NCBI GenBank assembly: GCA_016124755.1
Contig: WGNA01000002.1
Span: 1 to 64,000, forward strand
Direction of reading: 5' to 3'
Origin: Bacteroidota bacterium
Lineage (GTDB): Bacteria; Bacteroidota; Bacteroidia; NS11-12g; UBA9320
DNA length: 64,000 bases
In this document: positions 1 to 64,000 of the stretch, in pieces
Layout of the letters: every line of letters begins with the position of its first letter
How positions within the stretch are numbered: position 1 is the stretch's first letter
Notes under the pieces: generated by a model
What the model was told of the DNA's origin: nothing
Database searches by the model: none
Seen by the model: the letters and a program-made list of their open reading frames with translations, nothing else
Translations under genes and position numbers: made by a program

Positions 1-129
1 CCGACTCAGGATATTTCCAAAGCCAGAAGGATTGAAATCAAAATTAAAGCTATGAAAAGTTCCGTATTCATCCGAAATCTTAAAAAGTTTCCGGAACTCC
101 TTCAAAAAATTATTTCTCAAGCTAGTTAG
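1..129 (+). CDS. 3' end of an unidentified gene (partial)
   Basis: An open frame runs from the window edge to a TAG at 127-129, giving the last 42 residues of a protein that begins outside the window. The tail contains RRIEIKI followed by a basic stretch. That resembles the C-terminal strand of OmpA-like peptidoglycan-binding domains (often NRRVEI), but the match is too short to rely on. It converges on the sigma/anti-sigma operon, with a terminator-like hairpin between them. The frame is supported only by its length and position. Confidence 0.4.
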   Translation, partial: PTQDISKARRIEIKIKAMKSSVFIRNLKKFPELLQKIISQAS

Positions 130-170
130 TGCACCTGACTCTCTAAATGATTTCCGGAAATTATGCCCAC

Positions 171-210
171 AAAAAAGGGGGATGAATAACACCCCCCTTC
201 AACTAGTTTT
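171..210. terminator. Probable bidirectional rho-independent terminator
   Basis: A run of G (177-181) and a run of C (192-197) form a short GC stem. On the minus strand the stem is followed by six T (complement of 171-176), 19 bases past the stop of the barrel-bearing anti-sigma-like gene. On the plus strand a T run occurs at 205-210. The hairpin lies exactly between two convergent genes. Confidence 0.55.
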
Positions 211-218
211 TTATCAAA

Positions 219-1469
219 TCATTCTATGTCCTCTTCCAGATATTCCACCTTTTTCCTTGCATAAAGAAGTTTGGTAACCTTAAGATGTAGCGCCGTGTAA
301 TTCTGTGCACTTACAGATAGATTATTCTTTGCATAATTTGTTAGTGATTGCTGGAATTCCACACTAAAGCCTAATCCACTCTTGTTCTGACCACTGAAAG
401 CTACCAATAACCCAACGTTCCATTGGTTAACCAGATTCTTACTAATCAGATTACTGTTGCGTTCCGGGTTGCCATATTCAGTACTGCCGGTTGAATTAAT
501 TCCGGAATAATTATCTCCTTTTACCGACCAGAGTTTTGAAAATTGTGGCCCGAATGACAGACCGAAATTTCCATTTCCCAAATGAACCAATAAAGGTGCA
601 CTCAGATAATTAATATTTGAAATTACCATGCTGTCGCTGGATTTAACACCGCTGACGTTTTGGGTTTCCACATGACTTATTGGTCTGATTGCAATTGCAT
701 TATAGTTCAGTTGAGCTTGTAGTCCGGAATTTAGTCCAAAACAATTGACACCTCCCAATAACCCACCGGATATTGTTTTCGGACTTCCCGGTAGCAGAGG
801 CATAAGCTGCATTCCTATATGTACGCCCAAATAAGAATGTATGCTAACCGACTTCTCCGGCATATGATACCCCTCTTCTTCACTAGTTTGAATATCCAAC
901 TCAGATCCAGAATTGGGTCTCATGTGGAATGGCTGTCTTGATAAGGTGTCGGTGGTCCGGGTAATTTCTTCAACTTCATCTTCCTTTCGTTTCATTCCGG
1001 ATTTGACCGCCACTGCACTTTGATGCGTTTTTCTTTTCAGATTATCTTCCTGCTTTGTTCTTAAATATCTGGCGGTGTTATCATATTCATTCTGATCTGA
1101 AAGATACTTTGTCTCAGTAAAATCTCGATTTGCAGACTGTTCTGGTTTTTCTCCCAGTGCCAGTCGGTTATTCGAATTTATTTCTTCAGAATAAGCAGAT
1201 TCAACTCCGAACAAGGAATTGCCTCTATTTAGCCCATGTTGACCTTTACTCATACTGTAAATTAATACGCAGGAAGAGACGATCATAAAGCCGACAATTC
1301 CATTCAACGTTATTAAATACCTGAGACCGGAAACAGGAGTTTTACCCGCTTGAACCGGCGCTGCTTCAATCATCTGATTCATTTTCTCCCATGCTTCGTT
1401 CACAGGGGGAATTTCAACCTGAGTGATTTTGTCTTTTAAAACTTCAATATATTTAGGGGTATCGCTCAT
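219..1469 (-). CDS. Membrane-anchored, beta-barrel-like partner of the ECF sigma factor
   Basis: This 416-residue protein starts one base after the stop of the upstream ECF sigma gene, so the two are surely co-transcribed. Residues 1-50 are soluble and would be cytoplasmic. Residues 51-72 form one hydrophobic segment, 75-205 are a polar, charged linker, and about 212-405 alternate polar and hydrophobic residues with many Gly and aromatics, like the PorT-type outer-membrane beta-barrel domain common in Bacteroidota. Position suggests an anti-sigma factor or sensor, but no recognisable anti-sigma motif is visible. The architecture would place an inner-membrane anchor and an outer-membrane-like domain in one chain. 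A hairpin terminator follows the gene. Confidence 0.7.
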   Translation of the reverse strand: MSDTPKYIEVLKDKITQVEIPPVNEAWEKMNQMIEAAPVQAGKTPVSGLRYLITLNGIVGFMIVSSCVLIYSMSKGQHGLNRGNSLFGVESAYSEEINSNNRLALGEKPEQSANRDFTETKYLSDQNEYDNTARYLRTKQEDNLKRKTHQSAVAVKSGMKRKEDEVEEITRTTDTLSRQPFHMRPNSGSELDIQTSEEEGYHMPEKSVSIHSYLGVHIGMQLMPLLPGSPKTISGGLLGGVNCFGLNSGLQAQLNYNAIAIRPISHVETQNVSGVKSSDSMVISNINYLSAPLLVHLGNGNFGLSFGPQFSKLWSVKGDNYSGINSTGSTEYGNPERNSNLISKNLVNQWNVGLLVAFSGQNKSGLGFSVEFQQSLTNYAKNNLSVSAQNYTALHLKVTKLLYARKKVEYLEEDIE

Positions 1470-1470
1470 T

Positions 1471-2022
1471 TCATTTACACACTATTCCGAGTTGATTGAT
1501 TTTTTCCTTAAGTAGTTTTCGGGCTTGATTGAGATGCCATTTAGAAGTACCCGAAGAAATTCCGAGTTGTTCGCCAATTTCCGCATGCGTCATATCTTCA
1601 AACACATACAGGTTTAAAACCGTCCTGTGATTTTCCGGTAACAATCTAATCATCGACAGAATTTCTGCAGATGTCATATCCTCCAGAATATGACTATCAA
1701 GATGAACATCGAATGCTTCATCAATTGATGTCTGCAGTGAAATTCTCTTGTTTTGTCTAAGGAAGTCTATTGCTGTATTAACCACTATTCTACGAACCCA
1801 GGCACCGAAAGGACCCTGGTATTTATACAAGTCAAGAGAGGAGAAAATTTTAAGAAATGCCCTGTTAAAAATATCAACTGCGTCGTCATTATTTTCGACG
1901 TATGTCATGCAAACCGGCATCATCAAAGGGTAGAAATATTTGTAAAGACATTCCTGCGATTTGCGGTCTGTCTTTTTACAACCTTCAACCCAATTGAGAA
2001 CCTGTTCTTCGGTTTTTTGCAT
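1471..2022 (-). CDS. RNA polymerase ECF sigma factor
   Basis: A 183-residue sigma-70 family protein of ECF size. Region 2 lies at about residues 24-92 and includes the -10 recognition helix with WVRRIVVNTAIDFLR. Region 4 lies at about 120-175, with the helix-turn-helix EDMTHAEIGEQLGIS and an alkaline tail. It would direct RNA polymerase to a small regulon in response to an envelope or external signal. The next gene is a membrane protein that probably controls it. Upstream lies a candidate ECF-type promoter (AACC, 16 bases, CGTC) and a GGAG ribosome-binding site, suggesting that the gene activates itself. Confidence 0.9.
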   Translation of the reverse strand: MQKTEEQVLNWVEGCKKTDRKSQECLYKYFYPLMMPVCMTYVENNDDAVDIFNRAFLKIFSSLDLYKYQGPFGAWVRRIVVNTAIDFLRQNKRISLQTSIDEAFDVHLDSHILEDMTSAEILSMIRLLPENHRTVLNLYVFEDMTHAEIGEQLGISSGTSKWHLNQARKLLKEKINQLGIVCK

Positions 2023-2059
2023 CGGAATTTTAACGCGGACTTATCTCCTCTGTTGCAAT

Positions 2060-2083
2060 GACGCAATATCGGCAGATACGGTT
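2060..2083 (-). promoter_or_regulatory. Candidate ECF-type promoter of the sigma operon
   Basis: Read on the minus strand, AACC (2083-2080) is followed by exactly 16 bases and then CGTC (2063-2060). AAC-N16-17-CGT is the general signature of ECF sigma promoters. The start codon at 2022 lies about 30 bases beyond the expected transcription start, with GGAG in between. Assignment to this particular sigma factor is inference from self-regulation being common. Confidence 0.4.
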
Positions 2084-2103
2084 GGTACGAAAATCAAAAA
2101 AAA

Positions 2104-2568
2104 TCAATTTCCGGAAGCGCTGCTGGTTCGAAGGGGATTTGAATTGGTTACACAATAATTAGCAACCAAGTCTCCGTCTTGAGTCCACTCTTGTTGTCTT
2201 CCCCATTCTTTACCCATTATATATTGCCTGCAACTTTCTTTTACCCCATCTTCAAACCACGTCTCATGATTTCCGTGAAGTTTGCCTTCATGAAAAGAAG
2301 AAGTTGATTTAAGCTGACCATTAGGCCACCAATTTTTACATTCACCATGTCGGACTCCTTCCCGGTAAAGGCAAACCTGAGATAATTTTCCATTCTCATA
2401 CCATTCCTTAAAGATTCCATGGCATCTTCCATCGAGGTACTGTTGAACACTTTTCTTCGCACCATTTCCGTAATGCTCTCCAATCAACCCACTATACGGT
2501 GTCTGATTCATCAGTAATGTATCCTCATGAACGGTTAGTTTGGGATGTTTTAGGGTAAACTCATTCAT
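2104..2568 (-). CDS. MORN-repeat (YwqK-type) protein
   Basis: A 154-residue protein made almost entirely of MORN-type repeats of about 23 residues from residue 27 to 135. Each has the pattern G..HG....W..NG or its near variant (HGIFKEWYENG, HGECKNWWPNG, HGNHETWFEDG). Proteins of this kind are often annotated as antitoxin YwqK, but that label comes from a Bacillus context that is not present here. No toxin gene adjoins it. No signal peptide is seen, so it is probably cytoplasmic. Its function is unknown; the repeat fold is thought to bind membranes or other proteins. A perfect DnaA box lies one base upstream of the start codon. Confidence 0.8.
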   Translation of the reverse strand: MNEFTLKHPKLTVHEDTLLMNQTPYSGLIGEHYGNGAKKSVQQYLDGRCHGIFKEWYENGKLSQVCLYREGVRHGECKNWWPNGQLKSTSSFHEGKLHGNHETWFEDGVKESCRQYIMGKEWGRQQEWTQDGDLVANYCVTNSNPLRTSSASGN

Positions 2569-2569
2569 G

Positions 2570-2628
2570 TGTGGATAACTGCGACCTATGCAGCATTTAC
2601 GGGGTAAATCTAATTATATTTATCCACA
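2570..2628. promoter_or_regulatory. Two inverted perfect DnaA boxes, candidate DnaA-binding or origin region
   Basis: TGTGGATAA at 2570-2578 and TTATCCACA at 2620-2628 are both exact copies of the 9-base DnaA box, in opposite orientation and 41 bases apart. They sit in an AT-rich 252-base gap between a minus-strand gene on the left and a plus-strand gene on the right, an arrangement seen at origins. No dnaA, dnaN or gidA gene is in the window, and no further exact box was noticed nearby, so this could instead be a DnaA-regulated promoter. Confidence 0.45.
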
Positions 2629-2762
2629 TATACGTAAAGTGAGAATTATAAAATAGTTATTTCTCTGCTGTAATAAAGATGCCGCCTGGTGATATGGAAA
2701 TCGAAAAACTGAACTGGAACGGTCACCTGCTTTAATGTTTTTCTTCAAACGTTAAACTGAGT

Positions 2763-2785
2763 ATAGCACTAATCATCTGTGCTAT
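2763..2785. repeat. Short inverted repeat in the gap before the methyltransferase gene
   Basis: ATAGCAC (2763-2769) and GTGCTAT (2779-2785) are perfect inverted copies with a 9-base loop, 36 bases before the methyltransferase start. It could be a hairpin in the leader, an operator, or part of the origin-like region. There is no T run behind it, so a terminator is unlikely. Confidence 0.35.
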
Positions 2786-2820
2786 CAAAAAACTAATTTC
2801 CTGCACCATAATATTGCCGA

Positions 2821-3441
2821 ATGAAACCTGAGCAAACAAATCCAGAATCGTCTTTTTGGGACTCCAGATATGAATCACAAGAATATGCATACGGTATTAA
2901 ACCAAATGAATTTCTGAAGAGCGTACTTGCCAATCAAACTACAGGAACTCTGCTTTTGCCTGCGGAAGGTGAAGGCAGAAATGCCGTATATGCAGCTTCA
3001 TTAGGTTGGTCGGTTTTGGCTTTCGACAGAAGCATTCAGGGAAAAATGAAAGCAGAACAATTAGCGCAAAAAGTAGGAGTTAATTTCACCTACATTCTTA
3101 ATGATTTTGAAAACATTCAGCTAGCAAATGACTCATTTGACCTCGCCGCTCTAATTTATCATCACATACCCACTTCAGTGCGCCAGAAGATATTCAATAA
3201 ATATTGGTCATCAATTAAACAAGGAGGTTCTCTTGTTATGGAGGGATTTTCTCAAAAACAACTTCAATACAATTCGGGAGGCCCAAAAAATATCGATATG
3301 TTGTACGATGAAACCATTGTTCAATACTTTCCGCAAGCGATAATTCATCAAATTGAAACATGTGAAATAGTTCTTGACGAAGGCCCATTTCATCAAGGTC
3401 CTGCGTCCGTCATCAGAATGCACATTGAAAAAACAAAATGA
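2821..3441 (+). CDS. Class I SAM-dependent methyltransferase
   Basis: A 206-residue protein with the Rossmann-type methyltransferase fold. The AdoMet-binding loop appears as LLLPAEGEGRNAVYAA (residues 44-59), with an acidic residue ending strand 2 (AFDRS, about 67-71). The N-terminal FWDSRY and YG..PNEFL pattern is typical of TehB or thiopurine-methyltransferase-like enzymes. The substrate is not evident. The stop overlaps the start of the downstream DUF72 gene (ATGA), so the two are translationally coupled. Confidence 0.85.
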   Translation: MKPEQTNPESSFWDSRYESQEYAYGIKPNEFLKSVLANQTTGTLLLPAEGEGRNAVYAASLGWSVLAFDRSIQGKMKAEQLAQKVGVNFTYILNDFENIQLANDSFDLAALIYHHIPTSVRQKIFNKYWSSIKQGGSLVMEGFSQKQLQYNSGGPKNIDMLYDETIVQYFPQAIIHQIETCEIVLDEGPFHQGPASVIRMHIEKTK

Positions 3442-4292
3442 AATTCGGTAAAGCAGAAGAACTCGATCACCTGGATCTTTGCCTACCCCAGGATCATCCC
3501 GATACCATTAACATTCTCAATGGCAAATACGAAAATCTGGAGTTGTATTTCGGAATGCCTAAGTGGGGGAAAGCAGATCTGAAAGAATTTTATCCCAGAG
3601 GAACAAAAGATCCTCTGCGCTTTTATTCTGAAAGATTTAATGCCATTGAATTCAATGCATTTTTTTACCGGATATTTCCACCCGATCAGGTTCGGAAATG
3701 GTACGAAGGCACGACAGATGATTTTAAGTTTTATCCAAAAATTAATCAAAGCATTTCACAGTTCAGAAGACTTGAAAACGTTCAGGATCTTGTTGATCAG
3801 TTTCTGCTTTCGGTGACAGGTTTTCAAGAAAAATTAGGCACCTGTTTTTTACAAATGCATCCCAGTTTTTCACCTTCGAGTTTTGCCTCTTTAAAAAGTT
3901 TTATAGAATCATGGCCAAAAGATGTTGAGTTGGCGGTTGAACTCCGAAACGAAAATTGGTTTTCAGAGAAAAGTGTTTCAAACGAACTTCAGAATTTATT
4001 ACGTGAGAATAAAGTTACTCATATTTTGACCGATACAACCGGAAGGAGAGATATGCTCCACATGCGTTTAACTTCACCACATGCTTTTGTTCGGTTTACT
4101 GCAGGAAATCATTTTAGTGATGAAAAAAGAATCGAGGATTGGGCGGATAGAATTGTAAAATGGAATTCAATGGGATTAAAGAAAGTGAGTTTCTTTGCTC
4201 ATGTTCAGGCTGTACAGGAAGATACCGGAATTCCATTTCGGTTTATTTCTATGTTGAACTCTAAACTCCGGAGCCCGATTAAAAATGGTTAA
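3438..4292 (+). CDS. DUF72 domain protein
   Basis: This 284-residue protein belongs to the DUF72 (YecE) TIM-barrel family. Visible family features are FGMPKWGK near residue 39, FYSERFNAIEFNAFFYRIP-like segments around 62-80, and FKFYPKIN..IS. The biochemical role of the family is not established. It starts inside the stop of the methyltransferase gene, so the two form an operon. Its stop codon directly abuts the end of the opposing secreted-protein gene. Confidence 0.88.
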   Translation: MKFGKAEELDHLDLCLPQDHPDTINILNGKYENLELYFGMPKWGKADLKEFYPRGTKDPLRFYSERFNAIEFNAFFYRIFPPDQVRKWYEGTTDDFKFYPKINQSISQFRRLENVQDLVDQFLLSVTGFQEKLGTCFLQMHPSFSPSSFASLKSFIESWPKDVELAVELRNENWFSEKSVSNELQNLLRENKVTHILTDTTGRRDMLHMRLTSPHAFVRFTAGNHFSDEKRIEDWADRIVKWNSMGLKKVSFFAHVQAVQEDTGIPFRFISMLNSKLRSPIKNG

Positions 4293-5291
4293 TCACAATT
4301 GCCAGGTTAACAAATAGCCGACAGAGAAAGCACCTGATTTGGCTAGCACTTTATTTTTTCGCACAAGACTGTATTTGGCAATTCCGGGTCTGAGTGAAAG
4401 TCGGAGAGGCGCTTTTTGTGAAGGCTTCACACTTATGGCAAGTCCGTAATTAAATTGATAGGTATAAAGAGGCGGTGCCACAAAGCTGTACGATTGAACA
4501 TCGGTATTTACCGGATTATTCCAAACCAACACATCCTTACTGCTCAGAACCTCTGTTCCCAATGTGCGTTTATCAGAATTCTGATAGTAATCGAAATATG
4601 AATAATAAACTGTAACCGGAGATTTAAATGTGCTGCTGACAGACAAGCCGCCATCCATTTCTATCAACCATTTTTTATCAGGATCCTCTGCTAAAACCAA
4701 TTTAAGGTTTAAACCAAGTCCAAATGATTTCTGAGGTTCCTGAACGGAAACAAGTTTGGTTCTGGTGAACTGATATGTGGTATCAACGCCGGTTGAATTC
4801 CTGTGAACAGAAATTTCATCGTACACTCCCGACTGGGTGTAATACAAAGTGTTTGCATTGCCAAATGGAACATCAGAATAAAAATTTCGGGTTATCTTTC
4901 CCGGAATACCCGCTGTATAAAGGGCCGATATGCCAATATATGAGGTTCGTTTTTCTCCCAATGGTACCCACCACTTCAGGGAGAATGTATGGCAATTGGT
5001 TTGTGCCAATCGCTTCTTTTTTTCGGTTGGTCTCGTTTTGTGAAAACTAACATCCATAGGTCGAAATGAGGTAGAATCAGACCCGGCAATACCGATAGGA
5101 TCATTCTCTTTGGGTAAATAGTTTAAGGTTGCCGCAATCGGACTAAAGGGTTTCCAGATGTAAGTTCCCGGAAAAAGGGATTGATAAGAAATCTCCAATT
5201 GAGATTGGCTCAACAAATATTGAACGGGTATTTGTGCTTTTGCTGTAACCCACAGTAACACCGACAGAATTATGCTCAACAAGAATTTCAT
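4293..5291 (-). CDS. Secreted protein of unknown function, probably outer membrane
   Basis: A 332-residue protein with a clear signal peptide (residues 1-19, ending AKAQ). The remainder is rich in Tyr, Ser and alternating-hydrophobic strands. Segments such as YIGISALYTAG, KSFGLGLNLKLVLA and FNYGLAISVKP recall outer-membrane beta-barrels or their relatives. I do not recognise the family. It converges on the DUF72 gene with no gap, and its start lies 25 bases after the stop of the exonuclease III gene, so it may be read through from that gene. Confidence 0.65.
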   Translation of the reverse strand: MKFLLSIILSVLLWVTAKAQIPVQYLLSQSQLEISYQSLFPGTYIWKPFSPIAATLNYLPKENDPIGIAGSDSTSFRPMDVSFHKTRPTEKKKRLAQTNCHTFSLKWWVPLGEKRTSYIGISALYTAGIPGKITRNFYSDVPFGNANTLYYTQSGVYDEISVHRNSTGVDTTYQFTRTKLVSVQEPQKSFGLGLNLKLVLAEDPDKKWLIEMDGGLSVSSTFKSPVTVYYSYFDYYQNSDKRTLGTEVLSSKDVLVWNNPVNTDVQSYSFVAPPLYTYQFNYGLAISVKPSQKAPLRLSLRPGIAKYSLVRKNKVLAKSGAFSVGYLLTWQL

Positions 5292-5316
5292 GTTCGGTAA
5301 ACGTTCATTGAATGAT

Positions 5317-6081
5317 TCAAATATCCAGTTCTAAACCTATCGGGCAATGATCAGAGCCCATAACATCATTGTGAATCGTTGAATCCAAAACTTTAGGAAA
5401 TAAGTCTTCACTCACCAGAAAATAATCGATTCTCCATCCGGTGTTTCTGGCTCTTGCATTAAACCGGGTGCTCCAGAATGTATATTTCACTTCATCCGGG
5501 TTTAACTTTCTGAATGAGTCCACAAAGCCCTTTGAAAGTATCAGATCCATTCCATCAATTTCTACCTGTGTGTAACCGGATGTTTTGTTATAGTTCTCTT
5601 TCGGACGAGCAAGATCAATTGCTTCATGAGCAACATTAAAGTCTCCGGTAACCACAACGGGTTTCTTTTTTCTGAGTTCATTGAGATAGTCGGAAAAGGC
5701 CAAATCCCACGTTTGCCGGTAATCAAGTCTTTTCAATTCACTCCCGCTATTCGGAACATAAACATTAGTAAGATAAAATCCGGGGTATTCTAAAGTGAGC
5801 ACTCTTCCTTCCGTGTCGTGCTCTTCCACCGAAATATCCGGCAGAACAGAGAGGGGTTCCACCTTCGTTAAAATGGCTGTTCCGGAATACCCTTTCTGAA
5901 CCGCCGAGTTCCTGTAAATCGTGTATCCCTTTAATTCGGAAAGCGCTTCATCAACCTGAGCATCCTGAGCCTTAGTCTCCTGAATACAGAAGATGTCTGC
6001 ATCAAAGTCATTTATTATATCCAGCAATCCCTTGCCCACCGAGGCTCGGATTCCATTCACATTCCAGGAAATTATTTTCAT
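5317..6081 (-). CDS. xth: Exodeoxyribonuclease III (AP endonuclease)
   Basis: A 254-residue enzyme of the ExoIII/APE1 family, full length. It cleaves DNA 5' of abasic sites and degrades 3' ends during base-excision repair. Catalytic residues are in place: N7 in ISWNVNGIRA, E35 in IQETKAQ, D147 and N149 in GDFNVAHEAIDLA, D219 in WRIDYF, and D244/H245 in GSDHCP. There is no signal peptide. The upstream sequence carries TGTCTTTG, one base off the Bacteroidota -7 box, about 60 bases before the ATG. Confidence 0.95.
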   Translation of the reverse strand: MKIISWNVNGIRASVGKGLLDIINDFDADIFCIQETKAQDAQVDEALSELKGYTIYRNSAVQKGYSGTAILTKVEPLSVLPDISVEEHDTEGRVLTLEYPGFYLTNVYVPNSGSELKRLDYRQTWDLAFSDYLNELRKKKPVVVTGDFNVAHEAIDLARPKENYNKTSGYTQVEIDGMDLILSKGFVDSFRKLNPDEVKYTFWSTRFNARARNTGWRIDYFLVSEDLFPKVLDSTIHNDVMGSDHCPIGLELDI

Positions 6082-6216
6082 GATGATCGATTTTTTATTT
6101 CTCTACAAATCAAGAAATAAATCAGGTGGAACAAAGACACCTTTTCACGATTAAACATTTCCGAGAGAGTAACAGGTGTTACGGTGTTAATTAAAAGGTG
6201 TTTTCAACTTTGCGGC

Positions 6217-6522
6217 ATGTTTGGATTTATAAATAAAATTTTCGGGGAGAAAGTCGACCTGAAAGACGTGATCTCAAAAGGTGCGGTGATATTGGATGTT
6301 CGAACCGCCGGCGAATTTCAGGGCGGCCATGTAAAAGGAGCTAAGAACATTCCTTTAGATCGAATTCAGAGCAAAGTTAATGAGATCAAAAAATGGAATA
6401 AACCGGTGATTACCTGTTGTGCTTCGGGAATGAGAAGCGGAACAGCAAAGTCTATTTTATCCCAGAACGGAATTGAAGTTTACAACGGAGGAAGTTGGGT
6501 TTCTGTTAACAGACTCGTTTAA
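6217..6522 (+). CDS. Rhodanese-like sulfurtransferase
   Basis: A single rhodanese domain of 101 residues. The persulfide-carrying cysteine is Cys68 in the loop CASGMR. VILDVRTAGEFQGGHVKGAKNIPL (about 24-47) is the usual N-terminal signature, shown here in full only as a guide to position. I chose the ATG at 6217 because the longer frame starts at a GTG upstream of the near-consensus -7 box CAACTTTG (6205-6212), which ends four bases before this ATG. It is followed by thioredoxin and acetyl-CoA synthetase, so a redox or sulfur-handling role is likely. The sulfur donor and acceptor are unknown. Confidence 0.88.
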   Translation: MFGFINKIFGEKVDLKDVISKGAVILDVRTAGEFQGGHVKGAKNIPLDRIQSKVNEIKKWNKPVITCCASGMRSGTAKSILSQNGIEVYNGGSWVSVNRLV

Positions 6523-6598
6523 CCGATTTCATTGCCGGTGCTAATTTGTCAGTATTTTCGAATGGCACCGGCCTTGACTAATATCCCGAAACCGAATT

Positions 6599-6892
6599 AT
6601 GACTTTTAATGAAATAATATCCGGAGATGTTCCGGTTCTTGTTGACTTTTCCGCTGAATGGTGTGGCCCGTGCAAAATGATGGTTCCTATTCTCGATCAG
6701 GTAAAAGAACAACTTGGTGATGATGTCAAAATCATAAAGATTGATACAGACCGAAATCAATCACTCGCCATGCATTTTAATATTAAAGGAGTACCCACTC
6801 TGATGATCTTTAAAGGCGGAGATTTGAAGTGGCGACAAAGTGGGGTTATTGATGCGAACAGCCTTGTGAGTCAAATAAGAATGATAAATTAG
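6599..6892 (+). CDS. Thioredoxin
   Basis: A compact 97-residue thioredoxin with the active site WCGPC (residues 21-25), the cis-proline context GVPTLMIF near 72-79 and a C-terminal helix. It is a cytoplasmic dithiol reductant. It is slightly short compared with the usual 105-110 residues, the shortening being at the N terminus. TATTTTCG at 6553-6560 is one base off the -7 consensus and lies 38 bases upstream, so the gene may have its own promoter. The acetyl-CoA synthetase gene follows after 8 bases. Confidence 0.93.
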   Translation: MTFNEIISGDVPVLVDFSAEWCGPCKMMVPILDQVKEQLGDDVKIIKIDTDRNQSLAMHFNIKGVPTLMIFKGGDLKWRQSGVIDANSLVSQIRMIN

Positions 6893-6900
6893 GGGCCGTT

Positions 6901-8805
6901 ATGGCTTCAAAATTTATCGCTTCTACACTCGAAGATTACCGAAAACTCTATAAAGAAAGTACTGTTGATCCGGAAAAATTCTGGCATGAATTCGCGACGG
7001 AAGAATTCATCTGGAAGAGAAAATGGAATACCGTTCTTCAGTACGACCTTTTAAAACCTGAGATCCGCTGGTTCGAAGGTGCTCAGTTAAACATTACCGA
7101 AAATTGCCTCGACAGGCACATATCAGAATTGGGAAATAAAACCGCCATTATTTGGGAACCCAATAATCCTGACGAAAGTACACTTCACATCACGTACAAA
7201 GAACTTCTCTCGAATGTTAACCGCGCGGCAAACATGCTCAAATCACTGGGAGCCAAAAAGGGAGACCGGATTTGTCTGTACATGCCAATGATTCCGGAAT
7301 TGGCTTATGCCGTTCTGGCTTGCGCGAGGATCGGAGCAATTCATTCTGTTGTTTTTGCCGGCTTCAGCGCTAAATCTCTTGCCGATAGAATTAATGATGC
7401 TCAGTGCAATATTGTTCTTACTGCCGATGGAGGATTTAGAGGAAGTAAAGTTACTCCGCTTAAAGACATTGCTGATGAAGCGTTATCTTCTTGTCCTTCT
7501 GTACAAAAATGTGTTGTCGTTCGTCGTACCGAAAGTGCGGTAAACTGGCATTCTCAACGAGATGTTTGGTGGCATGAAGAATTTGCAAAAGCTTCCGACA
7601 CGTGCGAAGCTGAAACAATGGATGCGGAAGACATGCTGTTTATTCTATATACTTCCGGATCAACCGGAAAACCCAAAGGAATGGTTCACACTTGCGGTGG
7701 TTATATGGTCTGGACCAACTTTACTTTCCGCAATGTTTTTCAATACAAACCGGAAGATATTTACTGGTGCACTGCAGATGTCGGATGGATTACCGGTCAC
7801 AGTTACATTCTTTACGGACCATTGAGCGCGGGTGCCACTACATTAATGTTTGAAGGAATTCCCAGTTACCCCGACATGGGAAGATTCTGGGAAGTAGTGG
7901 AAAAACACCGCGTCAATATTTTTTATACTGCTCCAACGGCGATTCGTTCTCTGGAAGCCAGCGACCGATCCTTTGCCGATAGCCATGACCTCTCAACCTT
8001 AAAAACATTAGGCACAGTTGGCGAACCCATTAATCTGGAAGCCTGGGAATGGTACGATGAAGTGATTGGCAAAAAACACTGCCCGATTGTAGATACGTGG
8101 TGGCAAACCGAAACCGGGGGAATTATGATTTCATCACTTGCCGGTGTTACTCCGGACAAACCCACTTTTGCAACTTACCCGATGCCCGGAGTTCAACCTG
8201 CGATCATGGATGAACAGGGAACGGAAGTTTTAGAAAATCCTGCAGAAGGAAGACTTTGCATTAAATTTCCGTGGCCGGGAATGGCGCGAACTATTTACGG
8301 CGACCACGAAAGGTTCCGGCAAACCTATTACAGCACATTTCCCGGAAATTATTTCACCGGCGATGGGTGTAAAAGAGATGAAAACGGGATGTACCGGATT
8401 ACCGGCAGGGTTGACGACATCGTAATTGTAAGCGGCCATAATCTTGGAACCGCTGAAATTGAGAATGCGATTAATGAACATCCTTTGGTAAACGAAAGCG
8501 CTGTTGTTGGATATCCGCACGATATAAAAGGAAACAGTATTTACGCTTTTATCACTTGCATTCACAAACCCGAAAACATCGAAACGTTGAAAAGAGAGGT
8601 TGTCGATGTGGTTTCAAAACTCATCGGGCCGATTGCAAAACCGGAGAAAATTCAGATTTGTACTGGTTTACCCAAAACCAGAAGTGGCAAGATCATGAGG
8701 CGAATTCTTCGAAAAATTGCTTCCGGTGAAACCGACAACTTCGGAGATATCTCAACATTATTAAATCCGGAATGCGTTGAAGAAATCGCTTCAAACCGGT
8801 TATAA
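6901..8805 (+). CDS. acs: Acetyl-CoA synthetase (acetate-CoA ligase)
   Basis: A 634-residue AMP-forming enzyme that activates acetate to acetyl-CoA through acetyl-adenylate. The P-loop-like motif YTSGSTGKPKG is at 250-260, GEPIN at 374-378, the acetate-pocket motif DTWWQTETGG at 398-407 and the hinge region GRVDDIVIVSGHNLG at 502-516. The catalytic C-terminal lysine, the site acetylated in other bacteria, is K597 in TRSGKIMRR. The length is close to the usual 640-655. It follows thioredoxin by 8 bases and is probably co-transcribed with it. Confidence 0.96.
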   Translation: MASKFIASTLEDYRKLYKESTVDPEKFWHEFATEEFIWKRKWNTVLQYDLLKPEIRWFEGAQLNITENCLDRHISELGNKTAIIWEPNNPDESTLHITYKELLSNVNRAANMLKSLGAKKGDRICLYMPMIPELAYAVLACARIGAIHSVVFAGFSAKSLADRINDAQCNIVLTADGGFRGSKVTPLKDIADEALSSCPSVQKCVVVRRTESAVNWHSQRDVWWHEEFAKASDTCEAETMDAEDMLFILYTSGSTGKPKGMVHTCGGYMVWTNFTFRNVFQYKPEDIYWCTADVGWITGHSYILYGPLSAGATTLMFEGIPSYPDMGRFWEVVEKHRVNIFYTAPTAIRSLEASDRSFADSHDLSTLKTLGTVGEPINLEAWEWYDEVIGKKHCPIVDTWWQTETGGIMISSLAGVTPDKPTFATYPMPGVQPAIMDEQGTEVLENPAEGRLCIKFPWPGMARTIYGDHERFRQTYYSTFPGNYFTGDGCKRDENGMYRITGRVDDIVIVSGHNLGTAEIENAINEHPLVNESAVVGYPHDIKGNSIYAFITCIHKPENIETLKREVVDVVSKLIGPIAKPEKIQICTGLPKTRSGKIMRRILRKIASGETDNFGDISTLLNPECVEEIASNRL

Positions 8806-8913
8806 CTTCGGCTAAATAATTTTCAACTTTAACTTGCGGATGAACATCGTTTCCTAAGAGGAGATTGCTTTGAGTTGTTGTGATTAGAACATTCGTTGAA
8901 TAATAATTCAGCA

Positions 8914-9927
8914 ATGAAATACTCAATCAGAATTCTTCTTTTCTCTCTTTTTTTTGGTTTGATGTTCAATTCCGGCCGGGCTCAAATCCGGATTCAGAAT
9001 TACAAATACAACGAGATCAATAACTGGCAGGCACAAGTCCAGTTGAATCATCAGCAAATGCAATTGTTGCAAGCCGGTGTAGGCAGCATGGACGAGTTTA
9101 CAATGGAAGTAAAAGTCTTGATGAACGTTGAGGCAACCAGATTTAACGCCGTGTTCAGTGTTCAACAGGTTGCGGAAACAGCGTTGGATGTGAATACCTT
9201 GTTAAATGAACGAATCAATGCTTTTAAAGAACAACTCAAATCACTTGGAATTAAAGACAAGGATTTCGTAGTTGATTTGATTTCTCAGGTACCGATTTAT
9301 GGAATTGAAACCGAAAAGAAACTGTTCAGCAAAAATCAAAATGAAGTTCCGTTGGGTTTCGAGCTGCATAAGATTATTACCATTACCTACAACTCTTATA
9401 ATTTGTTGAACGACATCGTTTTTGAAGCTTCCAAAAATGAAATTTACGATCTGGTTAAAGTGGATTATTTCGCTGCAAGCCCTGAAAATTATTTCGACAC
9501 AATGCGTCACGCCGGACTGGCTTACCTCGATGCAATCTTTAAAAAATACAAGAAGGCCGGTTTTGAACTCGACAGCTTTGATAAAATGATGGCTGAAAAT
9601 TCGGGAACCATTTATCCGATTAGCCGATACCGTCAATATACCGGTGTGAGTCGCCTTTCGTATGATAAGCTACTTAAAAAATCAGGGAATGAAATTGTGA
9701 TGAATCCTATCGTAGCACCAACTCTTTACTACGACTTTCTGCCATTCACCGACTTTGATATTGTGATTAACAGTGCGGTTAATAAACCGAATATCCAATA
9801 CACTTTTGATATAAAGGTGAAGTATGTACGGAACAAAAAACCGGAAGTGAGAATCGAGAAAAAAGTTGAAAAACAATTTTATATGATCACACCCGACGGT
9901 TCTGTAAAGCTTCTGGATCTTCGATAA
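8914..9927 (+). CDS. Secreted protein with a possible SIMPL-like domain
   Basis: A 337-residue protein with a signal peptide ending in GRAQ (about residues 1-24). The longer frame begins at a TTG at 8896; the ATG at 8914 immediately precedes the signal peptide and is preferred. The region of about 45-190 has the pattern of SIMPL (DUF541) proteins: a strand with ATRFNAVFSV, a helix with LNERINAFKEQLKSLGIKDKDF, then IYGIE. No catalytic residues are apparent, and the function is unknown. TTGCTTTG, one base off the -7 box, lies upstream near 8867. Confidence 0.65.
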   Translation: MKYSIRILLFSLFFGLMFNSGRAQIRIQNYKYNEINNWQAQVQLNHQQMQLLQAGVGSMDEFTMEVKVLMNVEATRFNAVFSVQQVAETALDVNTLLNERINAFKEQLKSLGIKDKDFVVDLISQVPIYGIETEKKLFSKNQNEVPLGFELHKIITITYNSYNLLNDIVFEASKNEIYDLVKVDYFAASPENYFDTMRHAGLAYLDAIFKKYKKAGFELDSFDKMMAENSGTIYPISRYRQYTGVSRLSYDKLLKKSGNEIVMNPIVAPTLYYDFLPFTDFDIVINSAVNKPNIQYTFDIKVKYVRNKKPEVRIEKKVEKQFYMITPDGSVKLLDLR

Positions 9928-9930
9928 AAA

Positions 9931-10368
9931 CTATCGTTTCGATTTAAAGAATTCCTGCATCAAATCAGCGCATTCCTTATTTAAAACATTTGAAATAATC
10001 TGGGTTTTAGGATGAAGCAGCGATGGGGAATAAAGTGTAAAGCCCGCCTTAGGTTCATTGGTCCCGTAAATAATTTTACCGACTCTCGCCCATTTCAAAG
10101 CACCGGCACACATGGCACAAGGTTCAACCGTAACGTACATGGCACATTCATCCAGAATGGTTGAATTAAACGATTGAAAAGCAGCAGTGAGTGCGAGCAT
10201 TTCGGCGTGGGCAGTTGTATCATTTAATCTGCGGGTTTGGTTGTAACCTCTCCCGATGATTTGTTGGTTTAAAACCACTACTGCGCCGATGGGAACTTCG
10301 TCATCATTAAAAGCCAACCGTGCCTGTTTCAAAGCTTGCTGCATAAAATATTTATCGTCGAGTTCCAT
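9931..10368 (-). CDS. tadA: tRNA-specific adenosine deaminase
   Basis: A 145-residue zinc-dependent deaminase that converts A34 to inosine in tRNA-Arg(ACG). H54-A55-E56 provides a zinc ligand and the proton-shuttling Glu, and PCAMC (83-87) provides the two zinc cysteines. I start the gene at 10368 (MELDDKYF), because the 17 residues encoded upstream are not typical of the family. Its stop lies 3 bases from the end of the convergent secreted-protein gene. Guanine or cytosine deaminases share the fold, but the short N terminus and motif spacing fit TadA. Confidence 0.9.
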   Translation of the reverse strand: MELDDKYFMQQALKQARLAFNDDEVPIGAVVVLNQQIIGRGYNQTRRLNDTTAHAEMLALTAAFQSFNSTILDECAMYVTVEPCAMCAGALKWARVGKIIYGTNEPKAGFTLYSPSLLHPKTQIISNVLNKECADLMQEFFKSKR

Positions 10369-10462
10369 GTTAATTATTACGCATCGCGATTGAAGTGAGA
10401 AGGAGTGTTGGTTAACCACGGAATTTTTAAAAAGAAAACCATCTTTGTCAAAAATTCCCGGG

Positions 10463-10885
10463 ATGTCAAAAATAGATAAGAAGCTGGAGCAGATTAAACT
10501 TCAACATGAGATTCAGGAAATCCTGAGAAACGACAACGGAGTTTCCTGCCATTTCGATTATCATGTCAATCTGCTTTCAGAAGATGAAACCGTGAAACTC
10601 CATCTTTTGACTTATAATGAAAGACATCAGGAGTATATGCTTTTGCATGTTAGTCGGGGTGCCAGTTCGATTGTTTGTTTAAAAAGAATGCTGGAGTACA
10701 TAACCTCCGGACACGAGACCTCAACCAAGTATTCGTTCACCATTCAATGGAAGAAAAAATCGGAAACACAATCACATACTTCCTATTTCTGGGGATCAAG
10801 TGAAGAAGAGGTTACGCGAAAATTTCTGCACGAAAAAAATCCGGATGACTATACGTTTTCGGTAACGAGAAATCCGGTAGCTTGA
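10463..10885 (+). CDS. Hypothetical cytoplasmic protein
   Basis: A 140-residue protein without signal peptide or membrane segment. It starts with a charged helix (KIDKKLEQIKLQHEIQEIL) and then shows mixed alpha/beta sequence. I do not recognise a family. The ATG at 10463 is preferred over an upstream TTG, because the TTG overlaps CATCTTTG (10440-10447), a near-perfect -7 box 15 bases before this ATG. Codon use is like its neighbours. Confidence 0.6.
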   Translation: MSKIDKKLEQIKLQHEIQEILRNDNGVSCHFDYHVNLLSEDETVKLHLLTYNERHQEYMLLHVSRGASSIVCLKRMLEYITSGHETSTKYSFTIQWKKKSETQSHTSYFWGSSEEEVTRKFLHEKNPDDYTFSVTRNPVA

Positions 10886-10948
10886 AAATTAATTTGACTA
10901 CGCCTTTGTATCAAGAATCTTTAAAAAGCGTATTCACAGGACAATAAA

Positions 10949-10977
10949 AAAGCCTAACTGCTTGACAATTAGGCTTT
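10949..10977 (-). terminator. Rho-independent terminator of the tRNA-Asp transcript
   Basis: AAAGCCTAA (10949-10957) and TTAGGCTTT (10969-10977) form a 9-base perfect stem with an 11-base loop. On the minus strand the stem runs into a T-rich tail (complement of the A run ending at 10951). It lies six bases beyond the 3' end of tRNA-Asp. Confidence 0.75.
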
Positions 10978-10982
10978 AGTTG

Positions 10983-11056
10983 CGGTCTGGACGGGACTCG
11001 AACCCGCGACCCCCTGCGTGACAGGCAGGTATTCTAACCAACTGAACTACCAGACC
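10983..11056 (-). tRNA. tRNA-Asp (anticodon GTC)
   Basis: A 74-base cloverleaf on the minus strand. The acceptor stem GGTCTGG pairs with CCAGACC, followed by discriminator G. The anticodon loop CTGTCAC reads GTC (Asp), and the T arm contains GGTTCGAGTCCC with the conserved TTCGA. CCA is not encoded. A perfect -7 box (TATATTTG on the minus strand, 11104-11111) lies about 48 bases upstream and a terminator follows, so it is a single-gene transcript. Confidence 0.97.
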
Positions 11057-11103
11057 GTTTACCCGTTTTTGAATGATAAGAAACCACTCGTTTTTGGGGT
11101 GTG

Positions 11104-11111
11104 CAAATATA
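11104..11111 (-). promoter_or_regulatory. -7 promoter box of tRNA-Asp
   Basis: The minus strand reads TATATTTG, a perfect match to the Bacteroidota -7 consensus TAnnTTTG. It implies a precursor leader of about 40 bases before the mature tRNA. Confidence 0.7.
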
Positions 11112-11180
11112 GCAGATTTCGGAATCGGCAAATAAAATTTTCTAAATCTCGAAACACCTGTGTTGGTTTTGGCATATGAT

Positions 11181-11188
11181 TACCTTTG
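11181..11188 (+). promoter_or_regulatory. -7 promoter box of accA
   Basis: TACCTTTG matches TAnnTTTG exactly and lies 24 bases before the ATG at 11213. A longer reading frame would begin at the TTG inside this box, which argues against that upstream start. The box faces away from the tRNA-Asp promoter 70 bases to the left. Confidence 0.7.
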
Positions 11189-11212
11189 CCCTCTTCCAAA
11201 AGCCCGATCAAT

Positions 11213-12172
11213 ATGATGCTACTGGATTTCGAAAAACCTATCGAAGAACTCAACGAGCAATTAGAAAAAGCCAGATTGACCCATCAAAAGGGGAAAGTTG
11301 ATATGTCTGATACAATCAGCCAGCTCGAAAAAAAAATAGAATCTACCCGTAAGACCATTTATAAGGAACTTACCGGTTGGCAAAAAGTTCAGCTTTCTCG
11401 TCACCCCGATCGACCTTACACACTGGATTACATCAACGGAATGACCAAGAACTTCGTGGAACTACACGGAGATCGGAACATCGGTGATGACAAGGCCATT
11501 GTTGGCGGATTTGCTCAGTTAGATAATATTCCGGTGATGATTCTCGGTCATCAAAAAGGCCGGAACACAAAAGATCGTCAGTTCCGCAATTTCGGGATGG
11601 CTAACCCCGAAGGCTACCGCAAAGCACTCCGCTTTATGAAATTGGCCGAAAAATTTAACCGGCCGATTATCACCCTGATCGACACTCCGGGTGCGTCACC
11701 CGGATTGGAAGCAGAGGAACGCGGGCAAGGAGAAGCCATCGCGCGGAATCTTCTTGAAATGTCTGTTCTGAAAGTTCCGGTTATCTGTATCGTGATCGGC
11801 GAAGGGGCTTCCGGTGGTGCTCTGGGAATCGGAGTCGGTGATCGCATTGCTATGCTCGAATACACTTGGTATTCTGTTATTTCTCCGGAATCCTGCTCTT
11901 CCATCCTTTGGAGAAGCTGGGACTATAAAGAGAAAGCGGCCGAGGTTCTCAAATTGACCAGCGACGATATGTTGAACAACAAACTCATCGACCGCGTGAT
12001 TAAAGAACCATTGGGCGGAGCGCACAACGATCCCGAAAGCATGTTTAAAACACTCAAGACTGAGATCAAAAAAATGATCAAAGAATTAAAGGATCTTTCC
12101 TCCGAAGAGCTAATCTCCCAACGAATTGAGAAGTTTAGTGAGATGGGTGTTTATTCGGAAGAGACAGTATAA
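11213..12172 (+). CDS. accA: Acetyl-CoA carboxylase carboxyltransferase, alpha subunit
   Basis: A 319-residue subunit that, with AccD, transfers carboxyl from carboxybiotin to acetyl-CoA, giving malonyl-CoA for fatty acid synthesis. The N-terminal helical region (residues 5-60) is followed by a crotonase-like core with DTPGASPG and [12 protein letters not shown] (both oxyanion-forming Gly-rich turns). Full length. The start is ATG at 11213 or the adjoining ATG at 11216; the -7 box at 11181-11188 excludes an earlier one. Its last 38 bases overlap the end of the opposing WbqC-like gene. Confidence 0.96.
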
Positions 12173-12722
12173 AAGTACCTGCTTCCGGACCCTTGTTAAA
12201 AAGCAAATCAAGAGCTGACATCTCGGATAACTCACAATCAGAAACCGGAAAAACCTGACTGTACCACACGTCTTCCAATGTCTCCCTAAGATGAGCAGGA
12301 CCCTGAAACTCTTGTGTCAGTTTTAATTCGATGCTGAGTTGCAGTTTGGCCATTAACCAATCAATTGATTTCAAATTAAAATCGGCCAGTTTCAATTCAT
12401 GTGAGTTAAGAAGTTCCCTCAATTCCTCTTTATAAAATTCAAAAAAGGGTGATTTGTTATACGACGTTTCCAACGATCTCCAGTGATTCAACATCCAGTT
12501 TTCAGTGTAACTAATTTCAACATCCGTAATTTTAAATAAGCTGTTTCTGACAACAGGAATTATAAGTTTCTGAACCTTGTTCGGTCCGGATATCAAATAG
12601 TGATTTCTGGGAGATTGCTTAACCCAACTTTCATGCATTTCAATGGTTCTGTTTTCCGATTTAGAATTAATAAATGCGTGAAACCAATGGATTGAAGGAA
12701 ACAAGTGAAGAGGGAAAGCCAT
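12135..12722 (-). CDS. WbqC-family protein
   Basis: A 195-residue protein of the WbqC-like family, recognised from the N-terminal [28 protein letters not shown] and the [16 protein letters not shown] segment (about 85-103). WbqC-like proteins occur in O-antigen clusters and elsewhere in Bacteroidota, but their activity is undefined. The gene starts directly after the folK stop (TAA then ATG), so the pair is an operon. Its end runs 38 bases into the end of accA on the other strand, an unusually long tail-to-tail overlap. Confidence 0.82.
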
Positions 12723-13256
12723 TTAATTTTCTACTTGGTTTTCAGCTGATAAATCATGGAGTAGTTCACGAATGGTACGGTTTAATACAGGGTGAATTAA
12801 ATCTGGAGCTACTTCCGATAACGGTTTTAAAACAAATTCTCTGAGGTGAAGATACGGGTGAGGAATTTCAAGAAAATCGGATTTAAAAATTTGGTTGCCG
12901 TAAAAAAGAATATCGATATCAATAAGTCTCGGACCCCATTTTTCATATCGAATACGACCCAGATCTCTTTCAATTCTGAGTATTTCCTCCATTGCAATGT
13001 GAGGTCGAACATTCGTCTCAAAAATCAAAACCTGATTTAGAAAAGCATCCTGATCTTTCTTTCCCCAGGGTTCCGTCTCATGCACGGTAGATTTCTTAAT
13101 CGCAGGTCCGAACTCCGATTCCAGATTTTCCAAAGCTTTGATCAGGTTTTCTTCTTTATCGCCAAGGTTTGTTCCCAGACACAAAATCAATTCTTCTGGC
13201 TGACGTGCAAGAAAAAAATCCGGATCACTTCCAATCATCCGGCAAAAAAAGTTCAT
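12723..13256 (-). CDS. folK: Hydroxymethyldihydropterin pyrophosphokinase
   Basis: A 177-residue HPPK enzyme, which transfers pyrophosphate from ATP to 6-hydroxymethyl-7,8-dihydropterin in folate synthesis. Motifs seen are LGTNLGDKEENL (28-39), TEPWG (61-65), GPRLIDIDIL (108-117) with the two metal-binding aspartates, and PHPYLHLREFVLKPL (132-146). It has about 20 extra residues before the core; the Met at residue 7 (13238) is an alternative start. WbqC follows without a gap. Confidence 0.95.
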   Translation of the reverse strand: MNFFCRMIGSDPDFFLARQPEELILCLGTNLGDKEENLIKALENLESEFGPAIKKSTVHETEPWGKKDQDAFLNQVLIFETNVRPHIAMEEILRIERDLGRIRYEKWGPRLIDIDILFYGNQIFKSDFLEIPHPYLHLREFVLKPLSEVAPDLIHPVLNRTIRELLHDLSAENQVEN

Positions 13257-13316
13257 TCTGAATTGGAAACCTTTATTATCCGAACAATGGTTTGCTTACT
13301 TCCTTAAATTCGTAAC

Positions 13317-13727
13317 ATGGAATGGGTTAAAATTTTAGGTCTGTTTGCGGTTGCTTTGTATTATTTGTTTTCAAAAGTTTCGTCAGAAAGCAAGAACACT
13401 CCTAAAAAGTCACAACCGAAAAGACCCGGAAATAACCCGACAAGTTTGGAAGAAATTCTTCGGGAATTAAGTAATCAAACACAAACCAAATCTTCTTCAA
13501 CACCACCAAAACCGGTTGAATCAAGAAACAGAAAGAAACTCTCCCATAACCATGAACAGGAAGAATACCTCAGACCCGAATGGGAAGCAGAGCCCAAATC
13601 GAAACCTGTAATTAAAGTGAAGTCTATTGAGAAAATCGAGATGGAACCCCTCGATCATCACGAACACGATATAGACCTCAAACAGGCCATAATCTATGAT
13701 GCTATTCTGAATCGTCCGTATCGTTAA
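13317..13727 (+). CDS. Small membrane-anchored hypothetical protein
   Basis: A 136-residue protein with one N-terminal membrane segment (residues 4-20), then a polar, Lys/Pro/Ser-rich, probably disordered region. A conserved-looking acidic tail ends with LKQAIIYDAILNRPY. No family is recognised. TAAATTCG (13305-13312), one base off the -7 box, ends four bases before the ATG, so the message would be nearly leaderless. The last 26 bases overlap the end of the opposing GtrA gene. Confidence 0.65.
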   Translation: MEWVKILGLFAVALYYLFSKVSSESKNTPKKSQPKRPGNNPTSLEEILRELSNQTQTKSSSTPPKPVESRNRKKLSHNHEQEEYLRPEWEAEPKSKPVIKVKSIEKIEMEPLDHHEHDIDLKQAIIYDAILNRPYR

Positions 13728-14229
13728 TTGGATCTACTCCGGTGCTGAAAACCCAAATTTTCTGACCAACAAAATTCACGATACTACTCACTGCGGTAGC
13801 AAGTATAAATGCGAAAAGTTTGTCTGTTTTAAGAACAATTAATTCCCGTACCGATTTATCAAATGTGCGGTAAACAAAGGCAATTTCGTTGTCTCCCAAC
13901 AGGCTGAGAGCCCATTTGTTAATCAACACATTTATCACAAAAGAGATCGAATACAGAACCATAAAATTCATCAGTCGTTTGTGGTTCTTGTCAGACTTTC
14001 TCCACGTCCAAAATTTATTCAGATTGTACGTAACGAATGTCCCCGACATAAATCCCATTGCTTTAAAGATGTCGTTCCAGTTAAATCCGATAAAAACGGT
14101 TTCCGGATTAATTGAGGCATCCTTAAAGAGATTGCTGAGTCCGTAATAAACCCCAAAGTCAAATGCAACTGCAATCAACCCGCTGATGGTGAACTTGGTA
14201 ATCTGTTTTGAGGTTTGGTAAAGAGCCAT
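13702..14229 (-). CDS. GtrA-family membrane protein
   Basis: A 175-residue protein with four predicted membrane segments: near 11-30, 50-70, 84-102 and 140-160 counted from the ATG at 14229. It shows GtrA features: ITKFTISGLIAVAFDFGVYY at the start, a mid-protein FNLNKFWTWRK-like segment and a final helix. GtrA-like proteins are thought to flip or position polyprenyl-linked sugars for surface glycosylation. A longer frame to 14262 is open, but the family begins near residue 1 as chosen. No glycosyltransferase adjoins it. Confidence 0.85.
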   Translation of the reverse strand: MALYQTSKQITKFTISGLIAVAFDFGVYYGLSNLFKDASINPETVFIGFNWNDIFKAMGFMSGTFVTYNLNKFWTWRKSDKNHKRLMNFMVLYSISFVINVLINKWALSLLGDNEIAFVYRTFDKSVRELIVLKTDKLFAFILATAVSSIVNFVGQKIWVFSTGVDPINDTDDSE

Positions 14230-14326
14230 GCTAAAGAAAGCTCGCAAAATTAATGGTTTCAAATACCTCCGGAAATCTGTTTCGGAACTTTACAAGAGTT
14301 TGTCATTTTATGCAATGAGATTACTT

Positions 14327-14334
14327 TACTTTTG
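14327..14334 (+). promoter_or_regulatory. -7 promoter box of guaB
   Basis: TACTTTTG matches TAnnTTTG and lies 36 bases before the guaB ATG at 14371. A TTTG at 14299-14302 is a possible -33 element, though the 24-base spacing is long. Confidence 0.6.
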
Positions 14335-14370
14335 CGCGGCAAATAATAACATCTCTTAAATTATTTGCTC

Positions 14371-15840
14371 ATGTCCTCCTCCCCATCCAAGGTGCTTTAT
14401 GAAGGTCTCACCTTCGACGATGTACTCGTTCTTCCACGATATTCAGAAGTACTTCCCCGAGACGTAAATACCCGAACAAGACTTACCAAAAAAATCGAAA
14501 TTAACATCCCGATTGTATCGGCAGCAATGGATACCGTTACCGAAAGCAGGCTTGCCATCGCAATGGCTCGTGAAGGAGGTATTGGTATCATTCACAAAAA
14601 CATGTCGATCGAAGCTCAGGCGGGCGAAGTAAAAAAGGTGAAGAGATCCGAAAGCGGAATGATCAAAGATCCGATCACTCTGCCTGGAAGTGCAACATTA
14701 TCCGATGCATTAAAAATTATGAAAGACAACCGGATTGGTGGAATTCCGGTCACTTCTGCTGATGGAGTTTTAGAGGGAATTATCACCAACAGGGATCTCA
14801 GGTTCGAAAAAGATCTGAATAAAAACATTCGGGAGGTGATGACAAAAGAGAATCTCATCACAACAGATGAAAACACCGATTTGTCCAAAGCGAAAGATAT
14901 TCTGCAACAGTTCAAAATCGAAAAACTTCCGGTCGTAGATTCAAGAGGTGTTCTTAAAGGATTAATCACTTTCAAGGACATTGAGAAAATTAAAAACCAC
15001 CCGATGTCTGCCAAAGACACCTACGGAAGATTATTGGTCGGAGCTGCGGTTGGTATCACCGCCGACACCCTTGATCGGGTTGCTGCCTTAATAGCTGAAG
15101 ATGTTGATGTGATTACACTGGATACTGCACACGGACATTCGATGGGAGTTGTTCGCGAGTTGGAAAGAATTAAATCCAAATTCCCGGATTTACAGGTTAT
15201 CGTAGGCAATGTTGCCACTGCCGAAGGTGCCGAAATGTTAGCGAAAGCCGGCGCAGATGCGGTTAAAGTTGGTGTAGGACCGGGTTCAATTTGCACAACA
15301 AGAATCATTGCAGGAATCGGTGTTCCACAACTTTCAGCCATAATGTATTGTGCTGAAGCAACAGCAAAATACGATGTACCGATCATTGCCGACGGCGGAA
15401 TCCGGTATAGCGGCGATTTGGTTAAAGCTATTGCCGGTGGTGCAGATTGTATTATGGCCGGATCCCTTTTCGCCGGTACCGACGAATCACCTGGTGAAAC
15501 AAGTTTTTACGAAGGTCGAAAAGTTAAATCCTACAGAGGAATGGGTTCAATTGAAGCCATGAAACAAGGAAGCAGCGACAGGTATTTTCAGGATGCCGAA
15601 GAAGGAATTGCCAAATTAGTACCGGAAGGAATTGTTGGAACCGTACCCTATAAAGGAAGTCTTGCGGAAGTAATCTACCAGTATGTAGGCGGTCTTCGTG
15701 CCGGAATGGGATACTGCGGTGCATCCACCATTGCTGAAATGAAAACTGCCGGTTTCACAAGAATAACCGGAAGCGGAATTCGTGAAAGCCATCCTCATGA
15801 TATTACAATCACGAAGGAAGCTCCGAATTACAGTCGTTAA
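14371..15840 (+). CDS. guaB: IMP dehydrogenase
   Basis: A 489-residue enzyme that oxidises IMP to XMP with NAD+, the committed step of GMP synthesis. The TIM-barrel core is interrupted by two CBS domains at about 100-205. The catalytic cysteine is Cys308 in the loop [10 protein letters not shown]. The active-site flap is seen as [10 protein letters not shown] further on, and the C terminus is complete. I use the ATG at 14371 rather than a TTG two codons earlier. It converges on the metalloprotease gene with a 3-base gap. Confidence 0.97.
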
Positions 15841-15843
15841 ACC

Positions 15844-18354
15844 TTAGCGGATTAATGTTAATCTGCCACTTTCGAAAACTCCGTCTTCGGAGACAAAAAT
15901 CCAGTAGATAACCCCGGTTGAGAAATTTGTTACATCTACTTCCGACACTCCATCAACTTTATCCGATTTCACCACGGTACCGGTAACATCAGAAAAAGTG
16001 ATTGTTCCGGTTTTCTTTGTTGTGATTTTCACAATTCCATTATTCGGATTCGGATAAACTTTCAGAATTGTTTCGGATACTGAAGAAATTCCGGCACCAT
16101 AATCAACCGAGAGGTTTTTACTAATTGAGCTGTCGGAACAATGATTCGAGACATGTAAAACAACCGTGTACACTCCTCTTGTCGGAAATTTGTGAGATGG
16201 ATTTTCTTCCGAAGATTTTTCTCCGTCTCCAAAATCCCATTCATACTTTGAAGCCGATTTTGAATCGCTCGTAAATTGAACCGTTAAACTCTCATTCACT
16301 TCGGTGTAAGAAGCAACTGCAACCGGAATAACCTCAATTAATGCCGTAGCCGGATCACTTGTTCCGCAGCTATTTGCGGCAACCACCGAAAGCTCATTTG
16401 CGGAACCGGCATTAGTCCAACTTACATCAACAACTGTATCGGTTGACACACCCGGAATTTCTCCACCTGCACCAACAGTCCATTTGTATCGAGTTGCATT
16501 TTCAACTGAGGCAATCTGATATCTCGAAATTCCGATGCAAGCCGTATCATCAAATACAAACATTCCGGGAGCGGAAGGTGTATCCGGTAAAATCACGATA
16601 CTTCTGAAAGAGGTGTCAGAGCCGAAATCATTACTTACGATTAATTGAACTGTCTTGGTACCGGAGGAAGAATATGAAATGGTATGCGGTCCTGATAACG
16701 TTGACGAACTCTGAGATGCATCCGTTCCGAAACTCCAGTTTATTGATTTGACCTTACCTTCAGAACTATTGGTTAAAGTTATTTCCTTACCGGGACAAGT
16801 GAGCGTATCACTCGCAGCGATTATGCTTTTAGGTTTTGTGATGTTACAGTCTTCCGGTTTAATTGCGTAATACGTTGATGGTCCGCACGGATCTCCAAGT
16901 TTACTTTTTTCCCGAACGTATTCACCACCTTCAATATCGTACTTACTCAAAATAACATTCCTGTCACCGGCGCCGAGAGCATAATGCATAATCTTAGTCG
17001 GATCGATAACATGTGACAGTTGCTGTCCGTGGCCAAGTTCATGCGTTGCAACCGTTTCAAAATCATACTGACTTTTTCCGGGAGCATTGGTCGTATAATT
17101 CCAGTTGCGTGAACTGTCAAATTCAATGTCGAGTTCTGCCACATACCAAAAAACATTACTTGAGTTAAAACATCCGCTGTACCAACTATAGCAAACACCC
17201 AATCGACCGTCTGTGAACTTTGTAAAACGCACCACATTTACATTATCTCTTGTTATCTGGTCAACAGTTGTATCGTTTCCAAGATCCCAATTCATTAAAG
17301 TCTGACATCTCCAGTTTTCAGCGGCTCTCAGAAATGCATTAACGGCCTCCGGTTTGGCAGCAAATTTTTTATTGCATTGCCACGTGTAACCTCCCTTCGA
17401 ATTATCATTTTTATGATTGACCTGGTAATAACCCGAATCAATTCCGGTAGTTCCGGAGTAACCGACATTCGAATGCGTATATTTCACATACAGATTTGAT
17501 GAGCTGGTTGAAGATTCTGCACTGTTATTCGTAACCCGTATTTTTCCGGTTCCTGCCCGGGTAGGTACATAAACTTCAATTTTCGAATTGCTCCACGACT
17601 TGTAAGATGATGGATATGGAATTTCAAAATATCTTCCATCTCCATAGTTCGGATCTACAAATTCTACTTTTCCATTGCCTCTGATTATTCCGAAATTCGA
17701 TCCGGTAATGGTTAGCAATGTTGCTGTTCCTGCCGAAACACTATCTGCCGTCATCGTGCTGATTACAGGTGCCGCCAATGGTTTGATTCCCTGAAATCCT
17801 ATTTTTAAATCATCCACTTCTTTGATTTCCTCATTCGAATACGATTGGATTTTAGGAAGTAGATCTGCGCCGATTGCATTGTACACTTCAAAATATCCGT
17901 GACCCTTTAGTGTCTCTTCATCATATTTAATAAAGGATTGTTCGCTTGCCATACCAATGAACCGGGGTAGGTCACAATCCGAGCAATTCAATGGTCTGAT
18001 TTCCGAATTCCTGAGAAATAGAACTCCGACCTCCCCGCTCTGAAGCTCAAGAGCCGGTTCCACTTTTAAGGCGTCGAAACCAACCTGTCCTCCTTCTGTA
18101 ATAACTACCAGTTCGCTGAAGCCGGATAGTAAATCTGAACCTTTAAGAATCTTTCCTATCTGAACTTTATGGCTGGTATAAATAAAGGTGTGTTCCGCAT
18201 TCCAGAAGGATGATGAAGAAAGTATTCTTCCTTCTATCACGACATCAGAATCGTAGGTTTTTTTCTGAAGACTGAATGGAACCAAAACACATTGCGACCA
18301 AAGCTCAGAGGATACAAGAAAAAAGGAAAACAGAATTAGTAGTTTTTGTTTCAT
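15844..18354 (-). CDS. T9SS-secreted matrixin-like metalloprotease with TIG and PKD domains
   Basis: An 836-residue multidomain protein. Signal peptide 1-20; a domain of unknown type 25-180 containing CSDCD; an IPT/TIG fold about 196-292 (ITGSNFG); a zinc protease domain about 300-490 with HELGHGQQLSH at 438-448, a full HExxHxxxxxH site, and IMHYAL as the Met-turn. PKD-like domains follow at about 525-600 and 675-750, and a type A sorting domain at about 765-836 (VYPNPNNG). It is exported by the Sec pathway and then the type IX system, probably attached to the surface or released. The substrate is unknown. A near-consensus -7 box lies upstream. Confidence 0.88.
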   Translation of the reverse strand: MKQKLLILFSFFLVSSELWSQCVLVPFSLQKKTYDSDVVIEGRILSSSSFWNAEHTFIYTSHKVQIGKILKGSDLLSGFSELVVITEGGQVGFDALKVEPALELQSGEVGVLFLRNSEIRPLNCSDCDLPRFIGMASEQSFIKYDEETLKGHGYFEVYNAIGADLLPKIQSYSNEEIKEVDDLKIGFQGIKPLAAPVISTMTADSVSAGTATLLTITGSNFGIIRGNGKVEFVDPNYGDGRYFEIPYPSSYKSWSNSKIEVYVPTRAGTGKIRVTNNSAESSTSSSNLYVKYTHSNVGYSGTTGIDSGYYQVNHKNDNSKGGYTWQCNKKFAAKPEAVNAFLRAAENWRCQTLMNWDLGNDTTVDQITRDNVNVVRFTKFTDGRLGVCYSWYSGCFNSSNVFWYVAELDIEFDSSRNWNYTTNAPGKSQYDFETVATHELGHGQQLSHVIDPTKIMHYALGAGDRNVILSKYDIEGGEYVREKSKLGDPCGPSTYYAIKPEDCNITKPKSIIAASDTLTCPGKEITLTNSSEGKVKSINWSFGTDASQSSSTLSGPHTISYSSSGTKTVQLIVSNDFGSDTSFRSIVILPDTPSAPGMFVFDDTACIGISRYQIASVENATRYKWTVGAGGEIPGVSTDTVVDVSWTNAGSANELSVVAANSCGTSDPATALIEVIPVAVASYTEVNESLTVQFTSDSKSASKYEWDFGDGEKSSEENPSHKFPTRGVYTVVLHVSNHCSDSSISKNLSVDYGAGISSVSETILKVYPNPNNGIVKITTKKTGTITFSDVTGTVVKSDKVDGVSEVDVTNFSTGVIYWIFVSEDGVFESGRLTLIR

Positions 18355-18413
18355 ACGAATTTCGGGTGACCAAATATCGGGTAAAATTCAAAAGTGCTTC
18401 TGGTTGAGTGTAG

Positions 18414-18421
18414 TACCTTTG
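18414..18421 (+). promoter_or_regulatory. -7 promoter box of purK
   Basis: TACCTTTG, a perfect TAnnTTTG match, ends 7 bases before the purK ATG at 18429. Transcription would start at or within a few bases of the start codon, so the message should be leaderless. Confidence 0.7.
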
Positions 18422-18428
18422 TCACACT

Positions 18429-19604
18429 ATGTCGCACCCCTTTAAAACCCGCGTCGGTATCGTTGGTGGAGGTCAGTTGGGAAAGATGCTGATCGAAAGT
18501 GCTCAGCCCTGGAATGTCACCTTTAATATTTTAGACGCTCCCGGTTCGCCGGCTGAACGATATGCCGATCAATTCATTTCCGGTAAGCTAACAGATGAAA
18601 ATGCTATACGGGCATTGGCTGAAATTTCAGATGTAATAACCTATGAAATCGAACATATTAATGTTGACGCACTGCGGGAAATAGAAGCTTCAGGTAAAAA
18701 AGTGATTCCTTCATCAGATATACTTGCCATCATTCAGGATAAAGGTCTTCAAAAAGAATTTTACGCCGGGAACAACCTTAATACCTCACCGTTTATCATC
18801 ATTGATGATGCTGATGAAAGTGTACTGAACGAAAATTTAAAATCACTCAAAGGCGAGCAGCTTGTGGTAAAAAGCCGTACCGGTGGTTACGACGGAAAAG
18901 GTGTTCAGATCATGAACCGAACAGACATTTCCGGTAATTCAATAAAGGAAATGTTGCCGGCGGTTATTGAAGAATTCATTCCCGAATGTTTGGAAGTTTC
19001 GGTAATTGTGGCCAGAAACGAACAGAATGAAATTCGAACTTTTCCGATGGTTGAAATGGTCTTTGATCCGGAAATTAATCTGGTTGACTTTCTATGTTCT
19101 CCCGCCAATGTTGGTTCAGAAATTCAACAACAAGCAGCCGATTTGGCAACTAAAGCAATCAAGGCATTAAACGGAATCGGATTGTTTGCCGTTGAGATGT
19201 TTCTCACCAAATCCGGTGAACTTCTAATTAATGAAATCGCGCCCAGACCGCATAATTCCGGTCACCATACGATAGAAGCGTGTTACACTTCTCAATACGG
19301 ACAATTAATGCGAATTCTGCTCGGACTCCCATTGGGAAATACAGAACTGCACACTCCGGCTGTTATGGCTAACATCATCGGACCGGCAGATGTCTCCGGA
19401 GATTATCAACTCAACGGACTCGACACATTATTTTCTACACCCGGAGCCCAGCTACACTGGTATAATAAAACGGAAACCAGACCGGGAAGAAAAATGGGGC
19501 ACTTCACCGTTTTGGCTGATGATGTTGAAACCGCAATCCAAAACATGAAGAAGATCCGGGAAACCCTGAGAATCGTTCCGGTAGCACAAACCGGAAATCC
19601 ATAG
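18429..19604 (+). CDS. purK: N5-carboxyaminoimidazole ribonucleotide synthetase
   Basis: A 391-residue ATP-grasp enzyme that makes N5-CAIR from AIR, bicarbonate and ATP. The N-terminal [13 protein letters not shown] (8-20) is the PurK signature. The ATP-grasp region includes [17 protein letters not shown] (about 145-161), and [18 protein letters not shown] (about 263-280) closes the active site. It is followed by purE, the next enzyme. No ribosome-binding site is visible, in keeping with the leaderless promoter layout. Confidence 0.97.
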
Positions 19605-19609
19605 CTTTG
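19602..19609 (+). promoter_or_regulatory. -7 promoter box of purE, overlapping the purK stop
   Basis: TAGCTTTG matches TAnnTTTG; its first three bases are the purK stop codon TAG. The purE ATG lies 20 bases downstream, so purE can be transcribed without purK. Confidence 0.6.
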
Positions 19610-19629
19610 CTCCCATCAACACATTATTT

Positions 19630-20148
19630 ATGAAGCCCGAAGCAGGAATTATCATGGGGTCAGACAGCGATCTGCCGGTAATGCAGGAAGCATTTTCCAT
19701 TCTACAGGAACTTGGAGTTGATTGTGAGATTACAGTGGTTTCTGCTCACCGCACACCCGACCGAATGTATGAGTATGCGAAGCATGCGGCTTCAAGGGGA
19801 ATTAAAGTCATCATCGCAGGAGCCGGTGGTGCTGCACATCTTCCGGGCATGGTAGCTTCTTTAACCCACTTACCGGTAATCGGGGTTCCGGTGAAAAGCA
19901 GAAACCTCAACGGTGAAGATTCATTGCTATCTATCGTGCAAATGCCTCCCGGAGTTCCGGTTGCAACTGTTGCCATCAATGGCGCTAAAAACGCGGGTAT
20001 TCTGGCAGCGCAAATAATTGGTTTGGGAAATCCTGAAGTGATGAACAACATCATTAAATACAAAGAAGGTCTGAGAAAAATGGTGGAAGAAAAAGCCGCC
20101 AATCTCGAAAAGCTCGGACCGAATGAATACCTGAAACAAAACGCATGA
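19630..20148 (+). CDS. purE: N5-CAIR mutase
   Basis: A 172-residue class I PurE that converts N5-CAIR to CAIR. Motifs: [12 protein letters not shown] (9-20), [13 protein letters not shown] (38-50) with the catalytic His, and [16 protein letters not shown] (61-76). Presence of purK just upstream fits class I rather than the class II direct carboxylase. Its stop overlaps the start of the DUF3109 gene (ATGA), linking the two in translation. Confidence 0.97.
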
Positions 20149-20720
20149 TTATTCATGAAGACACGCTCATCTCAGACGAACTTCTGAGCGAACATTTTGC
20201 CTGTAATCTAAAGGCCTGCAAGGGAGCGTGTTGTATCGAAGGAGACAAAGGGGCACCCTTGTCCAGAGAGGAAGTTGAAATCATCGAAAAAAATTTACCT
20301 GAAATCCTGAATCATCTCGAAGAGGAAAACAGAGAGTTCATAAAGGAAAACGGTTTTTACGAAGCCGATTTCGATGGTGAGTTGGTTACAACATGTCTTC
20401 CCGACGGCAGGTGTGCATTCGTTAGAAAAGGAAACGATGGCGTGTTAACCTGCGGAATTGAACACACATATTATCAGAATCGCATCGATTTCATTAAACC
20501 CATTAGTTGCCATTTATATCCGGTTCGGATACGGGAATTTGAAACATATACGGCACTGAATTATCACCGCTGGCCGATTTGCAGTCCGGCATGCGATAAA
20601 GGACAAATGGAAGGAATAAAGGTTTTTGAATTTGTTGAAACCGCTTTGAGAAGAAGATTTGGAGATTCGTGGTACGACGGTCTGGTGGAAATCGATCGCC
20701 AGTTAAAAGACCATCAGTAA
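20145..20720 (+). CDS. DUF3109 cysteine-rich protein
   Basis: A 191-residue protein of the DUF3109 family, related to YkgJ-type metal-binding proteins. Cysteines cluster as [11 protein letters not shown] (about 20-30), then CLPDGRCAF and TCGIE in the middle, and ISCHLYP and ICSPAC near 123-150, a layout able to bind zinc or an Fe-S centre. No catalytic activity is known for the family. It is translationally coupled to purE and overlaps the end of the opposing TonB receptor gene by 7 bases. Confidence 0.85.
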
Positions 20721-23053
20721 TTAATTTCCTTCCGCACCTGCAACAACCATTTTGACGGTGGCCCCATATCACCCGGCCGTATCATATATGCCGTTCCGAA
20801 AATATTGCTTCCCACAATTCCGACTCTGTAATTTTTGGGGAATTCATAAAAGATACGGATGTCTGTTATCCAGGTTCCGTGAGAGTTCAGATCCTGACCC
20901 TGTTGAATTCCCGGGATAAAAATCGAGAGCGGCGGGGTCACAAAATTGTTGTCGATGTTGCTCATGTACGAATTGTACCGCACGCTGAATCCGCCCTGCC
21001 ATTTATTAAGATTTATAGAAACATCAATTTTGAGAAGCGCTTTGTTCCGGTATTTGAGTGTATTGCCGGAATTATCAGAACTGGTAGAGAGATAACTTAT
21101 CACCCGGTTAAAACTGTCTGTCGCGAATTGTTTATTAGGTTCCAAACTAACCGGATTGCTATATGTGTATCCACACAAGAACCGAATCGATTTGTTTTTT
21201 GCGATTTCATATTCACCGTTCAGACTAATATCCAATCCGGAAATTTCTGTTTTACCGGTATTCAGAGATTTAAAACCCAAGCCCAATCCGTTTTCGAACG
21301 AATTATCTTTAGACCATTGACTAAAGGTAAACTCCATCATGTTATTATAATACATTCGGAAAGCCGCAACATCCAAAAAACCTTTCAGGCTCTTAAATCT
21401 GAAACCTTGTTTTAAACCGATCTCGGTGTTGTTGCCCGATTCTGATCTGAGATTTTCATTCGGAAAAACACTCACAATTCCAACCTTTGTTGAGATAAAC
21501 GACTCGGCAATGGTCGGGAAACGATAACCCTGACCGTAAGAAGCTCTGATGAAAGTGGCTTTCGAAATCTGATAATTTATACCACCTCTGAAAACCGGCT
21601 TTGATTCTTTGTAGTCATTCAGTTCATAATGTTCGAAACGACCACCGGCATTTACAATCAGTTTTCGGTATTTCCATTCTCCCTGTACATATCCCGCAGT
21701 GTTGGAAGCATGTTGTTCTCCGCTGAATAACGGCGAATTACTTTTAACAAAACTGTATAAAGCTCCTCCGGTAAATTGTAATCCAAAAAGTCGCGGAGTT
21801 GTGATCTGAACATCATTGTAAACGGTGCTGGCAGAATTCGACTGGTCTTTATCCGGATCTCCGGAATCCACCTGATTGTCGACATAGAGATATCTGGAGT
21901 TGATTTTATAAAACCAGTTGCCTTTGGTTCTAAAAGTCCAGAAAGGATCTATTCTCAGCTTCGTTCCGTTTGTGGTTGTAAAGGCGTCGTCCAACGCATT
22001 GTATGCACTGTCGTAACTTTTCCAAAGGAGAAAAGAACCCACATCCGTTTTTAAAAGGTGTGTTCGAAGTCCCAGATACATATCCTTTGTTAGCCGGTAT
22101 CGTGCATCCAATCCGAGATGAAGTCTTTTTTCAAAATCACCGAACCGATAACCTTCGTCCTGAACCGCTTCAATATTGGAGTTCAACTGTAGTTTTTTGA
22201 AAGACCTACTGTCCCCCATTCTGATACCCTGTACGTTTCGCGTTGTGTTCGTCCACTTCCAACCCGGTTCAGCCGGATTTCCATACAAACCGGAAAAAGC
22301 GGTAAAGCTTGTTTTCGGCTTATCGGTTGACCAAAGTGTATTAATGTTAATGATTCCATTAAGGGCGGAAGAACCGTAAAGCACAGAACTGGCACCTTTT
22401 AAAACTTCAATATTTCCAATGTTATCGGTTGATACAAAATTCCAGAGAACCGATCCGGCATCGCCATTTAAAAGGGGTGCTCCGTCAATAAAGACGGTAA
22501 CTCTCGATCCGGCGCCATAGCTCCAGCCGCTTCCCGCCCGAATGTTCACCTGCCCTTCTGTAATGCTGACTCCCGGAATCTGGTTGACCACCTCATCAAT
22601 CACCACGGGATTTTTGTCGTTCACAATATCTGGTCGCAGTGTTTCAACCGACGTGGTTAATTCTTTAAGTCGCTTTTCGTTTCGATCGGCAATCACCACA
22701 ATCTGATTCAACATATCACCGGATTCTTTCAGGCGGAAAAAAACGTTCGTGGATGCAGCATTAACACGTATTTCTCTGGTTTCATAACCGATGTAGGAAA
22801 TCCGCACAACTGATGAACTTACCGACAGTTTGAAATAACCGTTCGAATCGGTGATCGTTCCATTTGAAGTTTTGTTAAGCTCCTGAACTGCGGCACCGGT
22901 AAGCGGAGTATTGTTCACCGTATCGATCACCCAACCTGAAACTGATATTGTTTGCGCGCCGGCAAACTCGATTAACCCGAGCAGTAACGACAGAAATATG
23001 AGTTGTCTCAAGGTGGCGATTCTCTTACTTTCGTGAGACACAATTTTACACAT
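20714..23053 (-). CDS. TonB-dependent receptor with carboxypeptidase-like N-terminal domain
   Basis: A 779-residue outer-membrane transporter. A signal sequence occupies about 15-33 (ending GAQ), followed by a CarboxypepD_reg-like domain about 35-120, a plug domain about 135-245 with VNQIPGVSITEGQV and ASSVLYGSSALNGIIN, and a 22-strand-type barrel to the C terminus. There is no SusD neighbour, so the substrate is more likely a siderophore, metal complex or vitamin than a glycan. The ATG at 23053 is 5 bases from the start of the divergent gene; a GTG four codons in is an alternative start. Confidence 0.92.
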   Translation of the reverse strand: MCKIVSHESKRIATLRQLIFLSLLLGLIEFAGAQTISVSGWVIDTVNNTPLTGAAVQELNKTSNGTITDSNGYFKLSVSSSVVRISYIGYETREIRVNAASTNVFFRLKESGDMLNQIVVIADRNEKRLKELTTSVETLRPDIVNDKNPVVIDEVVNQIPGVSITEGQVNIRAGSGWSYGAGSRVTVFIDGAPLLNGDAGSVLWNFVSTDNIGNIEVLKGASSVLYGSSALNGIININTLWSTDKPKTSFTAFSGLYGNPAEPGWKWTNTTRNVQGIRMGDSRSFKKLQLNSNIEAVQDEGYRFGDFEKRLHLGLDARYRLTKDMYLGLRTHLLKTDVGSFLLWKSYDSAYNALDDAFTTTNGTKLRIDPFWTFRTKGNWFYKINSRYLYVDNQVDSGDPDKDQSNSASTVYNDVQITTPRLFGLQFTGGALYSFVKSNSPLFSGEQHASNTAGYVQGEWKYRKLIVNAGGRFEHYELNDYKESKPVFRGGINYQISKATFIRASYGQGYRFPTIAESFISTKVGIVSVFPNENLRSESGNNTEIGLKQGFRFKSLKGFLDVAAFRMYYNNMMEFTFSQWSKDNSFENGLGLGFKSLNTGKTEISGLDISLNGEYEIAKNKSIRFLCGYTYSNPVSLEPNKQFATDSFNRVISYLSTSSDNSGNTLKYRNKALLKIDVSINLNKWQGGFSVRYNSYMSNIDNNFVTPPLSIFIPGIQQGQDLNSHGTWITDIRIFYEFPKNYRVGIVGSNIFGTAYMIRPGDMGPPSKWLLQVRKEINY

Positions 23054-23058
23054 TTGCC

Positions 23059-23784
23059 ATGAGTTTCAGAGTTTTGCTTTCGGTAGTATTTGTGGTGTTA
23101 TCCTACGCATCGACTATCGCTCAGGATTGTGTTCCGGATCAAAACATTACCGAATCCGGCTTTCACCCAAAACAAGTTGATCCGGCCATTGCAGGTCAGG
23201 AATATAAACAGGTGCTTCAGATCCGGGTATTTAAAGATACTACGGTAGTAATTAATGGCAACACCATTAAAGCGACTATTGACTCAATTCGGGTGAATGA
23301 TATTCTGGGTTTACCAACTGGTTTTTATTATACCTGTTCCCGAAAAAACTGTAGCTACATACCGGATTCTACGGGATGTGCAACCTTGCACGGCAACCCG
23401 AAAGAAAGTGACATCGGTGATTATCCTTTGAAAATTGCAATTCAGACTTTCGGCAAAGTTGCCGGGTTTAATACCAGTCAGAAAGATACTCTTGAGCAAT
23501 TTATGGTTCAGGTATCCAAATTCGGATTTGTTGAAAATCAGTATTCGCAGATTCAGGGATTGCTTTACCCGAATCCATCGTCTAATGGAATATTTTTTCT
23601 GAAACCCGGATTCGAAAGTTCAATTCAAAGAATACTAATATCAAACATTGAAGGAGTTTTGATCGAGGATTTGGAAGTATCCGGAATTGTTGATCTCCAG
23701 CATTTATCTTCCGGTATGTATTTGTACCGTGTGCAATTAAACAACGGAAGATTTAGTTCCGGAAAATTATCAATCACCCACTGA
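23059..23784 (+). CDS. Small T9SS-secreted protein
   Basis: A 241-residue protein with signal peptide 1-22 (ending TIAQ), a mid-region of about 25-160 with several cysteines (CVPD, YTCSRKNCS, TGCATL) and a type A sorting domain from about 168 (LYPNPSSNG) to the end (GKLSITH). It should be exported through the type IX system. The mid-domain is not recognised. It starts 5 bases from the divergent TonB receptor start. TACTTTCG (23026-23033), one base off the -7 box, lies inside the receptor's first codons. Confidence 0.8.
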   Translation: MSFRVLLSVVFVVLSYASTIAQDCVPDQNITESGFHPKQVDPAIAGQEYKQVLQIRVFKDTTVVINGNTIKATIDSIRVNDILGLPTGFYYTCSRKNCSYIPDSTGCATLHGNPKESDIGDYPLKIAIQTFGKVAGFNTSQKDTLEQFMVQVSKFGFVENQYSQIQGLLYPNPSSNGIFFLKPGFESSIQRILISNIEGVLIEDLEVSGIVDLQHLSSGMYLYRVQLNNGRFSSGKLSITH

Positions 23785-23832
23785 GTTCCGGATAAATTGT
23801 GAACTTTTACCGCATTCGGCGGTTTCGCTAAA

Positions 23833-25011
23833 ATGAGCAAAGGACTTGTTGTTGTTGGATTATCAGGTGGTGTGGATTCATCTGTTGCCGCCGCATTGCT
23901 TCTCGAAGACGGCTATGATGTAATTGGCGTCTTTATGAAAAACTGGCACGATACGGAAGTTACGATTTCTGATGAGTGCCCTTGGGAAGAAGACAGCAAG
24001 GATGCTTTGTTAGTCGCGGAAAAACTTGGAATCCCTTTCCAAACTATTGACCTCAGTGATTTATACAAAGTGCGGATTGTAGACTATATGTTCCGTGAAT
24101 ATGAACACGGCAGAACCCCGAACCCGGATGTGTTGTGCAACAGGGAAATTAAATTCGACGTCTTTTTAAAAACAGCACTTGAACTCGGGGCAGATTATAT
24201 CGCGACCGGACATTATTGCCAAAAAGAAGAAACAGTTATTGATTGCAAACCAATTTACCGATTGATTGGCGGGGTCGATAAAAATAAAGATCAGAGTTAT
24301 TTTTTGTGTCAGGTAAATCAGGAGCAGCTTTCAAAAGCTTTATTTCCAATTGGTCATCTCAGGAAATCTGAGGTACGGCAAATTGCCGCAAAATATGATT
24401 TGATAACCGCAGGAAAGCGCGATTCCCAGGGGTTGTGTTTCATTGGAAAAGTAAGACTTCCCGATTTTCTTCAACAACAACTCAAACCAAAAGAAGGAGA
24501 TATAATCGAAATATCTTCCGATCATCCCATCTTCAATTTGAATGAAAAAACAACCTTGTCTGAATTGGCTCAACCTTTTTTATTGAGTCGGGAAATGGGT
24601 AAGGTGATCGGCAAACATTCGGGAGCACATTATTTTACCAATGGGCAGAGAAAAGGTCTTGGTGTCGGAGGTAAAGCGGAACCCCTTTTTATTCTGCAGA
24701 CGGATGTAAATGAGAACATCATTTATGTTGGAATGGGCGAAAATCATCCGGGCCTCTTTCGGTCTGCCCTGTTTATGAATACTTCTGAAATCCATTGGTT
24801 GAGACAAGACTTTGCACCGGGTGAAGGAAATTCGTTGCCGGTTTTCGCACGTATCCGATATCGTCAGGAACTTCAAAAAGCTACATTAATTCAAGAGTCT
24901 GACGGTGCATTTCTGCTCTTTGACACTCCGCAAAAATCTGTGACTCCCGGACAATTCGCCGCCTGGTATATTGATGATGAAATGATTGGAAGCGGAGTAA
25001 TTTCGGCGTGA
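23833..25011 (+). CDS. mnmA: tRNA 2-thiouridylase
   Basis: A 392-residue enzyme that thiolates U34 of Glu, Gln and Lys tRNAs. The ATP-pyrophosphatase loop GLSGGVDSS is at 9-17. The catalytic cysteines are Cys102 ([13 protein letters not shown]) and Cys202 (DSQGLCFIG), matching the family's disulfide pair. The C-terminal beta-barrel domains are complete. It converges on the next gene with a 3-base gap. No clear -7 box is seen close to the start. Confidence 0.96.
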
Positions 25012-25014
25012 CCA

Positions 25015-25842
25015 TCAGTCGAAAATATATCCGAAACGGATGTCAAAACTGTTGTAAAAGACTTTCTCCTTAACAAAAACATCCCGGATTCGGTCGTCGA
25101 AAATCTGATCCCAATATTCTGCTGACATCAATTGACGTGTCATTCCAATCGAAAAAAACCGGGTTGAATGTGGTCTTGTTTTTTTCATGAATCCAATTCC
25201 GAAACCGGTATTTAATCCACCTTTCGCAGTACCATTCAACCATCGGATATACTCCGAAAAACTTAGAATCCCATAACCGGATCTCACATAGAAGAAAGGA
25301 GTTTTACCTTCTTTTCTCAATCGGTAATCATACTCCAGACAGATCGGAGTAAAGGCATTATCGGGGAAAAAATAATAATGATAACCGACAGAAGCCGACA
25401 ACAAGTGTTGTGATCTAAATGTCCTGCCGATACTTAATTCGCCTCCGGGAACCAGTGATAAGTCTCCCCACGAATCCAGTCGCCATCCGGTTGAAAGATT
25501 CATCTTAAGAAAAAATCCTTTGTCTGCCATCGGGTATAATTTCTTTCTCTCAACCAAAACCGTTTTAGCCCCGTTTGAAGTTGATGGTGAGAAATCTATT
25601 TCCTGAATATCATCCCATTGAATCTTCATGAAGGTTCCCATTGGGGTGTATATCTCCACATACTCGTTTTGAACATATTCGTGCACCACTCCTTTCACCT
25701 GCAATCCCGATTTCATTTTAATGCGAACAACAGAATCACTCTGCTGAGCATTCGAAGGGCAACTAAATCCCAGAAGCAGGAAGAAAAAAAAGAAATGAAA
25801 CAAAATTGAGAATCGTCGGTATCCGGGCGTATTCCTAAGCAT
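25015..25842 (-). CDS. Secreted protein, probable outer-membrane barrel
   Basis: A 275-residue protein with a long hydrophobic signal sequence (about 12-32) ending SNAQQ. Residues 33-90 read like a small beta domain (VRIKMKSGLQVKGVVHEYVQNEYVEIYTPMG fragment, quoted only to show the alternating pattern), and 110-275 have strand-rich features with terminal aromatic FGYIFD, typical of outer-membrane barrels. The start at 25842 fits the signal peptide; the longer frame would overlap the divergent gene. No family name can be assigned. Confidence 0.65.
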   Translation of the reverse strand: MLRNTPGYRRFSILFHFFFFFLLLGFSCPSNAQQSDSVVRIKMKSGLQVKGVVHEYVQNEYVEIYTPMGTFMKIQWDDIQEIDFSPSTSNGAKTVLVERKKLYPMADKGFFLKMNLSTGWRLDSWGDLSLVPGGELSIGRTFRSQHLLSASVGYHYYFFPDNAFTPICLEYDYRLRKEGKTPFFYVRSGYGILSFSEYIRWLNGTAKGGLNTGFGIGFMKKTRPHSTRFFSIGMTRQLMSAEYWDQIFDDRIRDVFVKEKVFYNSFDIRFGYIFD

Positions 25843-25872
25843 TAGCTTTGAATATTTGATTCCGGTAAAGTT

Positions 25873-27099
25873 ATGAAAAAGGTTCTTGGACATCGGGCTT
25901 GTTTACTAATCACTGTCAGTAGTATTTCGGCCATCTTTTCTTCCTGCAATACCCATTGCCGCCAAACCAGAAGATATGTTGCGAATGTGCCGGTGTATGA
26001 ATCATTGACAGACATCCGGAATTCCATCAAAATTCAATCTTCGGTTTCTTTGGAGAATCCGGGTAAAATCAACCAATACGGAGACCTGTTGTTCATCATT
26101 GAAAAAGAGAAAGGGATTCATGTTGTCGACAATTCCAATCCTTCTTCTCCTGTCTTTAAGAAATTCATTTCCATGCACGCCTGCCACGATATTGCAACCG
26201 GCAATGGTTTGTTGTATGTAGATCAGGGGCCCGATATAGTAGCATTCGACATCAGCGACATCGATCAGATTCAGGTTGTTGGAAGAAGTGAGAAAGTAAT
26301 TTTTTCTGACCAGTTAAAGGGCGACTCCTTTCCGGTTTCATTTATTGAAAAGGAAATTGAAGAAGTGATTGATAATGGAGATTGCGGTGGAAGTAACGGG
26401 CGTATTTTTGAAGACTTCGTTGCCGTTCCGGAAATGTCAGGCGGCGGAACATCTGGTTCAACTTCCAGAATGATTTTCGACAACAACCGACTCTTTGTTG
26501 TCGACAATTCTACCATCTTTTTCTTCGATTTGGCGAATCCCCACAAGCCGGTTAAAGTTTCGTCACAGATTATTACAAACGGACTTGAGACGGTGTATCT
26601 GCACCAGGATCTTTTCTTTATTGGAAGTCAGTTTGGGATGTTCATTATGAAAATTCAAAATCAGCAGCTTCAACAGGTGAGTGGAGTTTTTCATTCACGC
26701 GGATGTGATCCTGTGGTGGTTCAAAACAATCGGGCGTATGTTACATTAAGGGGAAGTAACACTTGTGGTTCTGCACTAAACTCACTTGAGGTTATAGACA
26801 TCTCAAACCCGACAAGCCCCAACGTGATTGCTCAGCATTTTTTAACAGAACCATTCGGACTGGCAGTTAAAGATTCGTTGCTTGTAATCTGTGATGGAAG
26901 CGGAGGCGTCAGAATTTTTGACTCGAGAAATGATTTGGCAATTCTGCAAAATCAATTTTCTGTTTGCCAGGTCGGAAATGCTTTTGATGTTATCCTATCC
27001 GGAAAGCGGATGTTGGTGACTTCAGATAAAGGAATATTTCAATTTGATATAAGCGACCCTAAAAAACCTGATCAGATAAGTACGCTGTTTTCGAAATAA
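25873..27099 (+). CDS. LVIVD-repeat beta-propeller lipoprotein
   Basis: A 408-residue protein beginning with a lipoprotein-type signal sequence; the candidate lipidated cysteine is Cys25 in FSSC. From about 60 to 400 it contains repeats with the LVIVD pattern, for example GIHVVDNSNPSSPVF, SLEVIDISNPTSPNVI and GIFQFDISDPKKPDQI, which form beta-propeller blades. Such proteins are surface or periplasmic and of unknown function. Its stop codon lies at the 3' end of the antisense non-coding RNA that fills the next gap. Confidence 0.8.
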   Translation: MKKVLGHRACLLITVSSISAIFSSCNTHCRQTRRYVANVPVYESLTDIRNSIKIQSSVSLENPGKINQYGDLLFIIEKEKGIHVVDNSNPSSPVFKKFISMHACHDIATGNGLLYVDQGPDIVAFDISDIDQIQVVGRSEKVIFSDQLKGDSFPVSFIEKEIEEVIDNGDCGGSNGRIFEDFVAVPEMSGGGTSGSTSRMIFDNNRLFVVDNSTIFFFDLANPHKPVKVSSQIITNGLETVYLHQDLFFIGSQFGMFIMKIQNQQLQQVSGVFHSRGCDPVVVQNNRAYVTLRGSNTCGSALNSLEVIDISNPTSPNVIAQHFLTEPFGLAVKDSLLVICDGSGGVRIFDSRNDLAILQNQFSVCQVGNAFDVILSGKRMLVTSDKGIFQFDISDPKKPDQISTLFSK

Positions 27100-27277
27100 A
27101 AAAATAGGGCGTGATCGTTGAAAAATCCCTAAAAAAAATAGGATTTGGCCTCCAGTCTGTCGCAACCTTCCCCCGTTCGGTAATCCTCTTCAGCAATGCT
27201 GATAGGGCCTGGTTTTGACCAACCGGTTCAGCCGGTATTGTTAAAGTGTTGAATTTTTCAATTTATCTCAACGCCCT
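27099..27277 (-). ncRNA. Structured small RNA, possibly 6S-like
   Basis: On the minus strand a transcript of about 178 bases can be delimited. A perfect -7 box precedes it (27282-27289). Its 5' end GGGCGT (27276-27271) pairs with ACGCCC (27112-27107) at the 3' end, followed by a T run (complement of the A run at 27098-27104). Inside, a 10-base stem pairs 27253-27262 with 27117-27126, and hairpins ACCGG/CCGGT (27222-27236) and TCAGC/GCTGA (27190-27202) sit in the middle. No open frame fits. Length, end-to-end pairing and free-standing transcription resemble 6S RNA, but sequence identity to it cannot be shown. SRP RNA is unlikely, as its conserved GGAA loop is absent. Confidence 0.6.
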
Positions 27278-27281
27278 GGGT

Positions 27282-27289
27282 CAAAGATA
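27282..27289 (-). promoter_or_regulatory. -7 promoter box of the small RNA
   Basis: The minus strand reads TATCTTTG, a perfect TAnnTTTG match, placing the start at about 27276-27277, exactly where the closing stem of the RNA begins. Confidence 0.65.
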
Positions 27290-27325
27290 TGGTAATCAAC
27301 ACCGGATGTACAAGCCCGGAGAAAT

Positions 27326-27333
27326 TATTTTTG
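27326..27333 (+). promoter_or_regulatory. -7 promoter box of the glycosyltransferase gene
   Basis: TATTTTTG matches TAnnTTTG and ends only 4 bases before the ATG at 27338, so transcription should start at the start codon. It is divergent from the small-RNA promoter 37 bases away. Confidence 0.65.
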
Positions 27334-27337
27334 AATC

Positions 27338-28321
27338 ATGTCTGAAAATCCGTTGATCAGCATCATTCTTCCCTTTAAAGATGAGGAGAAATTTATTTCC
27401 GAATGTTTGTCTTCCATCGTTAAACAGACCTTTACCAACTGGGAAGCGATTGTGATAAACGACCATTCTGTAGATTCCAGTCCCAATATCGTCGGGCAAT
27501 TTTCCAGATCAGATAGTCGCATTAAACTGATACAGAATAATGGTAAAGGGGTGATTGAAGCGATGAATACTGGACTGGAAATTTCACGTGGTAAGTTCAT
27601 CACACGAATGGATGCAGACGATATCAAAATGCCCGATAACCTGGAATCAATGTACAGGTTGATCAATGACAACGCAATCGTTTTGGGTAAGGTAAAATAT
27701 TTCAGATCCGACGGTTTGCGTGACGGATACCGGCAATATGGAGACTGGATGAATGACACCAATACATCAGGCAAAACATGGAAAAATGTGTATCGGGAAT
27801 GTACCGTTCCTTCGCCTTGCTGGCTTACATCCAAAGAAAATCTGATGGCTGCCGGAGGTTTCAACAGTCCGTTTTATCCCGAAGACTATGATTTGTGTTT
27901 TCGGTTTTACAAATTGGGACTTGAACCCAAATGCACTTCCGAAATAATACACCTTTGGCGGGATCATGAATACCGAACTACCCGTGTTTCGGAGTGGTAC
28001 TCAGACAATCGATTTACCGATCTCAAGATTCATTACTTTCTGGATATCGATTTTAACCCCAGGGATGAATTACTCCTTTGGGGAGCCGGTAAAAAAGCCA
28101 AACGAATTGCTTCTGTTTTAGTGAAAAAGAAAATTACTTTTCGATGGATGACAAACAATCTGAACAAAGTGAATAAGGAAATCTATGGAGTAATGATTGA
28201 GAATTCCGAAGGATTTAATCCAAATCAAACACAACAAATACTTGTGGCCATTTCCGGGTTTGAAAATGAACCCGAATCGCAAAATATAATCACACGCGAT
28301 AAAACCTATGTGTTCTGCTAA
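27338..28321 (+). CDS. Family 2 glycosyltransferase with extra C-terminal domain
   Basis: A 327-residue protein. Residues 5-230 are a GT2 catalytic domain: ISIILPFKDEEKFI at 8-21, VINDHSVDSS at 39-48, the DXD-type motif MDADD at 91-95 and PEDYDLCFRF near 180. It would transfer a sugar from a nucleotide donor to an unknown acceptor. Residues 245-327 form a separate small domain that begins LLLWGAGKKAKRIA, a Rossmann-like glycine-rich start. No polysaccharide cluster surrounds it. The stop overlaps the end of the opposing phosphoesterase gene by 4 bases. Confidence 0.88.
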   Translation: MSENPLISIILPFKDEEKFISECLSSIVKQTFTNWEAIVINDHSVDSSPNIVGQFSRSDSRIKLIQNNGKGVIEAMNTGLEISRGKFITRMDADDIKMPDNLESMYRLINDNAIVLGKVKYFRSDGLRDGYRQYGDWMNDTNTSGKTWKNVYRECTVPSPCWLTSKENLMAAGGFNSPFYPEDYDLCFRFYKLGLEPKCTSEIIHLWRDHEYRTTRVSEWYSDNRFTDLKIHYFLDIDFNPRDELLLWGAGKKAKRIASVLVKKKITFRWMTNNLNKVNKEIYGVMIENSEGFNPNQTQQILVAISGFENEPESQNIITRDKTYVFC

Positions 28322-29562
28322 GCAGGATGTAATTCAAAAACGGTTATCTCCGGCCAAATACCAAGTCTTCCCGGAAAACCCAGATACCCGAATCCTCTGT
28401 TCACATATAATTTCTGATCACCCTCTTCGTAAAGCCCGGCCCATTCGGGGTAAGCAAATTTTACCGGACTCCATTTAAAGCCACCGGTTTCGATCCCGAA
28501 CTGCATGCCGTGTGTATGCCCGCTGAAGGTTACATGAATGTTTTTAAATCGTTCCAAAACCTCTCCTCTCCAGTGGCTTGGATCGTGCGAAAGCAATAAT
28601 TGAACGTTGGAACTTTCTGCACCTTTGTATGCTTTATCCAAATCTCCGTATCTGCTGAAATGCATTTTGTTACTCCAGTTCTCCACTCCGATCACCGCCA
28701 TCGAATGACCGTTTTTTTCAAAAATCACATTCTCATTTCTCAATAATTTCCAACCGAGTTTTTCGTGAACCGCCGAAACCCGTGAAATATTTTGCGGTAA
28801 TTTTTCCTTGGTGAAACCGGGTAAATATTCTCCGTAATCGTGATTTCCAAGAATGGAATAAACACCCATTGGTGCTTCGATGCGATTGAACACATCCAGA
28901 TAATCATCCATTTCGGAAGCTTCATTATTTACGAGATCGCCGGTAAAAAAGATGAGATCGGCCTTTTGATCCATGATCATTTTTATGCCTTTCAAAACGG
29001 CATCTTTATTCCAAAAACTGCCGCTGTGGATATCACTGATCTGGAGAATTTTTAATCCTCTGAAAGAATCCGGGAGATTCGGAATCTTCAGCTTTTGAGT
29101 AATTACGCGGTAACGATGCGAACCTTTCACAACTCCATAAGTCATTCCGGTGCCAAATAAACCGGCCAGCACGGCTCCTGTTTTTACAATAAAATCTTTT
29201 CGTTGAACTCCGTATTCACTTAGTTCCTGTGGTTTGCTGATTCGTTTAAAAATCCATTCAAAGACACGAACAACATCGTCGAGTAAAAGGAAAACTGATG
29301 CAATCAGTAAGGTGAGCATAAAGATAAAAACCGCAGACATTACCAACTTGTCGCGGAACGACATCAGACGTCCATCATAAGAACTCATTACCACCCAAAA
29401 AGAGGCAATCAACAGAAATGAGAAAACCCAATAGCTGAGTTTAATTATATAGGTCGTGCGTGGACTAAAATCCCGGATTAAAAACTTGAGTCCGAAAAAA
29501 ACATAAATATCCAGAGCGAGTAAAATACCGGTTATAATGAGGGGAAAGAAAATCCTTGGCAT
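28318..29562 (-). CDS. Membrane-anchored metallophosphoesterase
   Basis: A 414-residue protein. Three membrane segments occur at about 5-24, 36-60 and 75-97, then a cytoplasmic or periplasmic linker and a further hydrophobic stretch near 130-150. The calcineurin-like domain from about 165 shows all metal motifs: QISDIHSG, FTGDLVNN, LGNHDYG, LLSHDPS and SGHTHGMQ. Relatives include YkuE-like phosphodiesterases acting on lipid-linked substrates. The ATG at 29562 is preferred over the TTG at 29565. Confidence 0.9.
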   Translation of the reverse strand: MPRIFFPLIITGILLALDIYVFFGLKFLIRDFSPRTTYIIKLSYWVFSFLLIASFWVVMSSYDGRLMSFRDKLVMSAVFIFMLTLLIASVFLLLDDVVRVFEWIFKRISKPQELSEYGVQRKDFIVKTGAVLAGLFGTGMTYGVVKGSHRYRVITQKLKIPNLPDSFRGLKILQISDIHSGSFWNKDAVLKGIKMIMDQKADLIFFTGDLVNNEASEMDDYLDVFNRIEAPMGVYSILGNHDYGEYLPGFTKEKLPQNISRVSAVHEKLGWKLLRNENVIFEKNGHSMAVIGVENWSNKMHFSRYGDLDKAYKGAESSNVQLLLSHDPSHWRGEVLERFKNIHVTFSGHTHGMQFGIETGGFKWSPVKFAYPEWAGLYEEGDQKLYVNRGFGYLGFPGRLGIWPEITVFELHPA

Positions 29563-29724
29563 CAAATTGTTTTTTGCATCAACATAAAGAAGTCGCGAAA
29601 GTTCATCCCTTTCATGACAGATTGCAGGTTTAAAGCAGAATTTTTTATTTCAATCTTTCAAGCCGGATTTTCATTCGACGAAAAGAAGACAATCGAAATA
29701 AAACTGAAAGTATGATTTACCGGT

Positions 29725-29756
29725 TTTGACCTTGATTGTATATACACCTAATTTTG
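29725..29756 (+). promoter_or_regulatory. Promoter of marR-yceI with internal palindrome
   Basis: TTTG (29725-29728, -33) and TAATTTTG (29749-29756, -7, perfect TAnnTTTG) are 20 bases apart. Between them lies the perfect 10-base palindrome TGTATATACA (29737-29746), a good candidate operator for the MarR protein encoded 19 bases downstream. The frame open upstream of 29775 starts before the -7 box and so cannot be the translated start. Confidence 0.6.
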
Positions 29757-29774
29757 GTGCATTACAATAAATCA

Positions 29775-30239
29775 ATGGGAATCGAAAACGATATTAAGCA
29801 GAACAAGTTTACTTCGGAGTACCAGAAGTTGTTCATCAATATAGCCTATACAAACAGCTATCTGACCAACATTTTGAATACCTTTCTGAAACCCTTCGAT
29901 CTCTCAATGCAACAGTTTAACGTGTTGCGAATTTTACGCGGCCAGCATCCTGAACCGGTTTCCATTAATTCCATTACGGAGCGAATGATCGATAAGATGT
30001 CAAACGCATCAAGGCTGGTAGACAAGTTGCACAAAAAGGAATTGATAGAACGAGCAGTTTGTCCGAAAGACAGAAGACAAGTTGATGTTAAACTATCACA
30101 AAAAGGAATTGAGGTTTTAAAAGAACTGGACGAGCTTCTTCCTGTTTTTGAATCGACCTTCCATCACATTAAATCAACTGAAGCACAAAAAATAAATGAA
30201 CTCCTGGACAGACTTCGGAATGTTCCGGGTAAAATGTAA
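29775..30239 (+). CDS. MarR-family transcriptional regulator
   Basis: A 154-residue winged-helix protein. The recognition region is at about 55-100 (INSITERMIDKMSNASRLVDKLHKKELIERAV region) with the wing CPKDRRQVDVKLSQKG typical of MarR. It probably binds its own promoter, where a palindrome sits between -33 and -7. The yceI-like gene follows after 19 bases and is likely co-transcribed and controlled by it. The inducing ligand is unknown. Confidence 0.93.
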   Translation: MGIENDIKQNKFTSEYQKLFINIAYTNSYLTNILNTFLKPFDLSMQQFNVLRILRGQHPEPVSINSITERMIDKMSNASRLVDKLHKKELIERAVCPKDRRQVDVKLSQKGIEVLKELDELLPVFESTFHHIKSTEAQKINELLDRLRNVPGKM

Positions 30240-30258
30240 AAACACTAATTACTTTTTT

Positions 30259-30852
30259 ATGCTCCCATCAAAAAACAAAAATTTGCTTTTGGCCTTCACA
30301 CTCATCACAGTGACATCGCTGTTGGCCTTTACCACTGATGTAAAGACAGATTCTTACAAAGCCATGCCGGCTAAAACCAGTTTAAACTGGACAGGTTACA
30401 AACTCGGTGGTCAGCACACCGGCACGATTGATTTGAAAAGCGGTTCCTTTACAGTAAAGGATTCGCTTATTTCTTCCGGTTCGTTTGTGATTGACATGAA
30501 GTCGATTAAAGTTACCGACTCAGAAAGTAAAAAACTTTACGACCACATACGTGGCCCGGAATTTTTTAACGTCAATCAATATCCTGAAAGCAAACTTGTG
30601 ATAACTTCTTCAGAGAAGATCGACAGCAAGCATCAGAAAGTTACCGGTAATCTTACCATCCTCGATAAAACGAATCCGATAACATTTACCGCGACTTTAT
30701 TAACTCAATCGGAACATTATGTTTTTTATCAAACCGACTTAAGTATCGACAGAACCAAATACGGAATTACGTATAAATCGAGTGCTGTTGGTGACGCAAC
30801 CATTTTTGATGAGTTTGGTCTTCACATAAAACTGGTGGGAGAGATTCAATAA
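30259..30852 (+). CDS. YceI-family secreted protein
   Basis: A 197-residue protein with an N-terminal signal-type hydrophobic segment (about 8-25), then a YceI lipocalin-like domain from about 32 to the end: LNWTGYKLGGQHTGTI, SFVIDMKSIKV, GPEFFNVNQYPES and a final FGLHIKLVGE. The family binds polyprenoid chains in a beta-barrel and is often induced by acid or osmotic stress in other bacteria. The MarR gene upstream is its likely regulator. I start it at the ATG at 30259, which lies just outside the marR stop. Confidence 0.93.
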   Translation: MLPSKNKNLLLAFTLITVTSLLAFTTDVKTDSYKAMPAKTSLNWTGYKLGGQHTGTIDLKSGSFTVKDSLISSGSFVIDMKSIKVTDSESKKLYDHIRGPEFFNVNQYPESKLVITSSEKIDSKHQKVTGNLTILDKTNPITFTATLLTQSEHYVFYQTDLSIDRTKYGITYKSSAVGDATIFDEFGLHIKLVGEIQ

Positions 30853-30882
30853 GCTCAAGTCATTTCACAATTCACATAAAGT

Positions 30883-30917
30883 AAAAAGGCCGCCCAAATT
30901 CATCGGACGGCCTTTTT
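30883..30917. terminator. Bidirectional rho-independent terminator
   Basis: GGCCGCCC (30888-30895) pairs with GGACGGCC (30905-30912) with one mismatch. Five T follow on the plus strand, and five A precede, which are T on the minus strand. It lies between the convergent yceI-like and T9SS esterase-like genes and can end both transcripts. Confidence 0.85.
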
Positions 30918-30940
30918 CATTGTACTCAAAAATTATTTGT

Positions 30941-32626
30941 TCAGTGAAGAACCTGAATCTTGTTTTGCGCTGTTCCTTCAGAGGTTTGAATTTCCATTGA
31001 ATAAAAACCATTCATTAAACCGGAAATATCGAGAGTTAACTGATTGGAAAGACCCGTCGCGTCAAAAACCACCCGACCATTCAAATCCCGGATTGTTACT
31101 TTTTGGATACTTCCTTTTATCGCTGAAATATTCAAAGCATCATTTGCCGGATTCGGATAAACTTTAGCGTCGATCGATGCTATATCCTTTACTCCAACAA
31201 AATCATTTGTGGTGTAATATCCAAATACTATCGCGAGTCTCGGCATCACATAACCCTGAATAGTGTCGAGCCAGGTCATTCCCTTTGCCGGCGACATATC
31301 CGGATTGGAACCCAGTGACGCCATGTGTGCTGTTACACCGGGAGCAACTGCAGATTTGGCCGCTGCTGAGTTTGGATCCCACCATTGCCAGGGACCTGCC
31401 TGATTTTGAAACAAAGAAGCGCCGGCGGCCAGATCAACTGCAAAAAGTCCCTCAAGATTGTTATTAACAGTAATCGTGTTTCTCGGTGCCGGATAAATGT
31501 AGTCGAACGTCTTGCCGTATTTCTCACGGGCGATTTTCGTATAAATATCGTCGTTCGGCATATTCTTGAACGCATCATTATTTCCAAGGCTTACGGCTTT
31601 CATCACATATACATTTGCTCCCTGCACATCCACAACATCTTCGAGAGTAGTGGGAACCACAACTGTTCCTTCATCGAATGGAGCAAAGGGATCTCTGATA
31701 CATTGAAGGGCAATCATTGCCGCATCACCTTTTTCAAGCCAGGAAGTATCGGCCAACGCACCACCTGCAGCTACAGTTGCAGAAACTTTGGTAGCGGCAG
31801 TCGCTTTAGGATAAAGATTCAACATTCCACCGGAACCATCGATTAGACCAACATTCGCTGTGTCGATATACGATTTAGCATTAAGCGGATTGATGAATTT
31901 GGGTAGCTCCATTTCGGTGTATTTGTCCAGAGTGGTGTAGGCCATTGCGATATAGGCTCCGGTGCCCTCACCGTAAAGCGCAATCTTATTCGGATCGATT
32001 TTATACGTATTCGCCGATGCAGCATCGGTTCTGATCGTGATCACGCATCTTTTCACATCCTGAATAGAACGGTAAACGGCATTTAATAACTGACCTCTTC
32101 TTTCCTGAACGGTGGTTGCCAATGGATTCCAACCCAGGCGGTAGTCTGCAGAAATAGCAACATAACCCATCTTCGCCCACTGACGGCATAGGTATATTGC
32201 TGTGCTGTCTGTTTTGTATCCGAGTGGAGAACCGTTGATGCCCGGAGGCAGGAAGTTTCCTGTGTGAAGGTAGATGATCACCGGTCTTGCTTTAGTAGTA
32301 TCAACCGATGTCTTTGGAGCGTATACATCCATTTTAATATCGGTAACCTTAACCTTGCTTGTAGTGTCAAGCGGATTGTAATAGGTTGCCGGAATCGGTT
32401 GCTGCATTGCCAGAGCGGTTTTGATTGCCGTTAAGTCCTGAACAATTCGCATCGGATCAGTTAGCTTGGATGTTAGAAAATCAATGTTGGTTGCGTACGT
32501 AACATTTGACGTAACTTCGATGTCGGCGTCGGTAAAAACCTCATCGACATACTTTTTTTGAGCTGATGCCTGAAGGCTCCAACCCATTAAAACGGTGGCG
32601 ATTAAATAACTGTAACTCTTCTTCAT
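30941..32626 (-). CDS. T9SS-secreted alpha/beta-hydrolase-like protein lacking the nucleophile serine
   Basis: A 561-residue protein with signal peptide 1-23 (ASAQ), an esterase-like alpha/beta-hydrolase domain about 90-400 and a type A sorting domain about 485-561 (VYPNPANDA). The oxyanion segment PVIIYLHTGNF (115-125) and the nucleophile-elbow position are recognisable, but the elbow reads GEGTG (219-223) where GxSxG is expected: Gly221, codon at 31964-31966, replaces the catalytic serine. It may be a non-catalytic binding protein or use another residue. It is likely exported by the type IX system. A TTAATTTG box, one base off consensus, lies upstream. Confidence 0.8.
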   Translation of the reverse strand: MKKSYSYLIATVLMGWSLQASAQKKYVDEVFTDADIEVTSNVTYATNIDFLTSKLTDPMRIVQDLTAIKTALAMQQPIPATYYNPLDTTSKVKVTDIKMDVYAPKTSVDTTKARPVIIYLHTGNFLPPGINGSPLGYKTDSTAIYLCRQWAKMGYVAISADYRLGWNPLATTVQERRGQLLNAVYRSIQDVKRCVITIRTDAASANTYKIDPNKIALYGEGTGAYIAMAYTTLDKYTEMELPKFINPLNAKSYIDTANVGLIDGSGGMLNLYPKATAATKVSATVAAGGALADTSWLEKGDAAMIALQCIRDPFAPFDEGTVVVPTTLEDVVDVQGANVYVMKAVSLGNNDAFKNMPNDDIYTKIAREKYGKTFDYIYPAPRNTITVNNNLEGLFAVDLAAGASLFQNQAGPWQWWDPNSAAAKSAVAPGVTAHMASLGSNPDMSPAKGMTWLDTIQGYVMPRLAIVFGYYTTNDFVGVKDIASIDAKVYPNPANDALNISAIKGSIQKVTIRDLNGRVVFDATGLSNQLTLDISGLMNGFYSMEIQTSEGTAQNKIQVLH

Positions 32627-32763
32627 AAAATTTCTCTCTTAGTCAATAATTCCGGTTGAAATTATTTTGATAATCCCGCCAAATTAAACAATTTTTTAAC
32701 CTGCACCACTTGTGGCGAACGGTATTTGATCAACCGCGCTTCTAATCTGTGTTTCCGTTCCGG

Positions 32764-35643
32764 TTATTTAGGGTTTAAATCAAACAGTACAGAGAAATAG
32801 GCTAATCTTCCGACGTAAGGTCCACCATATACCTGATAATTCAGATTGTTAAATACGGTCCTTTTCATTCCGTCTTCCGGTTTGTCGAACAATGGCAAAA
32901 TTCCCATCACGTTAGATGCACCTAATTTAAAAGTGCAGTGCCATCCGATTAGATGATAATTGATCTGAACATCAACCATGTCGTAAGACGGAACCGATCC
33001 GGTAAACTGTGGAGAGCCTTCGAAGGTGAACCCGGCTATCCATTTGTAATTAATTCCAAAACCAAATTCTCCGGTCTTGATGTGAAACAAAGACATGTTT
33101 CTTCCGCTCCATCCGATGTTGAACTTATGCTCCGGAGTATTGAATGCGGGAATGATCGGATCTTCGGTTCCTTTTTTATTCAATCGGTTCCACGAATAAT
33201 TTCCGGTGAGTGCGTACTTTTTATAATAATAGCTAATACTAACAGCCGCCCCCTGCGTAGTAACCGCCTTCTTGGCATTCGCAGCAACCCTATAAACCTG
33301 AATACCACCAAGTGGAAACCCGGTTGCCTGATCGAATTGGGAAACCAATCCGATGTTGTAACCGATAAAATCGCGGTAAAGAGTCATGTAAGCACCTGCA
33401 TCAATAAACAATGAATTTTTTAGTAATGACCCCTTATATCCCAATTCAACTGTTTTGGCTTTTTCGGGTCTTATGGGATCAACATTAAAGTAAACCAGCT
33501 TACTTAAATCGAGCACACTTGCCCTGTAATTATTAAAGGATTCAATGGTAATAAGCGAATCAAAACCATTAAGATTTCCCACCAGCCGTGCACGTCCAAC
33601 ATTATAATAGAGGTACTGATCTGATAGAGTCGGATTGCGGATGGCAGAAGAAAATGAAAACCGGAATGTATTCTTCTTATCGTATTTATAAACCAATGAA
33701 GCTGCCGGAGAAAACAGAAAATTGAAGTTCTGGTTTTTATCCATCCGCATGGTCACGTTCATTTTCATTTTGTCGTGATTCAGACTTTTATCGAGTCCGG
33801 TGTAAACCCCGAATTCGTGATTCGTAATCACTACGCTGCCCGTGTCTTCCAGAATGGTTCCTTTTGAATCGGGACGATACATTCTTCCGTTTCCGCCAAC
33901 CGTTATTTCTCCGTACTTGGGTTTAAATTTATATTCACCATGCAAATGATATAATGCAGAACGGTCGTAAAACCGGGTTCCGCCATCCGTGAATAAACGA
34001 CTGGTTACATCCGAAAAAATGCTGTCGAAGCCGGCACCGGATTCATTATAACGGGGGAATGTTCCGCCGCCACCAGCCTGATCCACATACGCTCTGTTTT
34101 GATTGTGCCAGCGAACAAGTGAGTCGTGATACAAAAGCAGGAAAGGATCCAGATAATTGTTAGCCCAATTTTCAATGGATTCATGAACGTTTGGGTTGTA
34201 GGTCGGATAGCCCGGAAGATTTTCAACCTTTTTCTTAAATCCTAAAAGTTTCCAGTCGGTTTTATATGCCGTGTTCCAGCTTCCGTTGCTTTTGCTGATT
34301 TCGTTTAAGCGAAACGCAGTAGAAACAATATCATACGTGTTTCCGGCATCTTCCTGTGTGGTATAAAACCGGATGAAATACTTGTCTTTTTGCCGAAGTT
34401 CCAGCCGTTGCTGCCAGAACCAGATATCCTGAAGTCTGTAACGATTGTCTCCCTGATAAACCGTTGATCCTCCACCCAGATTAAATGCATAAATCAGTTC
34501 AAGAGAATCGTTGAACCGGTAATTAAGTGATGTGTTGAATTTTAAATTCTCCGTCTTGTAATTCACAAGATCCACCTCCCGATAACCGGTTCGGTAAAAA
34601 TAACCAAGACCCGGATTTTCATATTTATCTGTTGGTGAGGTGTAGTTATTATTCGCGCTAAGGCTTTCGTCTCCATAAACATTTACAGCGTCGTATCCAC
34701 CCGGATTGTTCGGACCGTACAGCGCATCACTGGTTGGAGAATAATTCTCCGCTTTCCAGTCAAGTGCCGTCATATAAAACAATCCCAATTTATAGGCAAA
34801 GACATCCCTGCCCGATTTATTCTTAAACACCTGAGCATACCGGAAAGCAGCCTGTGCAAGATTGCGTTCACCCAATTTGGTCTCCACCATTACTCCCGGG
34901 TAATCAAATGGATTTTTGGTTTCCATACTGATTACTCCGTTAAAAGCATTGGGCCCGTAAAAAGAACTACTGGCTCCGGCAATAATATCAACCTTTCTGA
35001 TGTCGAGATCATTCGCCCCGAGAAAATTTCCAAGCGCGAAGTTGAGTCCGGGTGATTGATTGTCGACACCATCGATCAACTGCAGACTTCTCACAGGACT
35101 GGTACTGTTAAATCCTCTTGTATTAACTACGCGAAATCCAAGACTTGCTGCCGTAACATCCACACCTTTCAGATTTCCGAGACTTTCGTAAAACGATGCT
35201 GCGGGAGCTTCCTGTATTGCCTTTAACCCGATGGATTCTACCGTTAATGGTTCTTCCCGCTGTTTCTCACTAATGCGATCTGCCTTTACTTCCACAACTC
35301 CAAAATCAGAACTTCCCTCCTGCATTAATACTTTTAAAGTATTCGTCGGCCCGGTAACAACTACTTCCTGATTTTCGTAACCCAGATAGGTTACTTCCAG
35401 TGTAACAGGAAAGCCCGGAACACTCAGCGTGAACTTGCCGGCAGCATCTGTTCCGGTTCCCTGACTGGTTCCCTTTATTACAACACCGGCACCGGCCAAC
35501 GGCTGATTGTTCGGTCCGAAAACAGTTCCGGAAACAACACCTTGTGAAAAGGCATAATTAGTCTTTAGAACAAACAGTAAAAGAAAAATGAACCAATGAT
35601 TTATGGTGTGTGATAGTGGCTTTTTTAAATTGGAGATCGACAT
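32764..35643 (-). CDS. TonB-dependent receptor
   Basis: A 959-residue outer-membrane receptor. The signal sequence ends at about 34 (AFSQG), a CarboxypepD_reg-like domain covers 35-120 (VSGTVFGPNNQPLAGAGV), the plug lies at about 140-260 (GPNAFNGVISMET) and the barrel fills the rest, ending in FSVLFDLNPK. I set the start at 35643 because the 45 residues encoded further upstream show no signal peptide. No SusD-type partner is adjacent. The next gene downstream, the esterase-like T9SS protein, is 137 bases away and may be separate. Substrate unknown. Confidence 0.92.
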   Translation of the reverse strand: MSISNLKKPLSHTINHWFIFLLLFVLKTNYAFSQGVVSGTVFGPNNQPLAGAGVVIKGTSQGTGTDAAGKFTLSVPGFPVTLEVTYLGYENQEVVVTGPTNTLKVLMQEGSSDFGVVEVKADRISEKQREEPLTVESIGLKAIQEAPAASFYESLGNLKGVDVTAASLGFRVVNTRGFNSTSPVRSLQLIDGVDNQSPGLNFALGNFLGANDLDIRKVDIIAGASSSFYGPNAFNGVISMETKNPFDYPGVMVETKLGERNLAQAAFRYAQVFKNKSGRDVFAYKLGLFYMTALDWKAENYSPTSDALYGPNNPGGYDAVNVYGDESLSANNNYTSPTDKYENPGLGYFYRTGYREVDLVNYKTENLKFNTSLNYRFNDSLELIYAFNLGGGSTVYQGDNRYRLQDIWFWQQRLELRQKDKYFIRFYTTQEDAGNTYDIVSTAFRLNEISKSNGSWNTAYKTDWKLLGFKKKVENLPGYPTYNPNVHESIENWANNYLDPFLLLYHDSLVRWHNQNRAYVDQAGGGGTFPRYNESGAGFDSIFSDVTSRLFTDGGTRFYDRSALYHLHGEYKFKPKYGEITVGGNGRMYRPDSKGTILEDTGSVVITNHEFGVYTGLDKSLNHDKMKMNVTMRMDKNQNFNFLFSPAASLVYKYDKKNTFRFSFSSAIRNPTLSDQYLYYNVGRARLVGNLNGFDSLITIESFNNYRASVLDLSKLVYFNVDPIRPEKAKTVELGYKGSLLKNSLFIDAGAYMTLYRDFIGYNIGLVSQFDQATGFPLGGIQVYRVAANAKKAVTTQGAAVSISYYYKKYALTGNYSWNRLNKKGTEDPIIPAFNTPEHKFNIGWSGRNMSLFHIKTGEFGFGINYKWIAGFTFEGSPQFTGSVPSYDMVDVQINYHLIGWHCTFKLGASNVMGILPLFDKPEDGMKRTVFNNLNYQVYGGPYVGRLAYFSVLFDLNPK

Positions 35644-35885
35644 CTGTAAATCTGAAATTCGATTTGGTTGCCAACGAATATAAGTTTTCGTCTGATTAAG
35701 AAACCGTTTGCAGATCTCAATCTTGCTGAACGACTTTTCGAAATGCGATTCGGATTTGCTCATTAATAAAGTTGCCAAATCATTTTACCATTATCAATGG
35801 GAACTAATTGAAATCAGGCAGAGCGACTACCAATCCTCCGGGCTTTTTTCAAATCCGCAACCGAATCCTTTATTTAATTTGAACC

Positions 35886-37115
35886 GTGAAATCAATTCTT
35901 ACAATCGCAGTCGCAATTCCATTTATTCTTTTGGGGGGTTGCAGCAAGCAAGAAAAAGAAGATCAGTTAAGCGGGCTATGGAGGTGCGAAATCAATCTTC
36001 AACAAGATTCTGCGGTTCTTCCGTTTTTTCTGGAAATCATTAAAACAGATAGTAACTACGTTGCGGCCATTCACAATGGTGATGAGGCAATCGTGCAACC
36101 GAATCTCACTTTTGTAAACGACACCCTTCGTATCCCAAGTCCTGTATTTCATACTGAAATAGTTGCGCATGTAAAGGGAAATGAGATGACCGGTTACTGG
36201 CAGGATTACTCTCGAGGGGACGATTACATTCTTCCGTTTAAGGCCAAATACAATTTAAATCAACGCTTTAGTTTTAAAAAATTGGTGAACGACGGTATGG
36301 ATGGAAAATGGGCAGCCCGATTTGGCGAAGATTCCAATTCTTATCCTGCCATCGGGTTATTCAAGACAGATGAACACAGCACCAAAGGGACATTTATAAC
36401 CGAGACCGGTGACTACCGTTTTCTGGAAGGCGGATTCGACGGAACCGAATTTAAATATTCTGCATTCGATGGTTCACATGCTTTTCTGTTTACCGGAATT
36501 TTGGCCGGAGATACATTGAAAGGTACTTTTTACAGCGGCAAACATCATCACGAAAATTTTTCTGCCTGGAGAGATTCCCTTGTCGTATTGCAGGATCCAT
36601 ATACCATGACTCAACTTACCTCAGTCAACAACCGGATGAATTTTAATGCGTTGCTGATGGATGGCAAGGAACTCAATTATGCCACCTCTGAATATTTCAA
36701 AAAACCCATGTTGATTCAGATAATGGGAAGCTGGTGCCCGAACTGTATGGACGAATCGGTTTATCTTTCATCGGTTTATGATTCTCTGAAATCAATGGGA
36801 ATCGGAGTATTAGCGATTTCTTTTGAAAGAGAAGATTTTGAAACCGCGAAACAAACCCTCGACAAACTCAGCAAAAATTTAAAAATTCCCTATCCTGTTT
36901 TATACGGTGGTCATACAGGAAGTGACGTTGCCGATAAGTTAGGTTTCATTAAAAAACTAAATTCCTTCCCGACCTTGTTCTATGTTCTTCCGGAAGGAAA
37001 AATCTTTAGAATACATACCGGTTTTTACGGCCCCGGAACAGGAAATTATTTCGAAAAACAAAGTGTTGAAATGTTGGACGATTTCAGAAATCTCGCTGCA
37101 TTAGCAAAGCAGTAA
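35886..37115 (+). CDS. TlpA-like thioredoxin-fold lipoprotein
   Basis: A 409-residue protein with GTG as start and a lipoprotein signal ending LLGGC (Cys19). Residues 25-235 form a beta-rich N-terminal region of the type often found before thioredoxin domains in Bacteroidota. Residues 245-409 form a TlpA/ResA-like domain with the active site WCPNC (Cys284, Cys287) and a cis-Pro segment NSFPTLFYV. It should sit in the periplasm, anchored to a membrane, and exchange disulfides with partner proteins. TTAATTTG, one base off the -7 box, ends four bases before the GTG. Confidence 0.87.
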   Translation: MKSILTIAVAIPFILLGGCSKQEKEDQLSGLWRCEINLQQDSAVLPFFLEIIKTDSNYVAAIHNGDEAIVQPNLTFVNDTLRIPSPVFHTEIVAHVKGNEMTGYWQDYSRGDDYILPFKAKYNLNQRFSFKKLVNDGMDGKWAARFGEDSNSYPAIGLFKTDEHSTKGTFITETGDYRFLEGGFDGTEFKYSAFDGSHAFLFTGILAGDTLKGTFYSGKHHHENFSAWRDSLVVLQDPYTMTQLTSVNNRMNFNALLMDGKELNYATSEYFKKPMLIQIMGSWCPNCMDESVYLSSVYDSLKSMGIGVLAISFEREDFETAKQTLDKLSKNLKIPYPVLYGGHTGSDVADKLGFIKKLNSFPTLFYVLPEGKIFRIHTGFYGPGTGNYFEKQSVEMLDDFRNLAALAKQ

Positions 37116-37122
37116 CACCTAT

Positions 37123-37992
37123 TTATTCCTGTACAACAATCTTAGCTTTCGAAACATTGCTTACGCTGAAAAAGCCGATTGCTCCATTCGATATGTTGTA
37201 ATTCGGGTTTGTAGGTGGAGGATCGAACGGTGTTCCGGATCGGGAAATTTGTCTTTCGAGTTCGTTTAAAAAGTCGTAGTATGCTTTTGAGATATTGTAC
37301 TGCTCAATGCGAACCGTGTCTCCCACTTCAAACTTAAAAGGAAAGGGTCGGGGTAAGATATTCCGATCCATGTCTTTCAGCGGATCGTTCGGGTCAATGT
37401 TGAGGTTAAAGAAAGAGGTTTCTCTGAATTCATCTTCATCGAGTAAATATCCAAATCCCTTTTTAAGCGTATCGTTCTGGTAGATTTTCCATTGGTAATA
37501 ATCACCGCTGGTTTCAATTTCATTCGCTTTTTCAAAAACGTAATATCCAGCTTCGATAAAACCATTTTGGTCCGGCAGATAAAAAGACATTAAGAAATCT
37601 ATCGGATCCTGAAACTTACAGAGTTCGGTAGCAGAATACGTTTTGCCATCTCTGTAAATGTTGAGTGTGTATTCTCTCCCCGGTATACAAAACCGACGAT
37701 AACGGGAAACATAAACGCCGGTATCTGAATAAAACAAAGTATCGTGACCGCCTATGTTGTCGGTGATTGTGACGATAGCGTCATCCACATACTTTCTTTG
37801 GGCCTGATTAAAATACTGTTGAGACCAGGTTAATGAAACTTCCCAAAAAACTGTATCGGTTGAAATGGAAGATTCAACCACGATTACCGGATCTGCATTC
37901 GGCACTTTCAGTTCAATTAATTTTTCACAGGCGGTAAGTCCGAAAACCGCAAAAACCGACAGCAGTAAAATAAAAGATTTCGATATTCTCAT
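37123..37992 (-). CDS. DUF4249 lipoprotein
   Basis: A 289-residue protein of the DUF4249 family with a lipoprotein signal (FGLTAC, Cys22). Family features include ELKVPNADPVIVVESSI after the signal and the strand-rich middle. The start lies 4 bases beyond the stop of the TonB receptor gene, so they form an operon, an arrangement seen repeatedly for this family in Bacteroidota. It probably acts as a surface or periplasmic partner of that receptor, but its function is not established. I prefer the ATG at 37992 over the one at 38007. Confidence 0.85.
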   Translation of the reverse strand: MRISKSFILLLSVFAVFGLTACEKLIELKVPNADPVIVVESSISTDTVFWEVSLTWSQQYFNQAQRKYVDDAIVTITDNIGGHDTLFYSDTGVYVSRYRRFCIPGREYTLNIYRDGKTYSATELCKFQDPIDFLMSFYLPDQNGFIEAGYYVFEKANEIETSGDYYQWKIYQNDTLKKGFGYLLDEDEFRETSFFNLNIDPNDPLKDMDRNILPRPFPFKFEVGDTVRIEQYNISKAYYDFLNELERQISRSGTPFDPPPTNPNYNISNGAIGFFSVSNVSKAKIVVQE

Positions 37993-37996
37993 GGTT

Positions 37997-40363
37997 TTAG
38001 AATTCAAAGTTCCAGGTTAATGAAGGGATCATTTTAAAGAGCGTAACTTTCACTGCAACCTGATCTCCTGCATTTACATTCGGGTTTTCCTCGACTTCCT
38101 TGTCGGTTGCTTCACGGAAATAAATCGCATAAGCATTTGCCCGGTTATAGAAATTGTACACAGAAAAATTCCAACTGCTTTTAAATTTCTTATTGGGCTT
38201 AATTCGGTTTTTCCAGGTGATTCCGATATCCGCCCGGTGATATGCCGGAATGCGGTAATTATTTCTTTCACCATAATACGGATTCCACTTTCCTTCGAAA
38301 AAATATTTGCCGACCGGAGGTGTAAATGGCTTGCCGGAAGTGTAAATAAAAGTGGCTGCTACAGTAAGTCGAGAAGTAAAATGCCTGCTAATCACTACTG
38401 ATAAATTGTGCCGGATATCGTAATTGGCCGAATACACTTTGTTAAAATTAATTCCATTCGTCTGACGGGTGGTTCTGGCTAATGTGTAGGAAATAAAACC
38501 GGTGGTTCGACCTTCTGGTTTGCTGAGGTACCATTCTGAACCGTAAGCATGACCTTTACCCAATAACAGTTCTCCATCCAGTTTTTCATTAAAAGCGAGA
38601 TTGGCTCCGTTTCGGTAATCAATTTGATTTTTCATCCACTTATAATAAAGTTCAAATGAGCCTTCAATTCCTTTCGGAAAATTTTTGAAAATACCAACCG
38701 CTACCTGATCTGCCCTTTGTGGTTTAATGTTGAGATTAGACGAGAACCACTGATCCGTTGGAAAGGCCGATGCTGTGTTCGAAGCTTGTTGAATATATTG
38801 GAAGGTTCGGTTAAAAGTGCCTTTAAGTGCGGTTTGCTCGCCGACATTATAACTCACAGCGAGTCGGGGTTCAAGTCCTCCGTAAATATTATAGATCTCC
38901 CCTTTTTTGTAATGTGTGGCTTTTGTAAGACTGTCGATGGGTTGATAATTGGCGTCCTTGGTGTACGAATATTCGGTTCCACCCATGTTTGCGAAAGAGG
39001 AAATCCGCAGACCATAACGAACATTAAATTTCTTTGAAAATTTGTAATCGTGATCTATGTATACAGCTCCCTCGAGAGCATTTCGCTGTTCGAGTACAAT
39101 GTCGTTTTTAAAGAGTTCTCTGGTTGCATCGTTATTGGCTTTAAAAGTTCCCGGATTAAAGCGATGCTTGGTTAATTGTCCTCCGAATCGGAGAGTACTG
39201 TTGGGTGAGAGATAATATGAAAAGTCGGGTTTGATGTAGTAATCCCGAATTTTTTGTTCTAATCCGAAAGAGGCATTCTCCGCAAATTCGAAATTGAAAC
39301 CGTAGTTAAAATCACTGAATACAAAGGAGGTATTCAGGAATAATTTTTTATTAAAAATATGATTCCAACGAAGTGTTGAAGTAGCATTTCCCCAACTCAC
39401 ACCGAAGAGACTTCCAAATCCAAAAACATCCCGGCCAAAATACCCGCTGAGGTAAATTTTGTCTTTATCAGACAATTCATAATTGGCTTTCATATTCAGA
39501 TCATAAAAATATAAACGGCTGTCTTTTGCTACCTGGCCACCTGCAAGCGGGAGGAATATATCGGCATAAGAACGCCGGCCGGCAATCATAAAAGAGGATT
39601 TATCTTTCACAATCGGACCTTCCAGAGTGAGTCGGCTTGAAATAGTACCGATACCACCTGTGGCTCCGAATTTTTTTCGGTTACCATCTTTCATTTTTAT
39701 ATCGATCAAAGAAGCCAGACGACCTCCGTAGGCTGCCGGAATCCCGCCTTTATATACTTCGATATCCTTGATTGCATCACCATTGAAAACAGAAAAAAAT
39801 CCCAACAGGTGAGAAGCATTATAGACAGTTGCTTCATCCAGTAAAATCAAATTTTGATCTTGTGAACCGCCGCGAACATTTATTCCGGAATTTCCCTCTC
39901 CTGCACTCTGAATTCCCGGCATAAGTGTGATGGTTTTTAAAACGTCTACCTCACCAAAAATCACCGGAATTTCTTTGATCGTTTTAATGTCCATATTAAC
40001 CACAGAGATTTCCTTGTTCTCCACTTTTTTCTTGGCGTTAACTACAGCTTCTTTCAGAATATCCGCACTCTCACCTAATTCGATGTTGATGGTTGAATCT
40101 GATTTTAAATTCAGTTCTTTAATTACGGATTCAAAACCAACATAGGAGTATTCCAGAATAACTTTACCCGGATCGAGGGTTAGTGAGTAAAATCCATATC
40201 CGTTGGTGGCTGTTCCGAGTCCGGTACCTTTGGCAACCACAGTAGCACCAATTAAACCTTCACCCGATCCGGCATCTGTGATTTTACCACTCACTGTCAC
40301 TTTCTGCGCATGAGTTGCCAGGTAAGTGCAGCATATAAACAGGAGTGTAGTTAGCTTTTTCAT
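37997..40363 (-). CDS. TonB-dependent receptor partnered with DUF4249
   Basis: A 788-residue outer-membrane receptor: signal peptide 1-19 (THAQ), carboxypeptidase-like domain about 21-110, plug about 125-225 (VLKTITLMPGIQSAGEGN, GINVRGGSQDQNLI) and barrel to FEF at the C terminus. The aromatic final residue is typical of BAM-assembled barrels. DUF4249 follows directly. Upstream TAGCCTTG, one base off the -7 box, lies about 10 bases before the ATG, again implying a short leader. The plug and size resemble FecA-like transporters, so iron or another chelate is a possible substrate. Confidence 0.92.
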   Translation of the reverse strand: MKKLTTLLFICCTYLATHAQKVTVSGKITDAGSGEGLIGATVVAKGTGLGTATNGYGFYSLTLDPGKVILEYSYVGFESVIKELNLKSDSTINIELGESADILKEAVVNAKKKVENKEISVVNMDIKTIKEIPVIFGEVDVLKTITLMPGIQSAGEGNSGINVRGGSQDQNLILLDEATVYNASHLLGFFSVFNGDAIKDIEVYKGGIPAAYGGRLASLIDIKMKDGNRKKFGATGGIGTISSRLTLEGPIVKDKSSFMIAGRRSYADIFLPLAGGQVAKDSRLYFYDLNMKANYELSDKDKIYLSGYFGRDVFGFGSLFGVSWGNATSTLRWNHIFNKKLFLNTSFVFSDFNYGFNFEFAENASFGLEQKIRDYYIKPDFSYYLSPNSTLRFGGQLTKHRFNPGTFKANNDATRELFKNDIVLEQRNALEGAVYIDHDYKFSKKFNVRYGLRISSFANMGGTEYSYTKDANYQPIDSLTKATHYKKGEIYNIYGGLEPRLAVSYNVGEQTALKGTFNRTFQYIQQASNTASAFPTDQWFSSNLNIKPQRADQVAVGIFKNFPKGIEGSFELYYKWMKNQIDYRNGANLAFNEKLDGELLLGKGHAYGSEWYLSKPEGRTTGFISYTLARTTRQTNGINFNKVYSANYDIRHNLSVVISRHFTSRLTVAATFIYTSGKPFTPPVGKYFFEGKWNPYYGERNNYRIPAYHRADIGITWKNRIKPNKKFKSSWNFSVYNFYNRANAYAIYFREATDKEVEENPNVNAGDQVAVKVTLFKMIPSLTWNFEF

Positions 40364-40519
40364 TTTGCGGCAAGGCTACGACCTTTTATTCCATATACGG
40401 TTACCGGCCGAAATAGTTCTTAAGAAAAAAAGACAAAACATTTAGAAATTACGATTACAGAAAATAGGATGGATACCTATCAGCATGTACAATTCAATTT
40501 ACTTTGCCAAAGTATTCTA

Positions 40520-41206
40520 ATGAATCTTCGTCGCCATATTCCCAATTCGATCACGCTATGCAATTTGTTGCTCGGGAGTTTGTCTATCATTTTCTCACTA
40601 AAAATGGATGTACCGATGGCCGGAGTATTAATTCTTCTGGCAACGATCCCGGATTTTCTTGACGGGCTCGCGGCAAGGATGCTCAAGGTAACTTCGGATA
40701 TCGGGAAAGACCTCGACAGCTTAGCAGATATGGTTTCTTTCGGACTTGCGCCTGCAATCCTTTATTATCAGATCGGAGAATTTCATTCGGTGGGGCCGGC
40801 GAAATACATAGTTGTAATTCTTCCGTTGTTTGCTGCTATACGTCTTGCTAAATTTAACAACGACGACCGGCAAAGCGAGGAGTTTTACGGATTGCCCACT
40901 CCATCGGTTGCAATTTTTCTGGCGGCCTTTCCTTTTTTTATAGAGTTTGATCACTCAATGAAAGCGTCGATGCTTTCAAATGTTTGGATTTACAGTTCTA
41001 TTCCGGTGTTGCTTTCAGTTCTGATGGTTTCTGAAATCAAGTTGTTCTCACTCAAATTTAAATCGTTGAGTCTTGGGGAGAATGTGTATCGCTACCTTTT
41101 GATTTCAGGCGCAATTATTTTGTTTGTGTTGCTTCGCTGGACCGGCATTCCCCTGATAATTCTGTTCTACATATTATTATCTCTTATCCGTAATTTTGTC
41201 CGATGA
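40520..41206 (+). CDS. pssA: CDP-diacylglycerol-serine O-phosphatidyltransferase
   Basis: A 228-residue integral membrane enzyme that makes phosphatidylserine, precursor of phosphatidylethanolamine. The CDP-alcohol phosphotransferase motif is perfect: DG-x2-AR-x8-G-x3-D-x3-D, beginning at DGLAAR and ending DSLAD. About seven hydrophobic segments follow. The ATG at 40520 follows the near-consensus TACTTTG (40500-40506), which argues against the longer frame from 40469. The stop overlaps the purS start (ATGA). Confidence 0.94.
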   Translation: MNLRRHIPNSITLCNLLLGSLSIIFSLKMDVPMAGVLILLATIPDFLDGLAARMLKVTSDIGKDLDSLADMVSFGLAPAILYYQIGEFHSVGPAKYIVVILPLFAAIRLAKFNNDDRQSEEFYGLPTPSVAIFLAAFPFFIEFDHSMKASMLSNVWIYSSIPVLLSVLMVSEIKLFSLKFKSLSLGENVYRYLLISGAIILFVLLRWTGIPLIILFYILLSLIRNFVR

Positions 41207-41454
41207 ATTTCACAGCCGAGATCAACGTTATGCCGCAAAAGGCACTTCTTGACCCCCAGGGTAAAACCGTTCAACAAGGAATGCATCATCTGGGTTTGAA
41301 TGACATTCACAACGTGCGCATCGGCAAAAGAATCACACTTGAATTAACAGCAACTGATGAATCGGATGCTAGAAAACAAGTTGAAAAAGCCTGCAAAGAA
41401 TTGCTCGTGAATCAAGTGATGGAGTATTTCGATTACACACTCCATACTTCGTAA
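41203..41454 (+). CDS. purS: Phosphoribosylformylglycinamidine synthase, PurS subunit
   Basis: An 83-residue protein matching PurS: INVMPQKALLDPQGKTVQQG (residues 6-25 region), HLGLNDIHNVRIGK and a final alpha-helix. PurS bridges PurL and PurQ to channel ammonia in the fourth step of purine synthesis. The gene starts within the pssA stop codon, so it is translated together with a phospholipid gene rather than with purQ or purL, neither of which is in the window. The final codon abuts the end of the opposing nucleotidyltransferase gene. Confidence 0.92.
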   Translation: MNFTAEINVMPQKALLDPQGKTVQQGMHHLGLNDIHNVRIGKRITLELTATDESDARKQVEKACKELLVNQVMEYFDYTLHTS

Positions 41455-42450
41455 TTATCCCATTTTAATTTCGGTACTGTCACCAAGGTTTAAACTCAGG
41501 TTTGAGCCGCTTAAGGTGTTGTCGTTTCCAATTACCGACGATCTCAGATTTACTTCGTTGATGTTGCTTTGATGTCCGATAATCGAATTCTGAATTATGC
41601 TGTAATGTATCTCCGTGTCTTCGCCAATTGATACATTCGGGCCGATAATACTATTGCTCACCTTCACTCCTCTTCCCAAATGAACCGGCGGAACGATAAT
41701 GGTATTTTCCACCTGATCGGTTTGATAACCTCTTTCTTCCAATCTTCTTAGAAGAATCGCATTGGTTTCCAAAAGAATTTCTTTTTTACCGCAGTCGAAC
41801 CAACTCTCGGCTGCAAATGTTTTCATCTTCTCGCCCTTCTCAACCATATACATCAGGGCATCTGTTAAATGATATTCGCCCCGAATGGTTTTTTCATCTT
41901 CCAGAATTTTTCTCAACCCTTCAATCAACAGCGGTACATTATTGATTTTATAAACTCCTATAAGTGCCAGATTAGATTTAGGTATTGCGGGCTTCTCAAC
42001 CAATCTCGTAACAAAGCCGTTATTGTCAACTTCAACGACACCAAATTGCCTCGGATCATTTACTTTTTTAATACCGATTGTCGAAAATTCACTGGTAAGA
42101 ACCTGTTGGGCCGAGGCTTTAAAAATGGTATCACCTAAAACAATAAGTACACTTTCTTCTTCGCGGTAAACATCTCTTGCAAGCCAGAGTGCATGGGCAG
42201 TCCCCATTCCATCAGGTTGTAAAACAAAAAAAGTATTGATATCGGGATATGCTTTTTGAATGTACTTTTCAATTTTATCACCCATGTAACCGATGATAAA
42301 AACGAACTCATCAATCCCCCAGTCCATCAAACCATCAACGATGTGACCAAGTATGGGTTTGCCCGCAACCGGAACTAATGCCTTTGGTTGAGTATGTGTG
42401 TGGGGTCTTAGTCTTGTGCCAACTCCTGCGACAGGAATAATTGCTTTCAT
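41455..42450 (-). CDS. Sugar nucleotidyltransferase with left-handed helix domain
   Basis: A 331-residue NDP-sugar pyrophosphorylase. The N-terminal nucleotide-binding loop is AGVGTRLRPHTHTQPKAL (8-25), and the core continues to about 230 (GDTIF, VEKP, GEYHLTDAL). Residues 255-325 have hexapeptide-type repeats (IIGPNVSIGEDTEI, IIGHQSNI), as in glucose-1-phosphate thymidylyl- or uridylyltransferases with a C-terminal left-handed beta-helix. It makes an activated sugar for surface polysaccharide. The precise base and sugar cannot be told. It stands alone, converging on purS. Confidence 0.88.
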   Translation of the reverse strand: MKAIIPVAGVGTRLRPHTHTQPKALVPVAGKPILGHIVDGLMDWGIDEFVFIIGYMGDKIEKYIQKAYPDINTFFVLQPDGMGTAHALWLARDVYREEESVLIVLGDTIFKASAQQVLTSEFSTIGIKKVNDPRQFGVVEVDNNGFVTRLVEKPAIPKSNLALIGVYKINNVPLLIEGLRKILEDEKTIRGEYHLTDALMYMVEKGEKMKTFAAESWFDCGKKEILLETNAILLRRLEERGYQTDQVENTIIVPPVHLGRGVKVSNSIIGPNVSIGEDTEIHYSIIQNSIIGHQSNINEVNLRSSVIGNDNTLSGSNLSLNLGDSTEIKMG

Positions 42451-42546
42451 TGCAGATGTACTTTAACCGGCGAATATGAAACAGACAAATGAACTAATCA
42501 TTTAGCTGTGAAATAAATCGATTAAGTAAATAAAGATTGCGCAGAA

Positions 42547-44853
42547 TTACCTGACCACGGTTACAGTGCCTTTATAGAAAAGTACCTGATTGTAAACATC
42601 CTTGGTTTTGATCACGTATAAATACACTCCTTCTTTCACCGTCTTGCCAAGATATGTTCCGTCCCAGGGTTTGTTAATGTCATCGGTGTGATAGAGTTGT
42701 TCTCCCCAACGATTATAAATATCCATGGTCATTTCCTTTAATCCGTAAAGCATTCCTCCCGGTTTAAACGTTGAGTTAATCCCTCCGTCTTCTCCGGGAT
42801 TAAAAGCATTCGGAATAAAAATTCTGAGCGCTGGTTTAATCAGTATTACTTTAAAGATGGTATCCGGACAATTCTGATCATTGCCGGCAATAAGTCTTAC
42901 GCTAAACAATCCAGTGTCGTTGTAAGTATGAAATACTTCCGGTCCAAATTCGGTTCCCGACATATCACCCAATTCCCATTCGTAAGTATTGGCGAACGAA
43001 CTGGTTTGAACAAGATTTACGTAAGGCTCTGTGATATAAATCTCCTTGGGGAAAATCGAAAAATTGGCGACAGCACGTGGTTTCACAACAAGCGTTTTGG
43101 TTGCCGAATCAATGCAGCCAAAAGAATTCATCTCGTGAAGAGTTACGTTATAATTGCCTCGCTTATTAAATGTCTGGCTATAATCTTTGGTAAAGGCGAC
43201 AACAAGATCATCAACCCTCCATCGATTTTGTGTAAGACTGCCCTTGGTCTCGCTTTGATTTATAAAATCTGCACGAACGCCTTCGCAGATATCGGTGAAT
43301 TGAAAATCAACTACAGGCAGCGGTTCAATTTCTACGGACTCGATAATGGTGTCGCGACATCCCCATGCATTTACACTTACCAATTGAATCGGTTTTGAAC
43401 CAGTATCAGAAAATTGATGTGTGATATTGGCTGTGCTAAAATTATTTCCGTCGATTAACCATTCGTAGGTTATCGGCAATCCCGTTGGAGAAGTGGAAGT
43501 CGCCGAAAACAGGGTTACTTCACCAAGACATGTATCGGAATGAACAAAATCTGATGTTGGCAATGGAAACACTTTTACGGAACGGGTAACAGTATCCCAA
43601 CATCCTCTGTCACTTCTTACTCTTCTTTCAATAGGAAAAATGCCTGGAAATTTGAAATAATGTTGAAATACATTTTGATCTTCTACAAAAATTCCGTCTG
43701 TTAACCACACACTGGAATCGATATAACCTCTTTCGAGGAATGAAGAATCTTTAGACAAAATTCCTATGTCCAGACAATCGTCTTTGGCTGAAAAAGAAGC
43801 AACCGGACAAGGAGGAATATTTTGCAGAACATAAATTCCGCCCAGCGCAGACAGATCTGCCGACATACAATAATTGCCATTGGAATAAGCAGAACCTTTT
43901 AATGAATAATCCCACGAAGTTCCGCCTGGAAGAAATCGAGCCGGTACCAGTTCATTTTCAATAATGTTGTTTGAGCTACCTACTGTGGCATCCCACTCCC
44001 GATCAACATAAGGGAACTCAATATTCCCGGATGGTTGCGAAGCATATCCGCCCGGAAGAATTACATAAAACCGATCAACCGATTTAATGTCGTTCTCAAC
44101 CTTATACTGATTCAGAAAGTTTGTAACTCCGGTGGGCAACGGACGATTATTGGGTGATTGAACAGGATCCGTGGGATACGTCGAAATCGAAAAATAACCA
44201 GAATCGGAAACCTGAGCACCGGCTCCGGAAATATTAAAAGTAACGGGTATGGCAATAAAATCAGTTGTACCAAACGGAACGACATAACTATTGCCAGAGC
44301 CTGCTCCTCGAATGTTCCATTGAACCGTTGAATATCCTGCAACAGGATCGGTTTCTCCTATTAATTTGCCGGAACCTGTTTGAATAGCATTCGTAGCACT
44401 ATTATTCACCACAAGTGTTTTAGAAAACATAATCAGATTGTGGTTCTGCATATCAAGTGAACCTGTCTTCTTTCCAGACTGACCACCTCCAATCAGTGCA
44501 TCGGTATCAAGAATTTTGTCACCATTGCCTCTGAGAAATAAATTGTTAAAACTGGTAGCTGTGGTACCGGCAATGTGTTGAGTATCCCCGGTAAGAACGA
44601 CCGTACCCGAATTGGATGCAATTGCCGTATTTGATGAATTGTTTATCCAGTTGCCATCAAGCAATATATAGCCTCCGTTTCGGAAGTAAACCAATGCACC
44701 TGATTTACTGAGGTAATTGGCATTCTGTTTATTGATGACAACCTGCGCATCGTTTTTAATTACGATCTGAGCTCCATTATTAACCACGCCTTGTGCAACA
44801 ATCAAAGATTGCCAGACAACGCAAATGATAAATGTGGACAGCAGCCGCTTCAT
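42547..44853 (-). CDS. T9SS type B surface protein with PKD-like domains
   Basis: A 768-residue protein. Signal peptide 1-20 (IVAQ); about 25-345 rich in Asn, Gly and Ser with beta-helix-like patterns (NNGAQIVIKNDAQVVI); PKD-like domains about 355-660, each with a W or Y plus D..G motif (YEWLIDG, YEWELGD); and a gliding-motility-type C-terminal sorting domain from about 675 (FIPNAFNPGEDG) to TVTVVR, containing YNRWGE. It is exported by the type IX system and probably attached to the surface. It starts 8 bases after the stop of the large repeat protein, so both are one operon. Confidence 0.88.
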   Translation of the reverse strand: MKRLLSTFIICVVWQSLIVAQGVVNNGAQIVIKNDAQVVINKQNANYLSKSGALVYFRNGGYILLDGNWINNSSNTAIASNSGTVVLTGDTQHIAGTTATSFNNLFLRGNGDKILDTDALIGGGQSGKKTGSLDMQNHNLIMFSKTLVVNNSATNAIQTGSGKLIGETDPVAGYSTVQWNIRGAGSGNSYVVPFGTTDFIAIPVTFNISGAGAQVSDSGYFSISTYPTDPVQSPNNRPLPTGVTNFLNQYKVENDIKSVDRFYVILPGGYASQPSGNIEFPYVDREWDATVGSSNNIIENELVPARFLPGGTSWDYSLKGSAYSNGNYCMSADLSALGGIYVLQNIPPCPVASFSAKDDCLDIGILSKDSSFLERGYIDSSVWLTDGIFVEDQNVFQHYFKFPGIFPIERRVRSDRGCWDTVTRSVKVFPLPTSDFVHSDTCLGEVTLFSATSTSPTGLPITYEWLIDGNNFSTANITHQFSDTGSKPIQLVSVNAWGCRDTIIESVEIEPLPVVDFQFTDICEGVRADFINQSETKGSLTQNRWRVDDLVVAFTKDYSQTFNKRGNYNVTLHEMNSFGCIDSATKTLVVKPRAVANFSIFPKEIYITEPYVNLVQTSSFANTYEWELGDMSGTEFGPEVFHTYNDTGLFSVRLIAGNDQNCPDTIFKVILIKPALRIFIPNAFNPGEDGGINSTFKPGGMLYGLKEMTMDIYNRWGEQLYHTDDINKPWDGTYLGKTVKEGVYLYVIKTKDVYNQVLFYKGTVTVVR

Positions 44854-44861
44854 CCGGAATA

Positions 44862-47800
44862 TCAGTTTTGAGATTGCTCTATAATTAATTTTCGAAGCTC
44901 TTCAAGCTGGGCTTTTAAAAGGTCTATTTCAGCTTGTTGTGCGGCAAGTCTGGCCCGGTATTCCGAAACCTGATTTTCGATGGTTTGAATTTTATCTGTT
45001 CGGTAAATCAACGCCTGAATGGCTGCCATATTAACTCCATCCATACTCACACTGTTGATACCCAAACTATCGGTACCTCCTAAATGGAATTCCCGGTAAA
45101 AATCCTGCGCCATGGGCCCGATGTATTTTATCCCCGTATCTGTATTCCGATAATTCCACTTTGTTATTTCCAGTCTTTTAATGGAACCTAAAATCCTTTC
45201 ACCTTCAATCGTCTCGAAATTCTCTTTCATGTTTCTGTCGGAGTAGTTTGTCCATCCGCTGGTTCCTCCATTCATGTAAACTCCTGTGCTTAGTCCGCTG
45301 TTCGAAAAAATTCGGTAACCGCCGGCGAATCGCATGGTCATTTCATTGAGAGTATTACTTGAAGATACTGTTGATGTGCTGTTGTCTCCGAAAATGAATG
45401 ATCCGTTTTTAAAGTTCGTTGAAACATTACTTCCAAGAGCTACCGACTTGTCTGCAATTGCAGAGACGTTGTAACCTATGGAAATCGAATATGGATTGTT
45501 GCTATGAGCATACGATCCGAGTGCAATACTGCCGAGACCTTCAGCATATGCTCTGTAACCGATAGCTGTTGAATAATCTCCTTTCGCGGTATCGCGGTAT
45601 CCCATTACATACGCATACTTTCCGGTTACATAGGATTCTTCACCGAAGATGCCCGAGAATGCCTGAGGAGCGTATGAGTTATGACCAATTACAATTGAGT
45701 TTTGACCATACGCCCAAACGTTATCACCGATTGCCATAGAATTAATTCCGTCGGCTTTTGCATGATCACCAATAGCCGTTGAATATTGATTGTTCGCCAA
45801 AGAACTGTCTCCTATAGCAATTCCACTTTGTGCTTTTGCTTCCGACTGAATACCCATCGCGATGGAACTGTTTCCCAAAGCCAAGGTATTATATCCGGTA
45901 GCAAATGAATAGATTCCGGTATTTGTTCCGTCCCATTGTGTACCCGTTACTCTCCCAGCTCTGAAAGAGGAAGTTCTCGGATTGAATATCATCCGTGTTC
46001 CCGCTCCGAGCGTTCCCGGCCCAACACCAGACCCATGAGTTCCGGTTACCAAAAGCCCGTCGGTTCCGTTAATCTGAACAGAACCTGCATCGGCAATAAT
46101 TATCCTTCCTGCACCACTCCCGCCTTCATCATAAGCATCATCCAACGTGTTTTTCCCGAAATAACTGGACACCCATTTTGTTCCATCCCACATAATAACA
46201 TCACCCGTATTAATACCCGGTTTCAAACCTAATTTCTTCGGACTTGCGGCAGTTCCCGCACCTGACATGCTCAGGAAACCATTCGCTATTGTATCGGAAA
46301 CCTCATTACCAATTACACCGTCGATTTCCGAGGGATGTGTTATTTGAGTCGGAACCCATTTAGACCCGTTCCACATCCAAACATCATTGGTTGAATTTCC
46401 GGGATTGATCGAAACTTTATAGGGACTTGCGGCTGTGCCGGTGCCGGTGCGGTTTAAAATACCTCTTGAATTAATCGTATCCTGAATCTCATTGCCAATA
46501 ACACCATCAATTTCCGAAGGATGTGTTATTTGTGTCGGAACCCATTTTTTACCATTCCACATCCATACATCACCTGAAGAGTTCCCAGAATTAACCCCGA
46601 CTTTTAATGGATTGGCAGAGGATCCTGACCCTTTCAAGGTTAAAATACCTCTTGAGTTGATAGTGTCACTTATTTCATTACCGACAACACTATCACGTTC
46701 GGCAAATTTGGGAAATGCAATTGTTGAGAGAACCCAGGTTTTACCATCCCAGGCCCAATATTGTCCGGCAGATGTGCCGGGAGTCATTCCAATTTTAAAA
46801 GGATCGGCATCCGTTCCGGAGCCGTATAACCGCATCATACCGTAAGTGTTCATGGTATCTGCAATCTCGTTTCCTATGATGCTGTCTTTTTCTTTTGGAA
46901 TATTCACACTCGGATGAATTACCGGAGCGGAAATCCATTTGTTGCCATCCCAGGTCCACACTTCTCCAATATTTTTTCCGGGCTCAATACCAACTTTTAA
47001 CGGGTCTGCAGTGGTTCCGGTTCCATATAAATTCAGGATTCCTCTCGCGTTAATGGTATCCTGAACCTCATTTCCTATTACACTATCTTGCTCCGATGGA
47101 ATTGTAAATTTTGTAGCGATCCATTTTGTTCCGTCCCACATCCAGATATCCCCGGGGTTTATTCCCGGATTTATCCCCATAGTGAGTGGGTCTGCAGCAG
47201 TGCCCGAACCGAATTTTGTGAGTATTCCATGAGCATTCAACGTATCCCGTACTTCGTTTCCAACGACGCTGTCTTTTTCAGTGAGTGTAGGATAAACAAT
47301 GCTGCCACTTACCCAGGAACTGCCGTTCCACATCCAAACATCTCCAACGTTAAGGCCTGGCTGTACTCCGATTTTATAAGGATCTACCGATGTTCCGGAT
47401 CCGGATTTTAACAAAACCCCTCGAGATAAAAGTGTGTCTGAAATTTCATTGCCGATAACACTGTCTTTTTCTCTGAATACCGGAAAACTGATGCTGGCAC
47501 TTATCCATTTGGTTCCATCCCACATCCAAACATCTCCAGGTGATGAACCAGGCAACATCCCCACTTTATACGGATCCACAGACGAACCAGACCCGGTTCT
47601 GGTCATCATACCATACGTATTGATAGTATCCGAAAGTTCATTTCCAATAACCGAATCTCTTTCCTTAACCGGAACATTGCGGGCAAAAATCAACTGACCA
47701 AGATTATTCACTGTAAACTGAGGGATACTGTCGGGATGTCCATACTGACCGGGACTTACACTTGTTGGCGCCATCTGGATTGTCCCGTAGGCTTTAAGTG

Positions 47801-48119
47801 TGCCTCCGGTTAATCCTTTACCGGTGGTTATGTTTTGAAATACAGGCTTCCAAACCATCTGATCATAATACCAAAAACCGATGGTATCGTCTGTCTGGTA
47901 AATTAATAAACCGTTTGCCGGCTTAATGATAGCCAAACGATCTGCTTTTTTAAGTCTCGGAATTAAAAGACCTTTTGTTTTAGAGTCAACATCAAGAATT
48001 GCAGAATTATCAGGATCAGCCCCTGTTTCGTTGATACCGACATTTTGGGCAACACTTATTTCCGCAAGTAAAAGTGGCACGACAACCAAAGCCACTAAAA
48101 ACCTGATGATTTTACACAT
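44862..48119 (-). CDS. Repeat adhesin with YadA-like head and S74-type chaperone domain
   Basis: A 1085-residue protein. Signal peptide 1-25 (SVAQ); an N-terminal domain 26-140; eight tandem repeats of about 63 residues from roughly 148 to 656, each containing DSVIGNE..DT and W.W.G..W; a YadA-like head of left-handed beta-roll repeats about 740-910 (AIGDx[15 protein letters not shown]); then a Peptidase_S74 chaperone domain from about 958 (YSDRNMKEN) and a C-terminal coiled coil about 1030-1080. This resembles trimeric phage tail fibres and bacterial adhesins. No T9SS sorting domain is present, unlike its operon partner. I use the ATG at 48119, at the signal peptide. Confidence 0.85.
46150..47685 (-). 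repeat. Eight tandem coding repeats of about 190 bases in the adhesin
   Basis: The region encodes eight copies of a 60-67-residue unit. Copies 6 and 7 are the most alike, sharing the run [19 protein letters not shown] at their junctions, which points to recent duplication. Repeats of this length invite copy-number change by recombination or polymerase slippage. Confidence 0.85.
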
Positions 48120-48265
48120 ATGACTCAAATCAACTTGCAGTTCAGAAAATCGGGCACTTGGTTTCATCTGAGCTTTTTATCTATGACATATCCCGTATTT
48201 ACGGGCTAAAAGGATCGCTAAGATAAGATTTATACGAGATACGACGCTGCATTTAGCTTAATACA

Positions 48266-48273
48266 TATTTTTG
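48266..48273 (+). promoter_or_regulatory. -7 promoter box of glyA
   Basis: TATTTTTG, a perfect TAnnTTTG match, lies 19 bases before the glyA ATG at 48293. Confidence 0.65.
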
Positions 48274-48292
48274 CTTGTACAATATTGGCTAC

Positions 48293-49582
48293 ATGGACAA
48301 ACAAATATTCGATCTCATTTCTCAGGAAGAAAAAAGACAAAAGACTGGACTTGAACTTATTGCCTCTGAAAATTTTGTTTCAGACGACGTGCTCAAAGCC
48401 ATGGGAAGTATTCTTACAAATAAATATGCAGAAGGGCTCCCACGTAAGAGATATTATGGCGGCTGTGAGGTTGTGGACGAGGTGGAACAACTCGCAATTG
48501 ATCGTGCAAAAGAATTATTTGGTGTTTCATGGGCTAATGTTCAGCCACATTCGGGTTCACAGGCCAATGCGGCGGTTATGCTCGCGTGCTTAAAACCTGG
48601 TGACAAGCTTTTGGGTTTTGATCTGTCGAATGGAGGACACCTCACACACGGATCACCGGTTAATTTTTCGGGTAAAATTTACGAGGCTCATCATTATGGT
48701 GTTCACTCCGATTCCGGTTTGGTTGATATGGATATGGTTCGCGATCAAGCAAGATCCGTAAAACCCAAACTTATCATTTGCGGTGCTTCCTCTTATTCGA
48801 GAGATTGGGATTTTGCCGGATTTCGCGCTATCGCTGATGAAGTTGGTGCCGTATTAATGGCAGACATTGCACATCCGGCCGGTTTAATTGCTTCTAAGTT
48901 GCTGACAGATCCTTCCAAACATTGCCATATTTTAACAACCACTACTCACAAAACTCTTCGCGGGCCACGTGGCGGGATGATTATGGTTGGAGAAGATTTC
49001 GAAAACCCATTCAACGACCGGGATAGAAAAGGCAACCTGAAAAGTATGACTTCCCTGCTCGACTCAGCCGTATTTCCCGGAAGTCAGGGTGGGCCATTAG
49101 AACATGTAATTGCCGGAAAAGCCGTCGCTTTCAGAGAAGCAAAATCTCCGGAATTCAAGTCGTATGCAGAACAGGTAATTAAGAATGCTTCAGTTCTCGC
49201 CGGCATGTTCCAGAACAATGGTTATCATGTGATTTCAGGAGGTTCAGACAATCATTTAATGTTGATTGACTTGCGTCCTAAATTCCCGGAATTAACCGGT
49301 AAAGAAGCAGAAGACACGCTTGGAAAGTGCCACATAACAGTAAACAAGAATACCGTTCCGGGAGAAACCCGATCTCCTTTTGTTACATCCGGAATTCGAA
49401 TAGGTACTTCTGCTGTAACAACAAGAGGTCTGAAAGAAACTGATATGGAATTTGTTTTTACAATGATTGACAAGGCTCTGAACAATGTTTCTAATGAAAA
49501 AACACTTGCAGGGATCGCATCGGAAATTTCCGATTCTGTTTCCGAACGACCTTTGTTCACCTGGCCTTCTGGTAGCCATTAG
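48293..49582 (+). CDS. glyA: Serine hydroxymethyltransferase
   Basis: A 429-residue PLP enzyme interconverting serine and glycine with tetrahydrofolate, the main source of one-carbon units. The PLP-binding lysine is in [14 protein letters not shown] (about 222-235). Other motifs are [10 protein letters not shown] near the start, [26 protein letters not shown] and DIAHPAGLI. Full length. The ATG at 48293 fits the family and lies 19 bases after the -7 box; the longer frame adds six residues only. The folate gene folK lies elsewhere in the window. Confidence 0.97.
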
Positions 49583-49596
49583 TAAAATTAATTTCC

Positions 49597-50856
49597 TTAT
49601 TTCTGAATCTTTATGGCGACGGCAGCATTTGCCATCCAGAAAACCGGGGCTCCGGGAATTATAAGATTTTCGACTCCTTTGATATTCGCCGAAAGCGACA
49701 TATTTCGGCTAATGATAAGGTCTGTTCCAAACAGAACAGCCGCAAGACCAAATCCGCCGGCCTGAAAACCGGTTGTCCAGCGTGACAATGACGATTTAGA
49801 AAAACGGGTGTGTACTCCAACTTCGAGCGAAGGAATGTAGCCGGGTAATGCTCTGTACGAAAGACTTAAATGATAATAACTTTTGTCGCCCAAAGACTGC
49901 TTGACCGTGGTGTTGAATAGGAATGGAGTCATTTGAAAAACAGTTCCTTCTGACTTAATAATGTAATTCCCTTCAATTGAATCCTGAACACTAAAGCTAT
50001 AATCATTGTTCCAAAACTGGTCAATGTAGAATCCGTTATATGAGAATGTTTCGTGAGCCGGTTGGTATGTTTTTAAATTTTTCCAACCTATGATTCCAAA
50101 ATCACTGAGAGAAAAACACACGATTCCATTATTAATTTCCCTTGAGTAGTTCCAGTTTGTAATGAAACCGTTACCGGAATTAAACTTAGAAACAGCCTCC
50201 TCATATTTGAATTTTATTCCCTTAATATCAACTCTTTCTCCATTGTCTTCGGTTATTATTTCCCCACTTCTTAAACGAGCGTTGAGCAAACGATGGCCAA
50301 CAGTAAAGCCGATAGCGCCCGAAAATCTTGATTTCTTTCCATGGCTTGATAAACCTAAATACACATCAGAATACCACAAAAGTTCTAAGCCGTTCTTGTG
50401 ATCATTGAATGATATGTCCCGAACATTCTTATTGCCATTCAGGATGAGCCTTGTTGTTTCATCCTGAAGTTGCAGTCCACCAAGATTTGTCGAGGAAACT
50501 CCGGTAAACCAATGCAAATTGTCTTTCCCGAAGACAGAACTGTTGTAATCTGTGTATCGTAAATCTGCACTAATACTAATTCCCAGAGTATTGACAGGTT
50601 TCAGATGACTAAGCTGTTCTTCTTTTAAATTGCTATCCCAGGAATTTGAGAAGAACAATTGTTTGACTAAAAAATTTGAGGAGATTCCGGCACTTGCTTT
50701 CAGTTCAATAAATTTTCCCGACGGGTTTAAGATATCGTTGTGCTGATAAAAGGCAGTATCTCGAAGAATCAATCCCGGCTTTCGCGTCTGCGAGAATGCT
50801 TGAGAAGTGATGGCAATCAGGCAGAGGATAAGCGCCGCCTTAAACGCCTTGTTCAT
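49597..50856 (-). CDS. Secreted outer-membrane protein, DUF5723-like
   Basis: A 419-residue protein with signal peptide 1-22 (QAFSQ). The rest is strand-rich (LGISISADLRYTDYN, FTGVSSTNLGG, YHLSLSYRALPGY) with many Tyr, Phe and Asn residues, in the style of DUF5723 outer-membrane barrels. The family call is tentative. The start lies inside the end of the upstream lipoprotein gene (17-base overlap), so the two are translated together and probably act together in the envelope. Confidence 0.65.
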   Translation of the reverse strand: MNKAFKAALILCLIAITSQAFSQTRKPGLILRDTAFYQHNDILNPSGKFIELKASAGISSNFLVKQLFFSNSWDSNLKEEQLSHLKPVNTLGISISADLRYTDYNSSVFGKDNLHWFTGVSSTNLGGLQLQDETTRLILNGNKNVRDISFNDHKNGLELLWYSDVYLGLSSHGKKSRFSGAIGFTVGHRLLNARLRSGEIITEDNGERVDIKGIKFKYEEAVSKFNSGNGFITNWNYSREINNGIVCFSLSDFGIIGWKNLKTYQPAHETFSYNGFYIDQFWNNDYSFSVQDSIEGNYIIKSEGTVFQMTPFLFNTTVKQSLGDKSYYHLSLSYRALPGYIPSLEVGVHTRFSKSSLSRWTTGFQAGGFGLAAVLFGTDLIISRNMSLSANIKGVENLIIPGAPVFWMANAAVAIKIQK

Positions 50857-52894
50857 AAACAAAGTCTGCAATCAGTTTTGTTTTAAGTTGGTAAGAATTA
50901 AAAATTTTGGTTCGATTTCCCGACGGTGTATCAAAGTTCGCCGTAACCCGAACCTTTGTGGCATTTCTGAGAAGGTCCATGTCCGTTGCATTAACAGAAG
51001 CAATCAACCATGAAGTTTGTGGGCTTTTCGTTTTTTCCTGAGTTCCGGGAATGGTAGCTGCGGCTATTGTATTATCAGTTTTAAAAAGAGTGAGAATCAC
51101 ATTCTCATTATCATCCAAAAACTCCATCTCAATTTTTGCTTCAAGTGGAAAATCGTTATCCACTTTAAGCTTAAAAGTCCCGCTTTTTATTTTTTGATTA
51201 TTCGACACATCGCCCAAACTAAAAGAAGTCTTACGCACGAACTGCATGTTATGCATTGCAAAATTGAGAGGTATTTCCAGATCAAGATGAGCCTTTAGAT
51301 AACTGTCGTAAAAAATAAAGTCTGTGAAGTCGTAGCTCCCATTTGGCCTCGTCACAAGATTGATATTAGCACTAATGTTATCCGGCAGAGTTTCAACAAA
51401 ATCCTTGATATTCGAGTTAGACTGATCAAAATTGTAAATGCGCTTAAAGGGAGTTAACGGAGGGTTTGAAGCCTTACCAATCAAAATGTCCTGACCAATA
51501 AAATCAGAATTCATCAGAGTGGTCTGCTTGTTTGTGCGGGTATTGTCGGCAACAATTGAATTTACGGTTGTCATTGCCTGCATTCCAAAAAGATTATCAT
51601 AGGTAAGTCTCATGCTTACCTTTTCGAGATCGATTGTACCCAAAACATTGTGAAGTGCTTTCACGTCAATTTTTTCATCCAGATCATACGACTTACTTCC
51701 AAAATCACCAAAAGCAAATTCAGGAACAACATCAACCAACCCGAACTCAATATATACCGAATCGTCTAAAGACAGGTTTCTTACCTTTCCGGAATAGACC
51801 GTTCTTGCTGTGAGCCGGCTGTAAACAGTATTAGTAAATGGGGGGTTAAGCGGGTCTTTCCCTTTGTACTGCAACGCAAAACCATCTAAAGGAAATGAGA
51901 CTTCAATTTTTTGTGTTGTTCCGGGAGAAGCCGGTGGCACAGAATATTGCCGATCAAATGGTTTTGAATAATCACCATTTTCTCCGCTAAATGGAAATGA
52001 GTAATTTATAATGATTTCTTCCTCTATCGTTGAGAAGATCTTCATTTTAACAAATCCACTTCTCGCTCTGAGTTCGGTTATCTGTGCTCCTCCAAAATCA
52101 TATTTCACCTCTTGAGTATCTGAAACCAGCGTTTGAGCCGGAAAGATTGCCGTTGCATATTCCGGCTTAAGATCCCGAACAATCATTTCAATACGAACTC
52201 CTTTATCTGCATCCACCAAAACAGGACCCGTGCTCGCTCTTGTTTTCACCCTTAACACCTTTCCAAGTAGTATTCCGTTAACCTGCTTACCCGCCAGTGA
52301 AATTGACTTTGTTGCCGACGCAAATTGAGGAATGTCCGTAAATGTGTCTTTGATCACAATGCTTCCATCATTCTTATTTGTCAGCTGAAAGACAATCATA
52401 TCAACATATACCGGTAAATCATTGTGAAGAGTAACATCGAGAAACCCCTCTTTAAATTTTGCCGTTTGAAAAAAGGCTTCGCTAACATCTATCTCCTGTT
52501 CTCCGCCGGCATCTTTAATGTCGTACGCTTCAAGTGGAACGGTGAAACCATCCAGTAACCCTGCTGACGGATCCATTTCTCGCAATGTAAAGGTGTCCAT
52601 CAGACTGCGATCATCCAAAACGAGTTTCTGAAGTTTTACATTAACGGTATCGACCGTGTCTGGAACAGTAAGATAATTAGCCACAGAATCGATGGCTATG
52701 GTGTGTCTGTAAACCAGGCTGTATGATCCGTCGCTATTTACATTTAGCAGAGAATCCGCTACTAAATCATCAATGGATAAATCTGTCTGAAAAATGGGTA
52801 GAAGATAGTTGCTTTCCCAAACCTTCTTATCTCTTCGGCATCCAACAACCAATAGAACAGCAACAGAAAAGATCAATATGATTTTACGGTTCAT
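50840..52894 (-). CDS. Large lipoprotein of unknown function
   Basis: A 684-residue protein with a lipoprotein signal; the lipidated cysteine is in LLVVGC (about residue 19). The rest is beta-rich with no membrane segments and recurring strand pairs (LTVPDTVDTVNVKLQK, YVDMIVFQLTNKN, VRVTANFD). I do not recognise the family. I start it at 52894, since residues encoded upstream carry no signal sequence and would run into the divergent thiamine gene. It overlaps the next gene by 17 bases. Confidence 0.7.
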   Translation of the reverse strand: MNRKIILIFSVAVLLVVGCRRDKKVWESNYLLPIFQTDLSIDDLVADSLLNVNSDGSYSLVYRHTIAIDSVANYLTVPDTVDTVNVKLQKLVLDDRSLMDTFTLREMDPSAGLLDGFTVPLEAYDIKDAGGEQEIDVSEAFFQTAKFKEGFLDVTLHNDLPVYVDMIVFQLTNKNDGSIVIKDTFTDIPQFASATKSISLAGKQVNGILLGKVLRVKTRASTGPVLVDADKGVRIEMIVRDLKPEYATAIFPAQTLVSDTQEVKYDFGGAQITELRARSGFVKMKIFSTIEEEIIINYSFPFSGENGDYSKPFDRQYSVPPASPGTTQKIEVSFPLDGFALQYKGKDPLNPPFTNTVYSRLTARTVYSGKVRNLSLDDSVYIEFGLVDVVPEFAFGDFGSKSYDLDEKIDVKALHNVLGTIDLEKVSMRLTYDNLFGMQAMTTVNSIVADNTRTNKQTTLMNSDFIGQDILIGKASNPPLTPFKRIYNFDQSNSNIKDFVETLPDNISANINLVTRPNGSYDFTDFIFYDSYLKAHLDLEIPLNFAMHNMQFVRKTSFSLGDVSNNQKIKSGTFKLKVDNDFPLEAKIEMEFLDDNENVILTLFKTDNTIAAATIPGTQEKTKSPQTSWLIASVNATDMDLLRNATKVRVTANFDTPSGNRTKIFNSYQLKTKLIADFVYEQGV

Positions 52895-52976
52895 AACTTC
52901 AGCGCCTACAAATAACCCATTTATTTTGAAAAAAACTGAGGCACTCCGTGTCTGGGTTGTAAAGTCGTAGTAATAT

Positions 52977-53645
52977 ATGTCGTCACACCACATTGTCAAA
53001 GAAAAACAGGAACCGGCACTGATGATCGCCAACGGATCCTCCTGTTCAATGGAAATATTAGGGCAACTTCTGGAATGGAGTCCTTTTGTTCTCGTTCTTG
53101 ACGGTGCTTTGGACAGGGTCTTACAACAAGGAATTAAAGTGGATGCTGTTCTTGGAGATTTCGATAGTATTAATGTTCAACGATTGTCGGTGGAAGGAGA
53201 GCAAAAGATCGAATGGATTCACACTCCTGATCAACAAAAAACCGATTTTGATAAGGGTTTGGATTTCCTGATCAATCAAGGACATCAGGCGGTGAATATT
53301 GTTTGGGCAACCGGCAAACGATTAGATCATACTTATAACAATCTGATTTCATTAGGGCGTTATTCCGGAAAACTGGAGCTGGTGATGATCGATGATCATT
53401 CGCGGATTTTCGCATTGCCTAAAAGCTTCCGGAAATATTATCCGGCTGGATCTCAAATTTCCATAATGCCGCTGACAGACGTTTTGAATATTAAAACTAC
53501 CGGACTTAAGTACAACCTCAACAACGAAGATTTCATTCTACCGACCAGAACCGGTTCCAGCAATTTCGTTGAATCCAGTGGAATTGTATCTGTTGAGTAT
53601 TCCGATGGAGTTCTTTGCCTGATGGAGTGTTACGATTCTATTTAG
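52977..53645 (+). CDS. Thiamine pyrophosphokinase
   Basis: A 222-residue protein of the thiamine diphosphokinase family, which converts thiamine plus ATP to TPP. Motifs: VLDGALDRVLQQGIKVDAVLGDFDSI (about 39-64, with the metal-binding GDFDS), TPDQQKTDFDKGLDFL (about 82-97) and ATGKRLDHTYNNL (about 109-121). The C-terminal sugar-kinase-like beta-sandwich is present. It has no thi neighbours and no TPP riboswitch was seen, so it probably salvages thiamine taken up from outside. Confidence 0.93.
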   Translation: MSSHHIVKEKQEPALMIANGSSCSMEILGQLLEWSPFVLVLDGALDRVLQQGIKVDAVLGDFDSINVQRLSVEGEQKIEWIHTPDQQKTDFDKGLDFLINQGHQAVNIVWATGKRLDHTYNNLISLGRYSGKLELVMIDDHSRIFALPKSFRKYYPAGSQISIMPLTDVLNIKTTGLKYNLNNEDFILPTRTGSSNFVESSGIVSVEYSDGVLCLMECYDSI

Positions 53646-53730
53646 TTTATCACAAACCCGGGAATAGAGGTTTCCTCATTTAATCGAAAATAACGGAAGT
53701 TAATCCGGCGATTCAAAAATTCTCAGTACT

Positions 53731-53775
53731 TTGTTTTGCAAGGTTCCTGATTTTGCCCATATATTTGCAAAACAA
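53731..53775. promoter_or_regulatory. Promoter of padR-pspC framed by an 11-base inverted repeat
   Basis: TTGTTTTGCAA (53731-53741) and TTGCAAAACAA (53765-53775) are perfect inverted copies, 23 bases apart. The left arm contains the likely -33 TTTG (53735-53738), and the right arm overlaps the end of the perfect -7 box TATATTTG (53760-53767). A protein bound to both arms would block polymerase, so this is a strong operator candidate for the PadR protein encoded 10 bases on. Confidence 0.6.
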
Positions 53776-53785
53776 TTTAGCAATA

Positions 53786-54121
53786 ATGAACATTGAAAAT
53801 ATTCAGTCCCAGATGCGAAAAGGAATACTGGAATACTGCATTTTGGCCATTATTGGTAAGGGCGAAATATATGCCTCCGATATTATTACTCAGCTTAAAG
53901 AAGCGGAGCTAATTGTTGTTGAGGGCACATTATATCCCTTGCTCAACCGACTAAAAAATGCGGGATTTCTGGCATATAACTGGAGAGAATCTGTTCTGGG
54001 TCCTCCAAGAAAGTACTATTCTATCACCGAGAAAGGTCAACAATTTTTGAGTGAATTAGACAAGACCTGGATTGACCTTAGCACAACCGTTAAAAAACTC
54101 ACAACTAATAAAAACAAATAA
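53786..54121 (+). CDS. PadR-family transcriptional regulator
   Basis: A 111-residue winged-helix repressor. PadR features include MRKGILEYCILAIIGKGEIYASDII, TLYPLLNRLKNAGFL and GPPRKYYSITEKG (quoted by segment; about residues 9-100). It likely represses its own operon through the inverted repeat that overlaps the promoter. The PspC-domain gene follows after 11 bases. The ATG at 53786 is chosen because the longer frame starts upstream of the -7 box. The signal it responds to is unknown; in other bacteria, PadR proteins sense small aromatic molecules or membrane stress. Confidence 0.92.
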   Translation: MNIENIQSQMRKGILEYCILAIIGKGEIYASDIITQLKEAELIVVEGTLYPLLNRLKNAGFLAYNWRESVLGPPRKYYSITEKGQQFLSELDKTWIDLSTTVKKLTTNKNK

Positions 54122-54132
54122 CCCTATCACCA

Positions 54133-56310
54133 ATGAACAAGATCATTACAATCAACCTTGGCGGAATCGCCATTCAGATTGAAGAAGATGCTTATGACAG
54201 TTTACGTGATTATCTCAAGAGTCTCGAGGTTCATTTCAACGGAACCGATAGTGCTGAAGAGATCATGACTGATATTGAGAATCGCATTGCAGAAATGCTG
54301 TTCAATAAATTAAAAGGAGGAAAAGTTTCCATTAATAAATCAGATGTCGAGGAAGTTGCTACTACCATGGGCAAGCCGAGTGAGTTGGACGAAGGGGAAG
54401 ATTCTGAAAAAAACCAAGAAGAAGAAAAGGTACCGCAAAATGAATCCAGTTCTAAAAAGTATAAAAGACTTTTCCGGGATCCGGAAGATGCAAAAGTGGG
54501 TGGAGTGTGCGCCGGTCTTGCAAAGTATCTCGATATTGATGTAACTATCGTTCGCATTATCTGGCTTATTTTCTTCTTTGTTTTTGGGACGGGTTTGCTC
54601 GTTTATATTTTGCTCTGGGCAGTGCTTCCCGAACCCAAAACAGCGGCGGAGAGATTAGAAATGGTTGGAGAAATTCCCAATGTAGAAAACATAAAAAACA
54701 CCATTCGCGACGAGGCAACTCAGGCCTATGAGAGAATAAAAAAATCTGCCAGAAGCGAAAATGTTAAATCGTTTCTCGACAAAATTATTTCTGTACTAAT
54801 TACCCTTCTTACAGCCTTTGCCAAAGTATTCGGAGTGCTGCTAACGGCAATTATTGCCATAGGGTTGATCGTATTTTTCTTCCGTTTTTTTTCCGGTGAA
54901 AGTTGGTTTCAGTTTGGTCACAACTTTCATTTCAATGCGGATGAAATGAATAGCTCACTTGTTGGTCCGGCTTCATATTGGGTCGTAAAAATTTCATTCT
55001 TTCTGTTCATTGCAATTCCCGTAGCATATCTGTTGGTTAGAATAATAACCGTAATGCTTGGTGTACCAAAACCCAATAAAATTGTTCGTCAAAGTGTCTT
55101 AGCTGTTTGGTTAATGACTTTGATTACGGGTGTGGCTGGTGTCTTCTATGGAATCGGTCAAATAAGAAACGAACAAACTCAGGTTGACAAAAGCAGTCTT
55201 ATATTTAACGGAGACACTCTGGTTGTTACAACATCTACTTCTTCGCTTCCAAAAGGATTTTATTCTACCGATCGCAACATTTATCTGGATGTAGTACAAT
55301 GTGAAGAGAAGGAGGCCTATTTAGAAATCTATAAAAAATCAAGAGGAAGCGATGATGCCTCGGCAAAATCCGGTATCAACAAATTGGTTGAATCTTATCA
55401 AATCGAAACAAACATATTTAGTGTTCAGGAAAAGATTATTACGAAAGACCCTTCATTAAGCAAGTTGCCGGAAATGAAATACACGCTTCATGTTCCGGTG
55501 GGCAAGTATGTGGTTTTCAACCAAAACACCCGATATATTCTTCATAATATTCAGAACAAAGAGAATGTCTTTGATCAAGATATGGCCGGCAAAACATTTT
55601 ATATGTCGGTATCCGGATTAACATGTGTTGATTGTTCTCAGGCAGAATATAACAGCAGAAATTACGGTTCAAATCAATCTACAGCATTTACTTCAATTGA
55701 AATTTCAGATGCAGTGAGAGTTGAGATAATTGAAGATGGAACCAATCAGGTGATTTACCCGAAAGACAAGGAATGGGAAAAGTCGCTTGAAATAAAATCT
55801 GTGGACGGAAAGCTAACCATTGAGCGCAACGACGATCTTGATGTCGTGCTCGATTGGTTAAATAAAGACCCTTCCCTCAAACTAGAAATTCACACTTCAA
55901 ATCTTGAAAATTTAGAAATAAACGGATCGAGTGAAGTTGAATATCGCGCAAACTCTGGAACTAAAAAGGTCTATTTCTCCATCGATGTTGAGGGGGCAAA
56001 TACAGTAAAAGTTCGGGATCTTAATGCCGAAAAAGTTAGTATTGATGCGGCCGGGGCGAATAATGTAACCCTTGGCGGCAGTGCTAAAATTTTACTGATG
56101 GATCTTGCCGGAGCATCAAAAGTTCATGGATTCGATTTTCAAGCCGAAAGTGTAAATGCAGATATTGACGGAGCAGCCCATTGTGAAATAAGCGCATCAA
56201 GCGAAATCACGGGAGAGGTAAACGGGAACAGCAAATTAGAATATAAAGGAAGCCCGAATGTATCGGTTCATACCAGAGGTGCCTCCAGAGTATCCAGCGT
56301 GAACCCGTGA
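54133..56310 (+). CDS. PspC-domain membrane protein with C-terminal adhesin-like domain
   Basis: A 725-residue protein. Residues 1-95 form a soluble domain; PspC spans about 108-168 (KRLFRDPEDAKVGGVCAGLAKY at 111-132, then a membrane segment at 142-165). Further membrane segments occur at about 218-252, 284-308 and 322-342. Residues 345-505 are a beta-rich extracytoplasmic region, and about 515-720 carry a DUF2807 (head GIN) type domain of repeated strands (VSIDAAGANNVTLGGSAKI). PspC proteins belong to envelope-stress responses. It is controlled with the PadR gene upstream and ends 7 bases before the opposing DUF393 gene. Confidence 0.88.
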   Translation: MNKIITINLGGIAIQIEEDAYDSLRDYLKSLEVHFNGTDSAEEIMTDIENRIAEMLFNKLKGGKVSINKSDVEEVATTMGKPSELDEGEDSEKNQEEEKVPQNESSSKKYKRLFRDPEDAKVGGVCAGLAKYLDIDVTIVRIIWLIFFFVFGTGLLVYILLWAVLPEPKTAAERLEMVGEIPNVENIKNTIRDEATQAYERIKKSARSENVKSFLDKIISVLITLLTAFAKVFGVLLTAIIAIGLIVFFFRFFSGESWFQFGHNFHFNADEMNSSLVGPASYWVVKISFFLFIAIPVAYLLVRIITVMLGVPKPNKIVRQSVLAVWLMTLITGVAGVFYGIGQIRNEQTQVDKSSLIFNGDTLVVTTSTSSLPKGFYSTDRNIYLDVVQCEEKEAYLEIYKKSRGSDDASAKSGINKLVESYQIETNIFSVQEKIITKDPSLSKLPEMKYTLHVPVGKYVVFNQNTRYILHNIQNKENVFDQDMAGKTFYMSVSGLTCVDCSQAEYNSRNYGSNQSTAFTSIEISDAVRVEIIEDGTNQVIYPKDKEWEKSLEIKSVDGKLTIERNDDLDVVLDWLNKDPSLKLEIHTSNLENLEINGSSEVEYRANSGTKKVYFSIDVEGANTVKVRDLNAEKVSIDAAGANNVTLGGSAKILLMDLAGASKVHGFDFQAESVNADIDGAAHCEISASSEITGEVNGNSKLEYKGSPNVSVHTRGASRVSSVNP

Positions 56311-56317
56311 TGAGGAG

Positions 56318-56725
56318 TTAGTCGAGAAACATAGTTCGTTCTTTTTCACTCGGCAGTCGGCATGTTGATTTTTTCCCAAACCATCGATACCGGTTTCGGG
56401 CAATCCATCTGTAAACCGCATCGCGAAATGATTTCGGTATCCAGAGAAAACTCCCAAATACGGATATCGGAAAAACCAAATATCGACTTAAACGCATTAC
56501 TGCATCGGATTCTGTAAAAACCCTTCCGTGATCCCAAAACACAATACTATCCGGTTCACCCGGTTTCCTTAATTCAATATTTAAAAGTCGTTTAGCGGTC
56601 TCCGATTGTAATGAGGCAAACTTGAGTTTCCCTTTACTGTTGTATCGAACACAAACATTCACGCTGAAATTACACAGGTTACAATACCCATCGAAAAACA
56701 CAATTCTTTGTTTGGAGATATCCAT
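56318..56725 (-). CDS. DUF393 (DCC-family) thiol-disulfide protein
   Basis: A 135-residue protein of the DUF393 family. The N-terminal active motif is FDGYCNLCNF (residues 10-19), the DxxCxxC hallmark. RLSRYLVFPISVFGSFLWIPKSFRD (about 79-104) and RWIARNRYRWFGKKSTCRLP (about 109-128) are also usual for the group. It probably has a redox function, but the substrate is unknown. It diverges from the 2-oxo-acid dehydrogenase gene, whose promoter lies about 42 bases upstream on the other strand. Confidence 0.87.
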   Translation of the reverse strand: MDISKQRIVFFDGYCNLCNFSVNVCVRYNSKGKLKFASLQSETAKRLLNIELRKPGEPDSIVFWDHGRVFTESDAVMRLSRYLVFPISVFGSFLWIPKSFRDAVYRWIARNRYRWFGKKSTCRLPSEKERTMFLD

Positions 56726-56766
56726 TGACGATTAGTCTGTCCGGAACTTTGGCTTGCAAGAATTTC

Positions 56767-56774
56767 TATCTTTG
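56767..56774 (+). promoter_or_regulatory. -7 promoter box of the 2-oxo-acid dehydrogenase gene
   Basis: TATCTTTG matches TAnnTTTG. The first suitable ATG lies at 56833, giving a leader of about 50 bases. A frame open from 56725 starts upstream of this box and is not the real start. Confidence 0.6.
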
Positions 56775-56832
56775 CAGGCCTCAAAATTACTACTGTATTA
56801 AGGAATTGGGGACTAATTTAATCGCAAAACCT

Positions 56833-59250
56833 ATGGCTCAATCACCGGCTGTGGAAAAGAAGGAAATCAGCAGAGAAGAATTTAAAAAGGAAATACTGTC
56901 AGACTTCAAAACTGCCTGTATTAGTCGTCAGGCGAGTTTAACCGGTCGCAAAGAAGTATTAACCGGAAAAGCCAAATTTGGCATTTTCGGAGACGGAAAA
57001 GAGGTCGCACAAATAGCGATGGCGAAAGTCTTTAAGAAGGGTGATATCCGTTCGGGTTACTACAGAGATCAGACTTTCATGTTCGCAAAAGGGATGAGCA
57101 ACGTGCGGGAGTTTTTTGCCCAGCTCTATGCACATACAGATGTGAATGCCGAACCTGCCAGCGCCGGAAGAAGTATGAACGGCCACTTTGGAACCCGCTT
57201 TCTCGACGAAAAAGGCATGTGGAAATCCATGACCGATTCCTTTAACAGCTCGGCAGATATTAGTCCGACCGCAGGACAAATGAGCAGATTGGTTGGTCTT
57301 GCATGGGCATCTAAACTTTATCGTCAGAATCCCGCTTTGCAGGATTTAACCGATTTTTCTATTAATGGAAATGAAATAGCTTTCGGAACTATCGGAAATG
57401 CCAGCACTTCTGAAGGTCCTTTCTGGGAATCCATTAATGCTGCTGGTGTGTTGCAGGTTCCTATGCTTGTATCTATCTGGGACGATGCGTATGGAATTTC
57501 GGTTCCGGCAAAATATCAAACCACTAAAGAAAACCTGACTTCACTTCTAAAGGGTTTTAAGACCGATCAGGATGGAATCGGATACGACTTATACACTGTT
57601 CGCGGCTGGGATTATCCCGAATTAATCAAGACATATACGCAGGCAGCAGACAAGTGCCGAAAGACTCATACTCCTGCAATTGTTCACGTTATTGAAATGA
57701 CACAGCCACAAGGTCATTCCACATCCGGTAGCCACGAAAGATATAAGTCGAAAGAGAGACTTGAGTGGGAGGAAGAATATGATTGCATTAAACAAATGAG
57801 ATCCTGGATTTTGTCAAGCGGATTGGCAACCGAACAAGAAGTGGATCAGTTGGAAGAAGAAGCAATTCAGTTTGTAAAATCAGAAAAACAAGCCGCCTGG
57901 GAGGCATTCAATCAACCCATTAAATCGGATGCATCAGTTCTCGCAGAAGTATTAAAATCAATTCCTCAAAATTCTGTTGCCTATACATCGGCTCAGGAAA
58001 TCATTACCACTTTAATAAAAAATCCGGGGTCTGAAAGAAAAGAACTGGGCCGGTCTATTCACACATTGCTCCGTAAAATGATTGGTGAATCCGGTGATTA
58101 TAAAAACAAAATTGTCGATTATCTGGAAACTTTTAAACGCGACAATTTCGATCGGTACAGCAGTTATCTTCACAGTGAATCCTCTGAAAATACTCTTGGA
58201 GTTTCTGAGATTCCTGCAGCATTTTCTGATAGTTCAGAAGTCCTCAACGGTTTTGAAATATTGCAAAAATGTTTTGATTCCGCTTTCGACCGGGATCAGA
58301 GAGTATTGGCATTTGGTGAAGATGTTGGAAAAATCGGAGATGTAAATCAGGGTTTTGCCGGACTACAGGAAAAGCATGGTGAAATCAGAATTACGGATAC
58401 CGGAATTCGGGAGAACACCATTATTGGCCAGGCAATAGGTGCTGCTATGCGAGGACTCCGGCCAATTGCGGAAATTCAATATCTCGATTATTTGATCTAT
58501 GCTATTCAGATAATGAGTGATGATCTGGCAACGCTTCAGTACAGAACCAAGGGTGGACAGAAAGCTCCGGTTATTATTCGAACCCGCGGACACAGACTCG
58601 AAGGTATCTGGCACAGTGGTTCGCCCATGGGAATGATCATAAACGCCGTGAGAGGAATGCATGTATTGGTTCCGCGCAACATGGTTCAGGCCGCAGGATT
58701 TTATAACCTTTTGCTTCAAAGCGATGAGCCTGCATTGGTTGTTGAATGCCTCAACGGATACAGATTAAAAGAAAAGCTTCCTGATAATTACAGTTCGTTT
58801 ACTGTTCCGATTGGAAAAGTTGAGACTCTGAATTCCGGTAGCGATATTACCCTGCTCTCTTATGGTTCTTGCATCAGAATCGCTCAGGAGGCTATCACCA
58901 TGTTGGAAGAATTCAACATTTCGGTTGAACTCATTGATGTTCAGTCTCTGCTCCCATTTGATTTATCACATGACATAGTTGAGTCTGTTAAGAATACAAA
59001 TAAGTTGGTGGTTTTAGACGAAGATGTTCCAGGTGGTGCGAGCGCATTTATACTTCAACAGGTAATGGAAAAACAGGAGGCATTCCGATATCTCGATTCC
59101 CCTCCGAGAACTATTACCTCCAGAGCACACCGTCCGGCTTACGGAACAGATGGGGATTATTTTAGTAAACCCAATGCAGAAGATGTATTCACGGTTCTAT
59201 ATAACATGATGCATGAATACAACCCCGGAAAATATCCGGCGTATATCTGA
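56833..59250 (+). CDS. Fused E1 alpha-beta subunit of a 2-oxo-acid dehydrogenase
   Basis: An 805-residue TPP-dependent E1 with alpha and beta subunits in one chain. Residues 1-400 correspond to E1 alpha (SRQASLTGRKEVL, FGTIGNASTSEGPFW, VSIWDDAYG). Residues 465-805 correspond to E1 beta (VLAFGEDVGKIGDVNQGF, ITDTGIRENTIIG, YLDYLIYAIQIM). It decarboxylates a 2-oxo acid, most likely branched-chain or pyruvate-type, and passes the acyl group to an E2 lipoyl protein encoded elsewhere. The TPP-binding segment has GNAS in place of the usual GDGA. Full length. Its stop abuts the end of the photolyase gene. Confidence 0.92.
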   Translation: MAQSPAVEKKEISREEFKKEILSDFKTACISRQASLTGRKEVLTGKAKFGIFGDGKEVAQIAMAKVFKKGDIRSGYYRDQTFMFAKGMSNVREFFAQLYAHTDVNAEPASAGRSMNGHFGTRFLDEKGMWKSMTDSFNSSADISPTAGQMSRLVGLAWASKLYRQNPALQDLTDFSINGNEIAFGTIGNASTSEGPFWESINAAGVLQVPMLVSIWDDAYGISVPAKYQTTKENLTSLLKGFKTDQDGIGYDLYTVRGWDYPELIKTYTQAADKCRKTHTPAIVHVIEMTQPQGHSTSGSHERYKSKERLEWEEEYDCIKQMRSWILSSGLATEQEVDQLEEEAIQFVKSEKQAAWEAFNQPIKSDASVLAEVLKSIPQNSVAYTSAQEIITTLIKNPGSERKELGRSIHTLLRKMIGESGDYKNKIVDYLETFKRDNFDRYSSYLHSESSENTLGVSEIPAAFSDSSEVLNGFEILQKCFDSAFDRDQRVLAFGEDVGKIGDVNQGFAGLQEKHGEIRITDTGIRENTIIGQAIGAAMRGLRPIAEIQYLDYLIYAIQIMSDDLATLQYRTKGGQKAPVIIRTRGHRLEGIWHSGSPMGMIINAVRGMHVLVPRNMVQAAGFYNLLLQSDEPALVVECLNGYRLKEKLPDNYSSFTVPIGKVETLNSGSDITLLSYGSCIRIAQEAITMLEEFNISVELIDVQSLLPFDLSHDIVESVKNTNKLVVLDEDVPGGASAFILQQVMEKQEAFRYLDSPPRTITSRAHRPAYGTDGDYFSKPNAEDVFTVLYNMMHEYNPGKYPAYI

Positions 59251-60549
59251 TCAGTTTCTACTCAGAGCATTTTTGTAAACTTCGATACAACGCTGTCTGC
59301 TGGATTTCAGATCCACTATAGGTTTCGGGTATTGGAGGGTGCCGTATTCTGGCACCCATTTTTTGATGTACTTAAATTGCGGATCAAACTTAGCCTGTTG
59401 GGATATCGGGTTAAAAACTCTGAAATATGGTGCTGCATCTACTCCGCATCCAGCTGCCCATTGCCAGCTTCCATTGTTGCTGGCCAAATCAAAATCCAAT
59501 AACTTTTCTGCAAAATAGGCTTCTCCGTACCGCCAGTCGATCAACAAATTTTTGGTTAAAAAGCTGGAGACCACCATACGAACACGATTGTGCATTAATC
59601 CGGTATTGTTCAGTTCTCTCATGCCCGCATCAACCAGAGGAATACCCGTGATGCCTCTTTTCCATTTTTCCAAATGATCGTCGTCTGATCTCCATGGAAT
59701 GTTTTCGTACTCGGGTTTAAAACATCTGCCCACGACTTCCGGAAAATGAAAAAGTATAGACGCATAGAATTCTCGCCAGATTAATTCTGTCGAATACTTC
59801 TGGCTAATAGCATCGGTGTGCCGGAATAATTTTCTTGGACTGATGGTCCCGTATCTCAAATGAACACTGAGTCTGGAGGTACCATTCACAAAAACCCGGT
59901 CTCTATTTGACTCGTAATTTTTAAAAATATCATCCTTAACATTTCTCTCAGGATAATCTATCTCAAAGTTTTTTAATCCGAGATCAGATTGCACAGGAAG
60001 GGAATTTCGTAATGAGATTAACCTGTTCAGAAATTTATCTGATGGCCTCTCGTGAACTTCTTCATTCAATATTGCTGAACGCCACTGCCGACTGTATGGA
60101 GTAAAAACCTGATAGATTCCACCATCCGATTTTTTAACTCTGTCTGGAGGCAGAATCAGGTGGTCATTGAACAGTTGGAATTCAATTTTGTCTTCACGGA
60201 GCCTTTCCCTGAGCTTTTCTTCCTGGGTGATCTTGTGTGGCTCGTATTCCCGATTGGCATAAACGACAGATACATTATGTTGCCTGCAAATCTCCGGCAG
60301 AATTTCCAGGGGGTTTCCCGATGTAACCCAAATGCCTGCATCCTTGTTTTGCTTTTTAACTTCCTCATTTAGTCTGATTAATTGCTTGTAAATGAAGTCT
60401 GCTCTCAGATCATTAAAGTTGTCGTTGAAATTTTCCGGATCGAAAATAAAAACAGGAAGGACTTGTAGAGAATTACTTAAAGCCTGATACAGTGATGTGT
60501 TGTCGTACCATCTTAAATCTCTACGAAACCAGTGAATTACAGTTTCCAT
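59251..60549 (-). CDS. phr: Deoxyribodipyrimidine photolyase
   Basis: A 432-residue flavoprotein of the cryptochrome/photolyase family that repairs UV-induced pyrimidine dimers with blue light. The N-terminal antenna domain starts IHWFRRDLRWYDN (5-17). The FAD-binding domain contains SRLSVHLRYGTIS (about 218-230), WREFYASIL, GITGIPLVDAGMREL, MHNRVRMVVSSFL and the C-terminal DLASNNGSWQWAAG and YFRVFNP. Residues of the tryptophan electron chain appear in place. It is close to class I CPD photolyases; the antenna cofactor is not certain. Confidence 0.93.
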   Translation of the reverse strand: METVIHWFRRDLRWYDNTSLYQALSNSLQVLPVFIFDPENFNDNFNDLRADFIYKQLIRLNEEVKKQNKDAGIWVTSGNPLEILPEICRQHNVSVVYANREYEPHKITQEEKLRERLREDKIEFQLFNDHLILPPDRVKKSDGGIYQVFTPYSRQWRSAILNEEVHERPSDKFLNRLISLRNSLPVQSDLGLKNFEIDYPERNVKDDIFKNYESNRDRVFVNGTSRLSVHLRYGTISPRKLFRHTDAISQKYSTELIWREFYASILFHFPEVVGRCFKPEYENIPWRSDDDHLEKWKRGITGIPLVDAGMRELNNTGLMHNRVRMVVSSFLTKNLLIDWRYGEAYFAEKLLDFDLASNNGSWQWAAGCGVDAAPYFRVFNPISQQAKFDPQFKYIKKWVPEYGTLQYPKPIVDLKSSRQRCIEVYKNALSRN

Positions 60550-60654
60550 TTTGGGAGAACATCCTTTTCGTTAAAGAGTTTTTGGTAGTGTTAATCGACA
60601 TCAGCCAACCCAAAAAGGAATTATGGTATTTTGGCTGAAAACTATTTTAAATAC

Positions 60655-63471
60655 ATGAAACGAATTTTCACCCTAATGTTTATTCCGTTTGCATTTCTGG
60701 GAGCAAAAGCCCAACAAGCAACGGACAAGGTTCCTTTAGACAATCGGGTTGTTACCGGAAAACTCGCCAATGGGCTGCAGTATTTCATCATGCATAACGA
60801 GAAGCCGGAAGATAAAGTTGAAATGCGTTTGGTGGTAAATGCCGGATCCGTATTAGAAAGAGATGATCAACAAGGCCTTGCCCACTTTCTGGAACATATG
60901 GCTTTTAACGGGTCTGAACATTTTAAGAAAAATGAATTGGTTGATTACCTGCAAAGTGCCGGGGTGAAATTCGGGGCTCACCTTAACGCCTACACCAGTT
61001 TTGACGAAACAGTATACATGCTTTCACTTCCCACAGCTGATAAAACGGTAATGGACAAAGGCTACTTAATTCTTGAAGATTGGGCTTCACACCTTTTACT
61101 TGAGCAAACAGAAATTGTTAAGGAGCGAGGAGTTGTACTCGAGGAATTTCGATTGGGTCTCGGGGCAGAAAAAAGAATGATGAAAGACTATCTCCCCAAA
61201 TTACTATACAATTCCAAATACGCAGAACGACTTCCGATCGGCAAAAAAGAAATTCTTCAGACTTTCAGTCGTGATGCACTCGAATCGTTCTATACAAACT
61301 GGTACCGACCAGACCTGATGGCAATTGTGGTTGTGGGAAATATTGATGTTCAAACTGCCAGAAAAAAGATCGAAGAACATTTCGGAAAGTTAAAAAACCC
61401 GAAAGAAGAGTTGAAAAGAGTAAACGTTGAGGTTCCGGATCACACCGAAACATTCGTTTCAACCACCACAGATCCTGAAGCTTCGTATGGCACGGTTCAG
61501 TTTTATATCAAGCAAAAAGGAATGCATCCGGTTGCAGGAACAAAAGAAGAACATTTGAAAGACCTTAAAGAAAGCCTGTTCTTTCACATGCTGAATGAGC
61601 GAATTGATGAATTAAGACAGAAACCGGAAGCTGCTTTTTCATACGGTGGAATTTATACTTCTGAAATGTTTGCCCGAGGAAAAAATGCTTTGCAGGGATT
61701 TGCTGTCGTGAGTCAGGGACAATACCAAAAAGCATTAGAACAAATGTTAACCGAACTTCAAAGGGCTAAAAAATTCGGTTTTTCGGAAGCTGCATTTGAA
61801 CGGGCAAAGACAAGCATGAGAACCGGTTATGAAGGTGCTTTAAAAGAGAAAAACAAAACCGAATCACGACAATATGCTGGTCGATTAGTCTCATACTTTT
61901 TAGACAACAATTCATTCGCCTCACCGGAATGGGGTCTCGAATTCTTTGATAAAAATGTGAAGAGCATTTCTCTGGCAGAACTCAATCATTTTCTCGACCA
62001 TTTAATTATCCCGGAAAACAGAGTGGTAATAATGACCGGGCCGGAATCTGATAAATCCAAAATGCCGGACGAAGCCACCATTCTTTCAATTATGAACGGG
62101 ATGGATAAACTGGAAGTTCAACCCATCGAAGAAGAAATACTACCCAATGAATTAATGGTTATTAAACCTATGCCGGGCAAAGTGGTTAGTAATAATTTTA
62201 ATAAGGACCTGGATGCCTATGAAATTATCCTTTCAAACGGAGCGAAAATTTTGTACAAGCACACGGACCTCAAAAATGATCAGATTCTTTTCTCTGCAAT
62301 CAGCAAGGGCGGAACTAATTTATTGAATGATGCGGATTATAAAGCAATCCATCTGGGGCTGGGTGTGCTGGGCGAATCCGGAGTTGCATCCTTTTCAAAT
62401 ACAAACCTACAGAAGATGCTTGCCGGTAAGAGGGTAAGTCTTAATCCCTATATTTATTCAACAACCGAAGGATTTAACGGGTCGTGCAGACCGGAAGATT
62501 TTGAAACGATGTTACAACTTCTCCATCTTTACATGAAACAACCCCGATGGGACAACCAAGCTTTTGAGTCTTTTATAAAACAACAACGATCATTTTACGA
62601 CAACATGAGTGCAAATCCCAACAGCTATTTTAGTGTAAAGTGGAATCAATTCACTCACGAAAATGATAACAGGGCATTTGAAATTCCGAATGATGAAGAC
62701 TGGAAGGCAACCGATTACTCGGTTATAAAAAAGGTTTACGAACAACGGTTTTCCAACGCCGGTGACTTCACATATATGTTTGTCGGTAACCTCGATGTAA
62801 ATAGTATAACACAATTAGTTGAGCGATACATTGGAAGTCTAAAGGGTTCTGCGGACGAAGAACAAACAGAAGATTTGGGGTCACGATATAAGTCCGGTAC
62901 CCATAAGGACGTGATCGTAAAAGGTTCGGAACCGAAGAGTCGGGTGCAGATCGAAATTGCCAGAGAAATTCCATATAGTGAAAAACTCGATCTCCAACTT
63001 GAGATGATTTCAGAAATTCTGGATATAAGATTAATCGAAGTATTAAGAGAAGAAATGAGCGGCGTTTATGGTATCTCTTCGTATGCCCGTTTCTCAAGAA
63101 TTCCATACGAGAATATGGTTTTCACGATTTCATTTCCCTGCGGTCCGGAAAAAGTTGACGAATTAATTGATGCCGCAATGAATCAACTACAGCTTCTCGG
63201 AGAAGCAGGCCCGACCGAAAAAAATCTGAACAAAGCCAAACAGGCTATGACCAAAGAAGTCGATTCAGATGTTCAGAACAATCGATACTGGTTGAACAGA
63301 ATGATGGGATACGCTTTGTATCAAAATGTATCTATGGACCAGCAAAGCCGAAAAGCTGCGATTAATGCAATGACTGCTGATGAACTAAAGAAAGTGGTTA
63401 AACAGTATTTGATCGGGGATCACCTGATTGGTATTCTAATGCCGGAAAACACCAGTACCGACGACCATTAA
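60655..63471 (+). CDS. M16-family zinc peptidase, secreted
   Basis: A 938-residue insulinase-type protease with signal peptide about 1-20 (GAKAQ). The N-terminal M16 domain carries the inverted zinc motif HFLEH (in LAHFLEHMAFNG, about 77-88) and the distal ligand region ERGVVLEEFR (about 157-166). Three further M16-like domains follow without a zinc motif, forming the usual clam-shell with an inactive half. It probably degrades peptides in the periplasm or at the outer membrane. The ATG at 60655 fits the signal peptide; the longer frame starts at a TTG. Confidence 0.92.
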   Translation: MKRIFTLMFIPFAFLGAKAQQATDKVPLDNRVVTGKLANGLQYFIMHNEKPEDKVEMRLVVNAGSVLERDDQQGLAHFLEHMAFNGSEHFKKNELVDYLQSAGVKFGAHLNAYTSFDETVYMLSLPTADKTVMDKGYLILEDWASHLLLEQTEIVKERGVVLEEFRLGLGAEKRMMKDYLPKLLYNSKYAERLPIGKKEILQTFSRDALESFYTNWYRPDLMAIVVVGNIDVQTARKKIEEHFGKLKNPKEELKRVNVEVPDHTETFVSTTTDPEASYGTVQFYIKQKGMHPVAGTKEEHLKDLKESLFFHMLNERIDELRQKPEAAFSYGGIYTSEMFARGKNALQGFAVVSQGQYQKALEQMLTELQRAKKFGFSEAAFERAKTSMRTGYEGALKEKNKTESRQYAGRLVSYFLDNNSFASPEWGLEFFDKNVKSISLAELNHFLDHLIIPENRVVIMTGPESDKSKMPDEATILSIMNGMDKLEVQPIEEEILPNELMVIKPMPGKVVSNNFNKDLDAYEIILSNGAKILYKHTDLKNDQILFSAISKGGTNLLNDADYKAIHLGLGVLGESGVASFSNTNLQKMLAGKRVSLNPYIYSTTEGFNGSCRPEDFETMLQLLHLYMKQPRWDNQAFESFIKQQRSFYDNMSANPNSYFSVKWNQFTHENDNRAFEIPNDEDWKATDYSVIKKVYEQRFSNAGDFTYMFVGNLDVNSITQLVERYIGSLKGSADEEQTEDLGSRYKSGTHKDVIVKGSEPKSRVQIEIAREIPYSEKLDLQLEMISEILDIRLIEVLREEMSGVYGISSYARFSRIPYENMVFTISFPCGPEKVDELIDAAMNQLQLLGEAGPTEKNLNKAKQAMTKEVDSDVQNNRYWLNRMMGYALYQNVSMDQQSRKAAINAMTADELKKVVKQYLIGDHLIGILMPENTSTDDH

Positions 63472-63505
63472 AAATGAAATACTAACGAATTATGGATGAA
63501 GGAAT

Positions 63506-63733
63506 TTATTCGACCTCTTCATAGTCTACATAAGTTCCTTCATCATTCTTTTCAAATTTTCGGGCAGACCCTTTGGAAGCGGAAATATGAACTTCCCCAT
63601 CCTTTGAACCGCTTCCCTGATTTTGCATTTCCTTCATCTGTCGGATTACAGAATTCCGGAACTTCCAGATTCCATAAAAAAATCGTACGAGCAGATACCC
63701 GACTAAAACAAGAAGTATTTTTCTAATAATCAT
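63506..63733 (-). CDS. DUF4834 small membrane protein
   Basis: A 75-residue protein with one membrane segment (about 5-22, KILLVLVGYLLVRFFYGI) and a polar tail ending EGTYVDYEEVE, as in DUF4834 proteins of Bacteroidota. The role is unknown. Its ATG shares a base with the carB stop (TAATG), so the two are translationally coupled. The gene ends 34 bases from the convergent M16 peptidase gene. Confidence 0.85.
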   Translation of the reverse strand: MIIRKILLVLVGYLLVRFFYGIWKFRNSVIRQMKEMQNQGSGSKDGEVHISASKGSARKFEKNDEGTYVDYEEVE

Positions 63734-64000
63734 TATCGACTGAGATACATGGATTTCTCCCTGTAAAGCTCTCTGAAGTATGGATCCTTAAGGTCCTTAA
63801 CAAAATAAATTGCCTCTCCGGTTGATTTCATTTCCGGCCCCAGTTCCTTGTTAACATTCGGGAATTTCTCAAAAGAGAAAACCGGTCGCTTTATGGCAAA
63901 ACCCTTTGGTTTCTTTTCTATTTTAAAATCACTTAGCTTGTTTTCCCCGAGCATAATCTTCGTCGCGATGTTCACATAGGGTACATCATACGCTTTACAT
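63733..64000 (-). CDS. carB: Carbamoyl-phosphate synthase large subunit, C-terminal part (partial)
   Basis: The window ends inside this gene; 88 C-terminal residues are visible. They match the end of the second ATP-grasp half of CarB (VPYVNIATKIMLG, FSFEKFPNV, LGPEMKSTGEAIYF). In Escherichia coli about 135 further residues follow, the allosteric domain that binds UMP and IMP, but here the protein stops about 20 residues after the STGE motif. Shortened CarB proteins are known in Bacteroidota. DUF4834 follows in the same operon. Confidence 0.92.
   Translation of the reverse strand, partial: CKAYDVPYVNIATKIMLGENKLSDFKIEKKPKGFAIKRPVFSFEKFPNVNKELGPEMKSTGEAIYFVKDLKDPYFRELYREKSMYLSR

Follow-up and report, generated by a model that had tools for sequence, protein, structure and literature searches.

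The window considered here, a 64,000-nt stretch of DNA from an uncultured Bacteroidota lineage, carries a structured RNA element on the minus strand between two plus-strand genes. One of these codes for an LVIVD-repeat protein and ends at position 27099, the other codes for a family 2 glycosyltransferase and starts at 27338, so that the RNA indeed lies opposite to its neighbors, as the original prediction had it. Overlap with a protein gene, which that prediction named as an objection to be checked, is not seen: no open reading frame of at least 60 amino acids covers the RNA, and the nearest ones end at 27099 or begin from 27296 onward. Many members of the same family share the gene order glycosyltransferase–6S RNA–mnmA (23833-28321; loci L062-L077), and mnmA and the RNA often converge directly there; in the window, the LVIVD-repeat gene and a minus-strand gene at 25015-25893 (no Pfam family) are found between the RNA and mnmA.

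The elements of the locus are listed in Table 1. TAnnTTTG is the Bacteroidota sigma-A consensus for the -7 box, and the box preceding the RNA reads CAAAGATA on the plus strand. In Flavobacterium psychrophilum, this motif sits at -12 to -5 (PMC9723704), which places the transcript start at approximately 27277; with the end taken within the T run, a minus-strand RNA of ~180 nt (27277 to ~27098) is predicted. The ends of this RNA pair as stem P1 (ACGCCC with GGGCGT in plus-strand letters), a perfect helix of 7 bp if the flanking base is counted, beyond which the plus strand is A-rich, giving the T run on the minus strand. The second long-range stem, P1b, had been described as a 10-base helix; the stem is real, but its perfect pairs number nine, the tenth being G-U. 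The other elements named at the outset, including the -7 box, the end pairing just before the T run, and the internal perfect hairpin TCAGCA/TGCTGA, are all in place. The minus-strand fold (-54.3 kcal/mol) is more stable than those of shuffled sequences (-42.2 +/- 3.9 kcal/mol; z = -3.13), none of 200 shuffles being as good. Folding energy alone is a poor test, since the single-sequence folds of two distant homologs show no significant stability.

Table 1. Features of the predicted 6S RNA gene in the window (n, number of aligned sequences; R1 and R2, covariance models described in the text)
Feature	Position	Strand	Observations
-7 box TATCTTTG	27282..27289	-	Exact TAnnTTTG in 29/59 relatives, 12-18 nt upstream of the first stem
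6S RNA, predicted transcript of ~180 nt	27098..27277	-	R1 27276-27107, 135.5 bits, E 3.8e-32; R2 134.3 bits (window sequence belongs to both training sets)
P1, 5' arm GGGCGU	27271..27276	-	100% paired, 3 pairs doubly changed (n=16); 6/6 doubly changed (n=59)
P1, 3' arm ACGCCC	27107..27112	-	Covariation (n=16 and n=59)
P1b, 5' arm UUGAAAAAU	27253..27261	-	9 perfect pairs; near-invariant in the order; 8/9 pairs change on both sides class-wide
P1b, 3' arm AUUUUUCAA	27118..27126	-	Pairing and class-wide covariation
Central bubble, 5' strand CAACACUUUAACAAUACC	27234..27251	-	Sequence conserved; no covarying partner found
Central bubble, 3' strand AAAUCCUAUUUUUUUUAGGG	27127..27146	-	Conserved
P2, 5' arm GGCU, above the bubble	27230..27233	-	99% paired; 4/4 pairs doubly changed (n=59)
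P2, 3' arm GGCC	27147..27150	-	Covariation (n=59)
P5, 5' arm AACC	27211..27214	-	Top covarying helix among all possible ones (n=16)
P5, 3' arm GGUU	27164..27167	-	Covariation (n=16 and n=59)
Apical hairpin UCAGC-AUU-GCUGA	27190..27202	-	Differs among relatives
T run past P1, taken as terminator	27098..27106	-	Nearly all homologs of the order have a T-rich tract past P1

At gathering scores, Rfam reports just one tRNA in the window and nothing at the RNA locus. In a permissive search, 6S-Flavo (RF01685; 25.1 bits, E 0.28, cut-off 85) gives the highest-ranking match in the region, and Bacteroidales-1 (RF01693; 13.6 bits, cut-off 60) aligns from its first to its last model position at 27276-27097, exactly between the promoter and the T run. 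The Rfam covariance-model check suggested with the original prediction thus returns end-to-end matches to both families, each below a gathering cut-off that is a curated score limit for models seeded from two orders and not a biological criterion of 6S RNA; such sub-threshold matches are leads rather than proof. The general 6S model (RF00013) has no match anywhere in the genome at E <= 1, and the genome outside the locus contains no 6S-Flavo match, no above-cut-off Bacteroidales-1 match, and no other 6S candidate. Matches to Atu_At1, sucA, CRISPR-DR57, and sR4 in the region (E ~5-8) were set aside as chance. In locus L091, a sub-threshold match to Acido-Lenti-1 RNA (617-662, minus strand; 30.7 of 37 bits) lies near the 6S locus.

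The DNA of the RNA locus has conserved counterparts in 19 of 39 related genomes, the strongest copies extending from the -7 box through the T run. In an alignment of 16 copies, which had linkers trimmed by eye and was not fitted to any structure, 97.8% of the cells are paired, and the covariation score is 0.324, versus 0.137 in shuffled alignments and at most 0.091 with the partners slid. When all possible helices are considered in this alignment, the two strongest covarying ones are P5 (AACC/GGUU) and the end stem P1. Within the order, P1b hardly varies and therefore speaks neither for nor against pairing. In a model-based alignment of 59 sequences, ranging from this order to flavobacterial loci, 96.4% of the cells are paired, both sides have changed in 23 of 25 pairs, and the covariation score is 0.588 (shuffled, 0.207; slid, at most 0.098), values that are favored by the alignment being fitted to the model structure; an effect this large, together with the result from the unfitted alignment, makes an artifact unlikely. 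In this wider set, P1b covaries as well, and compensatory changes, the proposed check on the long-range stems, are present in both of them (6 of 6 pairs in P1, 8 of 9 in P1b). When the full sequences were aligned with MAFFT, the stem at the 5' end was put in the wrong place, and P1 then went undetected by RNAalifold; both problems were cured by linker trimming and, subsequently, model alignment. A hairpin CCUA...UAGG in the 3' strand of the bubble was rejected as a conserved element, its covariation being at the shuffled level.

Copies of this RNA bearing compensatory changes exist in dozens of related genomes, so the pattern is more than chance. Covarying helices on both sides of a bubble whose strands have no covarying partner correspond to the 6S plan. 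An exact TAnnTTTG at the distance given in Table 1 is expected in a mean of 0.24 of the 59 relatives after shuffling; in this order alone, it is found in 21 of 29 (shuffled, 0.15). With the promoter motif, the paired ends, and the T run all conserved among relatives, the element appears, at the sequence level, to be the stand-alone unit that was originally proposed, with a promoter and terminator of its own and a length within the range of ~160-200 nt.

The relationship to accepted 6S families was assessed with R1, a covariance model made from the copies of this order only, with no Rfam sequence used; the E-values of this model and of the second home-made model, R2, are rough. R1 finds 10 of the 17 loci retrieved with the 6S-Flavo model, in each case in place, with matching strand and complete length, at E-values from 2.6e-16 to 8.8e-6; these include L112 (E 2.4e-9), L113, L109, L114, and the above-cut-off locus L107 (E 8.8e-6). 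The Bacteroidales-1 locus L140, itself above the cut-off, is matched by R1 as well (E 1.9e-6), with place and strand agreeing and the model covered in full. Of the 8 Bacteroidales-1 loci above the cut-off, R1 on its own recovers 3 in place, including weak matches to L139 (E 0.017) and L135 (E 0.044); R2, the training set of which includes 6S-Flavo loci, matches all 8. In the reverse direction, the 6S-Flavo model independently, if weakly, matches the ortholog in genome G001 (E 7e-4) and the R1 loci in G234, G302, G269, and G158, and Bacteroidales-1 matches the R1 loci in G130 and G223. The two Rfam models coincide with each other in G254 and G127.

Among 108 genomes of the order, R1 has matches at E <= 0.1 in 49, of which 46 are at E 1e-18 or better. 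There is nearly always one copy per genome, and the source genome carries one; 6S RNA commonly occurs in one or two copies per genome. Two matches each are seen in G180 (C3:61123-61298 and C7:46672-46848) and G151 (C37:11970-12146 and C93:5487-5670), possibly representing paralogs as in Bacillus subtilis, or else assembly duplication or contamination. Of 247 genomes sampled evenly across the class, R1 matches 38, and R2, which was seeded from the present locus, matches 68 at E <= 0.01, versus 2 + 8 = 10 for 6S-Flavo and Bacteroidales-1 together at the Rfam cut-offs. With such a difference in reach between Rfam and R2, many genomes are likely annotated as lacking 6S RNA despite carrying one. 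In several near-complete genomes of the order's second family (f2; G023-G025, G028-G031, and G033-G038), R2 with relaxed filters detects no convincing copy, so the RNA has apparently been lost or has strongly diverged in that part of the family; other genera of f2 do have a 6S match. Weak R2 matches beyond the class but within the phylum (G450:C1:2769563-2769739, E 3e-5; G457:C45:78598-78772, E 2e-4) are possibly 6S RNAs of another class.

The R1 homology, the two-way coincidence of matches, and the joint covariation all support the 6S guess of the original prediction, and the locus can be assigned with high confidence to a single-copy 6S RNA gene (the ssrS equivalent) of this uncultured lineage, with the promoter-mimic function expected by homology. 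It is a divergent, Rfam-invisible member of a known RNA family, not a new class, and 6S copies from these orders may already appear in an earlier survey (Wehner et al. 2014). A sigma-A-type promoter of its own would drive the minus-strand RNA, in which P1/P1b and the apical arm (P2, P5, and above) enclose the conserved central bubble of ~18 + 20 nt. By homology, this RNA would be expressed, occupy the active site of RNA polymerase in its sigma-A holoenzyme form by mimicking an open promoter, and inhibit or store the polymerase as growth slows. Release is expected when the polymerase copies the 5' strand of the bubble, the presumed template side, into a short pRNA that perhaps begins near 27251 with the sequence GAAUUUUUCAA...; that UUGAAAAAUUC is near-invariant in the order would fit a template for the first pRNA bases, although this is speculation.

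Descent from 6S RNA does not by itself fix the mode of action. Ms1 of actinobacteria binds the core polymerase, and a similar mode, or a 6S RNA with no pRNA release, might be considered for a sequence that has drifted far below the Rfam cut-offs in a lineage where the 6S function is predicted. This is improbable, as the bubble and stems are conserved and heavily covarying across the span from this lineage to the type seen in Flavobacteriales and Bacteroidales, and pRNAs have been detected along with 6S RNA in Bacteroides thetaiotaomicron (PMC7366714); 6S RNA has also been detected in Flavobacterium psychrophilum (PMC9723704).

Even less probable is an unrelated trans-acting small RNA that came to share the closed-ring shape through convergence. 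The individual Rfam scores are weak, as such a scenario would have it, but R1, a model trained on neither family, recovers genuine 6S-Flavo loci and one Bacteroidales-1 locus, with place, strand, and full length in agreement. The vicinity of mnmA and the glycosyltransferase gene in many relatives might suggest a cis-regulatory leader or antisense element of the adjoining genes; this is the least credible of the alternatives, because the T run coincides with the stop codon of the LVIVD gene that converges on the RNA, both neighbors in the window are on the other strand, the RNA has its own conserved promoter, and no mnmA or glycosyltransferase neighbor was found within 1.5 kb in other families of the class.

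For the 6S RNA assignment, the wider meaning lies in the role of this RNA as a global transcription regulator, one that would shut down the main RNA polymerase by posing as an open promoter. With moderate confidence, 6S-Flavo, Bacteroidales-1, and many unannotated lineages can be joined in a single Bacteroidota 6S superfamily, with a bubble adapted to TAnnTTTG instead of TATAAT and the apparent loss in part of f2 noted above. The joint alignment across orders provides a solid structure and allows a test of whether the unusual promoter of Bacteroidota is what 6S RNA imitates, and the locus is useful for the annotation and comparative study of Bacteroidota 6S RNA. A -7-box mimic (UAnnUUU) was sought by eye in the 3' strand of the bubble, which is too U-rich for one to be claimed.

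Among known systems, the window RNA resembles 6S-Flavo in that R1 lands on the same coordinates at 6S-Flavo loci, the stem order is the same, and the motifs UCAACAC... and CAAA-(U/A)-C are found in the 5' and 3' strands of the bubble, respectively. It differs in having a longer apical arm (the part of the RNA covered by the model is 170 nt, versus ~140 nt for the flavobacterial loci that were matched) and a P1b of UUGAAAAAU instead of the AAACUC type. With Bacteroidales-1, suggested to be 6S-Bacteroidales, it shares a similar length, the paired ends, the T run, and the AUACCG and CUCAAAUCuUGU-type bubble motifs, whereas most stem sequences have been replaced. The paired ends, central bubble, apical arm, and stand-alone gene are features common to the E. 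coli and B. subtilis 6S RNAs (RF00013, SsrS), but the promoter to be imitated in Bacteroidota is TAnnTTTG, not TATAAT.
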